Shown piece by piece: positions 1-64,000 of a DNA stretch of 64,000 nucleotides (position 1 is the first letter of the stretch; the number at the start of each line of letters is the position of its first letter). The notes beneath the pieces were generated by a model. That model had not been told where the DNA came from and did not search any database. It saw nothing but the letters and a program-made list of their open reading frames with translations. The stretch comes from Dastarcus helophoroides (lineage: Eukaryota; Arthropoda; Insecta; Coleoptera; Bothrideridae), in assembly GCA_028583605.1 (NCBI GenBank), contig CM053325.1, forward strand, positions 44,896,987-44,960,986, written 5' to 3'. A program made the translations under genes and the position numbers.

Positions 1-59
1 TCTAAAATCTGCCAAAGATGTCTTCTTTCTTGGAGACGATTTCATAGAAAATTAAATGA

Positions 60-510
60 GAATGAAAAATTTCATGAATTTCTAGTCCATTCCAGATAAA
101 TCTACATCAGAGTAGGCACTGCACTACTAATTTTGTAGCAGCAACAATAGGAACTAGTACTATTTATATATAGTCATGTAGCAGCGCTGTAAAATTTCTT
201 AATGGTGTTCTTAATATTCTAATCTAAACACCATTGATTTTTTGTCGACTGTTTTATGAATGATTATTATTTCATATTTTGTCAATTTTTACTAAAAATT
301 AATATATTGTTAATAGTGGTAATGAAAATAACATGGAAAACATTAAGTCCTATTATTTTTGCCAAACAACCAAACAATTGAAATATTTAGACGTGGAGAC
401 GGCTATAGTTCTGCTGATATTTCTAATAACTAACAACTTATCTGAATGTCGATGTAATAATTCACAGCCTACTCTTATGCATATTTATCTAAAATGGATT
501 ACATACAAAA
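60..510 (+). repeat. Dispersed repeat family A, copy 1
   Basis: About 400 bp match 58985-59451 and onwards in the same orientation. Shared landmarks are CCAGATAAATCT, AACTAGTA, TTTCTTAATGGTGTTCT, ACTAAAAATTA, ATGGAAAACATT and TGCATATTTATCTRAAATG, in the same order and spacing. No terminal inverted repeats or coding sequence were recognised, so the class is unknown. The 62-residue open frame inside it is not supported as a gene. Confidence 0.75.
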
Positions 511-789
511 TCTTAATTTAAGTAATATTGATTGCGCACCTCGGACCTCCATTTTTGTTTGCCTCACTTAACGCCTTGGCAACAATTTACATCTTCGTCA
601 GGGAAAGTATTGTTTTTACTATTAGATACACAATATACTATTTTGTTAATAACTATTATGATAACGAAAAAAAAGCTGCAGTTTTCCGATTAATCCATGA
701 CCCAATATCTACCAACCCTATTAAAATCTTAATTTTATCTTTAGAAACGTGGGTAATCAGGAGGGGGAAATGTTCATTTTTTTACCTTT

Positions 790-1130
790 TGTGCTGTATG
801 ATTAAGACTATTGGACCAAAAATTATTTAAAAAAATATATTGGGATTATTAGAGGCAGAAAATGATACCTCACATGATAATTACCTAAAACTTGAATTTT
901 CGGTGACCAAATTAACCCCTCATTATATTATAAAATATTTTGTTGTTCTAATCGTTGGCTGGCAGTATCTGTGTGGGTTATCGAGGACTAACGCTGTTTA
1001 AAGTTTCAAGCTTTTTTCGTAATTTTCGAGGAAAGCCAGACGGACAAACGGACACGAGAGTGAGATTAGAGAGTTTGCTTTTTTCCTTTTAAGGTACGAA
1101 ACCATAAAAATGAATGAGAATCGAAAAATT
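790..1130 (-). repeat. Dispersed repeat family D, copy 1 (reverse)
   Basis: Read on the minus strand this carries CTCTAATCTCACTCTCG followed by TGTCCGTTTGTCCGTC, then a GGGGTTAATTTGGTCACC block and a GGTATCATTT block. The same blocks, in the same order, occur on the plus strand at 37385-37740 and more diverged at 21228-21500. A roughly 350-bp mobile repeat is inferred; it was not assigned to a class. Confidence 0.7.
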
Positions 1131-1364
1131 TACCCTTAAGTGGCTTTTTAGCAAAAATAACAAATTATAGCGCTTTGAAATTTTCAGGCCTTTTTTGAAA
1201 TCTTTTGAGGTTGAAAAGTTACGGTCAATATCCTTAGTCGTTGATTAAATATATTCAAGCAAGGCATTAGGCTATCTATTATTAGCAAAGTGATGCCCTA
1301 CTATTCTTCTCCTACTATATTTTTTTTTGTATCAAAACCCAACAACCAATCTTATTAATATTTG

Positions 1365-1660
1365 GCAGCTTTTAAAACCCTGCTCCCATTAGCTGTACGA
1401 TTGCAATTTTCCAAGTTATTGATTACCAAAATCAAAAATAACTTCTCTTTTGAATGACGATAACTCAACGAAAAACAAACTTACGCAGGCCAAAAACAAG
1501 TTAAATTAAAGAGGATTAAATTATGTAAAAATTATACTGAGATCACTGGAAGTAGCGAAAATTCTGCCAAAGCTAGAAACATTTGAGCTCAATTTTTGAA
1601 GATTAGAACCTTAGACTTTTAATTTGCTTTTTTTTTCTCTGCGGCCATGACTTACATGAC
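1365..1660 (+). repeat. Dispersed repeat family F, copy 1
   Basis: Matches 33930-34280 in the same orientation: TTTTAAAAYCCTGC near the start, TTTTCCAARTTATT, GATTACCAAAATY, and at the far end CTTTTAATYTGCTTTTTT followed by TCTCTGYGRCCAT. No ends or protein recognised. Confidence 0.65.
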
Positions 1661-2210
1661 CTTCCTGTGTTTTAGCATATATCAAGGGTGACTTAAATTA
1701 AATTAAATTATTAAAATATTTAAATTATTATTAAATAATTCCTACTACTTAATAGCTATTCTTGGGATGGTTTGTCGAAAAGAAAAATTCGTTAGATGTT
1801 TTCTGTTCAGTTTTTATTCTCATTTATCTCATATATAAAATAGTCATCTAATAAAATAGTAACTCTCGATTAAAGGGCAAAACATTCACAATTTAACATA
1901 TAACAAAAATAATCTCTTAGAAAGCAATCCAAAAACGGAATAATAGTAATAATAATATACATAAAATATTGCGTATGGTTCAACAAAATAAATAAACAAT
2001 GGAGTGCGTCACAACAGATTCATAAAAAATCACGAATTATGACAGCCTTTTGTATAATAAACTAATTTCTACAAACTAAGTAATACTATGTTTTTATAAT
2101 ATCTTGAGCATCACAACTCATTTTATTAAAACTAACAAGGTTAAAAACCAATATTTACAGAGAAAACTGGCGATAGAGGTTATAGTGCTTGGAGAAAATG
2201 AAAATTCAAA

Positions 2211-2552
2211 GTGAAAAATAAAGACTTATATCTACAAGATGTAATTTGCAAGAGATTCATTATGACTCTAGTTATTAATAAATTAAATTTTCTAAACAGC
2301 TGTGGTGTTGTGTTTTATTTCATGGACCAAATTTTGCCAAAATTAATTCTTACATCGCTCATAAAACTGTCTAGATATTATTTAGATGAATCAGATATTT
2401 GTACTCCAAATAAAGCCCTCACTTTTGCAGAACTGACTACTTTATTTAATTTATACGAAAAACATGTAACAGTAGAAGAAATGGGATGTGGAACATTTAA
2501 ATATATGTATCAAAGAAATAGCAACGAAAGACTAGTCGTACCATGTTCCTGA
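2211..2552 (+). other. Unrecognised open frame of 113 codons
   Basis: An open frame opening at a GTG and ending at TGA. The C-terminal half (LDESDICTPNK, then TFAELTTLFNLYEKHVTVEEMG) is less AT-biased and looks more protein-like than the surroundings, but I recognise no family and see no ATG in a good context, splice signals or paralogue. It may be a mobile-element remnant or chance. Confidence 0.15.
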
Positions 2553-2754
2553 GGGCAGAGCTTAGCTAAGAGGGGTCCCCCTCATGATGGATGAGTTGGA
2601 GAATTGAATTTGAATCACATTTGCGAGATAATAATTCATATAAATATTGGAAACATATTTTTCTTAAATTTTATGCTATTTATATGTTTTAATTTTGGAA
2701 AATATTTTAAAAAAATAGTAAATAGGAATTTAGAAATAGACTTATTGTGTGTGC

Positions 2755-2915
2755 TACAGTACAGGGACCCCACAAAAGTGGATGGCTTTCTCTTTTTTAG
2801 TTGTCAAAAGTATTTGTTGTTAATTTTTTTGGTCATCGAGTTTTTGGAAATGTTTTGTCCAAAATTTCGTAGAACAAACATATTTAGTAGCTTCTACAGG
2901 TGAGTTGCAAAGAGT
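2755..2915 (+). repeat. Dispersed repeat family B, copy 1
   Basis: The stretch AAAGTGGATGGCTTTCTC followed by a T-run and TAGT, then GTAGAACAAACATATTTA and CTTCTACAGGTGA, matches 47035-47205 in order and orientation. Shared length is about 160 bp. Confidence 0.65.
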
Positions 2916-4429
2916 CTCTGGTAGTGATAGTTAAAAATTGTTAACTTTCTTTCCACATCAAAGCAAATTTCAAACATCCGTCAGATGGACAGTACAAGGT
3001 AAGTATTCTTTTAGTTAATCAAAGTATTATCACAATATAGATTGTAGACAAATATCAGCTTTATCATTAAAACATGTATAGCGAAATCTATTTAGTATGG
3101 AATTTTCAGAGTCGATAAATGGACGTTAGGTTCAATTTATTTTCCTAAATAAATTCTAATCTATGTAGATTCATATAATAATTTGATATATTTTAGAAAG
3201 AGGTATGCTTCATAAGTTTTTATATTATACTACTTACTTTGATTGCAATATTTCCTGATTTCAGATTTTATTAAAAAAACATTTAATTTATTCCTGGGTT
3301 ATAAGTATCAAAGAATCTTTAACAGAAAACAGTTAATTAGTATTAATTAACTTTTTGGTTTCTTTTTCAAAAATAAATAAATTGTTTAAATAAATGAAAA
3401 CTATTGACTTTCTGGAAAAAAATTCTTCATAAACATCGTACCAGTCATGTGTCAGAACTGTTATTATTTATTCATTTCTTCCGAAAATTCGATAACCAAA
3501 AATATTAATTAACAAATATTTCATGTCAGAGAAATAACTGAGGAATTATTTAATTAAACAGGTTAATAATATTTCCCACCTTCCAAAGTCCTTAAATCGC
3601 ATTTGAAAAATAACTCTAGGAACTTTTTTGTATTATTCTGATTAGGGTGAAAAATTCCACATTTCTAAAATTCTAGTTTTCTCATCGTCAATAGTAAGTG
3701 CTGTTTATTAGTCTTAAGAATCACAAGAATTTAGTAAATATAAAAGTTAGGAAACTACCAAAATTTAAAAAAATGCTAGGATTTTCAAGCAAATTAATTT
3801 TCTCAATCGTCAGTCCAAAAAATTATAGATGTAGTACTACCTACTACTACTACATTTTCTTTTTCTGTGAGATCTAGATGGAGCATTTTATATTATTGTA
3901 TTTTCCAATAATAGATTTGGGTCGAATTTTTATTATAAAAATATTGCGTTACTTATTTTAAAAAGCATTTTTGAAAAATGGATATTTTTAACAACCATAT
4001 CAATTTCCAAAATAAAGATAAAATTACACAGAAAATACAATGCTGCATATTCCATCATAGCTCGATTTTAGAAACTTTCTGACTAAGAAACCATTAATCG
4101 CCTGCGTTAATATTAGTCACAGAGTAAAAAATTAGATTATAATAATATTTTGTCATGTAACCTTTTAGTGGTGGAATCTTGCCACACAAAAGGTACAGTT
4201 CCTACACAAAACGATATAAAATGTATGAGAATCTACACAACCTTATCACATGTCCACAGAGACTCACTCCTTGTCCTCTGTTAAAATGAAAAATACAGAT
4301 AACTAACACATGATGAAACTAACAATTACAAATATGGATAGAAAGCACTCTTTTTCTACACTAAATATTTCGTAACAACTACCTATCAGGTAAGATCACA
4401 CGGTTGAGTTCATATAATGTTTTACAAAT
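2916..4429. other. AT-rich 3' flank of the transporter gene
   Basis: No coding frame, repeat ends or RNA gene seen. Poly(A) signals for the minus-strand gene should lie here but could not be assigned with confidence. Confidence 0.5.
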
Positions 4430-4674
4430 CTACTGAAAACTGGCTACTATTTCACTTAGGGAGGTATACGTGCCAGCTATGAGTCCAACAATACCAAATA
4501 AGATTATAGTTACATTTTTAATATACATAAATGTTGCTTCGGTCCCCCTGGCAGTTTTCCAAAGGGCTCCAAATTCGATAAGTGCTGGTATGGCCAATCC
4601 TAGTGCCGACAAGCACAGGGCCCCAAAAAGTGAGATGAAGAGCTCTAATTTTGGAACAGCAACCGCCAAGCAAA
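4430..4674 (-). CDS. SLC36-like gene, last coding exon
   Basis: The acceptor TTTTTCAG ends at 4675 and the stop TAG is at 4432-4430. It encodes residues 391-471: CLAVAVPKLELFISLFGALCLSALGLAIPALIEF, then VTIILFGIVGLIAGTYTSL as the last span and a short tail ending VASFQ. The downstream 3' UTR could not be delimited; the first minus-strand AATAAA I see lies about 950 bp on, near 3470-3480. Confidence 0.94.
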
Positions 4675-7600
4675 CTGAAAAACAAAGACAAAAATTATGT
4701 TCGCCCCCGACTTCCTCAGAAAAAAAATATATCTTCAAAATTTCTCACAAATTATATTATTGGGTTGCATAATAAGAATAAGTATTGTCAATTTTATTCA
4801 AATTAAAAAATTTATATGAAAATTGCGATATTATTTGCTTCGTAAATTTAATTTTTTTGAATTTTCATTCATTTGGAATGGAATGTTAAGTTGATGAAAT
4901 TGAACGTTTTCGGCAATTGTATCCTTTCTTTTTTAATCTAGACAAGGAAAACAACAATGCATGGATACGTTTTTCGGGTGATTTTCTACAGAAGAGGCAA
5001 TCAACTTAATGGTTGAACGATGGGAGGTCATAAATAACGAAGAAAAATATATCAGTTATTAGGTTGGCGATAATTATAAAGTTAAAAATAAAATATTTTC
5101 GATTTGAAAACCTACCTACTTCCCAGCTTAATATTATCATAAAAAATCAACATTTCTAGAAATCTAGAGGCTGAACAAAATTTTAAAATTCTTGATTATT
5201 TTCTTAAAAGTTCGTATCTCGGGATGACTATTTTATTAGATCAGTCAAACTTTCAATTTATAAGTGAATATTCCAGGAAAATATCTGAGGATTAAGGATT
5301 CTAAACAAAGAGATTACTTTAATAAAACCTATATTTTTTGAGAAAAAAACTTAAAATGTTTTCTCTTTTTCTAGAAAGACTTTCTGAGGAAAACGAGACA
5401 TTTCTTAAAAAAACTACTTTATTAGAAATATCCAGGTTTTCGTCTTTTCCTATAAACCATTGTTTAATAAGAAAATTTAACATTGCACATTTAGACATAA
5501 AGATAGAATTTCGAGAAAAAGTCAAATATTCATACATACTATTTTAGAGTTTAAAAGTTGAATTCGTATATTTTTTAGTTCAAATTTTTTTTTGAACTTT
5601 TAGACAAAAGAGGAAGATATGATATCATTAATAACAGAAAAAAAGTTTTACCACATAAAATGAGTGCTTCGGTAGGCTATTATTTTTTGTCTTTCGATTT
5701 ATTTCCAAGAGAGAATTTTAAATTTTATTAAAGTTTTTAAATAACAAGTTCAAACTCTAATTCAAAAGTAGAAAAAAGAGAGGAAAGTAGAAATTTAAAG
5801 TCAAAACAAAACTAAAAATTTTCAAAACTTCAAGTATACCTGTTGATATTTTAAGTTTAAGGACACACTTTGTGAATTTATTTAAAAAACATCGACTTCT
5901 AACCTGACATTTTACGACTAAGATGGAATGAAAAACGAGTTCGAAATAAAACGAGAAAACTGAATTTAAAAAGAAAAAAATCGTAATTTCGAAAACACTA
6001 ACGAAATTTTTTAAGTTTAAGTTTAGAGAATCAGTTTTAGGAAAAAAATATGGATTGGAAGTATAAACTAGCAATTTTTAAATGAAAGTTTTATAGGTTA
6101 GTGTAAAATCTTGAAAAATAAAAAAATATTCAAAAACTAACATAGTTAAAATTATGAAAAAAGTCGAAGAAATTTTAAGAATAGTATTTAAAAAAACCGA
6201 CAATTCACGTAAAAATGATTTCTTTACACTTTGAAATATACTGAAATTAAAGGCGAATTATGGAAAAATAAATAATTATAATCATTAGAAAAATAAAAAT
6301 GTTGTGCCTAAAGCCAAAATTCAAAATTTTGGATGTATGAAGTAAAATATAATAGAAAAAAATTCAAAGCATAGAATCAGATTTTTGATAAAAAAAAAAT
6401 ATTGTAAAATAGGCGGCAATGTTTCCAGAAAAAGTCAAAATTTAAATATAAAGCTAGACTTTTAGAGTAAAATAAAAAACAGGTTGTAGTTCTAAATATT
6501 GTTAAAATAATATTATAAATATTATATTATGTAAGTCAGAAAATAAGTTACAATATGTAAAATATTGGACAAAACTTTTGTTATCCCTGTCATGAAAATT
6601 TAGGTCCTAAACCAACAGATATTTGCCGGTATCATGTAATTTTTTAATGAATCAAAAATGTCAGCACACTTGCAGGAATGAGAAATGAAATATTCTTACT
6701 TACATGTTAAAAGCACAAGACTAGTACGAATTACATATTCCAAAAACAACTGGTGATTGTTCTTTTCAAATCTTGGTTGAAGATATTGATTCCACGTTAT
6801 GTCAATAGCAACATAACACTGCAAGGAATGGGTGATATAAATCGCAAACGCCAAAAGAATTTTCGCAACTTGTGCCATGCTGAAAATAAATTACCACGTT
6901 AATTATTATATACCACATATTAATGCCGATATGCTTTTAATATGAGAAAGCTTATAAATAAGAAAATTTTGCAAGTACTTACACATCCTGACCAATGTTA
7001 AGTGTAATCGTTCCTTTGGTTAGGTCACCATAAGCTAGATAACCCAGCAGTCCCATGGCAACGTACAAAGCAATTATGGAGATCATTCCAATGTTAAGAA
7101 CTCCACAAGGACCGGCAAAAGCTTTGGGAGTTTTCATTTCATTTTCAAGAGGCAATATCTGAAAAACATAAATTTGTTAGCCTTGCTAAAAATAATGATT
7201 ACTATTAAAATAAGGTAAAATGGGCCCAGAAATTATGTAATTTGATATATTTCTCCTAAATTTTATTAATTTTGGAAATAAGCCATTTTTTGCATAGCAG
7301 TAAAAGCATTTACTAGACATGTCTATCATGTTTAAAAAATACTCACCACGCCTATGGCTTCGAGAGCAAATAGCACGGTCCCGAAGAAAAGCGGAAATTC
7401 TACTGGGCTGCCGAGTGGTTCTCGGTTTTCAACAGTGATGTCCGCTTTAACGAGGTAATACAAAATAATGCCAAAAGAAAATACTGTAATGCCATTCGCA
7501 ATCGTAGAAAATGGCGCTAGAAGTTTCAGGTTTTTTATGTAGTTTATTAAAATTAATGGTAATAGTATCATCAACATATAGAATTTGAGGTCAACTCCAG

Positions 7601-10600
7601 GCAGGTACACATCAACCACATCTTTGATATTATCAGCGATGAAAACAGTATAAACGCAACAGGTACCAAGTTGGTATATCAATAAGAAGATGTTTACTAT
7701 ATGCCTGAAAAAGAAACAGAGCCTAATTAAATTCATAAGTTTGGGTCTTAAACAATAACAAAATTATTACTCAAGAAAACATCAGTAAAAGCAATTAAAA
7801 GCTCTTATTAATTTATATTTATATCAATGTATTTTCAAATAATATAACAAAAAAAAAATAGAAAAATGAGGAACTGCGTCCAAACGAACTTTGATCAATT
7901 TGTTCGTTACATTTTCCGGAGCAGTGCCTTGCATTTGTTGAAGTTGCTTTCCCTCGCACAGGTAAAACAAAATATGTTTTAATTTACGTAAATAATAGGT
8001 AAAACTAGCACTAGAATCAACATCAAAATGAGCTTAAAGAGATTAATTCACTTATTAAAAAACATAACACTCTCAATTTCCAGATTTATACTATCAATTC
8101 TAAAAATGTCCAAGTTAATTAATATTCTAAATTTTTTTGCAAACTTCCACAAACATAAAAAAATACGTTAGATTTTTATTTGTTACAGAATGTGTTAGTC
8201 ATTCTGTCATTAATTTTAAGTAAATTATTTTAAGTGAGGTAAATATTACCCAGAGAATTATTTTTTCAAATTATAACTTAAACCCCTTTAAATGCATAAA
8301 TATAGAATTTTTTCGAAATTTCTACTTTTCTCAAAATTAAAAAATTTCGTTTTTTGTAATTATCCTAACATTCTGATTTCAAGCATGAAATAAAAAAGAA
8401 AAATTGCAATCTGTGTACTTTTCTAAAAATTTTGAAAAAACAACCTACATAAGAAGAAAAACTTTAAAGTTATCAACAAAAAAAAAATGCATTTGAAAAC
8501 ATTATACCGGGAAAATAGGTTGATATTTATTTATTTTATTTGGAAATTTTGTGCAAAACATCAGAAACTTTACGAAAACAAGTTAAAATTTCTAAAAAAA
8601 ACTTTTATTTCCAGTTTCACGACAACATTTTTATACATATAATAAAAATATCTTAAAAGTTCGAACTTTTGTTCTAATTTTCGCCTTTGAACTAAAAAAT
8701 GCAATTTAAACTCGAATATTCAAGTTTTTTTTAAATACTTGAGTAGGCCTGTAAATACTGTGCCGACCCTAAGAAATCAAATGTTGAACTATGTTAGGAA
8801 ATTCCGCCGTTGGTACATTTTTCATAAACAATATCCTTAACAACCGACAGATGATTAGCATACTTTGAAATTAAATAAGTGGTTTTATCATCGGACATTA
8901 ATTTTGTGGCTACAGCTTTTCTTTAGTTTTTGTTAAAATAGTTAATTATTTTCGTGCTTACCTTAGACATTATTTCATTTTTGTAAACATATGTTATATT
9001 TCGTCAAACTAATTCATTAAAGAAACCAAAAATATAAAATAGGAGCAATTAGTTTCATATTACTTTTAAATGTATTAAAACATAGTGGATTATCCGGCAA
9101 AAAAAATACGTAAAAATTGTTGCCATTTAGTTACGTGATATTCCAAGTTGCACTTGGTGAGTGATTGTATTTATAAGATCAAAAGCATTTTTCGACTTAC
9201 GAAGTTGTCTGTCTGTCAAAAGATTTTGTTGTAAATCAGGGGCGCCTGTCAGAAGCTTAGGTGTTGGTGTGCTCCTCCTTTATAAAATGGAATAACGATT
9301 TTTTTTTCGATATTTGTTCGCTATATCGTCGGAATACGCGCTTAAAATTAATCATGTAATGCTTAGGTTGCCCTGTATAGTTCGATACCTTAGATATAAT
9401 GGATATATTGTACTAAAAAGTGAAAAAAGCATCTCATTACTGTAATATTTCTATAATCTCCGTTCGCGAAATTGTTCACCTGGTTCATTATTTAGAAATC
9501 GTATCATCAAATTGCAATTAGTTGCCGCAAATTGACTAATTAGAGGAACTAATTTCGCTTTACAGTCATCATAAGCAGATGATACCAATACTTTTGGTTA
9601 ACCGTTGTTATGTCAATCTGGTTACCATGTACTTATTTAAAATTATCTGGTTCTCTCTAATCCATCATCTGCGGTTTCTATTAAAAATCTTTCTAGTATG
9701 TTTAGCTTTTAATAAGTTGTAACTCAAATATTATTCAGTGACGTCAAGTTATGACGTTTTTTCATATTATTTAGTCCTGTACTCTCAATTATATTTCCCT
9801 CCCTTTTTTCTTTTATTTTAGTGAATACAATGATAATTGTGGATTCTATTACATTATTCGTATAATTAGGTGCTGTATTTATCAATGTTCTGAAAATACA
9901 TTAAAAATGACAAAGGTATCACAATTTATAACTCGTCGTGTGATTTTATCTATTACATGCACACATGTCGGGTATTCCATCTCGATATGACCTACAACAT
10001 TTTCTAGATCAATTATATTTAATTGCATATAACATTGCATATAATGCCAAACAAACAAGGTGTATTAAACAGAAATAATTCCACAGCTATAACATTCATT
10101 TTAATATTCAATAAAGAAGTCGACCTTAAAAGAACTGCTACCAAAAGGTAATTTAAAAAAAAAGCAGTGGTTACTTATTTATAAAGCAATAATGAGTTAA
10201 TATTTCCGGCATAATTTAATATAGAAGCAAACAAAGAAATAAGTGTACTCTCTGCGGAAAAAAAAACTTAAACGGTCAAACGAATAAGAACACAAAAAGG
10301 GATCAACATATGGGCAATAATCAAAAAATCAAACTAATTCGCAAATAAGACATTTTAAAATTGGAAAACAAACACTCTTCAATTCTCCTTGTAATAATCT
10401 TCCCACTTTCAATGTAAACATAAACAGCATAAAGTATACTACGGCTATGAACATTATCGAATATGAGTGTGAAATTTTTTAATGAACAAATACTAATTTG
10501 AAGGACAACGTGTGAGTTCTAAAATATTTTAATAAATTGTTAGCAGGAATTCATTCCAAGAAATAAAATTGTGAAAAAATTCATAGAGTACTTAAACATC

Positions 10601-13600
10601 TTATTTACAAGGTTGTAATAGGAGGATTGGAAACTACCAAATGCAGTAACTCACGTGTAATTGCATTAAAAAGTCGATGTTCGAATGTCAAGAGATTTTT
10701 TTTATAAATTTCAAACTTATTTTCTGAAGCATAATGATTTTAACTTTACTCTTTCGATTTATTTTTTTGAAATTGTGAATTTACATTAATTATTTATTCT
10801 TGCAATTTTAAGTTTTTTTTGTCTTGACGTTTGTCTGGAAGATTATGAGATCTTTAGTGTAACGAGGAAAGGTGGGGACAAATTAACCAACCGTAATTTA
10901 TGAAGTAACATCACGTGATATGATTTTCTGAAATTTAAGATCTGACACCCTCCTGAAGACAAAGCGCTGAAAGCAATATATCTTTGTGTTTATTTTTTTA
11001 TGTTCAATCAACTCGCAAAGGATAGCCATATTATGCCTTCAAAGCAGCGGAAGTAGGATGCGGAAACGAGAATAGATGGCGATGAACCGCCCTCTTAAAC
11101 AAAAATAGGTTGTAATTTTTGGGGAAAATTTGATTCAGTTACGAGTTCCAGAAGTCCTCACTGTGTCAAGGACCGCACAAGGATTTTACTGTCTCCTACT
11201 GTCTTGTGAGCCTCAAAAATCTTTCCCTTTGCAGGATCAATTCTATTAGTTGCTGTAAGCATCTCCCATGAAAGTACTTGTACAAAAGAGATAAGTCACC
11301 AACCATCCGCCTGTGCTCTAATATTTTGAGAAAATCGGTCGAACTCTTGTCATCAATTAGGCGAAAGCAAAAGAGCTAAAATGTGCTTTGGGACTGAACT
11401 CCAAACATGAGAACAGGATTCTAGTGTTGGCCTAACTTGAGCTTTGTATAGTTTAAATAGCTGATGAGATGCGAAGTACTTTTTAGCTCTCAAATGAAAG
11501 CCTAGCTTTTGAGAGGCGGACTTGGCAATGGCGCGCACATGATCGTCCCAAGAGAAGTTAGTGCTCGCATTCACTCCTAGGATAGACAGACTGGATCCCA
11601 TCCCATTACATACACATATATTCTTAAGGGATAGGGTGAATTTAGCCTCTTTTCTTTTTGTTTTAATTAACTAGTTCCTTGATATACAAATATGTTCCCT
11701 AAAATCAAGGACAAGAGTTGCATATATATTTTTGAAGGTAACCAAGGACCATTCCGTTTCACCCAAACTAGTGCCTTGTACTTTGAAAATGTTACAAATG
11801 GAATTGGGTGGAACCAAATAGTGTAAACTTCAAATAATTCTGTTTATTTAAATAGTGTATTAACAAATTCAATAATATCACAGTGGACTTGTAGTTATGT
11901 GTTTGAGTAACCATAGTTACGTGATATTTTTCTTTCTTAGTTTTTCATTTGATATTTCAGTTAAAAGTGTAGTGCGTAGCTTTATATCGCACAGAACGTA
12001 GCGAGATAGGTGAAACTGATCTGGGCCTAAAATAATAAGGGGACCCAAATTTTTGATGATGCTCGCTATATTTTAATAACTTTCAACTAACGCTACAAAA
12101 TAGTGATGTGCTCTTCACCAAGGCCCGAAGATATTGGCAATTTCAGCTAAGGATCACCCCCTCTGATGGCAACAATTAAAACTAGTGCAAGTAGGTCGTA
12201 AGCTTGTTTACATTTTGATATAGCGCTTGCTTTGTGAATGTGGCCATAACAAGTGTTCAATTTTCGGTTAGTTGATATTAGAATCAGAAGTTAATGGTTT
12301 TATTAGTTTGTATCTAAATACCTAAAGTAGTTGTAGACATTTGTTTATACCTACCTACACTTATAGACTTTTAAAATTAAGTTATTCATTATTGCAAAAT
12401 ATGGAATTTACTTCAAAACAAATAAAAAAGCAAATCAAAGGTTCTTGGCATTGTTTATGGCTGCATTATACAAAAATATACAAGAGAAAATATTTAGAAG
12501 GCTCTTGCTAACATTCTTTGTTCATGAAAATAAAAAACATGATATTTCATATACAGTGTTATAATTTCTCTTCGGTAACATTTCTATTGTTGAGACAGTT
12601 AATGATATATTTTACTAAATGTTATCAATTTTAAATATAGTTTTACAGCCAGGCATTCCATTTCTCCTCAAGAAGGACATTAACGATACCATTACTAATG
12701 TTTTAAATAATTTCCGAACATTAGAAATATTCCAGCATGTCTATGCCGCTGAATCAAAATGGTAAGGGTAACCAAATTTTAAACTTCATCACTGAAATAA
12801 ACCCTTCTTGGCTGATTATGGTGCTAAAAAGCAAACCCTCGTTCAGTCATTTCAATCAGTTGTCGAAATATCCTGGACTTTTACAGTTTATTCGTTTTAT
12901 CAATAAGATATAGGGGGTAAGAGCATCTGCAAAACAATTTTTGAAAGTAGTAATTTAATTCAGTAATTAGGAATTTTAATCGATGTAATGTGCAATTCAA
13001 ACCTTATTAGTTTATTTTAAATTTTCTCCATGTTCTTCTCTTACACCAAAATAAACATGACTTCCATTCAGAAGCTTTTCCCCTAAAAATATTTTCAATC
13101 TTTAACTGAACAACAAAATTAACTAGTGTTAAGTATTACAACGCGTTCTAAGAAATTATTAAGTTCTTTTGAAATAACTTAGAACTTCAGGAAATTTTAC
13201 ATTATCTTATAACTGATTCGTCACTTACAACTTTTAGAACATTAAACTGTTCTAGTAAATTAAAATATTTACTGCAATTCATAAATATTTAAAAAAGGAT
13301 CAAAATAATATTCCTGAGGGTTGAGGCTATAATGATAAATTTACCTTTTAACAATTATTCCATACAGAACTAGAACTGTAAAAACACAATTAAGATGCTT
13401 ATGCACTGCAATCTATCTCGCCCCTCTTACAAAACATAAAAGCTTTTTCCTAGAATCCATCATAAGGTTTATAAACAGTCGACTTGTTTTAATTACCTTA
13501 GTTATTGTACTCTTAATATACATAAAATTACATGAAAATCATGAAAATTATAAAAACTGCTTGGCAAAATAAGAAAATATTCACAGGAAATGCCTAGTTT

Positions 13601-16600
13601 TTACATACATATTATAAGCTTAAAGATAGGTTATAAGCAAGCGATCTACTTGCCATCAGCTAATTGTTGGCGCGAACTTTTAATTTGAATCACCAATATG
13701 CGACCGCCTACGGCGCTGGAATTTTAGAGGCGGCAGAAAGATATACTTTTACGGCACCACTGCCGTTACGAATAATGATGAAGGTCCTTTTCTTTGTTGT
13801 CAAACGTTATTCGACAGACCAAAAATAAATTACAATTTGATTAAAGATATATAACTGTAGGACTTTCTTTTTCTTTTTGATTGTCAGAAACAATTAGGGG
13901 TGCCGTCTTTTGTCTAATTTGCCCAACATACATGCCCCGGCATTGTTCTTTACAAAATAAAATTTAAAAAATGTAAACATATAATTGGTAACTACATTAA
14001 AATAAAACTGTCGCAGTGAAACTAAATAAAAAATGTAAATATCATCAAAGTTATTTGAATGAATTTGTTTATTTGTTTGCCAATAAGCACGTGTCAATTT
14101 AATAATTACTGTTTATTACTATTGCCGTTAATAATAGGAAATAAGAGTTATTGCTAAGACACCACTGGCCAGAAGACTCACAAGTGGGCTTCCTGTGATT
14201 GAATTTTGTACCCAAGTCGAGTTTACTATTTGATGCCATTTACGTGAATCTATGTTGCAAATTAATATATATGTTAGGGCTAAAATGGATACTTGGTTAT
14301 TTTTGAAACTAACTAGTTTGTTTTCAAAATAACTAACAAAGCTACTATTTAGAAGGAATTAGTGGTACCCCTCAAAATAGTAGATAATCAGTTGATAGTT
14401 TAGAAACTAGCTGGTCAGTATGCAAACTATCTACTTATTATGGTTAAAATGGGAACTTTTGAGTAAGTTTAATATAATAGCGTCTAGTTTTGATAATAAA
14501 TGAAAATTCACTGAAAATTCATTATAAGTTAAGGCAAATTCTTATTCTAAATCTACTAATTTATCCTAAAAACTATAAATAAATAATTATATTCTTTGCT
14601 TTGGAGGCATTTACTGTTGGTTGAATTTTAATATCAAATAGAATTGACCAGTTTCCAGAGTAAAGCAAGGAGGACACTAATAAATAACTCTTATCCACTA
14701 AAAAAGTGCCGCACGATTATCTCGGACAATTTTAAAAATTGTAAATTTTGTTCCGACAGCCATGAAGCTTGAAAAATCAGAGATATTTACAAGTTAGACA
14801 GAAACGGGAGAAAAAATTTAAAAATCGGAGATATTTCACCCAAATTAGGACAGCTGATCGCCCTATCTAGAGCTGACGTATTTACATTTCTTGTTATACA
14901 CCTTTTGCTACATTGGCATCTAACATAATCCTGATTACTTCTTGGTACTAAAGTATTATTCTAATGTTGCCCAAAGTGTACTTTCCATATCTTTCGCAGT
15001 TTCAATTGACAGCAGTTTTGAATATAAATGAAACAATTCTTCACTAGCTTACACATAACCTCACTCCTGCTATTTAAGATTCTAGTTTCTAGTTATAGCT
15101 TATTCGTTTAGTTAATTTATGAACTAACCAATAAACTTGCTATTTTGGGCAACTAAAACGATTTCAGTAAGCGTATTAGCTAATAGCACGAACTGATAGT
15201 ATACAAAGTTACCAAAATATTTGGTTTATGTGAAAACAATCACATAAAATGTATAAATAAACCAAGGCAAATAATTAGTTTGCATGCTAACCAAGAGGTT
15301 TCTAAACTCTCAATTTAGCATACGCTATTTTGTTAGAAATAGCTGATTTCTTTAAAATAACAGCTAATTCAGTATGTTTGCAAACTAACCAAGTAGTTAT
15401 TTTAGCCGTAACATAAACATGATTTTCAAAGAAAAACAGTCATGGAGAAAAATAAAATAAAAATGGCTTACTTTCAGAAAGGTCCACGGACTTCAATATT
15501 TTTTAATGGTAGCACCATAAAGCCCTTTTAAATAATATAATCATTTTTTAATTTTACGACCAGTAAGCCTTGTACATGATTTGTGCTGAATTGTCGTTGT
15601 TAAAAACCAAAGAGTCATTTTTGAGTTTGATAATCAATAATTCAAGAAAATATGAATCTGCAGAAAATGCAAGTAGGTTTTTGAAAACTGCAAAGGAGCC
15701 TTAGTGATTGGTTTTTGATAAAACAAATTTTTTGCGTGACGAAGCTAATTAAAAGAGGTAAAAAATTATATATCTAGACCTGATTTGAGTTACGAGAAGG
15801 ATTATATGACTGGTGACTTGGCGAAAAGCGACTACAATGGGAGATGAGATCCAAATAATGACATATCGGGTGTAACAAACTTATAAACATAGTTCTTCTT
15901 TATTTGCGAAAATAAAATATTTAAAGCTACATTTAACACATTTATAAGACGTCAATTTTTAACATAAAAATAACATTTCTACCGCTGTCAGTTTCGCTAA
16001 AACTGATACCAACTTCTGATTTTTAAATATAACATTCTTCACATTACAATATCTTTAGAATTTGCACAATTTTTTGAGTACATAAAATAATTGATTTTTG
16101 AAGTACTGATAACTTTTTTAATCAATTCTATTTGTCAGTCTAGAAGGTCATGTCTCGTCCTAATTAATTCTTACCGCCGACATTAACGCTTCAAAAATTA
16201 GATTAGGAAAACCTAGGAAGAATCAATTTTTGTTTTACACAAATATCTTGTAAATTAAATTAAATTAATTAAATTAATATTAACATGAATTGAAACCGAA
16301 TATTTGAACTCTTGCCTGTAAATTAAATTTTATTGATTTCACAGCAAAAGTGAAAATATGGTTAAATGCGTCTATAAATATAATTTATCATTAAACTACA
16401 TTACAATTAAGGTGCTCTTTAAAAATATGAAGTTATGACATAAAAACCATTTTTGTTAACTTTATCACATGATAAAAAAAATACTTCTTTTTGACTTTTG
16501 ATTTGACCTTTCTAGCATTAATATGGTCCATTAAAATTATTTAGAATAAGTAATAGCCTTCTGAAACAAAAATTAAAATAAATGAGACTACATAATGCTT

Positions 16601-19600
16601 CGACACTTTAAAAATCGCTTATTTTATATCTACTGTATTCCTAAAATTGTGCAAATTTTACATTTAAAAGTCAAAAGTTGGTATCAGCTTTAGCAAAATG
16701 ACAGCAGCATTTTTAAGTTAAAAATTGACATTTCAGGAGTACATTAATCAAGTGGGGCAAGTTTATAAATAAAAAGAAATAGGGGATGTACCATGATTCT
16801 GTTACATATGGTTTAGTGTGTCTTAAAAGCCATGACCATTTCGGAAATTAGCAACAGGTTAAATTTATTTTTTAGAACCATGGAGTTTGGCGAAATTCGA
16901 TCCTCAAACATGTATGTAGTAGGAGGAAGATAACGGAAATGAAATTTTTTGGAATTTTCTACCATATTTTCCCCGTTAACCCCTGTCATATTGCACACAA
17001 ATTAACCAGAAAGATCTAAGGTTTTTTATGGTTGCAGCAAACCTACCTTCCTGCTGTCATTGGTAACAATTTTAAGAACCAATTTTGATCAAAATCCTTG
17101 CCCCAAAGAAACAAAATTAATGTGTCGGAACCATTTTTCCAAAAATTGGCAGTTTCCAGAATGCACACTATATTATATTAAAGAACTTCAATTTTTGCTT
17201 TGATCCGACTACATTTACATTTCATAGTGAGCCATAACAGAAGCCATTAGTAAACCCTTTTTTTTGTTGTAAATTTTGAATATTTACTTTTTTCTAAATT
17301 TTAAAAATATTACTGGCAAATTTAAATTTCTTTTCCAAAATTTCGATTGTAATTTTGTAAATGTTGGAATTTTCGACATTAGCCGACCTTTCCTTGAAAT
17401 TTCTAGTCAATTTGAAAGTAATCCTCAAAATTTTACTTTAAATGTCACGTCATGACTATTAAAAAACAGGTCAGATTTTACGTGGAACACACAATTCATT
17501 CAGTCCCACACAATGTGGACTGTGTGGGACTAAAAAGAAAACAAATTTACACATTGTATGTGCTTGTTCAAACCATGCCAGATACATATATAATCCGACT
17601 GGCAAGGAAACACTAAGATCAGAAGATCTGGAAGGAATGAGTGTAGGTCACAGGGTGAGCCTGGCTGTAAAGGCCGGGATATATGTATAATGTTGACTGA
17701 GACTCGAGCAAACTTGTTTAAGTTACAAAGGATTTGGAATCTGGGTGACAGGGCCTATAATGACTCCCACAAAACGAAAAAAATCTACTAATTAAATTGA
17801 GATACAAATTAAAAGAATATAAGTCTTTAATCGAATAAAAAACCACATAAAAAATGTAATAAAAATTAAAAGTCATGAGTTTTAGCTCATTTTATTATTT
17901 ACTTTTTGACCTTGAATGTGGTGAAAAGAAAGGAAAAATATTATTGGGCCGAATTAAATAAAAATTCACTATTGTAAGAAAGTTGAAATTTCTGGATTAA
18001 GACCAAATTTAAAAAAGAAAAAATGTAAAGAAGAACTCGTAACTTTTGAGTTCAAAGTCTAAATTGTAGAATAGTAGAAAAAATGTAAAGTATAAATTCG
18101 GGGTTTTAAGAAAAAGTTTTTAATTAAACACAATACTAAAATTGGAAAATTGGACACTACATGATTAAATACGAAATTTTGGAAATAAATCAAAACTTGA
18201 ATATGTAAACTTGAAATACTCAAAGGGAAATAGAAATTTCGGAGAAAATCGACAGTTGGGAAAAAAATTCGACTTTAAATTCAAAATTTTGAGAAGAGCA
18301 CCTTTTGATTTCATAGTCAAAATTTTTAGTAAAACGATAAAAAAATTTAAGCGGTAAGATGGAAATTTTAAGAAAAATTAGCCAATTAATAAGAGAAAAA
18401 CACATAAGAATCTTTTTTCTAAACTTATACTATAACGAGGACCTCGTTATTCTTTAATTTATGTAATGTCGTTAGATTTGGAAGTAATTAAATAGCTTAA
18501 TTTTTTAACTCAGCGATTATTTTCGGTTCTCGCTTTAATCTTTGTGTGAATTTTTATATTTTACAACTTCTCCCCGCTCCCTATTATGTTGATACTCATA
18601 TGCTGATTTATAAAACGATTAACGAGGTGACCAATTTATCAACACTTGTCTTACCTAGATAAAGTAAGAAAAATCTTGCCCTGTTTTCAAACCACTCTAA
18701 TAATGTATACAAATAAAAACCTCAATCAACAACACTACTTAACTGTTCTGAGAAAAATATTAATGTAAGTACTCTACGATTATAGAAGATACAGACCAGA
18801 GGCCATTATAAGGTCCTTGTACCTAACCTAAGTATACTAACGAGTAAAAGTGTTATTTCTAAATTATGCGTGGCCGCATGTAAATGTTTATTCGGGTCCA
18901 TGGGATGGTGAATTGCAAGGGTACTGTATAATTTCACTTTAAATGAGTATAAAAAAACGAACTTTACTTCAAAATTTTACTTTTCATGGACAGAAAAAAG
19001 ATACTCCGTTTCCTAATTTTTACTTTTGATGTCGAGAAATCAGATCCCGTCATTTCTGAAATTTAGAAGCAACCTCACGAGCCTAAAGTGACTCGTCTCG
19101 TTTGTCACCTCTAGGCGGGTCAGGAAGATCAAGTCTAATAACCTCTACAGGCGCTACAGATTCACGGATGGGGAATCAGTAGTAAAATGTAAATATTCAA
19201 AAAATAAATTTTGGTGTAAGTAATAAGATTACCGTAGGTCCAACAATGCATTTTTTCATTTTAAATTGGTTACTGTATGTGTTCCATTTTAAGATCACTA
19301 GAGTGATCTATAGTTTCTATAGTTTTAATCAAAGCTGCATAGGAATCTCGAATAATTTAGAGCAATGTTGTTTACTTTTTACATTTATTATTTTGCAAAT
19401 AAAATTAAAGAGCATATTATTTGTTGTTATTGGAATCAAATTTTGTTTTTCTTACTTTCTCAATATTTATGAACGTCAAACTGATTTTGTGGGATTAATT
19501 CATTATTAAAGACAATGGATACTTTACAAGCAAACTGATGCTAAGTTGTTAATCTTTTTTTTTTTAATTTAAATTTGATGAAAACAAAGTGATAACCCTC

Positions 19601-22600
19601 TTAATTGTTTCCAAGGCTTCACAAATTAATTTAAGGCCGGAACTATACTAATAAAATCATACTGAAGAACTAAATTACACTATACTTACACAATATATGT
19701 TGAACATTTTTGGAGCAACGTTGGTCCTTCTTCAAAAGCTGCCTCGGCTAATGCTGGATACGTAAAACTAGGAACTTTTCTTTTCTTACACAGCAAATAT
19801 TCTATTTTGATGAGCATTTGTATACAGTAGGTGCATAAACAGCCGATTAGTATTGTGCCTATCACACCGATTATGTAACCGGAATGTTGAAATGCCTTTG
19901 GCATAGAAAGAATACCAGTTCCCAGACTTCCTTTGAGGAGGTGGAAAAACGTTTCCGCGTTCCTGAAACAAACAATTTTTGTCAAATTTCAGTGGTAATT
20001 GGCCCGTGATTTTCAATAGCTCCAAACCTCCATGACATTAAAAGATAAGAATTGAGATATAAAAGCTGTACTGTCCAAACTGTACATACTCTATTCATAA
20101 ATGTTACTGCTGGGTGTTATTTTACTTGCAAAATGTATCTGATATATACGAAGCAAAGTATATTTATTTACTAATTAAATATTTCTTAGATTGATTTCAA
20201 TGATTTTCAATAATCTCAAAAACTACATGACATTAAAAGCTGAGAATTTAGATATAAAAGCTGTTTGTATGTGACACCAAGCATATAATTAATGTTTTCC
20301 AACTGCAGATCTCATTTTTTCCATGGATTCGCTGTAATGCATTATTGTGGGAAATGGTCAACTATACTGATGATTATTACAAGGAAGGGAGTTATTAATT
20401 ATGTATATATGTAAGGTCAGTCAATTTAACAAATAATAACTTTTGCGAATCTTCAGTCATTATAACACAATCATATACTTAAACGTAGGCACCTATTTAT
20501 AGCTGCAAAAGTCCCCAGTCCAATAAAAGTGAATGAACAATGAATTATCAACTATTAACATGCGATCCTTTTTATTGTTTAAACTTTAAGGATCATGGTA
20601 GTGAACTTCCTAAGTGACGTCAAATTATTTCAGTTACTTGAAAGCTATATCTGCAGTAAATTTTTATCTTACAGTCACTTTATAAGTAAAAGTGAAATTC
20701 CAAAATTTACTTACTAAGTGATGAAGAATGAAGAGTAATGAAGAAAAATGTTTCTGAAGCAGATTTTAAATCTTCACGGAAATTCAAGACATAAAAACAT
20801 CAAAATAAAAGTAAAATTTTTACCAATTTTAACACAAAAAAGAATTACCTGTAAACTTAAAATTAAAAAAGTGAAATTAAGGAACTTATAAAAAACTCTT
20901 AGTGAAAATTCCAACTTTAGACTTACAATTTCTATTTGACTTTATCTGAAAATATTGATTTTTATATTTCTAAATTAGTCTCACATTTTAACTCAAAATA
21001 TAGAGAATTTTGTTAATAATTTTTAGTTTTCGACTTTTTTCACAAAATTTCGTCCTTATAAATTTTAATGTTTGATATACATATTTTATTTATATATTTC
21101 TTTCTCTTTTCTAAAATCTTGATTATAAACTTTAAATTTCCACCTTAGTATTCAGCTACTGACTTTTTTTTGAATTTTTAAATTTTGACTCGAGCACTCA
21201 AATTTTCTTTAACTTTAAACCTAAAATGGAGAGAATTTTTCGAATGTGCGTTAGTTAGTCCATTTGTTCGTTTATCTGTCACAGTGGTTTTTTCAAAAAT
21301 TTTGTAACGTAGGAATGTGAAATTTGACACAGTATTAGTTCTTGAAACCCACTCATATATTGCGTGTCAACGATCAAAATAAAAATGTATTTTATATTGA
21401 AATGGGGGGTTAGTTTGGTGTTACCAAATAAAAAACGATAGCTAGCTGAAGCAGATAATGCAGATAAAATTTGTCCTTTACAATATTTTATTTAGATACC
21501 CTTTAGAAGCTAGCACAGGTTTATTAATTACACGCAACACAGTAATTACGACAGACCAGCTATTGACATTTAATTCACAATAATCAGATAAAACGCTGGG
21601 AACCAATGTACTTAATAAAGTCACTGTGATATTGTGAATACTTATTCCATTAGACAATTTTGGTGTTAAAATTATGATGTCGCCAGTTTCATAAATGTAC
21701 TATCGATTGTATAAGAAAAGTGTTTATTTAAAAATAAACCATTTATTCATTTTTAACTATCACACAAAAAATTTAGAATATAGATAGATAGATTTTAAGG
21801 TAATTTAATTTGAAATTTAAAATGTTTGTCCAAAATTTTGACTTGAAAATTAAAATTTCCATTTTTCGATATTTCGGCTTTTTATTTTCAAATTTATGGG
21901 CTTAATCTCCAAATTTTGACAAATGAAACAAATTCTGCAGTGTAAACTGAAAAACTTGACTACATTAAAAAAAGAGAAATTTATTTTCATGCAAATTCTG
22001 AGCTTCAAAATATACAATTTTTCTTTAGATATGCCGATAACGTTGTTTAGAAAAATTATAGGTTGTTTTGGAGATTTTAAATATTTTCTTAAAGATCACA
22101 CTTTAATATTTAAATTTTCCTAAAATTACAACTTCAATTAGCGATAATCACATTTAGTGATTTTAACTTTTTATTAATCTTGGTTTCAAGATCATTTCGA
22201 CTTTCTTTGAAATTTGGAACGTAATTTTAGGAAAATTTTCAGTATTATTATTTCGAAATGTCGACTTTTTTTCGAAATTTCGAAAATTCTTTTAATAATC
22301 AACATAAGGTATTGCTGTTTTGAAACTTTGAATAATTTCTAGAAATTCTCACTTGATTTTTACATTTTTTCTTAAGTTTCGACAGTAAGCAAAAATTTTG
22401 ATGTTTTAGAGATTCTGACTTTTTTTGGAAATGTTGATCTTTTTCTTGAAATTTTGTACTTATACTGTAACTTCATTGAATTTGCAGCTGTTTATAGCAC
22501 TCTGACGAATTTGCCAAACTTGTAAAAAATTTGAAAACCTAAATTAGAAAGGGAGGACTAGGTTTGTTTAAGCACAGGGAATTTATGTAGCCTACTACTG

Positions 22601-25600
22601 AAAAGAGCAAGATTATTCGTCTTTATTTCAGTGTGGAGACCGTGCTGAGTGGTTACAATTTGCAACATTTTTTGATGTCGAAAAACCTTGAAACAGAATC
22701 GTACGTTAAAGTAGGTAAACATTTGTGGCTTTGTAATCTTTTTAACTGAAAGTTCCATGTTCTAAATTTAAAATGTTTTAGATGTTGAGTAGTAAAAATC
22801 TATTTAACAAATATGCCAGGAGAAAATTTTTATTTAAATCTGGAGATTGCACGGCTTGCGAGTACAATACATTACCAGAGCACTCCTAAATCTATAAATA
22901 AATCCATTTTATTATGTTATATAATTTGGCATTGACCGTGAATTTCTCTACACATGGGTTTATTTTTTATATTTTCTACATCTGCGGTTTGGGAAACTTT
23001 CCGTTAGTGGCGAAAAACACGAAGTAAGAAATATTTATATATAAAGTACATAAGCGCTAATTAATGTTAACCGACATTTTGATAAATGTTGCCAATGATT
23101 TAATTTCCACTAGTACCAAGGATTTTTTTAATTTTTGTATACTGTTACAGTGACATTTGGCAAATAGATTGATGTAATATTCGGTCTAATGTCATTAGTC
23201 CCAATTCATATTTCGAAGTAGAAAAATAATCTATATATCTAATAACGCGATTTTTAGTTAAAAGTCTAGGTTATTTGGTAAATGCCACCAAATATTAAAG
23301 TAATAAAATGTTTGTTATTTGACTGTCCTTTACCTAAAAGACGCCATGTATCAGGTGAATAAGAAAAACAAACGTTATATTCCTATACGACTGAGATAAC
23401 TTCGTATTTTATTCAAACAACGGATCCGTTTTAGGAGTTTGTCAAAAGCTAAGCGGCCATAAAGGAAGAAAGTGTATAAATCCGTCTAGGGTCAAAAGAG
23501 AGGTTATGAAAAAAATGTTGGAAAATTTAACAAAAAAATTGAAAAATTGATATATTTACCTCTGAATCAAAGGTTGATCCCGAAGCACTAGATTACAAAA
23601 ATATTATGGCGACATGTCCTGTACAAATCATAAAAATGCAGTATTCCACAAAAAATCTCGCAGAAAAATGGCGATTGTGCAACTTTAATATAATAATTTA
23701 TCATCTTGTTCAAGTAAATATATTTATATATTTTTAGGTTTTGTGTGTTTATTTTGTTAATAGAGAGATGGTTTTCACTTGAGACATTCTTCGAATATCC
23801 TTTTCTGCAATCCGTAGTTTGCCATTGATTGGAGTTACGCTCTGAAAAAAACATTACCCTGTAGAAATAAATAGAATGGCGTTAGGTCCGGGAATTAAGG
23901 TCCCCATTTGAAATAATCTTGTCTTGCAAACCACTGCAATCCACAAGTACAGGGTTGCTGATTAAAATTATTTAGTTGTGCTGGCTGGGGGTGGGAGCGT
24001 TAGAACGGTTTATTTACTTGGGTTCCTCTCCATGTCACCGAAATGCTTTAGGGGGATTTTTAATATTATTTTTTGTCACTCTAAATAATTTTGATTCTAC
24101 ATTTGATATTAACCCTCTTTTCTTCTTAAGGACTGTTGTTACAAAAACTATATTTTATGATTTTTTTATATAATTAGTACATAGTTACCATTCCCATTAC
24201 CGTTAACAATGGGCAGAGTTTTAAATGTTTTTTTAAAAGGCTAAAACAGATCCGTTGTTTCAATAAAAAGCTAGTAAAATAACTTTTATTTTACTTTTTC
24301 GCCTGATGAGCAGTGTCTTTTAGATAAAAGACTAATTTCTTTCAGTCACATAACAAAATAGATTTTTAGGCAAAAATCGAATTGTTGTAAATGCATGCCC
24401 GCGACATATATAAAATATTAGTATATTTAAAATAAAATAAATCGCATTAATATCACAAGAAAAAGAAATATTAATGATGTACATTGTACAATCTACATCC
24501 AGGTCTAGGTCTTAAAATTCCTCCGAGAACCTTAGTACCAATTTTATACCCCCTTCCTTGTTAATATTATTTAGATGATTTTAAAAGAGAAACATTAAAG
24601 TTTTTATCAATTACACAAGTAAAAGAAATGCCGGTTTTTTTATTAGATAAAAATCTACGAATACGGAAAACATTGGATTTAGGAAAATTTGTTTTTGGAG
24701 AAACATCGAGTTTCGCCTATGAAAAACTGCCAACTCGCAATTGTAAATTGAAAATGAAAACGTTCCACTCTATTTTAAAATTTAGAATTAAAACTGGAAA
24801 CCTTAAACGCAGGGCTTGAACATAACTCAAATCTCCAAATGTCGACGTTAAAACTGAAATTTAAAATTTAATAACGAAAATTTGCCTTTCTTAATTGAAA
24901 AGCAAAATTTTATTTTTATACTCGAAGTGCATATAAATTCATATGTATCGTTTACTTTCGAGAAAAAATTCGAAATTTCGAGGAAGAAAGTCGGGATTTG
25001 CAATTATTTAAAATCCAAATTTAGAAATCAAATCCAGAGGTTGCGATTTTGATTTCTAACCATAAGTTGAAATTTAACATAAAGTGAAACTGATTTTTTG
25101 AAGTCAGAAAAAAAAAATCGTGACACCCAAAAATATTGTTGGCGATCATAAAAAACAAAGGTTGTCTCTCGACGATATTTATTTTCAGCTACTAAAATTA
25201 AAGCAGTCATCCCCAAATATTTTGATGACCAAAATAAATCCTTATTACCTCCATATTATTTTTATCAAAGAAAATTGCTATTTCTGGGTCTCCTATCTAA
25301 CTCTAGACCCTGTGCATCTGCAGGGGCTTTAACATGTTAAAGACGATAGTTTATAAAAAGGCGGTCATTTTGAGATTACAAACAGACACTTGATTAAGTC
25401 TTATTAATATAGAATACAGATTGATAATTAAAAATTAACTTATTTTATTAATGTACGTTATTTAAAAGTTTCAGTTTCACTAATAAAGAGCGAGAAAAAA
25501 TATTTATTTTTCTCCTCCCATTGGTACGATCTTTGCAACCATTAATTAGAATGGTGTTTAACAATAAGAGAAATACAGTTCTTTAATCAAAGATTTTGAA

Positions 25601-28600
25601 AGAATTAGGAAATTGACGAGAATTAAAAAAAATACATATTTAGATAAATTATATATTTTATAAAATTTAAATGAAACGTTTCCGAATCGTATGACGCAAG
25701 GAATGAAACTGACTCATATTTCCGAACTCTGAACTATTTTGAAAAGCGCCAGCCATCCTGTGCACAAAACGATTTATGAGGTTGCCAAAAATAATATTTC
25801 GTCTATTTGTCCTTTAATACGAGTTCGTTCCTCTATTTATTTATAAGTAGCGCATACTGCCAAATATACTGCTACACATGTCAAAAAAGCATGTGACCGT
25901 CTTGCCTCAAAGTAAGTTTGCGTACACGTTGTTTTTGCTTTTCAATTGAAGTATGCACGTCAATGAACAAATTTAACAGCTATTCAATTGGCACCACAAT
26001 AAAATAATAACAGTTCATTTGCAAAAGTATATTAAATAAGTGTACGTTTCTGGCGAATCGTAAATGCAAACGTCACAAACTATCTAATAATTGCTCTATG
26101 GCATGCTTGTCAATTGAGTTGATATTATTAGAAAACGATGATCTATTATATCCACAATTGTTATATTTATTAAGACCAAATGCGCTCTTGACCGCTTAAT
26201 TTTTCAATTAATACCGTCGAGGGGGACGATGTCCTTGAAAAAAAGTGTGTGTCTATTTTCAACCAGTTAACCATACAACTTTCTAAGCAACTATTTTGAG
26301 ATTCTTTTATATAAATCCTGCTAAATTAAAGTGGGCCAAACTAGCATTAGTCAAGGCTAACACAGGAAGGTGCTTTTACTACAAGGCACATGCCGGGTGT
26401 AACAGGATCATGGTACACCGCTTATTTTTTCTTTATTTATGAAAATAAAATTTTCAAAGCTGCAGCACTTGATGCATTTATAAATTGTCAAATTTTGACA
26501 TAAAATTGACATTCATACTGCTGTCACTTTCGCTAAAACGGATACCAACCTTTGATTTTTAAATAGAACATCCTGTATATTATTACATTTTTGGAATCTG
26601 CACAATTTCCTAAATACAGTACACATAAAATAAGTGATTTTTAAAAGATCAATTTTTTTTGGTCCAATTTTATTTTTTAGCCTAGAAGGTCATGACACCC
26701 TAATTAACGCCAAGTGGCCACATTAGCCCTGCAAAAAAAAATTAAATTAGAAACACTAAGAAAGTGTATTTTTTTTAAATTTGTTTCCCACAATATTTTT
26801 ACTGAATACATTTTCAAATGAATTGAAACCGAATATTTTGAATTCCTTTGGCTGTAACTTCAGTTCTATTGATTTTACAATGTAAGTATGGTTAGATTCA
26901 CCCTTAATTATTCTTTTGGGTGGTACCACAGTAGAAATAGGGTGGAATTATAGAAAATGAAGTTATGACATAAAAATCATTTTTGTTAACTTTATCACGT
27001 GACAAAAGAATGAAATATTCCTTTTTCTACCTGATTTGATTTTTTTAACGTTGATGGAGTCTATTAGAATGAGTCCATAGCCTTCTAGATTAAAAAATAA
27101 AATGAGACCAAAAAAATGTTCGATCCTTCAAAAATCACTTTTTTAGATGCATTGCATGCAAAAAATTGGGCCGATTCCAAAAATTTAATAATATACAGGA
27201 TGTTTCATTTAAAAATCAAAAGTTTGTGTCAGTTTTAGCGAAAGTAGCAGCAGTAGCAATGTCATTTTTACGTCAAAATTTGACATTTCATAAGTACATT
27301 AAGTGTAACTTTAAAAATTTTATCTTCATAAGTAAGGAAAAAAGGGGGTGTACTATGATCCCGATATATTATTTTTCTGAAATCGAAATAAGCATTATTT
27401 AAATTAGGGAATTTTCATAAATCATGACATTTTTCATTATCGTTGTAAAAGTTATCTACTTTCTCTGCCTAGGATGGAATAGTACTATATTCTGCAACAA
27501 GTTATGGAATGCCGCTTATTCCACACGAGCGAAAAGTTTGTAGCACGAGCCGCAGGCAGACGAGTGCTAATGGTTTCGCGAGTGTACATAAAGCATAGGA
27601 GAAGGGTGGGAAAATGGAAAATTTATATATCTTTTTGTATTAATGGACATTTACCATCTTTATGAAAACCTGGTATTTGCTACAGTATATGTAGAATAAC
27701 TGAAAAAAAAAATTGACAATTATTTACCGGACAGTTTTGATGAACAATTGGAAAGAATAACATATTTAGACAATTGTTTTCAGTGGAGGAGATATTAAAA
27801 TAATCCTGTGAAAACGATGCGGCAACGTTGTAAGACCAAAGAAGAGAGTGAGAGCAAAACAGATACCCAACTACAAGTGTCAAATTTCCGTTGGCAGTTT
27901 TTTCTTATGGTGTTATAATTACGTAATAATCCAAGTAAGAAAGGTTTTTATAAGTCGAGAACGTGAAAATGAGAAGAAAATTGATTACGTGTTTTATGAC
28001 TTATTCTTACAGAAACCATAACCTACTTCGGATTGTGCAAGGCGCAAGGCGATATATACAGAGTGAGTCAGTCATAATGACATTAATTTCAAGGGAAGAT
28101 TAAGAAAAATGACTATAATACGAATATGTAATTAAATTTTTTTTCAGGTATAAGTACGCTGAAAAAAAAATGTTTTAAAATTATCATTTAAACCCCCTTT
28201 TGATCTGTCACTAACTCCAAAGCTCAAAGGTCCATATAAATAGAAAGAAGAAGAATTTAGGTGTACGCACTACATTGCTAGGTTACATCTAAATGACCAT
28301 ACGAAAAATATTAAATGATTCTGGCGGCACCGACGGTTGCGGAAAAGTCGTTGGTTGATTTGCTTTTTTATATGAAAATCAGGTAACAACGAATTGCAAA
28401 AGAAAGTTAAAGGTGAAATCGCGAGATGGATCTATTGTAAACGTTGACATCAATGCTGCAAGTAATGAATTAAATTCGCTGTTACGGGTGCAAGCGTTAA
28501 AAGTGGTTAATACTCGAGAGTTATTTCCCGACGTTTTATTTTTTGTGACCCTCTGTGATACAATGGAAATTTTTTAAACCATGTGTAGTTTACCGACAAA

Positions 28601-31600
28601 TCATCACTTTTTCATGCGCCCGACAGATGTAAAATGGTTCAAAAAGAAGGCACTCGAGTATTAATGTAAGTACACTGCATCTATTCTGACTGTGGGCTAT
28701 CGTTGACATATTTTTTGTAAACAACAACAACCTAACTGCTAACCAAAGTTAATATGCTTCAAAATTAAATAAACCAGTACGTCGTATCGTTATTTAATTT
28801 GCCTAATTAATATTTTAGTTTGGGTTGTTTGGGTTCGTTTATTTTTTTAATTTGCTTGATTAACGAAACAAAGAGAATGTAAAAAGTGTTAAGTGTATGG
28901 AAATACAAATACTTATTCCTCAAAATAACTAATAGAGATTTGTCGCCCATTTATTAGCGATGTTTCGCCCTCGCCAGACCGGCTTACCATTGAACCTAGT
29001 GAGTGGATGATAACGTGATCAGAGTCTGTTGCCGTAACGCATTTAATGTGGTCAGTAGCGCCGGGCTTTTGGTGGTCAACGGGTTGATTTAGTTCTATTT
29101 TAAAAAGTAAAATGAAAAATTTTTTTTTTCGATTTTCTGTCTTTACTAAGCCATCCGAACACGTAGTTAAAATTAATGCCATTATGACTGAATCACCCTG
29201 TATATGACATTGTCTCATTTACATTCAAAATAATATTTCATACTATTCGCGTATTTATAGAGAATATAAAATGTGACAAGTACATTCACATACAAAAAAT
29301 AAAGCCTACAATCTTGCAATTAGTTTTGTGGTATGTATCTTTTAATTTCTATGTTAAAACTTTTTGACTGTATCATATAAATACCTAAATTATTACATGC
29401 AACTATAGCGACAAAAACAAGTTACTTGATATTCCTTCTAAAATGAACCTAAACATCTTTTGATTTGCTGAAAGACGTGCAGAAAAAAATTTCTTAGGCT
29501 GTTTTGTAATGACACACTAAAACACTACTGGAATCACGTTATTTGTTGCCCGAAATTGCGCCGAGAAAGTAGGAATTCTCGACTGATTTGAGACGAAACT
29601 AATTTTTAGATAACTCACTGACTGTTTAATTTTGAAAAAACATTAAAAATTTTTTAAATAAATGAAAACTGTTGACAAACTGAAAACATTATCACGTTTC
29701 ATTGTATTCTAAAATTTTTTAATGGTTTTTATTTACTTAAACAATTTCAATATTTTTCCAAAACTAGACAGTTATTAGGAATTAGTTGTTAATTATTTCA
29801 CCTCAAAAGGAAAGGAAAAGGAAGTTAAGTTTTTTTCAGACATTTGTCAATAGTTTTCAATTATACTGAATATCCGTTTTCACCGACAACGCTTGCCAGG
29901 AGATTCGAAACGATAAATAAATACGATTTATGATAAAAAATTTAACAAAAGTTTAGTTTTACGTTGTAGACATTGTAACCTTTTAACCGATTGAGTCAAA
30001 ATTTTAAACCTATTATTATGGTCTAAAAGTGATATGCTTTTAATCAGAATTTTTACTGCAGTCACAGGACAGCTTCATTCCAGAAAAATGGTTTTTTCAT
30101 GGTCCGCCGATTTCTGCAGTGAATAGCAGGTAAATTTAAATATTTGATTTAATCAGTTTAATTATTTTTTAAAGAAGCTATTAAGTGAAAAGAATGTTCT
30201 TTCCTTATTGTAAAAAAGTAAACGTTATTGCGTATATGGTATGATATCGTCATAAAATATGTATTCTTTTGATTTACAGTGAGATCTAAAAATTGTTTAT
30301 ATTTTGGGGAATTTTAATCCTTAACAAATTAAAGTCACAAACGCAACGAAAAGAAATTTAAAAGTAATTTTAAAAATTAACGAAAATCTTTAAATAAATT
30401 CCTGTTCCTGTATTTAAAATTATTTTAAAGTCAGGATGACGATTCACATCAACTTAATTTACGGAACTGAACTGAATATACTGTTTGTTATGCACCGTTC
30501 CTAGATAAAAAAAATCAATTAGGTTTTCATTGTAGTGCTAACCTCTAACGCGCTATAACAATTATTTATTGTAATTGATTTTTATATGAAAATAAGTGCA
30601 ATTTTACGGTCAATAATTTTAATAATAAGACATAAATTGTTCACGAGCAGTTACATTTTGTGTCAAGGTCGAATGATCCAAATTTTTCTAACATCAGATT
30701 CCAAAAATTTCATTATTAAATAAAAAAAATCGTACGCTGCTAAAGCGGAATTATGGCGAGATCTAATACCGTAATTACATAAATAGAATATAACTTCAAC
30801 AATAATAGAAATATTCTTTAAGAATAATTAATAATATAATAATAATTAAGTGGTATTATGCGATTTATAATAATCGACGACGTTGCCAGGCGACGAGGCG
30901 TTAGCCGAGTTGTCTGGCCACGTGCGAGATTGTTTAAATTGCTAATAATCGAATTGCATTCAAACCTTTATTGACAACGATGACATAGAAAAATAAACAA
31001 ACCTTTAAAATGAAATTTGTATTAAGGGTATTATGTTAGGTAACTAACGTATTATGCCCTACTAAATTATTGTGAAGCTGCTAAATATTATGAGGTTAAT
31101 AATTATCAATAAAGATTTAATTTTAAGGACACTTAATTTTTAATAGTACGATAAAGAATAAAATATAATAGGCAAAGCAAAATACTGAAATAATATACAA
31201 GGAAAGGTTCATAATGACCTAAAAGGAAATTACTTTCCAGAAACCACTAAAAAAGCTTATTAAATTTTGAAAATTATTTTATGTATAAAATCACAAAACC
31301 GCGGAAAGTAAATAATAGGGTAATTGAATCTTATTTTTAAAATGTCTTAAAAAGTTCACGTCGCAGTATTATTCCACATACTTTTTATTTCCCATAAGCA
31401 AAATCTCTTTAGACGATAAAATATGCGAAATAGAATTCACCTATTTAAATTGGCGCATAAACACGAGGCGCCATATTCAAAAGACGGTGACGCCACTTGT
31501 AGAGTAACAAAACAAATGCGTGTAACGTTCGCTTTTGTGTGTCAAAATTTTCATACGAAATAATGAAATCCCGTCAAAGCTTTAGGGTTGACGCGTTAAC

Positions 31601-34600
31601 ACAATGTTAAATTAATCGATATTTCCACAAAAAAAGCAAAAGCAGTATAAGATAACATAAAAGCACGATACAAAAGCTAAAGATAAACACTAGCGAATTG
31701 GCAATCGTTGGTTATGCTCAGCAAGTGACGTCACACTTAAAACCATCATGACTAGTTCCGTTTTGTGATTTTTGTGATTTGTGACATTCGTTATCGAGCA
31801 GAATATTGCAATATTAAAATTTTAAAAATTAGCCGATAACGCTCAATAATTTATCATATTTATATCATTAAATAAGGCATTTTTTATAGCGTCAATGCTC
31901 TCTTATAGGGAAAGTAAGAAAATATTAGCTGCTAATAGATGTAAATTTGAACTTTTTTTTTGGACTCAATATATTTTTTTTGATTTTTTAATTTTTGATG
32001 CTATCAGTTGATTAACTAACAATAAATGAATTGTCTTAATTAGCCACACAAAACAAAATACGCTGATCTTATCATAAATAATTAACAAAAATGATATTTA
32101 TTTTGTGTGACAACCAAATATTAGAACATAGTAGGGATGTAACGAACATTGGTTTTCCCACATTCGCGAATGCGAATGCGAATCTTCATTTCCAACATTT
32201 GCGAATGCGAATTCGAATGTTAACTTTTTCCCTGGCACTTAAAAAATTCTGTGAGAAAAATCGAAATTTTCAAAATAAATCGAATTTGGAAAGAAAAACC
32301 CAGTTTCTAAGAATAAAGAATAGTTTTTAACCATTTTTATTTTCATTTAAATGTTGACACAATCTCGAAATTTACAAGAATTATTTTTTCTAAATTTCGT
32401 AGAAATACTATTCTCAAAATTGTTATGTTTTTAGCAAAATAATTATTCAGTTCGGGAAAAATAAACGAATGTTAATAAAAAAGTCGAATTTTGGATAAAA
32501 AGCTCAATTTTAAGTAGAAAATTCTCGAAGCATAAAATATTTGGTCTAAACTTCAAGAATAGAACGAACTTTGAGAAACAGGTTGAAATTTCCAGGTAAT
32601 CAAAACTTCGAGAAAAAGGCCAAAATTTCTATGAAATATCGAAAAACTTCAGTATTGTCCAATTTTGAGAAAAAAGGTAAAATTTTTGAGTTTACACTCA
32701 AAATATTCTGCTTTTTCAAAACTCGACTTTATAGTAGTAATTAAGAAAACGACAAATTATAATTAAAAAAAATAGTTTTGGAATAAACTGAGAATGTTCA
32801 ATAAATCAATTTAATAAAAAAAACTGACCTTTTGGAAAAATTTACAAGATATAAAAATTTAGAGAAAAAGATGATTTTCGAGGTAAAAATCGAAAGTTGC
32901 AAATACTTAAACAAATTTTGAAAAAAAAAGAAAATTTCGATGAAAATATCGACATTTTGAGAAAAATATCCAAATTTCGAGAAAAAAGTCAAATTCTGAC
33001 GAAATTTTAAAAAAAAGTGGGCGAATTTTTGAGGGTAATTTTAGGAAAAAAAGTCGATATTTCAAGAAAAAAGAGTCGAAATTTTTCGATTTAATATTTA
33101 TTTTTCAACGTCTAATTGAAGTAAGTAAGATCTATGAAATTTCGAGAAAATGGCGAAGTTTGATATTCAAGTCTAAATTTGCAAAAAGACGAATTAAAAA
33201 AAATGAAATTTTCAGAAAAAGTCAAAAAACGACGGATTTTAAGATAAAAATTTTAAATTTAAAAAAAGTCGGATTTCGATAAAAAACCTCGAATTTTAGG
33301 ATAAATTCGAAATTTCAAGAAAAAAAAGAGAAATTCTGTGGAAAAAAACGGATTTTTAGAAAAAAGTTGAAATTTCGACATAATGTCGAAATTTCCAGGA
33401 AAGGACCAATTTTCAAAAACAAATGAAAATTTTTGGAAAAGGTACCGTAGTTGAGAATATAGATTTTCGGTTGGTTATATGAACCTGGGGAGGACAAGCG
33501 CCCTAGTACCCTATTGTAGGTAATAAAAAAGAAAATAAAAAAAGAAGAAAAGGAAGAAAAAAAAGAGGGAATTAAAAATACTTTTTATTAGGTGGAACTG
33601 GATAATTACCGCATCAGTTTTAGGTACGTTACTAATGGACCCCCAAACTCATGATCTAGATGCTTCAAAGGTCCATGAACCACACTTTAAGAAACCCTGC
33701 CTTAGCAGTTGCATTATTATTCCATAAATAATTTCCGGTTTTGATGCCAAATACATTCGCAATATATTCGCATAATTTCTTGCGAATGAGAATGCGAATA
33801 TTAAAAAACATACGAATATTCGCGATTGCGAATATGCGTTACATCACTAGAACATAGTACGAATTTATATTTTTAAATGGAGGGTAGGATACGTTATCAA
33901 AAATGAATAACTTAGTCTTGTAGAGAATGCTTTTCAGTTTTTAAAATCCTGCCGCATTTTCTGTACAATCATTATTTTCCAAATTATTAATTACCAAAAT
34001 TTAGAAAGACTTTTGTTTTTAACTACATCGTACCGAACTCGACACCGGTCAGATTACAGAGGATGAAAAGACTTTTATGATGTGATCACATGAAAAGAAA
34101 GATTGTAGTTCGGGATTATTTTTAAAATAAAGCAAAAATTCGAAAACATATTTGGTCGACCCGACAGTTTGTTTACAATCACAACTACTGATACTAAAAA
34201 ATGTTGAACTCAACATATGAAAACTAAATCTTTAGGCTTTTAATCTGCTTTTTTTATCTCTGTGACCATTATTCTTCCAGTTGCAGCCTTTTAAAAATCG
34301 TCTAACAATTTATTATTATTTTCAGGATTATTTTAATTTCTGCGCCTTGCCTATAAAACTTTTTTGTACTTAACATGGATTACTGACTGAATAAAGCATT
34401 AGTAGCTACAGCCTGAAATGAAGTAGAAATTGATAGTGGAGACTATGAATTTTGAGAATAATAATCGATATTTTAAAAAGAAAATAATTTGAAAAAAATT
34501 ATTGCATACTTTTTGGTACGTTTTAAAAACGTGTTACGTTAAAATGGTTTTCTTTAATTTAAATTATTAACCGTGAAAAAATACCACTTTTTTATTAGGA

Positions 34601-37041
34601 AAATATAAAATTTTTTAACGACTGCTAGCAAAAACACTCGAAAAAACTGGAAAAAATATTTCGTATCCCATTTATTGAACAGTTTTTCTTTAAATTGCAT
34701 CACTATCATTATGACAAATTATCTTAATGCAAAAATTTATCGCAATATTTTTGACGCAAAACACACGAAAATATAAATCTGACGTTTAATAACTTTCAAT
34801 ATTCTTTTTTTTATTTCGTAACGAAAGGAATGGACGTTTTGGTAATGACAAATATTAGTATTGAAGTATGATAATGTTGTTAATTTTGTACTTAATGCAG
34901 TTGTGCACGAAATTGGTGATTAATGAGAAATTCGAGCCCATTGTTAATATTTTTCCAATCGTTTCAACAAAAAACTTACATGTGCAGGAAAAAAAACACA
35001 AATTTCACCCACTTAATGTAAAAGTAATTGCAGTTGTTGGGGAAAAATGAATACTGAAAACATGAAAATTTAGTGTTTTGAGAATTACGTGGAAATTTAC
35101 AAACATTATAAAAAAATCTAAAATATCAAAGCTGCAAGAAGAATTGAAAAAGAATTTAGAGCAAAAAAGAAAAATTTATGTATAACTTGAAATTTTGGGA
35201 AAAATCGAAATAACGTGGAATTAAAAAAATATTTGCATAAATTCTGAATTTCAACTCAACAAAAAATCTACACCTTGATATTGAATAGAAAATTTAAAGA
35301 CAGCCGCAAGTTGCTTAAAAAATTTAATTTCTAGTTTGAAATTATAAGAAAGTGACATCTAAAAGTGCAAATTCGAAATTTGTAAGTTTAAACTTGAAAT
35401 TAAAAGAAATAAAATAAACAGGATGTTAAAGTATAACAATTTAAGAAGCATTTCATAGCAGCAAAAGATTGGCAAATCTTGGAGCATAAAATAATCTACC
35501 TAAATTTCAGTTACTTTTACACGACAAAATATCCATATTTTATTTGGTTTATTTATTTTCTTATTAGTGGGCGGTTTTGTACCAAATTCTCACAAAAATT
35601 ACAATAATATATAAGTTTTTGGGTAATCAAGTCAAAAATCTACAGCTACAATCAATTTTTATAGAGGGTCTCGAAGGTATTTCTCACTTTAAGTGTTTCG
35701 CAAAAAACCAACACAACTTTGTTATGTATGAAAGACTTACATTTTCTGACATTAAATTTTTTAATTTTTTCAAATACTCCGCTTGTAGTAAATTTTATGA
35801 CCATTTTAGTGAAGTTGTGCACAATAACATTTTACAGGAAATCTCGTGACCCTTTTTAAGTGCTTCCAATTTACAGACCACACTTAATAATACATCTTAC
35901 AAAGATCTTTGGAAACCAAACTTCTACTCCGTAAAATTTCGAAATTTCCTTCTACTCTTACAGATTTTGGTCATTCATTTTCTTTTTTTATCCGGTAATC
36001 TCCATCATGTTATTTAATTTTTCTAACAAACGAGATAGAGATTGTATATACCAATTTTGTTGGGAAATTTTATAACAGCTCCAATTTGTATTTCTTCCAC
36101 AAGTGCTTTCATTAAAATGTTATCGTTCTCGCTTTCTGATAATGACATTAGCATATTTAAATCAATTTTAAGACTACAATAAAACAATCTGACAGTTACA
36201 TATGTTATTTATTATTTTCAAAACCCACTGTTGCCTGAGCACAAAATATGGCTTCCATGGAGTACAAATTTGTTATTGTGCACGACTTCAAGAAAATTAA
36301 CATAAAACTGGCAAAAAACAAACAATTTAAAAAAGTAAAGAAATATTATACTTTTTTTCCAACACAGAACTAAATTTATTTTATATAAATACTTTGAATT
36401 TTTCCAAACGCTTAAAGCGACAAACATTTTTGGAAGCTTCTGTATAAAAATTGTATAAAATTGATTTGACTAATAATAACACTGGCCAAGAAAATAAAAT
36501 GTGGACATTTTTCTGGCCCACCGTGTATTTTAATTTTATTTGTAGAAACAACACAGTGATATCAGTCGTAATTTTTGAAAACTGCTTTCTTAACTTTAGT
36601 CTAACTAGTCTGAAATAACTAAAGTAAACGGGAAAGGAAATTCGGCGCTGTATTTTTAAAAATTTCAATAAAAAAGTAGTGTATTAAGACGACAAACTTC
36701 AGTACTCAACGGGTTAAATAAACTCGTTCAGCAACCCTAGCACCATAGTTAGGAGACTCCTGGTTTAGATTAGTAAAGAAAATTTGTTTTTGTAAAAATT
36801 TAGGTTTGTCTTTATTCATTAATGTTACCATTGAGTTAAAAATGACAACTTACGTGGTGGGATGGGCCACATCCCTGTGAAGGTACGGATCGTATTCTTG
36901 GTTCGCTTCTTCTTCTTTACTGAGAACGCCCAATTCCACACTTCCCCCATCTCTTGATATCAGTTCTTCTTTTGAAGTGAAAGTCGGCGTAAAACTGCAA
37001 CAATTATTCACTTGAGCGGTTTCCGCAAACGAAAGAATCAT
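4430..37041 (-). CDS. SLC36/PAT-type proton-coupled amino-acid transporter (six coding exons)
   Basis: Joined CDS of 36854-37041, 19690-19962, 7347-7704, 6983-7158, 6704-6879 and 4430-4674, read on the minus strand. All introns are GT-AG and the split codons fit (phases 2, 2, 0, 2, 1), giving 1416 nt, 471 residues plus a TAG stop. Length and motif order match SLC36 (amino acid/auxin permease fold, usually 11 membrane spans): GSLGTGIL near residue 74, YQLGTCC near 164, FGTVLFALEAIGV near 260, ILPLENEMK at 274, SLQCYVAIDI in exon 5 and LFISLFGALCLSALG in exon 6. Family members import small amino acids with protons at the plasma membrane or lysosome; insect members such as pathetic affect growth signalling, but which paralogue this is cannot be told. 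Intron 1 (about 16.9 kb) and intron 2 (about 12.0 kb) are full of mobile elements. Promoter and poly(A) site were not identified. Confidence 0.93.
5560..6480 (+). repeat. Degenerate ~20-bp A-tract array (intron 5)
   Basis: A long run of imperfect units alternating AAATTT- or AAAATTT-type cores with GTC and GAAAAA-type tracts, for example TCAAAATTTAAATATAAAG. It lies wholly inside the intron between the last two coding exons. The 105-codon minus-strand open frame at 5757-6074 is a by-product of this low-complexity sequence. Confidence 0.55.
6704..6879 (-). CDS. SLC36-like gene, coding exon 5
   Basis: The acceptor TTTTCAG ends at 6880 and the donor GTAAGT starts at 6703. It encodes residues 332-391: MAQVAKILLAFAIYITHSLQ span, then CYVAIDITWNQYL and a charged loop (QPRFEKNNHQ), ending in YVIRTSLVLLT. 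The ATG near 6878 is internal (Met after Val in the joined protein), not a start. Confidence 0.94.
6983..7158 (-). CDS. SLC36-like gene, coding exon 4
   Basis: The acceptor TTTTTCTG-side reading gives CAG at 7161-7159 and the donor GTAAGT starts at 6982. It encodes residues 274-332 beginning ILPLENEMKTPKAF, then a span around MISIIALYVAMGLLGYLAYG and the extracellular stretch DLTKGTITLNIGQD. It joins exon 3 in phase 0 to give the family signature ALEAIGV-VILPLENEM-like junction without any indel. Confidence 0.94.
7347..7704 (-). CDS. SLC36-like gene, coding exon 3 (central spans)
   Basis: The acceptor CAG ends at 7705 and the donor GTGAGT starts at 7346; the exon ends on a codon boundary. 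It is the largest exon, residues 154-273: YQLGTCCVYTVF, then LMILLPLILINYIKNLKLLAPFS, then a hydrophobic TVFSFGIILYYLV span, and finally FPLFFGTVLFALEAIGVV. These are the best conserved core stretches of insect PAT proteins and make the family call secure. Confidence 0.95.
7705..11129. other. Intron 2, left part: nothing recognised
   Basis: AT-rich intronic DNA with some degenerate A-tract sequence near 8300-8720. I see no exon with the right phase, no RNA gene and no element ends. Confidence 0.4.
11130..11625 (-). pseudogene. Jockey/CR1-type LINE reverse transcriptase, C-terminal fragment
   Basis: On the minus strand 11601-11353 encodes SSLSILGVN, then WDDHVRAIAKSASQKLGF, RAKKYF, LFKLYKAQVRPTLESCSHVW: the thumb region that follows the catalytic domain in non-LTR reverse transcriptases. 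A frameshift near 11355 moves the frame; reading resumes as RLIDDKSS, LEHRRMVGDLSLLYKYFHGRC and ends in stops near 11190. The catalytic YADD region is absent, so this is a 5'-truncated, dead copy. Exact clade not settled. Confidence 0.85.
11731..11765 (+). repeat. Short repeat shared with the 53.3-kb palindrome flank
   Basis: TTTTTGAAGGTAACCAAGGA followed by CCATTCCGTTTC matches 53377-53407 (TTTTTGAAGATAACCAAGGA then CCAGTTCGTTCC). The match is too long for chance in this window, so both are probably edges of the same element family. Confidence 0.6.
11766..14271. other. Intron 2, middle: no gene recognised
   Basis: Unique-looking AT-rich sequence. A slightly GC-richer patch at 13640-13800 (TGCGACCGCC, GGCGCTGG, GAGGCGGC) suggests an old insertion but shows no clear ends. 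Confidence 0.35.
14272..15413. mobile_element. Foldback element with long diverged inverted arms
   Basis: The left end begins GTTAGGGCTAAAAT then ACTTGGTTA; the reverse complement of the right end begins GTTACGGCTAAAAT then ACTTGGTTA. Both arms continue for about 150-190 bp with matching blocks such as GTTTAGAAAC and TATGCAAACTA/CATGCAAACTA. About 760 bp lie between the arms and hold no coding frame. A 2-bp AT duplication is possible at the edges but not convincing. Confidence 0.7.
15866..16808. mobile_element. Foldback MITE, family FB, copy 1
   Basis: Inverted arms of about 290 bp: the left arm (15866-16160) and the reverse complement of the right arm (16530-16808) share TTTTTAACNTAAAAAT, GCTGTCA, CGCTAAAACTGATACCAACT, TTGCACAATTTT and TCTAGAAGGTCAT/TCAGAAGGCTAT. 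The whole element aligns with 26393-27366, including the single-copy middle (GAAGTTATGACATAAAAA, TTTTTGTTAACTTTATCAC). No coding capacity, so it is non-autonomous. Confidence 0.85.
17270..17460 (-). repeat. Degenerate ~20-bp A-tract array, reverse orientation
   Basis: Units with CTTTTTTC- and AAAATTTCG-type blocks, that is the 20-bp repeat read on the other strand. Followed at once by a LINE fragment. Confidence 0.45.
17490..17695 (+). pseudogene. LINE ORF2 C-terminal CCHC knuckle fragment
   Basis: The frame from about 17500 reads PTQCGLCGTKKKTNLHIVCAC, continues NHARYIYNPTGKETL and EDLEGMSVGHRVSLAVKAGIYV, and stops at TAA about 17688. The spacing C-x2-C-x8-H-x4-C is the zinc knuckle found at the C-terminus of many non-LTR retrotransposon polyproteins. 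Base composition is richer in GC than the intron around it. No upstream reverse-transcriptase domain is seen, so only the tail was inserted or survives. Family assignment rests on the knuckle alone. Confidence 0.55.
17930..18400 (+). repeat. Degenerate ~20-bp A-tract array
   Basis: Imperfect units such as GTTGAAATTTCTGGATTAAG and AAAGTCTAAATTGTAGAAT alternate A-runs and AAATTT cores at about 10-bp spacing. Confidence 0.45.
18420..19685. other. Intron 2, right part: nothing recognised
   Basis: AT-rich sequence up to the donor of exon 2. A plus-strand 87-codon open frame at 19246-19509 has hydrophobic, low-complexity content and no support as a gene. Confidence 0.35.
19690..19962 (-). CDS. SLC36-like gene, coding exon 2 (membrane spans 1-2)
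   Basis: The acceptor TTTCAG ends at 19963 and the donor GTAAGT starts at 19689. It encodes residues 63-154: the hallmark HLLKGSLGTGIL motif of span 1, followed by the hydrophobic GYIIGVIGTILIGCLCTY of span 2 and a basic loop (CKKRKVPSF). The exon is isolated: about 12 kb from exon 3 and about 17 kb from exon 1. A 79-residue open frame over 19786-20025 is only a shadow in another frame. Confidence 0.94.
20780..21225 (-). repeat. Degenerate ~20-bp A-tract array, reverse orientation
   Basis: Blocks such as TTTTCGACTTTTTTCACAA and AAATTTCG on the plus strand are the reverse of the common unit. It abuts repeat family D copy 2. Confidence 0.5.
21228..21500 (+). repeat. Dispersed repeat family D, copy 2
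   Basis: Shares with 37385-37740 the run of GTYCRTTYGTYCGT-type motifs, CTGTCACAGTG/TTGTCACAGTG, GTAGGAATGTGAAATTTG, TCAACGAT and GGGGTTAGTTTGG. It is the most diverged of the three copies. Confidence 0.65.
21790..22470 (-). repeat. Degenerate ~20-bp A-tract array, reverse orientation
   Basis: Repeated AAAATTTTGACTTGAAAATT-like and TTCGACTTTTTTTCGAAAT-like blocks. Open frames in it are low-complexity artefacts. Confidence 0.5.
22500..24600. other. Intron 1 stretch without recognised features
   Basis: No exon, RNA gene or element ends found. Small open frames at 22558-22758, 23588-23854 and 23976-24173 show no conserved motif or splice context. Confidence 0.35.
24640..25120 (+). repeat. Degenerate ~20-bp A-tract array
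   Basis: Units such as GGATTTAGGAAAATTTGTTT and AAAGTCGGGATTTGCAATT alternate A-tracts and T-tracts in loose register. Confidence 0.4.
26393..27366. mobile_element. Foldback MITE, family FB, copy 2
   Basis: The left terminus carries GGATCATGGTACACC; the reverse complement of the right terminus carries GGATCATAGTACACC. Arms run about 300 bp (26393-26700 and 27060-27366), sharing TGTCAAATTTTGAC, CTGCTGTCACTTTCGCTAAAA against CTGCTGCTACTTTCGCTAAAA, AACATCCTGTATATTATT and TTTTTGGAATC. The central segment matches copy 1. The 78-codon open frame at 27166-27402 lies in the right arm and is not a gene. Confidence 0.88.
27520..27600. other. GC-rich CACGAG-motif patch
   Basis: Contains TATTCCACACGAGCGAAAAG, GCACGAGCCGCAGGC and GACGAGTGCT, three near-copies of a CACGAGC-type motif in about 60 bp, in otherwise AT-rich intron. 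It looks like the end of an unidentified element; no partner end was found. Confidence 0.3.
28059..29200. mobile_element. Non-autonomous DNA element with TA target site and ~36-bp inverted ends
   Basis: The left end reads CAGAGTGAGTCAGTCATAAT then GACATTAATTT; the reverse complement of the right end reads CAGGGTGATTCAGTCATAAT then GGCATTAATTT. TATA flanks both sides, consistent with a TA (or TATA) target-site duplication as in the Tc1/mariner group. The interior is 1.1 kb with no transposase; the 101-codon minus-strand frame at 28913-29218 runs through the inverted end and is not convincing. Family is inferred from ends only. Confidence 0.75.
29201..32123. other. Intron 1 stretch without recognised features
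   Basis: AT-rich. A short GC-richer patch near 30880-30935 (ACGACGTTGCCAGGCGACGA, GGCCACGTGCGAG) stands out but no structure or homologue was recognised. Confidence 0.35.
32132..33849. mobile_element. Non-autonomous hAT element with 8-bp TSD and subterminal GCGAAT repeats
   Basis: GAACATAG occurs at 32124-32131 and again at 33850-33857, a perfect 8-bp target-site duplication. The element begins TAGGGATGTAACG and, reverse complemented, its other end begins TAGTGATGTAACG, typical hAT-style tips. About a dozen GCGAAT/ATTCGC hexamers cluster in the terminal about 110 bp at each end, as expected for subterminal transposase-binding sites. No transposase is present: the interior is mostly a long 20-bp A-tract array (32220-33480). 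Mobilisation in trans is inferred. Confidence 0.88.
32220..33480 (+). repeat. Longest ~20-bp A-tract array, inside the hAT element
   Basis: Clear tandem units of 19-21 bp, for example CAAATTTCGAGAAAAAAGTC at about 32970, GAAATTTCGACATAATGTC and GAAATTTCCAGGAAAGGAC near 33370-33410. The consensus is roughly an AAATTTCGA core then GAAAAAA then GTC. AAATTT and GAAAAA tracts alternate at about 10-bp spacing, about one helical turn. Divergence between units is high. Confidence 0.75.
33930..34280 (+). repeat. Dispersed repeat family F, copy 2
   Basis: Aligns with 1365-1660 by TTTTAAAATCCTGC, TTTTCCAAATTATTAATTAC and CTTTTAATCTGCTTTTTT then TCTCTGTGACCAT. It starts about 80 bp after the hAT element. 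Confidence 0.65.
34281..36850. other. Intron 1, near exon 1: A-tract sequence, no gene
   Basis: Includes a weak 20-bp A-tract array at about 35040-35400. Open frames at 35577-35849 and 36218-36668 have no recognisable motif. A TGGCCAGTGT/TGGCCCACCGTG patch near 36480-36525 resembles transposon inverted ends but a complete element was not found. Confidence 0.35.
36854..37041 (-). CDS. SLC36-like gene, coding exon 1 (N-terminal cytosolic tail)
   Basis: Reads from an ATG at 37041 (in-frame TAA three codons upstream) through a polar, acidic tail (SKEEELISRD-like character, YDPYLHRDVAHPTT at the end) to a donor GTAAGT at 36853-36848. The last two bases, AC, join the first G of exon 2 to make Thr, giving HPTT-NAET, the family's usual entry into the first membrane span. 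The start is uncertain: TTGTTGCAG at 37003-36995 could be an acceptor, so the first about 15 residues may be intron and the real N-terminus may lie in an upstream exon. Confidence 0.85.
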
Positions 37042-37384
37042 TATAAGTTAGATTAGTTTCGACATAATTCAATTATCCGTAACGATGAGGCAACACTGTT
37101 AAAATATTCAGTTGCGATAATTTTAAAAGCGTGAAGTGTTCCTAAATTGGAAAAATATTTGATATATGACGCAGTGCAAAAAAGAGCACTTGTGTACCTT
37201 AGCTACAATTTATGTAATAATACGGTGAGATCAAATCCAAGGTATTGCTTTAACATTAGGTATTGTTCGCAGTCTTGAGCTAAGTTTTAAACATATTTTT
37301 ATTTTGTAAACTCAGAATTTATATTTTTAACTCTTAGGACTAATTGGAATTGTGCAATAGTCATAATTCACACCATATATTTAT

Positions 37385-37740
37385 TTTTTAGGGTTTCCTA
37401 CTTTAAAAAGAAAACTCCGAACCTTTATATAATCTCATTCTCGCGTCCGTTCGTCCGTCGGTTTGCCATTTGTCACAGTGTTTTTTATCAGAAACTGTGT
37501 ACCGCAGGAATTTGAAATTTGGCATAGCTTTAGTTCATCAACGATAAAAAAATGTATATTAAATTGGGAGGTTAGTTTTGTCGCAAGAAATATCAAGCCC
37601 TAATTATTTTTATTAACATATATATTGTGCAAAGTATCATTTGAAATGTATCGCTAGAAATTCCAAAATATTTTTATTTATACTTTTTGGTACATGGGTC
37701 TTCATGATATAGCTCAAATTTTGAAAGAAAGAATCTCCCA
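37385..37740 (+). repeat. Dispersed repeat family D, copy 3
   Basis: Best preserved copy: ATAATCTCATTCTCGCGTCC, GTTCGTCCGTCGG, TTGTCACAGTG, GCAGGAATTTGAAATTTGGC, TCAACGATAAAAAAATGTAT, GGGAGGTTAGTTTTGTC, AGTATCATTTG. It lies about 350 bp upstream of exon 1 of the transporter, so it could fall in the promoter or 5' UTR region. Confidence 0.7.
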
Positions 37741-40700
37741 GGTTTCTAAAGATTAAATTTAGATTTTGCTAGGATAAAACTTTGATACTCTGTATCTCGG
37801 TTAAAATCAAGTTTTGGTATAAGCTAAATGTGACTAAATCGCATTATTTTTACACGAAAAATCCACTCTTGCTCTATGTACCATTACTTATGGTCCAGCA
37901 TGTAGTTAACGTCAAATAAAAAAATGTGCAGCTTTTTCCGAATTATTTGAACAAAATATCCTAATTTCACAGGCCTATAAGGGAAAACAAAGTATTAGGA
38001 GACAACATATTATTATTAAACGTATTTACCAAGGTCTCAGTAGTGTGGGACAATCTATTCATTCTTTAATTTTAATATAAGAACATTTGTATAAAATTTC
38101 AACATTACTTAAATATAAAACTGTTTAATTTAGTTGTCTATTGTAGTAGGTATTGGTAGGCAACCCCAATTATACATACGAATGCGACTCGCTCTTAATT
38201 GACCCTTTTTTTTTATCGTAAAATAAATTTTATTTATTTTTATTTCAAATCCACTAGAACTAAATTAGTTGCAGTTGAAATTATAATGTAAACCGTTACG
38301 TGTGGAGAATTTATACGGAGTTTTCCTTTAGTGCATCTAATTTGGCAATCATGAAATAATTGCCAATAACCCTGCATAAGAAGCCAAATATCTAGGTATT
38401 ACTCTAATACTATTTTCATCGTAAAGTATTGCTTTAGTCAGACGCAAAATTTGTCTGTTCTTAGTTTGGAGATTTTTTTATAGGTATTTCATCCTGGCAA
38501 ACTTATTTCTTTCAAATGATTGAGATGAATATTAGGTATTTATTTTAAGGAAGACTTTAGTTATCAGTTAGATTACCTTTGAATGTTGGGATCTAAAAAA
38601 TATTGTAAGGGAGTACATAACAATACCTTTGCGAGATGCAAGGAACGCTTAGCCCAATAGAAATTAGGATATTTCCAGATACTAAAAACGTTGCAATAAT
38701 TCTAGTTCAATTTCTAAAGATACATCTAATCATGATTTTCGAGGACAGGCAGACTTAATACATTCGCGGAAAACTAAACCAGGATAAATTTATGAGGTGC
38801 GGTTATGTACGACAATTTTTTATCAAATTGCGAGTAGTTGATATACATACATATGTAGATCGTACCATGAAGACGAGATAAAGGCTGCTACATTGAAATT
38901 TTTAATGTCTTACAGGTCTGTTATGTTACAATAATCACCCTTTTTTGAAATATATTAAATGTATAATAATGCCCTTGAGCCCTCTAAATTTATAACACAA
39001 TTTTTAGTTTTTACTCTCCTTTAAATCAGATTATTTTAACATAATAGATGTCAAATTAATTAATCGTAAATATCAACAAAAAAATTAAATTAAATAGCAG
39101 ATTTGTAGGACATTAAACGTTGAAGAAAACGTGGGTGTTACAGGATAATAACGCCTTTGATCGATGTAAAAAAAGTCGAAATTTTAAAATTAAACTTGTT
39201 TCCATAGAAGTACGGACCTGAAAAATTCCACGAACAGAAGCTACACAACAAATAGATGCTTTCACATTGTACCTTCAGATTTCTTATACTTAATTATCTG
39301 TTAATAAGCCTTAATAATGAAATGTTTCAAAAATACATGTTTTATAAAGAAAATGTTTCGTCAAACTCATCACACTGCCTTTTCCATAGGATTAGTTATG
39401 TTAGTGATTGAAAATAAACATTTTTTGTTGGCTGCTATGTGTCTTGTTTAACGAACTTATTGCAAGGGTAGTTTGAATAATTACTGCAATAAATTTAATT
39501 TCGATATCTTTTGTTTATCGTTTATTTCCTACGCCTCAGCCCTCTCACGTTATTAGACAACATTATTCGCTGATGGTCAAGCAAAATGTAACCTATAACA
39601 CGCATGTCAAATAATTGCCATCGCTGATATAATACAGATTACGTGGACAGCAGTTGCATGTCATATCTATGAATTGGAAAGAAAAATTTGTTGACAAATG
39701 ATTTGTTTCAAAAACCGAAGCGAATTGGGTCTTTTTGCACTGCGTTGAGAGGAACCTAATGTGCAACATGTTTGGAAATTATAAGAATCTTTGACACCTA
39801 AGTTTAATTATTCATTATTAAACTATATTATTCTTTACTACAAACGAAACCATTTGAGTAATTATTATAAAATATTATTAGGTTTCCTTTCCGAGAAATT
39901 CGGAATTGATAGAATCAAGATTTTCAATAATCGGTCAAGAATTGCAACTTGCGTAATCAGTCACATACAGACTAACGACGGAAATACATGTTACATTTCA
40001 AAGGCAATGTTTAGAGTTAATAGCAATTCTAAAAAAAGGTTACCATAGTTTAGAATGGAGGAAGGTTTCCTCTCTCCAAAATGTTCGATTACAATAACTG
40101 ACTTGGTACAAAATTTCACGAGGTATAAATTACACATAATTTTATGACAGAAAGTCGCATTTCTTGGTAATAGAGAAAAAAAAATAAAATATATACTTGG
40201 TCCTATGTAATCTTATAAACATATTAGGATTCCTAGCAATTGATGTTTCTGGCTTTTTTTTTCAGCACATGTCGCTGGTATTGTCAGATAAGAAAGGAAA
40301 CATATATTTTTTATTGATGACACTTTTCTACTATTTATACTTTTTATAGATATCTAGTCACGGAAATAAAATTAAACGTTATCGTGTTTCGTGTCTTGTA
40401 GGTATAGAAACAAATTGAAAACTCTTAAAATATTAATAAAATATGTACTTGAGTAATGTGCTGCATAATGTGAATATGAGGAATGAATTTTCTATTTTAT
40501 ACGTAATTTACACTACTACAATCAGCTGCTCTGAACTAGAGAATATTTTTAAGGTCATCTTACAATAAAAAAACTTTCATGGTTTTGAAAATCCATCTAC
40601 ACATACCACAGTGTATTTAGCAACGACTTGTGTGGTCAGACAAGAAATCTCGCAAAATACATGCGAATGTAATTGTTACCGCATGCTCAACTGAAACTTA

Positions 40701-42340
40701 ATGACACTGTTCGGAAACAATTGGTAGAAAGTATCCCATCAAAAGCTATACTGTTGCATTATGCATAACTGCAAATCACTTGTGGGAAATAAAATGCAAT
40801 AAATACAGTCCTTAAATGTATAGTTTTTGCATTATTTAAGAAAACGATTTATGCACTCCCCAGTAGTAGTAATTTCACTCTATAGCAGCATAAAAATGAT
40901 ATAATTTATTTTGTAATACAGCTGTCTGGTTAATATTGCACTTAACATTTAAACCTTAAACAGTTAGAAAAAATAAATATATGCTTATATAGAAATATAA
41001 TTATAAACACATAGAAACAGTTAATAACGCACTAATTTTGACTATAAATAATCTATCAACAAACTATATTTTGAAGTGACTTTTTGAAATTTTCGAAATA
41101 TTAAAATAAATCCATATAAGAAAGTAAAATATATGTTTCTATATTAAGGCACCTTTACCTATCAACAGAATTTGTGTATTTTCTAAAAATATGATAAGAC
41201 TCCAACTCAAAGTACTGTGAATCAGGTTCATTGAATTGTTGCCAAATATTTATAAAATGTTGCTCGAGGCTCCCATTCTTCATCTGATTATACATTGGTA
41301 TGTAGTAGTATATCGAATAAATTTTCGATGGTCCGAATAAGCGAACGAGTTTGGAGATTCGGTTTTGCGTAACATTTCGCGCAGTTCATTTCATCGGAAA
41401 TATTTCACGCCGAATGCCTTATTTAAAACAAATGTAATATCGCCATTACAAATACTATGTTTACCTTGACCAATTGATAAATTTTTTATCGCAACTTTTA
41501 TAGATTCTTGCATGCAACCTAAATTTCCGAAACTGCTTCATGCACGTGTTGTTTAATGAATTGCGCAAAAAGAATTCATCATTTTTAGGAAAAATATTTT
41601 ACGGGATACCAACTTTAACACAACTTTTAGATGCAAATGTGATCATACGCAAAATAAATTAATCACTTTTGGTCAAGTTTAACCTGAATATTAAAGCAGT
41701 CAAAAGAAAGAAGCTTAATTATGTTTAAATATTATTTATTATTTTGATTTTAGCACACTATAATAGTTAAAAAAGTTTGGTTATGGTTTTAGTCATTTTT
41801 CGGCTTTACTATTTTCAAGGAATTTAGTTTTCTTAATTGTTATGTTATAGCATCTCGATAAATGTACTATTAATATTAAGTTTAGGTAATCATTATAATA
41901 GTTGAAGGTTCTATTATTTAAACGAATAACTCCGAATGAATTATTGCCCCACTGGTCAAGCCTTTTTAACAAAAAATACTTTTTCCTTTATGTAATATTG
42001 TGTATGTAATACATTTCAAAGGACTCAATGGACTTCTGAAAAGGATAAGGAAGTAAAACCCAACAATAAAGAAATAGAAAAGAGTTCGTCGAAATTAAAA
42101 TCTTCAATAGCATTTAATCAAGAAGCCTCTTTTATGAAGCGGTAGTTAAAAAAGAGATAACAATTGGAGAAACTAAGTAAGGACTATATGATGAACACTT
42201 AAGTTCTGTAACAAAAATAATCGATGATAAATTTCTTTCTGAATTTATGCACCCTCCACTTGTGGTGTAGAAGAACCTTTTTTAAATGTTACTCGTTTTT
42301 TCAGGAATAGTGAATTTTTGGTTGAATCATAAATAGTTTC
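37741..42340. other. Upstream intergenic stretch, nothing recognised
   Basis: No coding exon or element end seen. The 85-codon frame at 39791-40048 has no known motif. Confidence 0.4.
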
Positions 42341-42401
42341 GTAGGAGGCTTCTACCTATTTATTCTTCAAATTCTCCATGGATCTTATCAATAATATTCC
42401 T

Positions 42402-42511
42402 TCAGGATCCAATAGGACATGAGCCAAGGGCTTTCCAGTCGCATATTGCATATCCTTTAGGATCCACAAAAACAGTAACCAAGAGCTTTCCAGTTCCACA
42501 TTGCATATCGT
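42402..42511. repeat. Two-copy 55-bp tandem repeat
   Basis: AGGATCCA at 42404 and again at 42459, each followed about 25 bp on by CCAAGRGCTTTCCAGT and CATATTGCATATC/CACATTGCATATC. The unit is 55 bp, not a multiple of three, so the minus-strand 75-codon frame across it changes frame between units and is unlikely to be a conserved protein repeat. Confidence 0.7.
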
Positions 42512-42599
42512 TTTTTGCGCTTTTAGCAACGAAGTTCCTTCTTCACTGACTACACCAATTCTTGCTTTCTTGGTGGGTTTCAATGGTATACCCAGGTTG

Positions 42600-43040
42600 C
42601 ACTCTTTGTTAGGATTTTGGATAAATTATATATATTTCTATTATTACAAATGCTCCGGGTAATAGTATCATTTACTATGTTTTTAAATCATTAATCCAAA
42701 ATTAATTCCAAAATTCGCCACTCAAAAACTACTATCAGTCTGTGTGTACGTATGTTATCACGTTGCAAGTCGCAATTATTGATCAATTTTTACCATTCTT
42801 GTTTCTACTGATTTGAAATTTCTCAGAAGAGGATTCTCTTTTTTTAGAAAAGGTTTGTAAAAAAATTAATTTTTACTAAAGAAAACCGTAGTTTATTATA
42901 GAAAATTCTTATCTAGCAGTCTCAGGTCCTTGAAAATTTTATATGCATGGTGTCTTTTTAGTAGGTTACCTTTATACGGAGAACCACTTATTATAAAGAC
43001 AAACTAATTTATTTTGTGGATAGGACTAATCAAGGCTAAA
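42600..43040 (+). repeat. Dispersed repeat family C, uninterrupted copy
   Basis: Contains ACTACTATCAGTCTGTGTGT running straight into ACGTATGTTATCACGTTGCA and AGTCGCAATTATTGATC. The same sequence occurs split at 60360-60414 and 61810-62110, and the two stay alignable up to a shared TTTATTTTGTGG-like block near the right end. Confidence 0.7.
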
Positions 43041-43404
43041 CTTTCTCTTAAAGGTATTTTCAACTTCCTACCACTTCCGGTTATACAGAAAGTAGACACT
43101 AACTTTCTTATTTTAAATAGCTACTTCCATATTTTATTTTTTATTTGAATTTTTCGTAAAAAATATAAGGCAAGTTTATAAATACATGCTTATTGGTATT
43201 TTTTATAGTGAAAATACTTCAGTTTTTCGGAAAAAATGGCAAAAAAAGAGACGTACTTAAGACTCCTTGTATCTTTGTCACTATTTGTAGAAAAAAATGA
43301 AATTGGAATTGAAGTCATAAAGTAATACGGAAACTACAATGACATGATCAGCTGTTATATTTACTATGCAGAGTTACGGAAATTTTATGGTATTTATTGT
43401 GTTT

Positions 43405-44150
43405 GTTTATTTTTTTTTTTTTAGTTATTTTGAGGGTTTGCAGCTCGGAGATGCCGCTCTCGTATCCTCGGCGCTATCGGTTTTTGTTCTCCCAATCGGT
43501 TTGTTGGAGTTCTCTAGCTGTCATCTCCGCTTTTGCATTTTGGATCCATTTTTTCCTCGGGCGGCCTTTGTTATTTCTCTCAGTCGGCACCCAATTTTGC
43601 ACTTTACTTCATTCAAACATCGTAGGTGCCCGTACCCTTTCAGTAGTTTTTCATTAATGGTATCTATTATAGGGCCTGAAGTGGCCATTTTTCTTCGGAT
43701 CTCCTCGTTCCTGACCCAGTCCTGTAGTGTCAACCCACAGCATCTCCTCCAGTATGAGATTTCGGCTGATAAAAGTTTGTTGGACATTTTGCTATTTCTC
43801 ACCCAGGCCTCCGACCCATACGTTATTGTCGGTTCAATTAATGTTTTATATATATATTTCTTTTAGTTTTGTGTGTCAAGTTGTTGTTCCAGAATTGGAT
43901 TCAGTGCTTTAATCATATTCTTCCCTTTACCAATCTTTTTTTATTATATGCTTGTCATCTCTCCCGTCCTCACTTTTCAGGATTCCCAAGTATTCGTATT
44001 GGTCGACGTTTTTTATTACTATTCCCTGTCCTATTTTTATATCCTTCCCCTTTTCTCCTATGACCATGTATTTTGTCTTTTCTCTGTTGACTTCTAGTCC
44101 CCATTTTGTGTATTTTTCCATAAGCTTATCCAACATATACGTATGAGTTT
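43405..44150 (-). pseudogene. Degenerate 5'-truncated LINE, 3' end of reverse transcriptase
   Basis: Minus strand, 44136-43927: KYTKWGLEVNREKTKYMVIG, then DQYEYLGI. After a frame change it reads IGKGKNMIKALNPILEQQLD, a TAA at about 43868, then KTLIEPTITYGSEAWVR, YWRRCCG, DWVRNEEIRRKM and finally RNNKGRPRKKWIQNAK, ELQQTDWENK and stops, followed by a poly(A) tail (T-run at 43411-43424 on plus). This is the C-terminus of an endonuclease-reverse-transcriptase type LINE. At least one stop and two frameshifts kill it. GTTTGTTTATTT before the tail and GTTTGTTTTATTT after the 5' break look like a target-site duplication. The long plus-strand open frame over it is antisense shadow. Confidence 0.88.
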
Positions 44151-44619
44151 GTTTTATTTAAAAAAACTCTGCTTTTATCTGTTTTAGAATTGTTATCGCC
44201 CAAGTAGAATAATCACTGCTGACTTTCAATAATGCGTGACTGCTGAAACCTAGATAGATACTACACAATATACCTTGCATATAAAATAGCTAAATGAAAT
44301 GGAGGATAATTGTCATAAAAATAAAAGTTTTACAAATTAGGCATTGACTTTATGCTGACAATGTTATCCTTTAATCCTTGCTGTAAGTTTACTAAATGAG
44401 ATGCTTGCTACAAAATGAACTTATTTCATTGGAGAAATGCAAGATTTTTCGTGAAACATATGTGGCATAATACATGTTTATGTTGGATTTAGTCTTGAGA
44501 GAAAAGTAGATTTGTATGTTGAACTTCAAGACAAACTTTCTGCTTCTCTACGAGAATTTATCTGTTTATTATAAAACAATTTCCCGTGATGTGCACTCTT
44601 GGTTCCACCAACCATTTTT

Positions 44620-45010
44620 GAAACTTCAAACTTTTTCCGGAAGTTTCCACTTTAAACATGAAATTTCTTACCTTCTTCCTATAATTTTGACTTTAATGTC
44701 AAAAATTTAAATTTTTCTCAAAATGTTGACGCTTTATCAAAATTTCGATTGAAAATTTAATTCCACTTCTATAAATTAATCAGCTAATAAGCAAACTTTT
44801 GCAGGAAAAACTTTCAATAGTCAAAATTTCAAAATAAATCTTGAATACAAGACCACGTTTTGAGAATAAAGTAAAAAAAAAGGTTAAAATTCTGAGTTTA
44901 AATTTGAGATTTTGTAATTAAAATTAAAATTTCAAGGTAAAAGTGGATTTTATTTTAATTCAACCTAAAAAGTCAAAATTGTAGAAATAAGGAGCAAATT
45001 TCGAGTTAAG
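44620..45010. repeat. Degenerate ~20-bp A-tract array, orientation switches
   Basis: Up to about 44760 the units read in reverse (AAATTTTTCTCAAAATGTTG), afterwards forward (GTCAAAATTTCAAAATAAAT). The switch point near 44780 suggests two arrays joined head to head. Confidence 0.45.
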
Positions 45011-47034
45011 TAATATGGACCGTAATTGAGATACTTAGTTTGTCTGTTGGACACTATTGCGAAAGATTATAAAACTTCTTATAGCTCTTTTTTTCCAAAC
45101 TTATTGGTTTTTTTCTACCACTTCGATCTCAATTAGGAGCTTAGTTGATATATACACAAGAAAACGAGTTGAAGGGGGTTCAAAATTATTTGTAAATAAC
45201 CTTACCATATTCGCTAGTTTGCTATAATATATTACGGTTGCATATAAATTTCAATGTTAACAACATACCATTACAATTTGCAATGCGGAAGAGCTCCGAC
45301 ATTATCCTTGTTAGAACCAATACACAGGAGCGTGTGCTGAATTTTTATGTGTTATACTTTTTTATAATATCACTTTATACTTTTAAGAATTGGAGACAAA
45401 AAATATGCAAACGTAGCGATTATCCTCATTAATATTTAAGAGTTCGTCTAAATTCTAAACAATTTGTTCGCGAGAAACCACATGATGTCACCTCTGCATA
45501 ATTTTACGCATGAGTTGGACCATTAAATGTAGCAATAAGCTTAGTTATAAAGGGATATCATTTATAAGTTTGAAAGGCTTCGAACAACCATATAATTAAT
45601 TTGTAAACAGGAATGCTGTAATTGTTTGCAAAAAAAACTTATATGCATATGTGCAACTGCAATGATACAAATTCAGCTTGTATAAGGTGTTATTTATTTG
45701 TTTCGTGTTATTAGTGCAACCGTGAACAATAAACCATAAAAAGCTAAATGTTTAAAAACTTTAATTCATCAGCATGAATGGGCAATGTAAAATTACGTCA
45801 CTTTTTCAAAATATTTAACTTCATAATTGCCTTGTTTTGTAACATTTTCGCTTTTAATGACAAACATCTGCGTTAATGAGATGCGTCGAGAGAAATTAAG
45901 ATTGCTTTTAATTTTTTTTACGCAACAGAGATTCGAAAATAATTCAATCTCTTCCAGATATTAAACATTTTTAATAAACAGCGCTCGTTTTAGAAACAAT
46001 TTCAAATTATTACTTCTAAAACTGGAAAAACAGGACCGGATCAAGATTTGCGAGACCATGTGCAATTTATTGGTAGAGGCCCCGATAAAACTTTGTATCT
46101 AGAGAAAAACAACAACTAAGCATGTGTTCTGACGAAATAAAATATAAAACGACTTTCTTATTACTTTTCATGGTATATAAAAATGGGGGGGGGGGTATCA
46201 ATGAGATGTCCCGAGCAAGCTTAATTTGTTGGTAGAGGCCATCCAAAATGATAAAGTTCCTTGTAATATACTTGTTGCACTGTTCCTGTGAGCAACATGT
46301 ACTTGCTAAGCTCAATCCTTAAAGACATACAAAAGAAGGGCTCGAGAAGGTTTGTGCAATTTATTTGCAACTTATATTTTAACAATAGAAAAGCTTGAGT
46401 TTTGTTTTAGGATACTTTATCTAATAATGTCAATTTGCTTGCCCTGCTACCGTGTCATTCGTACTATTGCAAAATCTTCACCATCTCAATGGAAAATAAC
46501 ACTTTGGATATAATTCTTATAATGCATCCAAATTGTGTTACTATTGAGTGCATTGCATTAAAAACGTTTAAAAGTTTTTAGACAATAGACTTCTATTTTA
46601 AACCTGACAGTGGGCAATAACTCATTCCAACTTACCTTTTTACCCAAAGAAACTTACATATATCGGACAAGATGTGGTGAAGTCAATAAAAAAAAACTTT
46701 GGACCGACCAGCTTTTTCAATGCTAAATGCAAGGTTGCGCACTCTTATATTTGCATTGGTTCATTGCAAAAGTTCGCTCTCGATTGTATTAGGTTTTGTT
46801 TTCAGGGCTATATCGGCAACGTGGACTTTATCTCAAATATATCTTCTAAAAAAGTAACCATCGCATTGTTCGAGCTGCTGATAGATTTTTAAGCATGAGA
46901 GACGCAAATACCAATTAGCGTCATATCATGCTATATGAATTCTTTAAAGGAGTGCCTTTTAACATCATAGAAAAAATATATCGGAATAACCTTCAACTTA
47001 CACTGCGTAAAAATGGTTTGGCAGATTTCATCGC
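45010..47034. other. Intergenic stretch with small repeats, no gene
   Basis: Holds an 11-base G run at 46185-46195 and a duplicated TTGGTAGAGGCC motif (about 46068-46082 and 46227-46241). Open frames at 46067-46315, 46674-46892 and 46928-47215 match no family I know. Confidence 0.35.
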
Positions 47035-47205
47035 AGCCAGGGACAGATTTAGGTGGAGACCTCTGCCCCCACACGAAAGTGGATGGCTTTCTCTCTTTTT
47101 AGTCATTGAAAATATTTTGAAAATGACGAGAATTTGTCACATTTTCTTAGAACAACAATATTTATTGGCCTCCACCAGTGAATTCCACAAGATCCCGAGT
47201 AAGCC
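47035..47205 (+). repeat. Dispersed repeat family B, copy 2
   Basis: AAAGTGGATGGCTTTCTC and TTAGAACAACAATATTTA then CCTCCACCAGTGA match copy 1 at 2755-2915. It ends about 20 bp before a TA-site element. Confidence 0.65.
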
Positions 47206-47821
47206 TTCAGGTTGACGCACATACAGGGTGATAATTTGAAAAGTTTTTTAATTGGGGGGGAATTGGAGGGGAAACCAAAATGAAGTAATTTTTGATTCAC
47301 GTTGCCTCACCCCTTAGGAAGTAGCCATCCCAACTTATTTTATTTTAATAGGAATCTAATTTTTCTTTACAGACTTATAACAAAATATTAAATCCTACCA
47401 TTAGTTTCTGAGATTTCGGCGTTTAAATTAAACAAAATTTTTTGAAAACTAGTACTGTTAACTGTCTCTTACACAAAATATTTTAACATAAAAATCTCAA
47501 ATTCACATCAGCAAAACCACAAAATGTGTTTTTTTGACTCACCTCCCCCCTAGGGGCTCTTCACTCCTATTAATTTTTTCTTTTCAATTAATTGGGGTGG
47601 CTGGCTTCTAATACGAGAGGGGCGAAAGGGTGAATTGAAAAACACACGCTTTGGTTTCGCCGATGTGTATTTGAAATCTTTATAAAATTTTTTCTTTAAG
47701 AGGTAATTAAAATTATTAGTTTTCAAAAATGTTGCTTATTTTAAACATCGATATCTCAAAAACTAATTGACCTTTTAAACTTTCGCTATAAGACTGAAGA
47801 GAAAGCAACAAGCTTTCCAAA

Positions 47822-47851
47822 TATTTATTTATTTATTTATTTATTTATTTA
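47822..47851 (+). repeat. (ATTT)n microsatellite, LINE 3' tail
   Basis: About seven perfect ATTT units directly after the 3' UTR of the minus-strand LINE. Its position makes it the reverse-transcribed tail, not an independent microsatellite. Confidence 0.85.
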
Positions 47852-49155
47852 CTCATTCCAACAGATTTAAGTCTATAGTGGAAAAATACCTACATACTTA
47901 TAAATATAGCATGATAAAAATAAGAACCTAATAATTTTAATGGTAATCATAAAAAAAAGAAAATGTATAACAAATAAAGAATCCTAACTGAATAAAAATA
48001 ACATAAATAAACATAAAATAAAATAAAAGGAATCCAATAATTTGGTGTAAAGAATTAATATTAATTTATTGAATAACAATACTACGTAACTCTAAGTAAC
48101 TGTCTTTTTATACGCGGAGAACTTAAATTGTCAAGAAATATATCTATATTTTGCGGAAGGCTATTAGACAGGCGAATGCATCGAAACAATGGGCTGTTAT
48201 AATGGTGCAAAGTGGATGGGATAATATGAGAAAATGCCATGGGATAGCGTGTGTTAGGTCGCGGAACATGAAAGTCAATTTGTCGCAACAAATCCTCGGA
48301 CCTTATTTTACCAGTAACAATTCTTTGAAAAAGTATTAAGTAGTGCATATTTCTGCGGCTGGTTAAAGGTACTTCATTGACCATATTTAGCAGCTACCAA
48401 TAATCACAGTTTTGCTCTGGATAATTTCCATACATTTTAAGAAATACATATTTTGCAAATTTCCTATTAATTCCTTCCAGCAGATTGTTGTAATTTTCAT
48501 AGTAAGGACTCCAGACCTGACAACAGTACTCGAGTTTAGACCTTACTAGCGAATAATATAATGCTTTTATACAGTGAATGCTTGTGAAGCCTCTCGTGTT
48601 TCTAAATACAAAACCTAATACTTTTGTGGCTTGCTTCCAAACTTGTAAAATATGAGGTATAAATGTGAGCTGCGCATCCATAATAACTCCCAAATCAGTC
48701 ATTTGGGTGCACCTGTCAATAACTTGGCCCTCGATCAAATAATGACAATTTATAGGATTCTGAATCCTGGAGAAGGTTAATATTTTACATTTCTTTTTAT
48801 TGAGTGCCAGTCCATTACAGTCACACCAACTTTGCAGAGAATCTAAATCATCCTGCAAAATAGAGCAATCATCTGCGTATATAAAAGTTCTACAGTTTAA
48901 ACCTACAACTACATCATTAAAGAAGATATTAAACAATAATGGACCAAGGTTTGAACCTTGTCCTATTCCGCTGGTTGGAAAGTAAGGGTTAGATCTAAAT
49001 CCACCGTATGACACAATTTGTTGTTTATTGGTTATAGTTGATTTTATTAAATTAACTAACGAGCTACTTAAACCAAATAGACGCAATTTCTTTAACAGTA
49101 TACAATGATGAACTTTATCGAATGCTTTCGACAAATCTGTGTCCCAAACAAGGTA
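47822..49155 (-). pseudogene. Jockey-like LINE, 5'-truncated, one in-frame stop, (TAAA)n tail
   Basis: From the edge near 49150 the minus strand reads DTDLSKAFDKVHH, a SGIGQGSNLGPLLFNIFFND motif, the catalytic FIYADD, then LALNKKKCKILTFSR, DLGVIMDAQLTF, ALYYSLVRSKLEYCCQVWSP, to WCDYW-stop at 48396-48394. The same frame continues past the TAG as LLNMVNEVPLTSRR to 48082, so one nonsense change interrupts an otherwise intact C-terminal reverse transcriptase. The 3' end is GTTGGAATGAG followed by about seven TAAA units (47822-47851 on plus), a typical LINE tail. The 5' part including endonuclease and ORF1 is missing. Confidence 0.92.
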
Positions 49156-49455
49156 GGTTCATATTTCAAAATATAAATTAATGTGGAGTAAGGCAAGGTC
49201 ATTTAAAAAGCACTTCATATTGGTTCCCCTCCTATTCTTGATAGAAATTATTGTCTAGGAGATAATTTCCGATTGGTACTTTTCAGATTGTCACCCTGTA
49301 TATCGTGCGTACAGGAAAGGAGGTGACGCTTACAATATCTTTATTTGAATTTCGTCGCATTCCTCTTACGATAAGTGTGCGTTACCGCATTAAAAAGCAT
49401 TGAATATAAAATGATAACGTTGCTTCGTGTCGTTTCCCTTCCCATATGAGACAAC

Positions 49456-49812
49456 CAGTAGCGTAGCTATCGGAGGGCTAGACGGGGCAGTGCTCGGGGC
49501 TCCCAAACTCAAGGGGCTCCTTGGACTCTTACTTACAAACTATAAATTGAACTAGTGAAAATTTCTCCCACAATCGGAATATAAATAAACCAGATTCCAG
49601 GAACGCGACTTTAATAATGGCAACTTGTTGTATTTTGATTTTTAATTATATTATGAGTCGAATGTATTAGGATGAATCTGGAGTTCGACGAATCTGGATT
49701 ACGACCAATCTGGAATACGTCGAATTCGGAACACGACGAATTCGGAACAAACGATTTTAAATAGTTTGGTTGGGGCCCTAGTTTATTTTTTGCCCCAGGG
49801 CCTACGCCACTG
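49456..49812. mobile_element. 357-bp hAT MITE with perfect 8-bp TSD
   Basis: GAGACAAC at 49448-49455 and again at 49813-49820 is a perfect 8-bp target-site duplication. The element starts CAGTAGCGTAG and ends CTACGCCACTG, inverted repeats differing by one or two bases. GC-rich flanking blocks (GGGGCAGTGCTCGGGGC and GGGGCCC / GCCCCAGGGCC) surround an internal tandem array. There is no coding capacity; the hAT call rests on TSD length and tips. Confidence 0.92.
49671..49750 (+). repeat. Five tandem 16-bp units inside the hAT MITE
   Basis: GATGAATCTGGAGTTC, GACGAATCTGGATTAC, GACCAATCTGGAATAC, GTCGAATTCGGAACAC and GACGAATTCGGAACAA follow one another without spacers. Units 1-3 share AATCTGGA and 4-5 share AATTCGGAACA, so the array grew by stepwise duplication. 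Not CRISPR: no spacers, and the unit is too short. Confidence 0.9.
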
Positions 49813-49820
49813 GAGACAAC

Positions 49821-52430
49821 ATAATATGCGTCAACCTTAATCCACCTCTGGTTACAGCAATACCACTCTTGAATATCAACGATGTTCTGGACAATCACCT
49901 GAGATTAAAATTGACTAAGCAAATATAATTCAACTTGTATATTATCTGCAAAAAATTTTGGTAATGAGAACGTTGTAGTACTTCAGTACAGAAGACTGGA
50001 CTCGCTTAAAGTTAACAAATAAATTGAATTGTTGTTGGGGTCATTTATTTGCTCGTATGGATTTTCAGTAAAGCTGTTTCTAGACCATATGATAACTATT
50101 GATGAGACACAGATTTTAAACGATTATGTTTAATAATGCAAACATATTTAAAAGGAGAACCAAGTGGTTAAAGCTGATAAAAGAAATGCAACCTATTTGG
50201 AGAAAATTCAAAAATTTTTTGAATTGTTTTAGATGTCTCTAACTGGGTGGAACTGGCAGGGGCCCTCGATAAAAATTTCAAAATTAAATTCAGAATTACC
50301 AAAAAAAAGTCTAAATTAAAAGAAAAAAAAGTAACTATAGTTAATTTCAAACTATATAGAAGAATAGTTTATGAATGAACTATTTATCAAAATGTATAAT
50401 GCCCATCCTTATACAAAAAGAGAGAATGTGGGAGGGAGAAAGGAGGAGCGAAACCTGAGCTGTTTTCTGCAAAAATATATTCAATTATAACTAATGCAGC
50501 TGGCTTTACACTTAAATTTAAACTTACTTAAATCAGACGTTCACTTTTAAATATCTACAGTTTGTGTGACCCACTGCAAAAATTTTTTATCAAAGAAATA
50601 AAAATATGGGTTTCCTCCTACAGTTGTTTGATATAATGAAGGCAAATGCAATTGGACGACACAAAATTATTTAATCGAGTGGAAACTGCATTGAGATTGG
50701 ATCTAACAATAAGATAAAATATAATCATTATCTTTCTTAATAAGGGAAATCATTTCTGATCTAAAACAAATTTAAATAAAATATCAAGAGACATTAATTA
50801 AACAAGAAGAAAAAGTTACTGACTTTCCTAACTTTAACTCAGAAGATATAAGCTTCTGAGTTACGAACAAATTAATTATATTTACAATTGAACTTGCAAA
50901 AACTTCGGTTCCAACTAATTTGGTTAATGACGCAGGCACAGGAATAGATTTAGCCCGTAAACTGAGATATTGATTAATTAATGGAAAAATTCTCAACTGA
51001 AAGATATTAAGACGGTGAAACATTAGACTACATCTGATCGTAATGTAATGATCGAAAAATGAATAATACTAAAAATTATCCCTTACTCGACATATTACAT
51101 ACTTTAAAGATTTTAAAGTTGAATTGAAAGTGCAGTTTAATTAATAAGTGTTAATAAGTGATTAAAAATTTTACATTAAAATTTTGTAACACTTGGTGCA
51201 AACTGTATTCTCGATGATACTAAATTTTATTTTTAAGCACTCCATACAATTGAAGGTACTTTCCATTCATGACCGATATATAAAGAAAGGATGTTCTTGA
51301 AAATATTTGCTAAATCAACACATAAAGCGTTAATTTTCAAGGCTACAACAAGTTTGCGTTATTATAGAGAATTGTATATTCATAATATTGTCCTCTTAAA
51401 TTTGTAATCTAAAGGGCAAAGTCTACAATGCTCAAATGCCATTTCTATGTAAAAAAATAATCCTGCTAAAGCAGTTAAACAAGGGAAAATTTCGCGGCAT
51501 ATTTTTATTCCATTTAAAACCGTCGTATAAAAATTATATAACATATTTTTAATTGCAAACTGCAAATTCTCTTGGATTCTTTCGGATTAAGATATATATT
51601 ATATCTGATAAAATGTATCCATTTATTTATGTTTTGCAGTTGACTTTGGAACTTTTTAACGTAACAATAATAAAAAAGACAACTTATATTGGTATGGTTA
51701 TGATGATAATTCCATAAATAACATGCTTAATATGAACCTAAACCTACACAGAGCTCTGTTTAAGTTTAGAAATTCACTTTCGATTCAAATAGAATTTATC
51801 ATTATTTTTGATCTGGCATCCATTTTATGAAAATAAATCAATGGCTAATAAAACTCTTGCATATGTTAATTAAGAAATTCTCTTTGTCCTAAAATTTTTA
51901 TTTTAATGTTTTGCTATTTTCCATTTAATAGTAATAAAGTTTTTTATTATCGACAATAAAAAAATGCATTGTAGTCTTTATGTTATTGAACTCTACTAAG
52001 TATGAGATAAAAGTATTACCTCTATTTACATAAAGGCATTATTTTGTAATGTTTTCAGAAAATCTTCATTAAGAATAGGGTAAAAAAGAGATATTTTAAT
52101 ATATTGTATAGAAAAAGTATTCTATATGCACACAATGGGTTGATGAAATATGCAGGAGGTATAAAATACAAATATTTTATATAAATAAATATTTTTTGAG
52201 GAAAGGATTTAAGAACGTTTAACAAATGCTATGTCAAAAGGGGCCCCATATTACTTTATCTAATTGGTTGTCAATGTAAAATAAGGATTATTTTTATAAA
52301 GTCCAATTGGAAAATAATTGTCCGCCGTTTTTCTATACTAACTCCTGATTAGATTTTTAGAATTTGTGATTAAAGATTTCCCTGGACCCTAGGTGACATT
52401 ATATATTGCAAAGTAAGCATGTTCCCTGTA
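49821..52430. other. Intergenic stretch, nothing recognised
   Basis: No motif-bearing frame or element end found. Frames at 50168-50350, 50784-51023 and 51380-51565 look like chance. Confidence 0.4.
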
Positions 52431-52439
52431 AAACAATTT

Positions 52440-53170
52440 GACAAACCATTCAGTAATAAAGTCGAACTTTTCAAAATCTTTGGCATATTAAAAAAGATAT
52501 ATTCCGCGAGTCTAATGTAAAATTTATAAGACTGAAAGAAAAATTTTGAAATTTCATTAAAGTAATAACTTTTTGGTGTACTATCATTTTCAAAATTTGA
52601 ACGTCAACATCAAAAAATCGCTCCTGATAAAAAATTTCTCCAAAACATTCGATATTCAATAAAATTGAAATTTCTGGAAAAGCTTCAGATTTATAAATAA
52701 GTCTTAGTTGTAATATCAAAAATCATTTTAGATGAAGAAATGTATTGCCAATATTACATGTAAGGCCGAAAATTCGATACAAGAATGGAAATTTCCAAAA
52801 AATCTTCTAAATCTCGTAGTAAAATAGCTCTCTAAATTTTTAGTTTAAATTGAAATTTTCGAAATGAAAATCGAAATTTCGAGGAACAACTTCGAAATAT
52901 TTATTTTATAAAAACTAATTTTATTCCCCTTTTTTCTAAGAGTTTTACTATGTAGGCTTTAAATTTGAAATTTTAACGAATGCTCCGTTTTAGTATTAAA
53001 ACTGAGTCTCTGTAAAAGAACAGATTTTAAGAGAAAAAAAAATAAATTTTAGGGTAAGATAAACAAATTTTTATAGTAAAAATTTTGAGAAAATTGTAAA
53101 CAATTCCGAAATCTCAATTATAAAAAATGTCATTGTTCCCAAAAATGCATAATATTCCCAAAATTTTTGC
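52440..53170. repeat. Degenerate ~20-bp A-tract array, mixed orientation
   Basis: Blocks such as AAATTTCGAGGAACAACTTC and GAAATTTTCGAAATGAAAAT. It leads directly into the palindrome at 53184. Confidence 0.45.
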
Positions 53171-53183
53171 TATAAAATTCGAC

Positions 53184-53380
53184 AATTGAAATACTGAACT
53201 TGTCCCCTGAAACCAAGAAAGATTAAAAAACACAACAAAGGTTGCTCTAACGCGTTTCGACAGCCAAGCTGTCATCTTCAGAGAGAAGATGACAGCTTGG
53301 CTGTCGAAACTCGTTAGAGCAACCTTTGTTGTGTTTTTAATCTTTCTTGGTTTCAGGGAACAAGTTCTGTATTTCAATTT
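53184..53380. mobile_element. Near-perfect 197-bp palindrome with hammerhead/Penelope-like motif
   Basis: Arms of about 96 bp (53184-53279 and 53285-53380) around a 5-bp spacer AGAGA. They differ by only a few changes: CGCGTTTCG against CGAGTTTCG, one A in an A-run, CCCCTGA against TCCCTGA. Read outward on the minus strand from the centre, each arm gives CTGAAGATGACAGC, TTG, GCTGTCGAAAC: a CUGANGA box, a 6-bp stem, then GAAAC. That is the order of a hammerhead core, with one extra U before the stem. Such motifs mark the terminal repeats of Penelope-like elements. Activity is doubtful. Confidence 0.8.
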
Positions 53381-53419
53381 TTGAAGATAACCAAGGACCA
53401 GTTCGTTCCATAAAAAAAA

Positions 53420-53760
53420 ATAATAAAAATAAAAATTGGACTTTTAAGCTAAGGCTCTGAGAAAGAATTAAAATGTACAGACAAAAATGAAAATCTCTGG
53501 AAGTATATAAACATTTTTAGACAACATGTTTGTAGAAATTTCGGGTTTAAGGTCAAAATTTCACATTCAGGTCGAGGAGAATTTCTAAGTAAACATATCT
53601 TTTCTAGAAAATTCTATTTTAGAGGCCAAAATTAGAAATTCAAGGCACATTTTTTTATGGTAGAGCCAAAATGACAAGAAGGATCTTAAGTTTTCGACAT
53701 TAAATTAGTATTCTACTAAATTTTTAGTTAATTAATTAATTAAAAAATTATTAATTTTGA
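53420..53760 (+). repeat. Degenerate ~20-bp A-tract array
   Basis: Units such as GTCAAAATTTCACATTCAGG and GGCCAAAATTAGAAATTCAAG. Together with 52440-53170 it brackets the palindrome, which may have inserted into one array. Confidence 0.4.
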
Positions 53761-54246
53761 ACTAGCCGTAATTCGGATAAAATTTCCCACTGGCAATATT
53801 TCAGAAATCATCTGACTCCTTAATTTGCGCTGGGCATGCCCTGTGTGTTTCAACATAAATATTTCTGTGCCTGGTATCGTACTTTTATTTTAAGGTCTAT
53901 TCATGACATTTCACTTTTAATAAATCAACCCTTGAATTGGTCAAAACGTATTTTTGTCACTTAACTACTTTCGAAGTTAGTCAGAAACCTGAACCCCAAT
54001 TTATATGTTTCCAACTTCAAATGGAGCTTATTTTACTACCTTCACAAATGTTGAACTTCTTTGTAAAATTTATCCGATATTTAACCTCTTTAGGAAAGAA
54101 ATTTTCAAAGATTCTAAAAAGTGATGAATATTGATATAGAATTCATCCCAGATTTAACCCCTTGGGGAAAAAATGTTAAAAATTCTTTCTTAATGCTCAA
54201 CTACGTTATATGGCGAACACCCGTGCAAAATATTCTGTCTCTAGAC

Positions 54247-55472
54247 CAGTGTTTCCCAACCGGTGTATCGCGACAAATTAGTGTGTCGCTGAAGATTTTC
54301 AGGTGTCTCGCATATTAAACTTTAAAACATCAAATTGCTAGTAAAAAATGGCGAATAATAACCTTTTTTAGGTATCAAAATTTGTAAAGAAGGTTTGTTT
54401 TGGTCGTAATTCGTTTTTTTTTTTGTTATGATTTGTTAGGAGCTTAAGAATTAATTTTATTTAGGGATGCCCTTTTTTGCCGATTACATACAAAAATAAG
54501 ATTTAAAAACACTGTTCAAGACCAGTTCAGACTGTGCGCTGTCGCTCAGTCAGTTTTATGAAGTAGATTGTTGCCATTTTTTGAAAGATTCATTTTAACT
54601 CTAAACTTTTGCATTTAAGTTCGAAAAATCAATATATTTTATTTGTTGCTCAAAAAGAAGATAACATTTTCTGGCAAAAATTTGAAATATGCTAACAATT
54701 TTTTCTTTAAAATTTCGATTTTGTTCAAAGGTGAAATTGCGAGTTTAACGGCCACCAAAATCGGAAGAACTTTTGATTTAAAAAAAATATCGAAAATTTT
54801 ACGTTAGAATTGAAATTTTGAAATAGCTTTGAAGTTTCTAAAAAAAATTATCAGATCTGTGTTTTAAGTCAAAACTTAAAGATTAATATCTAGAAAACTC
54901 ATTAAAAAAATCTAGCAATTTCGAGTTTACTATCAAAATGTTCAGTTTAAAGTCAAAATGGGGGGATTCAAAGTGAAGATAAATATAAAGCATTAGGAAA
55001 AAACTCAAAAATTCTACATACAATTCTGAGCATTTCTAAAGTACTATTTTTGTTGAAGTTTGCAATTTAAGGTCAAATTTTCAAATTTAAGTTATTTGAC
55101 AAAAGTTGAATTAAAAAAATTAAGATGGCAAAAATCGATACTTCCAGAAAAAATTAAAACAACTTCAAAATTTAAATTTCAAGCTAAAAGTGAAAACTTA
55201 CAGAAAAAAATTCGAAAGTTTGAACTTAAACTCAAAATTTCAAAGTGGAAATTTTAAAAGAAACTCAAAATTTCGAGTTGCAAAACCTTTCTTGTCAAGT
55301 CCGCAATATTTTTAGCGACCAAAAGAAAGCTTATTACGTCAGCATATTCATTCATGTCGTGTCCATATTTATTTTTAACAACTAAAAAAAGTCATGGTTT
55401 CCAAATCATGTTCTTCTAGGCAGCCGCGAACCTCTGACAGTCACGCTGCAAACCCCAGGTTAAAAAACCCTG
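54247..55472. mobile_element. hAT-like non-autonomous element carrying an A-tract array
   Basis: Begins CAGTGTTTCCCAACCGGTGT, a tip seen in many hAT elements; the reverse complement of the right end reads CAGGGTTTTTTAACCTGGGG, and both ends continue with T..CGCG.C / GCAGCG.GAC-like sequence. The 8-bp flanks do not match (CTCTAGAC against CCCTTAAA), so the pairing of ends is tentative. The interior contains an A-tract array (about 54640-55290) and no transposase. Confidence 0.5.
54640..55290 (+). repeat. ~20-bp A-tract array inside the hAT-like element
   Basis: Repeated units such as AGTCAAAATGGGGGGATTCA, AAAATTCGAAAGTTTGAAC and CTCAAAATTTCAAAGTGGAA. The 65-codon frame at 55060-55257 is low-complexity and not a gene. 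Confidence 0.5.
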
Positions 55473-57156
55473 CCCTTAAAGGCATTCTCTAGCTACTTCA
55501 ATGGTCCTGTATATTCAGGCATTTTATTTTATTATATGTATATATGAAATTTTTGAATATCCTAATAAAACGTACTTTTGTAATCTGGTCCAGAACCCCT
55601 ACTAATATATTCTTGTGACATTCGTAAAAAAATTTAAAATTTCGATAAATAATTGCCCAATAATTAATATTAGATATCATGCTACAACCAACAAAAATTT
55701 AGAAATTTCAAAATTGAAATATTACTTAAATTAAAATTATAATTAACAACCAATTTTTGTCTTCCTACAATTACATTCACTGTGCTCAAGCATTATAAAA
55801 ATTCGTAGTCATGTAAAGTCGGTGAGATCTAACATTTAATTAATCAGGTCTAAATTCAAATCTAAGGCGAAATTGAAAATTCAATACTACTTACTGAACT
55901 TAGAATAAGAAATTTGCCGTAAAGTTTTTATGATACATTGAGATAAAATAATAACACACCAATATGTAGACACAATGAGATAATCTGGCTAGTTTTCGTT
56001 AAAAAATTGTTTATTTACATCTGTCATATGTTATTCAGTTATTACTATTCCACTAAATGAATTTTTAATATCGCATGTAAAACACGTTTAAACAGTGATA
56101 TTTTATATGCCTCGGAATGCATTATGCTTATCAAAATATGTAAATGTAATGTGCAACTACTGATTAACTTTTTTCTTATTCTTCATAAACACGTTAATTG
56201 AACAGGTTTATCATTTAGAAAAGACACAAAGTAAATTTTACCTTTACTAGCGGCAATAGCGTGCATGACACCAATTTGAAATAAAAGAAAACTTACGTAT
56301 AACTTTTTCCATCATCATGGACGTAAGTTGGATTTTTCTCTCCTTTGGTCATCCTGTATCTGTGTTCATAAATTTATGTTGGCGCGCTAATTTCCTGGAA
56401 AGAACACAGAAACGTTACTTAATTGGCACAGTCTTCACGGCGGCTATGCGAAGTCTCCGTCACACACGGCAAACTAAACGTAATCGAGATCAGAAATAAA
56501 CTAAGTAACTCGAAAAGGTTCGTGAAATCGTCAGACCGCACGTTGAGGAAAAATTATTAATAGATGTAAGACTTTGAATGAATGTAGGACATTTGCGATG
56601 AAAGATTTCGTTATTATTTAATATAAGCGTACCCTCTCCCTAATTCGCGGTGACAATAAAACCGTTTATCTGTCGAAAGAGTCTGTGCGAAAGCGAACCA
56701 ATCGGTCAAATCGTAAAAATTATTTTACAGCTCGTTTAAACTATTTCATGTATACGTAACAACTAATACAACAATACTCATGGTATACTTATATACAATT
56801 CATTTCACTTTTAAAATCAAGGTTGCTGGATCCCAATGCGCTATCGGCTGCAAGATAAATTCGTGAATAGCTAAGAGGTTCATCCTAAAACAATATTATC
56901 AGTCGATACCACTTTTGCAATTTCAACTCGAATAATTAAACAATAATTTGAAGCCCATAGATTTAAAATTACTGCATATATTTAACTATTATTGGTATTC
57001 ACTATTCCTATCTGGAACTTCAAGTGATATTGTACCAAAACCCATGTGGAATTTACATAAATTTTATGGCGAACCCAAAGTTTTAATTAAGTTAAGTCAA
57101 ACAACGCAGAAAAGATTTTTGACATTCTTATTTCTATAAATTCGGAATTTATTAAA
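55473..57156. other. Intergenic stretch, nothing recognised
   Basis: No supported gene, element end or RNA. The frames at 56317-56499 and 56948-57139 carry no motif I know. Confidence 0.35.
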
Positions 57157-57420
57157 ATGGAGCCTGATGATTTCGTAAATACTTGCTTAAATAGTCAAGT
57201 TTCTATTAAAAAGTTTATAATGTACAAGTTTATTTGGGAAAAAATCAAACTTAAGGACCGAGGGTATTTTAGATCAGGTTCCTCCAGGGGCGTTCTAATA
57301 GGGCGAAGGACGCCAAATTTTGGAGCGGTCCAATTTAATTTCTTTATAATAATTTTTTTGAATGACCTCAACATTTCGGAAATATACTCAACTTTTTGTC
57401 TTCTAATTCGCTAATAGGAT
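57157..57420 (+). pseudogene. Possible LINE reverse-transcriptase remnant
   Basis: The plus strand has TCAGGTTCCTCCAGGGGC, close to the codons for the SGVPQG motif of jockey-like reverse transcriptases, and 70 bp on FFIIIFLNDLN, which resembles the LLFxIFINDL segment that normally follows. The spacing is right but frames shift between the two, and no YADD box follows. Highly decayed if real. Confidence 0.35.
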
Positions 57421-57554
57421 TTTTTTAACTGAAATCTTCTTTAGGTGCATTGAGCGACTAAAAATAGGGGACAAACGAATGGTTTCGAGTTACCAATATA
57501 TCTTGTAGGTACATTTATCTGTGAACTGATCCCGCAATAGAATTAAAAACACGC

Positions 57555-57640
57555 GAGATCGGCAGCGAGGTTCGAACTCAGACCCTGCCACGCACGAAAA
57601 TGAAGCATTCATTTCAATCCACTGAACCGCTCCTGATTGC
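57555..57640 (-). ncRNA. tRNA-derived SINE head (A and B boxes)
   Basis: Minus strand has GCGGTTCAGTGG at 57630-57619, close to the RNA polymerase III A box, and GAGTTCGAACCTC at 57579-57567, a near-canonical B box, 40 bp apart. A T-arm of 4 pairs around TTCGAAC can be drawn, but no full cloverleaf with a sound anticodon stem, so this is a tRNA-derived SINE or tRNA relic, not a working tRNA gene. The downstream tail is not delimited. Confidence 0.5.
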
Positions 57641-57659
57641 ACATTCAAAAGCTAAACTG

Positions 57660-58984
57660 GCGTGATAATCTAACCATATCCCGGAAGTTAAATTGAATAT
57701 GCAAAAATGTCTATACTATATTGTTTAAATTGTGTTTTAATTTGATTATTATTATTCCTATTCTCCCCATAAGCTAAAATTGTCTATAATGGAAAAGAAA
57801 AACACTGACAAAATTCCGGCAGGCATCAATTCGAAATGCGCCGTGTGGGGTAAGCGAGACAACGGCAATAAAGACACGTCTCGAGCGAAACACGATCCTA
57901 CAATTTAACGTATCTACGCATCTCTCTGCTAGTCATTCATTACTTCTTACCTACTACGAACTTATTAATGTTTTTGCTTCCTTTTTTGATCTGTCAATTT
58001 TGGAGGTTATTTGTGTTATAAAATTGATTTTTCTTTGAGATTTAAATCTCGTAAAGGTAACAATTGCAAAGAAACGATGACCAGCTTTATAATATATGGC
58101 AGTAGCTGTTTATTTATATAGAAATAGACGTTAGTGAGAGAGACCTGGATTATAGAGAAGGCAGTTGAAATCTAATGAATTAGGAGCTTTAAAAAGGCAT
58201 TTGTGGAGCCGTTGTATATGTTTTTATAAATGGACGAGAAATGTTTTGAACATTTACTCAGTTTAATAGAAGTCAGAAGGAAATATCCTAAAATTACATG
58301 GAGTTCCAAAGGGTATCAATAATTAATAACATTTTCAAGATTGTTTTATTTTTTTACACCTCAAGTTTAATGTATCCTTTTCATGTTGCTGAGTGAACTA
58401 TTTCTTTATAAATACAAGTAGCGTGAAAAGCTATCTATGGAGCACTTGTTGATAGATAGATAAAGGTAAAATTGTTTTAGTATATTTAAATTTTTAAAGT
58501 CAATTCCACATATTTTGCATATTGACTCATGTAATGAAGACCATAGTAACTCATTATTTGCAGTATTCAGATAACTTAAATTAAAGTTTTTATATACTCC
58601 AAAAGAATCAGTACATTGAAAACATCTTCTTTAAAAATTTCTTGAAATTTGCCATGCAAATATAAAAGGTGTGAGAGGTTTTTTAATATGCAATAACTCA
58701 AAATAGACAATATAACAGATATAATAATTTTAATTTACAAATTCTGGGAGTTTTATTTTTGATATTACCATTTTAACTTCAAAAATAAACTCTGTTTTAT
58801 CATAGTTTAAAATTTGTACTTCTGTCCTCAGTTCCCATAACTGCCTAACTTTTTTTGACTAATTTACTTTCTTATACCAAAGCAGTTAATTGATAATCTA
58901 TTGGCCTGCGATAAGCGTCTTTTATTCTTGAAAATTTTAATTTACATAAGATTTATGACACTGACATTCAACAAAACCAATTTA
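57660..58984. other. Intergenic stretch, nothing recognised
   Basis: AT-rich with no coding frame, element ends or RNA gene that I can support. Confidence 0.4.
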
Positions 58985-59451
58985 TGAAATTAAAATCAGA
59001 AAAACACTATACTCCATTTCAGATAAATCTGCTTCAGAGTAGACCCGGAACTAATTTTGCAGTGCAACGACAAGAACTAGTAATATTTAAGCATAGTCGG
59101 GTGGCACCGCTGTAACATTTCTTAATGGTGTTCTGTATTCCCAAAAACCTAACCTAAATATCATTAAATAATTTACTTTGTTGTCGGTTAGTTTAAGAAT
59201 CCTTATTTTATATTTTATGTCAATTTATACTAAAAATTATTAAATTGTTAATAATTGTAATCAAAATAATATGGAAAACATTTAATCTGATTATTTTTAC
59301 CAAGGAACCCCTGAAATGTAGGCATCACATTAATCATCAAACTATTTCCACGTGAATCCAGTTTTGGTTCTGGTGAAATTTCTAGTAACATATCTAAAGG
59401 TTAATTTAATACTTCGCCATATTCTTATATGCATATTTATCTGAAATGTAC
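58985..59451 (+). repeat. Dispersed repeat family A, copy 2 (interrupted by a solo LTR)
   Basis: Aligns with 60-510 through CAGATAAATCT, GACAAGAACTAGTA, TTTCTTAATGGTGTTCT, AATATGGAAAACATTTAATC and TGCATATTTATCTGAAATG. The match breaks exactly at the LTR edge (59452) and may resume after 59833 (TATAAATAAACAA against TTACATACAAAAT). Confidence 0.75.
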
Positions 59452-59832
59452 TGTTACGGGCTTTATCGGTTCGAATTGATTCACACGTGAATTGAAAATA
59501 ATGTCCACTTTATTACTAAACTAAACTTGGATCACCACAATTGAACAATTAACTCACTTATTATTGACTTCTACTAACTCACTAATTACACTGACTCTAA
59601 CTGACTAACTAGAGGGAAAACTGACCACCTTATATAGTTTTGACATCCAGGTTCTAGAACAATCCGCCAGATAAGGCTTATCGTTTGCCGAAATTTCGGG
59701 AACGTTTACCTGCCGTTTGCTTCATTATCGCGGTCGCTTTCCCCTTATCAGATCATTCTAGAAACTTTTCTTATATACCAAATTCTACAATTCTATTCTA
59801 AATCCTATTCCATCTATTTACATTGCGTTACA
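59452..59832 (-). mobile_element. Solo LTR, 381 bp, 4-bp TSD GTAC
   Basis: GTAC at 59448-59451 and 59833-59836 flank a segment that on the minus strand begins TGTAACGCAATG and ends CCCGTAACA, the TG...CA ends of an LTR. In that orientation it has a TATA box, then GTCAGT start-site-like motifs, then AATAAA at 59514-59509 near the 3' end: U3-R-U5 order. No internal region or second LTR adjoins, so this is a solo LTR left by recombination. A 4-bp duplication fits the Ty3/Gypsy group, which is inferred. Confidence 0.9.
59610..59636 (-). promoter_or_regulatory. LTR core promoter (TATA box and initiator-like motifs)
   Basis: TATATAAGG at 59636-59628 on the minus strand is followed within 45 bp by AGTTAGTCAGTTAG and AGTCAGTG, which resemble the arthropod initiator TCAGT. 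The placement before AATAAA matches an LTR U3/R junction. Activity unknown. Confidence 0.6.
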
Positions 59833-60359
59833 GTACTATAAATAAACAATGGTGTTGTCTATGAATCGACATGGCCATACCTATGCAGAGGAAAACATTT
59901 TTGACGCGTTTTATTTTAAATGTAAACAATCTGTGATTGTTAGAAATAAACAAAGCTATGAAAAAGCCGTTATTTCTAAAATCAGATACTGGTTTACGAA
60001 ATCTACGATAATTGGAAAGGTAAGGATTGGGCTGGAATTGCCTTTGAGAAACTAATTTTTGGCTTGTACCAGAAAATTTAAAATTTTTCAATATTAAATT
60101 AAATATCTTTTCCACCATAGGGCTTTAGATCGACCAAATTCATGTTTGGTTAATTCTTTCATGTATTGTTTATACAGAATATTGGATTTTGAAACCATTC
60201 TCTATTGTACACTACGACTCTTGGTCATGGTTTCCTTTATTATCGGAAAATGTTAAAAAATACGCCTTTTGTCATAAAAATGATTATATCTCGGGTAATT
60301 AGCACCGAATGAGTTGTAATAGAGCTTTTTGGATAGGTGATATCAGTTGCTACATTTTG
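59833..60359. other. Sequence between solo LTR and repeat C
   Basis: Contains opposed open frames (59849-60055 plus, 59828-60118 minus) with no recognised motif. Possibly the remainder of repeat A. Confidence 0.3.
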
Positions 60360-60414
60360 AAATTGTCATTAACTCTAGTATTCGCCATTGAACAACTACT
60401 GTCAGTCTGTGTGT
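60360..60414 (+). repeat. Repeat family C, left part of interrupted copy
   Basis: TTCGCCATTGAACAACTACT then GTCAGTCTGTGTGT matches 42705-42745. It stops at the start of the inserted foldback element. Confidence 0.65.
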
Positions 60415-61809
60415 CTAGGGTGAGGGAAACTCGATGTACCGGCGCTATTATAAGAAAAGGAAAAACGACATATGAAATCTGAAAAAAAATGCTTACATTG
60501 AATTGAATAAGGTCCATTTTAAGCCCAATTTGCATATTTTTCCTGATTTTAAAACCAAAATAATGACGTCATTAAAAATTAAAGAGTTACTTTTTTTAAA
60601 CAAATTTTGTAAACAAAAAAATTGGGTATCTTTTTTCGTTAAAAATATATAAGCAAATTTATTGTAAAAAATGTATTATTAAAAATTCACAATTGATACA
60701 ACTTAATCGAACAGCCTTTGGAAACAAATCTATTAAATATGTTTAGGTTTATGTTCATGTTTGGTGTATCTCAGAGAGTATCTGCCTGCTTTTCTAGGGT
60801 TCTTTTGAAATTCCCCATAAACTAATATATAATATCGGGGGAGCTAGAAAGAATCAACTCGAAACTGGTAAAGTTTTGGTGCTATAAATATAATATTTTA
60901 GCTTAAGATGACTTAAACTTACTTTAGCTTACTTTAGCTTAATTTTAGCTTACTTTAGTTTTAGACGACTGAAACAAGAGTACCTTTTCATTGTAGAATT
61001 GATCGTTCTTTTATACTGTCTACTTGTTTTAAGTATAACTCAACAGATAAAAAACTATGTTTTAATTTACGTAAATGATTACGTGAAACTAGCTCCCTCA
61101 AAGGGCAACATCAATTTAAATTCAAAATTTGTAATTCTCACACGGAAAAACATAAAATTCCCAAATATTAAATTTATAGCATTAAAACTTTCTCAATTAT
61201 TAAAAAATTTCAGAATAAAATTTAAACTTTGAACCTCTTCCTGTATCTTTTAAACCAGCCACATTGGTATAAGGCATGTGGAGCTCAATCGTAATATTTT
61301 GATGTCTAGCATCTTCAGTTTAGTGTTGGCCCATTTTTCTGACTCACCATGTATATCATTTACGTGAACATTTTTTAAAGTCAAATGGCAACATAAAATG
61401 CTTGCCAACCATTAGTTCAATTATTGACAGATGCCACTATATTTTTATTTTTAATTTATCGTATTTACAGAGGCTATTTGGGTAAATCGTAGTAATTACG
61501 AATTTTTGATAATATTTTTTTTACAACACAATTGCTTATAACTTTTTAAAGAAAAAGGATATCAAATTTTATTCTTAGCAAAATTTATTTAAAAAAATTG
61601 GGTTTGTTTTTAAATATGTAAAAATGCAGGTATGTTTTTGGAAAAAAAAGTTTAAAGACGTCATTACCTTGGTTCCTAAATCTAGAATAATATTCAAATT
61701 TGACTTAAAATGGACCTTATTCAATCCAATTCAAGAACGTTTTCTCTAATTGCTTATATCGTTTTTCCTTTTCTTACAATAGAGCTGAGACATCAAGTTT
61801 CGCTTACCT
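60415..61809. mobile_element. Foldback element inserted in repeat C
   Basis: Arms of about 245 bp: left AGGGTGAGGGAAAC, then TAAGAAAAGGAAAAACGA, GAATAAGGTCCATTTTAAG and AATGACGTC; right arm, reverse complemented, AAGGTAAGCGAAAC, TAAGAAAAGGAAAAACGA, GAATAAGGTCCATTTTAAG, AATGACGTC. Comparison with the uninterrupted repeat at 42735 shows TGT present once there and on both sides here (60412-60414, 61810-61812), a likely 3-bp target duplication. The interior of about 900 bp has no transposase. Confidence 0.8.
60898..60962 (+). repeat. Imperfect TAGCTTACTT tandem repeat
   Basis: TTAGCTTACTTTAGCTT-type units repeat about five times with small length changes. It lies inside the foldback element's middle. 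Confidence 0.7.
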
Positions 61810-62110
61810 TGTACGTATTTTATCTCGCTGCAGGTCGCAATTCTTAACCGATTTTTGCCTTTTTGTTTTTATCGATTTGGAATTTTTCGAAAAACAACCT
61901 TCTTATTGATTTTGGAAATTATTGGTCAAATAATCAAATTTTAATAAAGAGCAGTGTAGTTTGTTAAAGAAATTTCAGTCTCAAATTCTTATAACTTTTA
62001 TACATATTGTACCTCAAGTTTCTTCTAAGTACGGTCTAAAAGAGTAAGACGTAATGCATTTTTATTTCGTTTCATAGAAATTATTTTGTGGTCTTTGTCC
62101 AAGCAATCTA
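61810..62110 (+). repeat. Repeat family C, right part of interrupted copy
   Basis: GTACGTATTTTATCTCGCTG then AGGTCGCAATTCTTAACC matches GTACGTATGTTATCACGTTG then AAGTCGCAATTATTGATC in the intact copy, and the match continues to ATTATTTTGTGG near 62090. Confidence 0.7.
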
Positions 62111-62337
62111 TGCACAACAATTATGGTAAAACTATGACATCGTGTCAAAGGCTATAGGGCAAATTTATTTCTTTTAGAACAATAATTATATTCAATAATG
62201 TGAGGCAATATCTGAAAATTTAGAAGTTACACATTATAGCCTTAATAGAAGATACCGAAATGAAATTACTCTACAGTAATTATAATGAAAATAGAAGTTG
62301 CACAAATTGCATACTGACTTGTTTTTAAAGCCTTACA

Positions 62338-62736
62338 GTGAGTTCACTAAAGAAGATACTTATTACCGAACAAAACATTTTTTTATTTGCAACCACTATA
62401 ACAGGTCATTATGAGAAACGCAATAGGTATGATGGTGAATATTTTTTAGTGAAACGCATGTGGTATAAGATGTTTAATGTTTGGAATAGTTTTGAGAGCA
62501 GAGTAGATGTACATGTTGATCTTGAAGACGAACATTCCGCTTTTTTCAATTTCCTTGGTATGCACTTTCGGTTTTACAAACGATTTTTTTCATTTTATTT
62601 ATTTTATCCCAATTTCTTTACTACTCTAACCTTGGGGACCGAGCTGTTAAAATCGGCAAAAACAACGTCTAACTTTACAAAAGTTTTAGGTAAAAAAGGC
62701 GCAAATATTTCAGATTGTTTGTCCGGAGGAGGCTAG
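62338..62736 (+). other. Unrecognised open frame of 132 codons
   Basis: Opens at GTG and runs to TAG. It includes a less AT-biased, charged segment (RMWYKMFNVWNSFESRVDVHVDLEDEH). An open frame this long is only mildly unexpected in AT-rich DNA. No known domain, no good ATG or Kozak context. Could be an exon or element fragment. Confidence 0.2.
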
Positions 62737-62761
62737 AAGTTTTAGCTCACCTTATCAGATC

Positions 62762-63082
62762 ATGCAAATTCAGATAAGTTATGTTAGACAAAAAATAAAG
62801 GCATTTCCAGCTTTCTCTGAATTTTTTTTATCAAAAGGTTTCAAATTCAATATTCCAACAATTCAAGGTTTCGTTCTATGCATTTTTGTTTTGTACATGT
62901 GGCTTTTGTTTGATTCTTACTCGTACAAGTTCAATAAGCGTAACAGCTCAAAGAAATCTACTTACCCATTGACAAAATTATCCAACCAAGAAACTGTGGA
63001 GATGAAATTAACACTGCGAAATAGTTTAGCCGCTGAAATCTGGTTTTACAATGAAATTACTTATGAACTCAAGTTCAGGTGA
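62762..63082 (+). other. Unrecognised open frame of 106 codons
   Basis: Starts at an ATG 25 bp after the preceding frame, in another frame. It contains one hydrophobic stretch (GFVLCIFVLYMWLLF, residues about 36-50) then a polar, Lys/Ser-rich segment and TVEMKLTLRNSLAAEIWF. No family recognised; pairing with the frame before it suggests a decayed coding element but is not proof. Confidence 0.2.
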
Positions 63083-63663
63083 AATCTGATACGTAATTAA
63101 TAAAAAAAAACCTTTCAAGCAATATTACATCATTTTTTTACAAACATTAAGGAACATTTTAGTCAAATATATGCAATGGATTTCCTTTTTGATTTAACTT
63201 AAGACTTTATTACTTTTTTCGGTTGTCTAGTTGATTCGGTTTGTAATACCCTTAATGGTGATTTAGCTTTTCATCATACTGAACTTTGTGTCTGTTGGTT
63301 TGTGGTGCTGTCATCCATTATTTTCTTGATATTTTCTCTATTTTATTTCAATAAAATAGCTAAAACCAAATAACTTTCTAGATTGTCATTAAAAAAAAAA
63401 ATGAGAAACTATGTCAAAAAAAATACATAGGGTGACATATCTCATCATATTTATATTGTACTTAATACGCACCTAGAGCAATCCCTTCTACGATATACTT
63501 CTTCCGGGATTGGACCGTGTCAAAGAACTACTAAAAGTGTTCGACGTTTCGCCCACCATCGTAGAGGGCATTTTCAGGAACAAAGGAAAGAAAGAATAAA
63601 TAAAAAGAGAAAGGGAGTATGGAAAGAATAAGAAAGAATGAAAAAGCCCGATTTCAAAACATC

Positions 63664-63812
63664 AGAGCACGGTAACTCAGTATGTCCACCACACCAGAGG
63701 CAAAACTCTTCTGAATTGAAAATTAGTACAAAGGATAAGAAAGTTTAGACATAAGAGCACGGTAACTCAATATGTCCACCATACCAGTGGCGAAACTCTT
63801 CTGAGAGGAAAG
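63664..63812. repeat. Two copies of a ~55-bp block in the Penelope-like 3' region
   Basis: AGAGCACGGTAACTCAGTAT followed by GTCCACCACACCAG (63664 on) recurs as AGAGCACGGTAACTCAATAT followed by GTCCACCATACCAG (63754 on), each ending AACTCTTCTGA. The start-to-start distance is 90 bp. Confidence 0.88.
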
Positions 63813-63850
63813 AGGGAAAGGGAAACTTTATATACCATTCGTCTGCGCGA

Positions 63851-64000
63851 TCATTCCCGAAGATTTCCGATGATTGGCTTCCAGATGGAGGAAAGCATGT
63901 AACCGTCGTCTCTGTTGATGTTTTTGGGGAATTTTTGGATTTCAATGGCCTCGAGTATCTTCCTATTATAGTAATTGGGAATATTGGATATAATTGAAAT
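63851..64000 (-). CDS. Penelope-like element polyprotein, C-terminal 49 codons (partial)
   Basis: An open frame from the window edge to TGA at 63853-63851. It reads NYYNRKILEAIEIQKFPKN, then INRDDGYMLSSIWKPII, the conserved tail after the GIY-YIG endonuclease of Penelope-like elements (RE/EAIEI-K-P-N-NR-DG-LS--W-P pattern). No stop or frameshift within the visible 150 bp, so the copy may be fairly young. The reverse transcriptase would lie beyond 64000. A competing 66-codon frame at 63745-63945 is a shadow. Confidence 0.72.
   Translation of the reverse strand: MSIISNIPNYYNRKILEAIEIQKFPKNINRDDGYMLSSIWKPIIGNLRE

Follow-up and report, generated by a model that had tools for sequence, protein, structure and literature searches.

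A probable non-autonomous hAT-type transposon family of Dastarcus helophoroides with a packaged A-tract satellite array

We describe a family of transposons in Dastarcus helophoroides whose copies carry a degenerate A-tract array between hAT-like ends. Very probably, the family goes back to a non-autonomous Ac-type hAT with the tips TAGKGATGTAACG, which took up a piece of a host satellite that was by then widespread, and amplified this piece alone. Tandem arrays inside transposons have been described before, and such elements often get the credit for dispersing satellites. The element described here copies its own array around the genome and does not seem to be the source of the widespread arrays; the rest of the genomic satellite probably spreads in some other way.

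Results

Structure of the element

The starting point was a 64-kb stretch of DNA, here called the window, from 44.90-44.96 Mb of contig 1. The genome assembly comprises 538.9 Mb in 50 contigs, with 536.1 Mb contained in 13 of them. Positions 32132-33849 of the window form a non-coding transposon of 1,718 bp in which an array in + orientation sits between two tips, with an 8-bp duplication outside both. The left terminal inverted repeat TAGGGATGTAACG (32132-32144, + strand) and the right terminal inverted repeat TAGTGATGTAACG (33837-33849, - strand) are inverted over 13 bp with one mismatch in 13. The target-site duplication GAACATAG is an exact match between 32124-32131 on the left and 33850-33857 on the right, with no strand assigned. 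These are the only two + strand occurrences of GAACATAG in the whole window, each directly abutting a tip, and the reverse complement of GAACATAG is absent from the window. Thus, the perfect duplication and the matching tips of the preliminary description were both confirmed. Inverted 13-bp tips with at most one mismatch, no more than 4 kb apart and bordered by a perfect 8-bp duplication, occur in a single configuration in the window and in none of 20 order-1 Markov resamples of it.

Next to the tips are two subterminal zones, at 32162-32212 on the left and 33755-33833 on the right, each with six GCGAAT/ATTCGC hexamers in either orientation. About a dozen such hexamers had been described as restricted to these zones. 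This holds for 12 of the 13 in the element, the remaining one (33021) being inside the array; elsewhere in the window there are 21 more. Between the array and the right zone is a non-satellite tail (33463-33754, no strand assigned) in which no coding capacity was recognised by eye. Stop-free stretches in the window copy are at most 112 residues long, the longest lying in the array, and none appeared transposase-like when read by eye. On this reading the window element is not an autonomous hAT with a transposase. Rfam gave no match and ARAGORN no prediction in the window. The window also contains part of a gene for an amino-acid transporter (best hits PF01490) and reverse-transcriptase remains.

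The packaged array of degenerate ~19.5-bp A-tract units (32253-33462, + strand) was recognised by its period, by a circular profile and by its in-register presence in other copies; its limits come from a profile trained on the window array itself, which inflates its own score. When compared with 200 dinucleotide-preserving shuffles, the array showed periodicity at lags of 19 (z=6.2) and 20 (z=6.7), and less pronounced peaks were present at 37-38 and 57-59 (z 3.2-3.8). Among circular profiles of 17-22 positions, 20 positions fitted best, giving the consensus AAAAAaTCgAAATTTTgAGA. An interior made of units of about 20 bp, as first described, therefore agrees with the period of 19-20 bp over 1.2 kb. 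Because the units are degenerate, Tandem Repeats Finder picks up only short parts of the array. The array also differs from a classical satellite with long homogeneous arrays in that its off-register stretches are ~60-64% alike.

A-tracts in the window array are spaced at 9.7 bp. Their spectrum has one coherent peak at this period with a power of 53.1; the highest value among 150 control windows was 20.8. Such phasing would be expected if the array were functional, with A-tracts that bend or position the DNA of the element and are kept by selection, and 5 of 12 other element arrays (L020, L021, L030, L033 and L037) also exceeded 20.8, at periods of 9.35-10.2 bp. Coherence near 10 bp is gone, however, in sister copies that are ~91% identical (power 11.5 in L019, 15.5 in L036, and 25.1 at 10.2 bp in L020), as predicted by drift with indels. 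We consequently rejected selected helical phasing of the A-tracts, and a functional array is a very improbable explanation. Several other copies have weaker A-tract peaks at other periods near 10 bp.

A dispersed family

Searching the genome for the left 109 bp of the element gave 883 first-look candidates. Forty places were scored, consisting of the window and 39 others with 86-94% identity. The 21-bp family tip, with up to one mismatch allowed, occurs 487 times genome-wide and its reversed control 0 times. This count is a lower bound, since the tip of the window element itself differs at two bases and is not among the 487. Nine exact matches to a 15-base tip pattern in viral contigs all lacked a hexamer zone and were judged to be chance matches rather than family members. 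The ends are thus far from being found only once.

We fetched 20 of the 39 similar places. All 20 align at the left end from the first base or within three (base 2 in L034, base 4 in L032), and their flanks are unrelated. Perfect 8-bp duplications flank five copies (L018, L019, L020 with a 1-bp offset, L021 and L025), duplications with one mismatch flank another five (L023, L026, L030, L033 and L036), and L037 has one with two mismatches. Two copies have the right tip and no duplication (L022 and L035). The right end was not located in the DNA read for the remaining seven (L024, L027, L028, L029, L031, L032 and L034), two of which show rearrangement, with an inverted left end lying 672-737 bp into L024 and an inverted piece of the tail in L028. 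The expectation that the ends would recur in many copies with 8-bp duplications is supported by at least 487 tips and by 10 of 20 fetched copies with duplications at zero or one mismatch.

MITEs in the strict sense are very short, at hundreds of bp. Eight copies (L021, L022, L025, L030, L033, L035, L036 and L037) measure 1,623-2,045 bp, and the family is not one of strict-sense MITEs. At 6,476 bp, L018 was considered as a possible autonomous element. Its extra DNA is a nested insert that we take to be LTR-retrotransposon-like from its protein motifs and repeated end, rather than a hAT transposase.

For one insertion an empty site was identified. When the two flanks of L020 are joined, they align across the junction with a related repeat from the L019 flank, where a single GTATGTAA is present. 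This site is a diverged paralogue and not an allele, with 65% identity over the alignment, which is close at the junction and has many gaps beyond it.

Assignment to the hAT type

On its sequence features, the family is a putative non-autonomous member of the hAT type, as first proposed. The 8-bp duplication is perfect in the window and, as noted above, has zero or one mismatch in half of the fetched copies. The terminal inverted repeats of hATs are given as short, at 10-25 bp, and the target consensus nTnnnnAn is given for the hobo/Ac family (PMC8961557). The 13-bp tips with their single mismatch are within this size range. Of 41 left flanks, 33 have T at position 2 and 31 have A at position 7, with duplications verified for some of these flanks. 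The GAACATAG of the window has A at position 7 and does not have T at position 2. In the model for Hermes, BED domains of the transposase bind subterminal repeats near the tips (PMC10368747); by analogy, the GCGAAT repeats of the element are predicted to be bound by a transposase.

Transposase-bearing relatives are present in the same genome. The hAT transposase domain PF05699 gave 1,156 candidates of which 150 were scored, and 59 hAT-transposase loci were read over 0.8-1.5 kb downstream, two of them at both ends. The family ends in CGTTACATCACTA. Five of the 59 loci end in CGTTGCATCACTA (one mismatch) and 15 in CGGCACATCACTA (two mismatches), and the CGGCACATCACTA group carries a different subterminal hexamer in tandem, GGATAC instead of the GCGAAT of the element family. 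Two isolated matches with two mismatches (L066, and L049 beside its real tip) and those with three mismatches were left out of these counts. The two loci read at both ends have a matching left tip and the perfect duplications CTGTCAAC and ACAAGTAT. The target consensus, together with these transposase-bearing hATs with near-identical tips, supports the hAT assignment.

None of the 59 loci, in the 0.8-1.5 kb read downstream or at both ends of the two, combined the exact family tip with GCGAAT hexamers. Since the cognate autonomous element was not found among them, the case for mobilisation in trans rests on the tips, the duplications and the relatives. Among the 124 tips and 76 hAT matches listed on contigs C1-C6, one pair lies within 15 kb, at a distance of 8 kb. 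That transposase sits upstream of the tip and outside the element, and it was rejected as the element's own.

Age and re-expansion of the array

A + array was present in all 20 fetched copies, starting 107-307 bp inside the left tip. Because this set had been picked by similarity to the window, we drew a second set of 20 copies by the exact 21-bp tip alone, none of them common to the first. All 20 had a + array within the ~0.73 kb read of each, those of L087 and L093 being weak (14.4 and 14.7 versus a threshold of 14).

We then compared the arrays with that of the window copy. Local alignment gave leading blocks with identities from 84-90% (L019, L020 and L036) down to 64-65% (L022, L035 and L037), versus 57-69%, mostly near 60%, for off-register blocks. 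In global alignments, where gaps were not counted and three copies with nested inserts were excluded, the window copy, L019, L020 and L036 were 91-92% identical among themselves, and the group of L022, L035 and L037 was 75-79% identical to the rest and 83-87% among themselves. In-register arrays across copies are therefore 84-92% identical in the closest cases and 64-79% in the most distant. Of 58 positions, the best ungapped match of a 40-mer fell within 150 bp of the register at 56 in L019 and at 54 in both L020 and L036; in the distant copies L037 and L022 it did so at 37 and 35, respectively. Mean best identity was 83-86% in L019, L020 and L036 and 68-70% in L037 and L022, compared with 62-64% at the second-best place. 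Arrays that align in register, with off-register identities of ~60-64%, indicate that the source element held an already degenerate array at the time when it began to spread. Such an in-register array common to the copies bears out the view that the satellite is packaged inside the element. Four copies are equidistant (K2P 0.093-0.099 in 6 of 6 pairs), a pattern as expected after one burst.

The length of the array had been expected to vary between copies, and to some extent it does. Among ten pairs of copies other than L023, where indels of more than 5 bp were listed, they reach up to 122 bp. The copy L023, at about 26.62-26.63 Mb of C5, is far longer at 10,285 bp, with a right tip and a duplication with one mismatch. 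It contains a 347-bp direct repeat (99.7% identical) around a 3.7-kb insert resembling an LTR element, and an array region from ~4,400 to 9,820 with ~216-bp non-array spacers. Within this region are repeats of 58, 88, 146, 234 and 604 bp, several of them 100% identical. Thus, the array region of L023 has been re-expanded in place between the copy's own two ends, from the usual ~1.2 kb to ~5.4 kb. In L031, a candidate for a second re-expanded copy, the left end is followed by kilobases of array in the same orientation, and a right end was not located in 13.3 kb. Re-expansion as in L023 raises the idea of a satellite nursery, in which related hATs, by repeated in-place growth of their arrays over long times, would have given rise to the 55,000-unit host satellite; we regard this as unlikely.

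Relation to the genomic satellite

Arrays of similar units also lie outside any such element. In the window they include five, at 17977-18377 (+ strand, profile score 36.8), 22194-22454 (- strand, 29.9), 44615-44744 (- strand, 31.6), 52767-52898 (+ strand, 23.7) and 54784-55277 (+ strand, 36.2), compared with a control maximum of 10.0 in one 64-kb order-3 Markov sequence. None of the arrays of the window outside the element has family tips, or left ends or tails alongside. We extended the count to a non-random sample made up of the window and those 12 of the 20 fetched loci in which the limits of the element were established. Outside elements, 28 arrays cover 7,202 of 126,473 bp in this sample, with a third of this in one locus, and one Markov control contained no arrays. 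The outside arrays scored reach ~2 kb in the fetched DNA.

The preliminary description proposed that movement of the element explains why similar arrays occur all over the window. If the hAT family were the engine of satellite spread, the outside arrays would be old relics of the element that have lost their ends. In favour of this, the unit consensus is similar inside and outside elements when trained separately, with the qualification that the arrays had been picked by the element's own model, the array region of L023 has been re-expanded with exact higher-order repeats, and in L031 kilobases of array follow the left end. Against it, none of the 28 outside arrays has recognisable family left ends or tails, a search that would miss relics below ~70% identity. 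Arrays of the window match element arrays at ~58-68%, like off-register units, save for one unrelated insert. Arrays of at least 150 bp aligned with one another no better than unit-level similarity, with two exceptions, one being an overlapping pair and the other a 95-bp match due to right ends of the elements themselves, which were included in the flanks taken. Across the window and the loci with established element limits, tail probes gave five short matches of ~60 bp outside elements. All five came from positions 1-75 of the L033 probe, which match a small repeat at 53136-53447 of the window; this part of L033 is thus a foreign insert, and the matches were rejected as family relics.

The genome-wide numbers also argue against the element as the source. 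The 18-base unit, with up to one mismatch, occurs 55,142 times in the genome, and we counted seven near-consensus 18-mers in 13 elements. Projected from this, 487 elements would carry ~260 such units and the 883 first-look candidates ~475, or 0.5-0.9% of the total. The genome-wide count is ~200 times what 487 elements would carry, and even ten times as many tips would give ~5% of the units. The outside arrays of the window contain no near-consensus 18-mers, and these neighbours are no better kept than the array of the element, so such units sit in other, better kept arrays. Tips and satellite are also distributed differently along contig 1: its outer 40%, a split chosen after the lists were seen, holds 4 of 24 exact tips versus 34 of 45 clusters of a 29-base satellite word among the matches listed, which may be incomplete (Fisher p=3e-6). 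The proposal that the element accounts for the arrays across the window was therefore not upheld, and the engine reading of the family is unlikely. The satellite could also go back to an ancient element that seeded it at a time earlier than the origin of the present copies.

In the genome, the 29-base satellite word is seen to be clustered. An apparent polarity of the satellite along a chromosome arm, suggested by the first 100 places listed for the 18-base unit being almost all + over 20 Mb, was rejected as a listing artefact, as the rarer 29-mer has mixed strands in the same stretch, with minus-strand places among its matches that were missing from the earlier list.

An array could also have been born inside the element by internal tandem duplication, its likeness to host arrays being that of any A/T-rich phased repeat. 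The unit is indeed simple and A/T-rich, and arrays are known to arise and grow inside transposons (PMC12628747). This origin is difficult to reconcile with two results. First, models trained separately on each of seven arrays (two from the window, those of L033, L029 and L031, one inside L026 and one inside L037) fitted best at 18-20 positions and agreed in the order of the unit, in which TCRAAATTT precedes a run of A, although these arrays had been picked by the element's own model, which biases toward similar units. Second, the 18-mer of the element is present 55,142 times versus 13 for a reversal of equal composition. We therefore judge internal origin to be highly unlikely. Capture of a host satellite by the element is the reading we prefer, and 55,142 units genome-wide versus seven in 13 elements suggest that the host satellite came first and that a piece of it was captured rather than exported.

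Discussion

We propose that a source hAT lost its gene and held a stretch of host satellite between functional ends, in place of the transposase gene. A hAT transposase acting in trans, presumably by binding the GCGAAT hexamers as subterminal repeats are bound in related systems, would have moved this unit by cut and paste and left 8-bp duplications. The outcome would be several hundred copies that form two or more subfamilies, with at least one burst. The array would be a passenger that is copied with the element and diverges through substitutions and indels; in one copy or more it has been re-expanded in place into higher-order repeats.

Helentron HINEs have Helitron-type ends. The window family has inverted tips with 8-bp duplications and does not belong with them. 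A close parallel in organisation is Cg_HINE, described as non-autonomous Helentrons of Crassostrea gigas with central arrays (PMC7492417). Both are non-autonomous and dispersed in their genomes, and in both a satellite-like array lies at the centre between conserved ends. Unlike Cg_HINE, which belongs to the Helentron superfamily, the window family has cut-and-paste hAT ends, the 8-bp duplication and the target consensus, and most of the satellite in its genome lies outside elements. Xenopus inverted-repeat elements with satellites inside them are another near case: miDNA4 of Scalvenzi and Pollet, a MITE with a satellite array, is a Tc1/mariner element as cited in PMC12628747, unlike the hAT family described here. 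Tetris, a foldback transposon of Drosophila virilis (PMC4079207), is like the window family in being a DNA transposon linked to a satellite, in its case an emerging one. It differs in being a foldback element that supplied satellite building blocks, whereas the host satellite here far outnumbers the share of the element.

Among hATs, a 610-bp non-autonomous element resembles the window family in its short tips, its 8-bp duplications and an assignment based partly on the target consensus. It has the Buster-type consensus nnnTAnnn, compared with an Ac-type consensus, a length of 1.7 kb and a satellite interior in the window family, and the word 'tandem' does not appear in the text describing it. 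In one review of transposon-to-satellite routes hAT appears in the reference list only (PMC9659126), and from another it is absent (PMC6947457). A hAT described as a carrier of a packaged satellite was not found in the open-licence papers searched, which is a weak sign of novelty.

In this genome the element and the satellite can be counted independently, and the element is a minor carrier of a repeat that spreads otherwise. The ordered series, with divergence of the units, then divergence of the copies and last a re-expansion, provides a way to watch an array that is boxed between the ends of a transposon.

Abundance and distribution of the A-tract satellite

The phased A-tract unit TCGAAATTTTGAGAAAAA, which is approximately 18-20 bp long, occurs 55,142 times genome-wide when at most one mismatch is allowed. 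Of the DNA sampled outside elements, a non-random set of 126,473 bp comprising the window and 12 loci, 5.7% lies in such arrays; for the window alone, the figure is 3.4%. On contig C1, distal chromosome parts were rich in satellite-word clusters and hAT tips lay in the interior: among the matches listed, and with a split chosen post hoc, the outer 40% of the contig contained 34 of 45 clusters versus 4 of 24 tips.

Transposase-bearing hAT groups

Four loci of the hAT transposase domain PF05699 (L047, L049, L050, and L063), along with others, belong to a transposase-bearing family with the tip CGGCACATCACTA and GGATAC-type subterminal hexamers. Several copies of this family have open frames of approximately 400-600 residues over the hAT domain, and the family is perhaps young. 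A separate hAT group has PF05699 matches at positions 9-83 with equal domain scores (for example at C2:29078859, C10:645246, and C13:30205635). Open frames of up to 861 residues were observed in several copies of this group, which was possibly active recently. The downstream side was read for one copy, L054, and no tip resembling that of the window's element was found there.

Other repeats in the window and in element copies

An interspersed repeat of approximately 310 bp that contains inverted parts of about 60-75 bp is located at 53136-53447 in the window. Two other copies of the element family carry inserted pieces related to this repeat: L025, where the match is 73%, and L033, where they lie in the tail and match at 84-89%. 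The window also contains about four copies of a 16-bp tandem repeat, GAATCTGGAATACGAC, at 49674-49749, near a reverse-transcriptase-like ORF at 48394-49134 and a LINE-like remnant, the latter named by eye.

Element copies with unusual ends or arrays

In family member L031 and the adjoining DNA (L101), at about 0.77-0.78 Mb on C13, array in the same orientation extends for kilobases beyond a left end. The right end was not found within 13.3 kb, and L031 is perhaps an array whose element has been lost. Two left ends in opposite orientations lie 2.1 kb apart at C4:33736053-33738199, perhaps marking an element that bears two left ends; another copy, L024, seems to be a similar case at 737 bp. On C5, at about 26.62-26.63 Mb, copy L023 and the DNA read beside it (L038) contain higher-order repeats of 58, 88, 146, and 234 bp. 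Because these lengths are successive sums (58+88=146 and 88+146=234), they suggest that the higher-order repeats were built by stepwise duplication.
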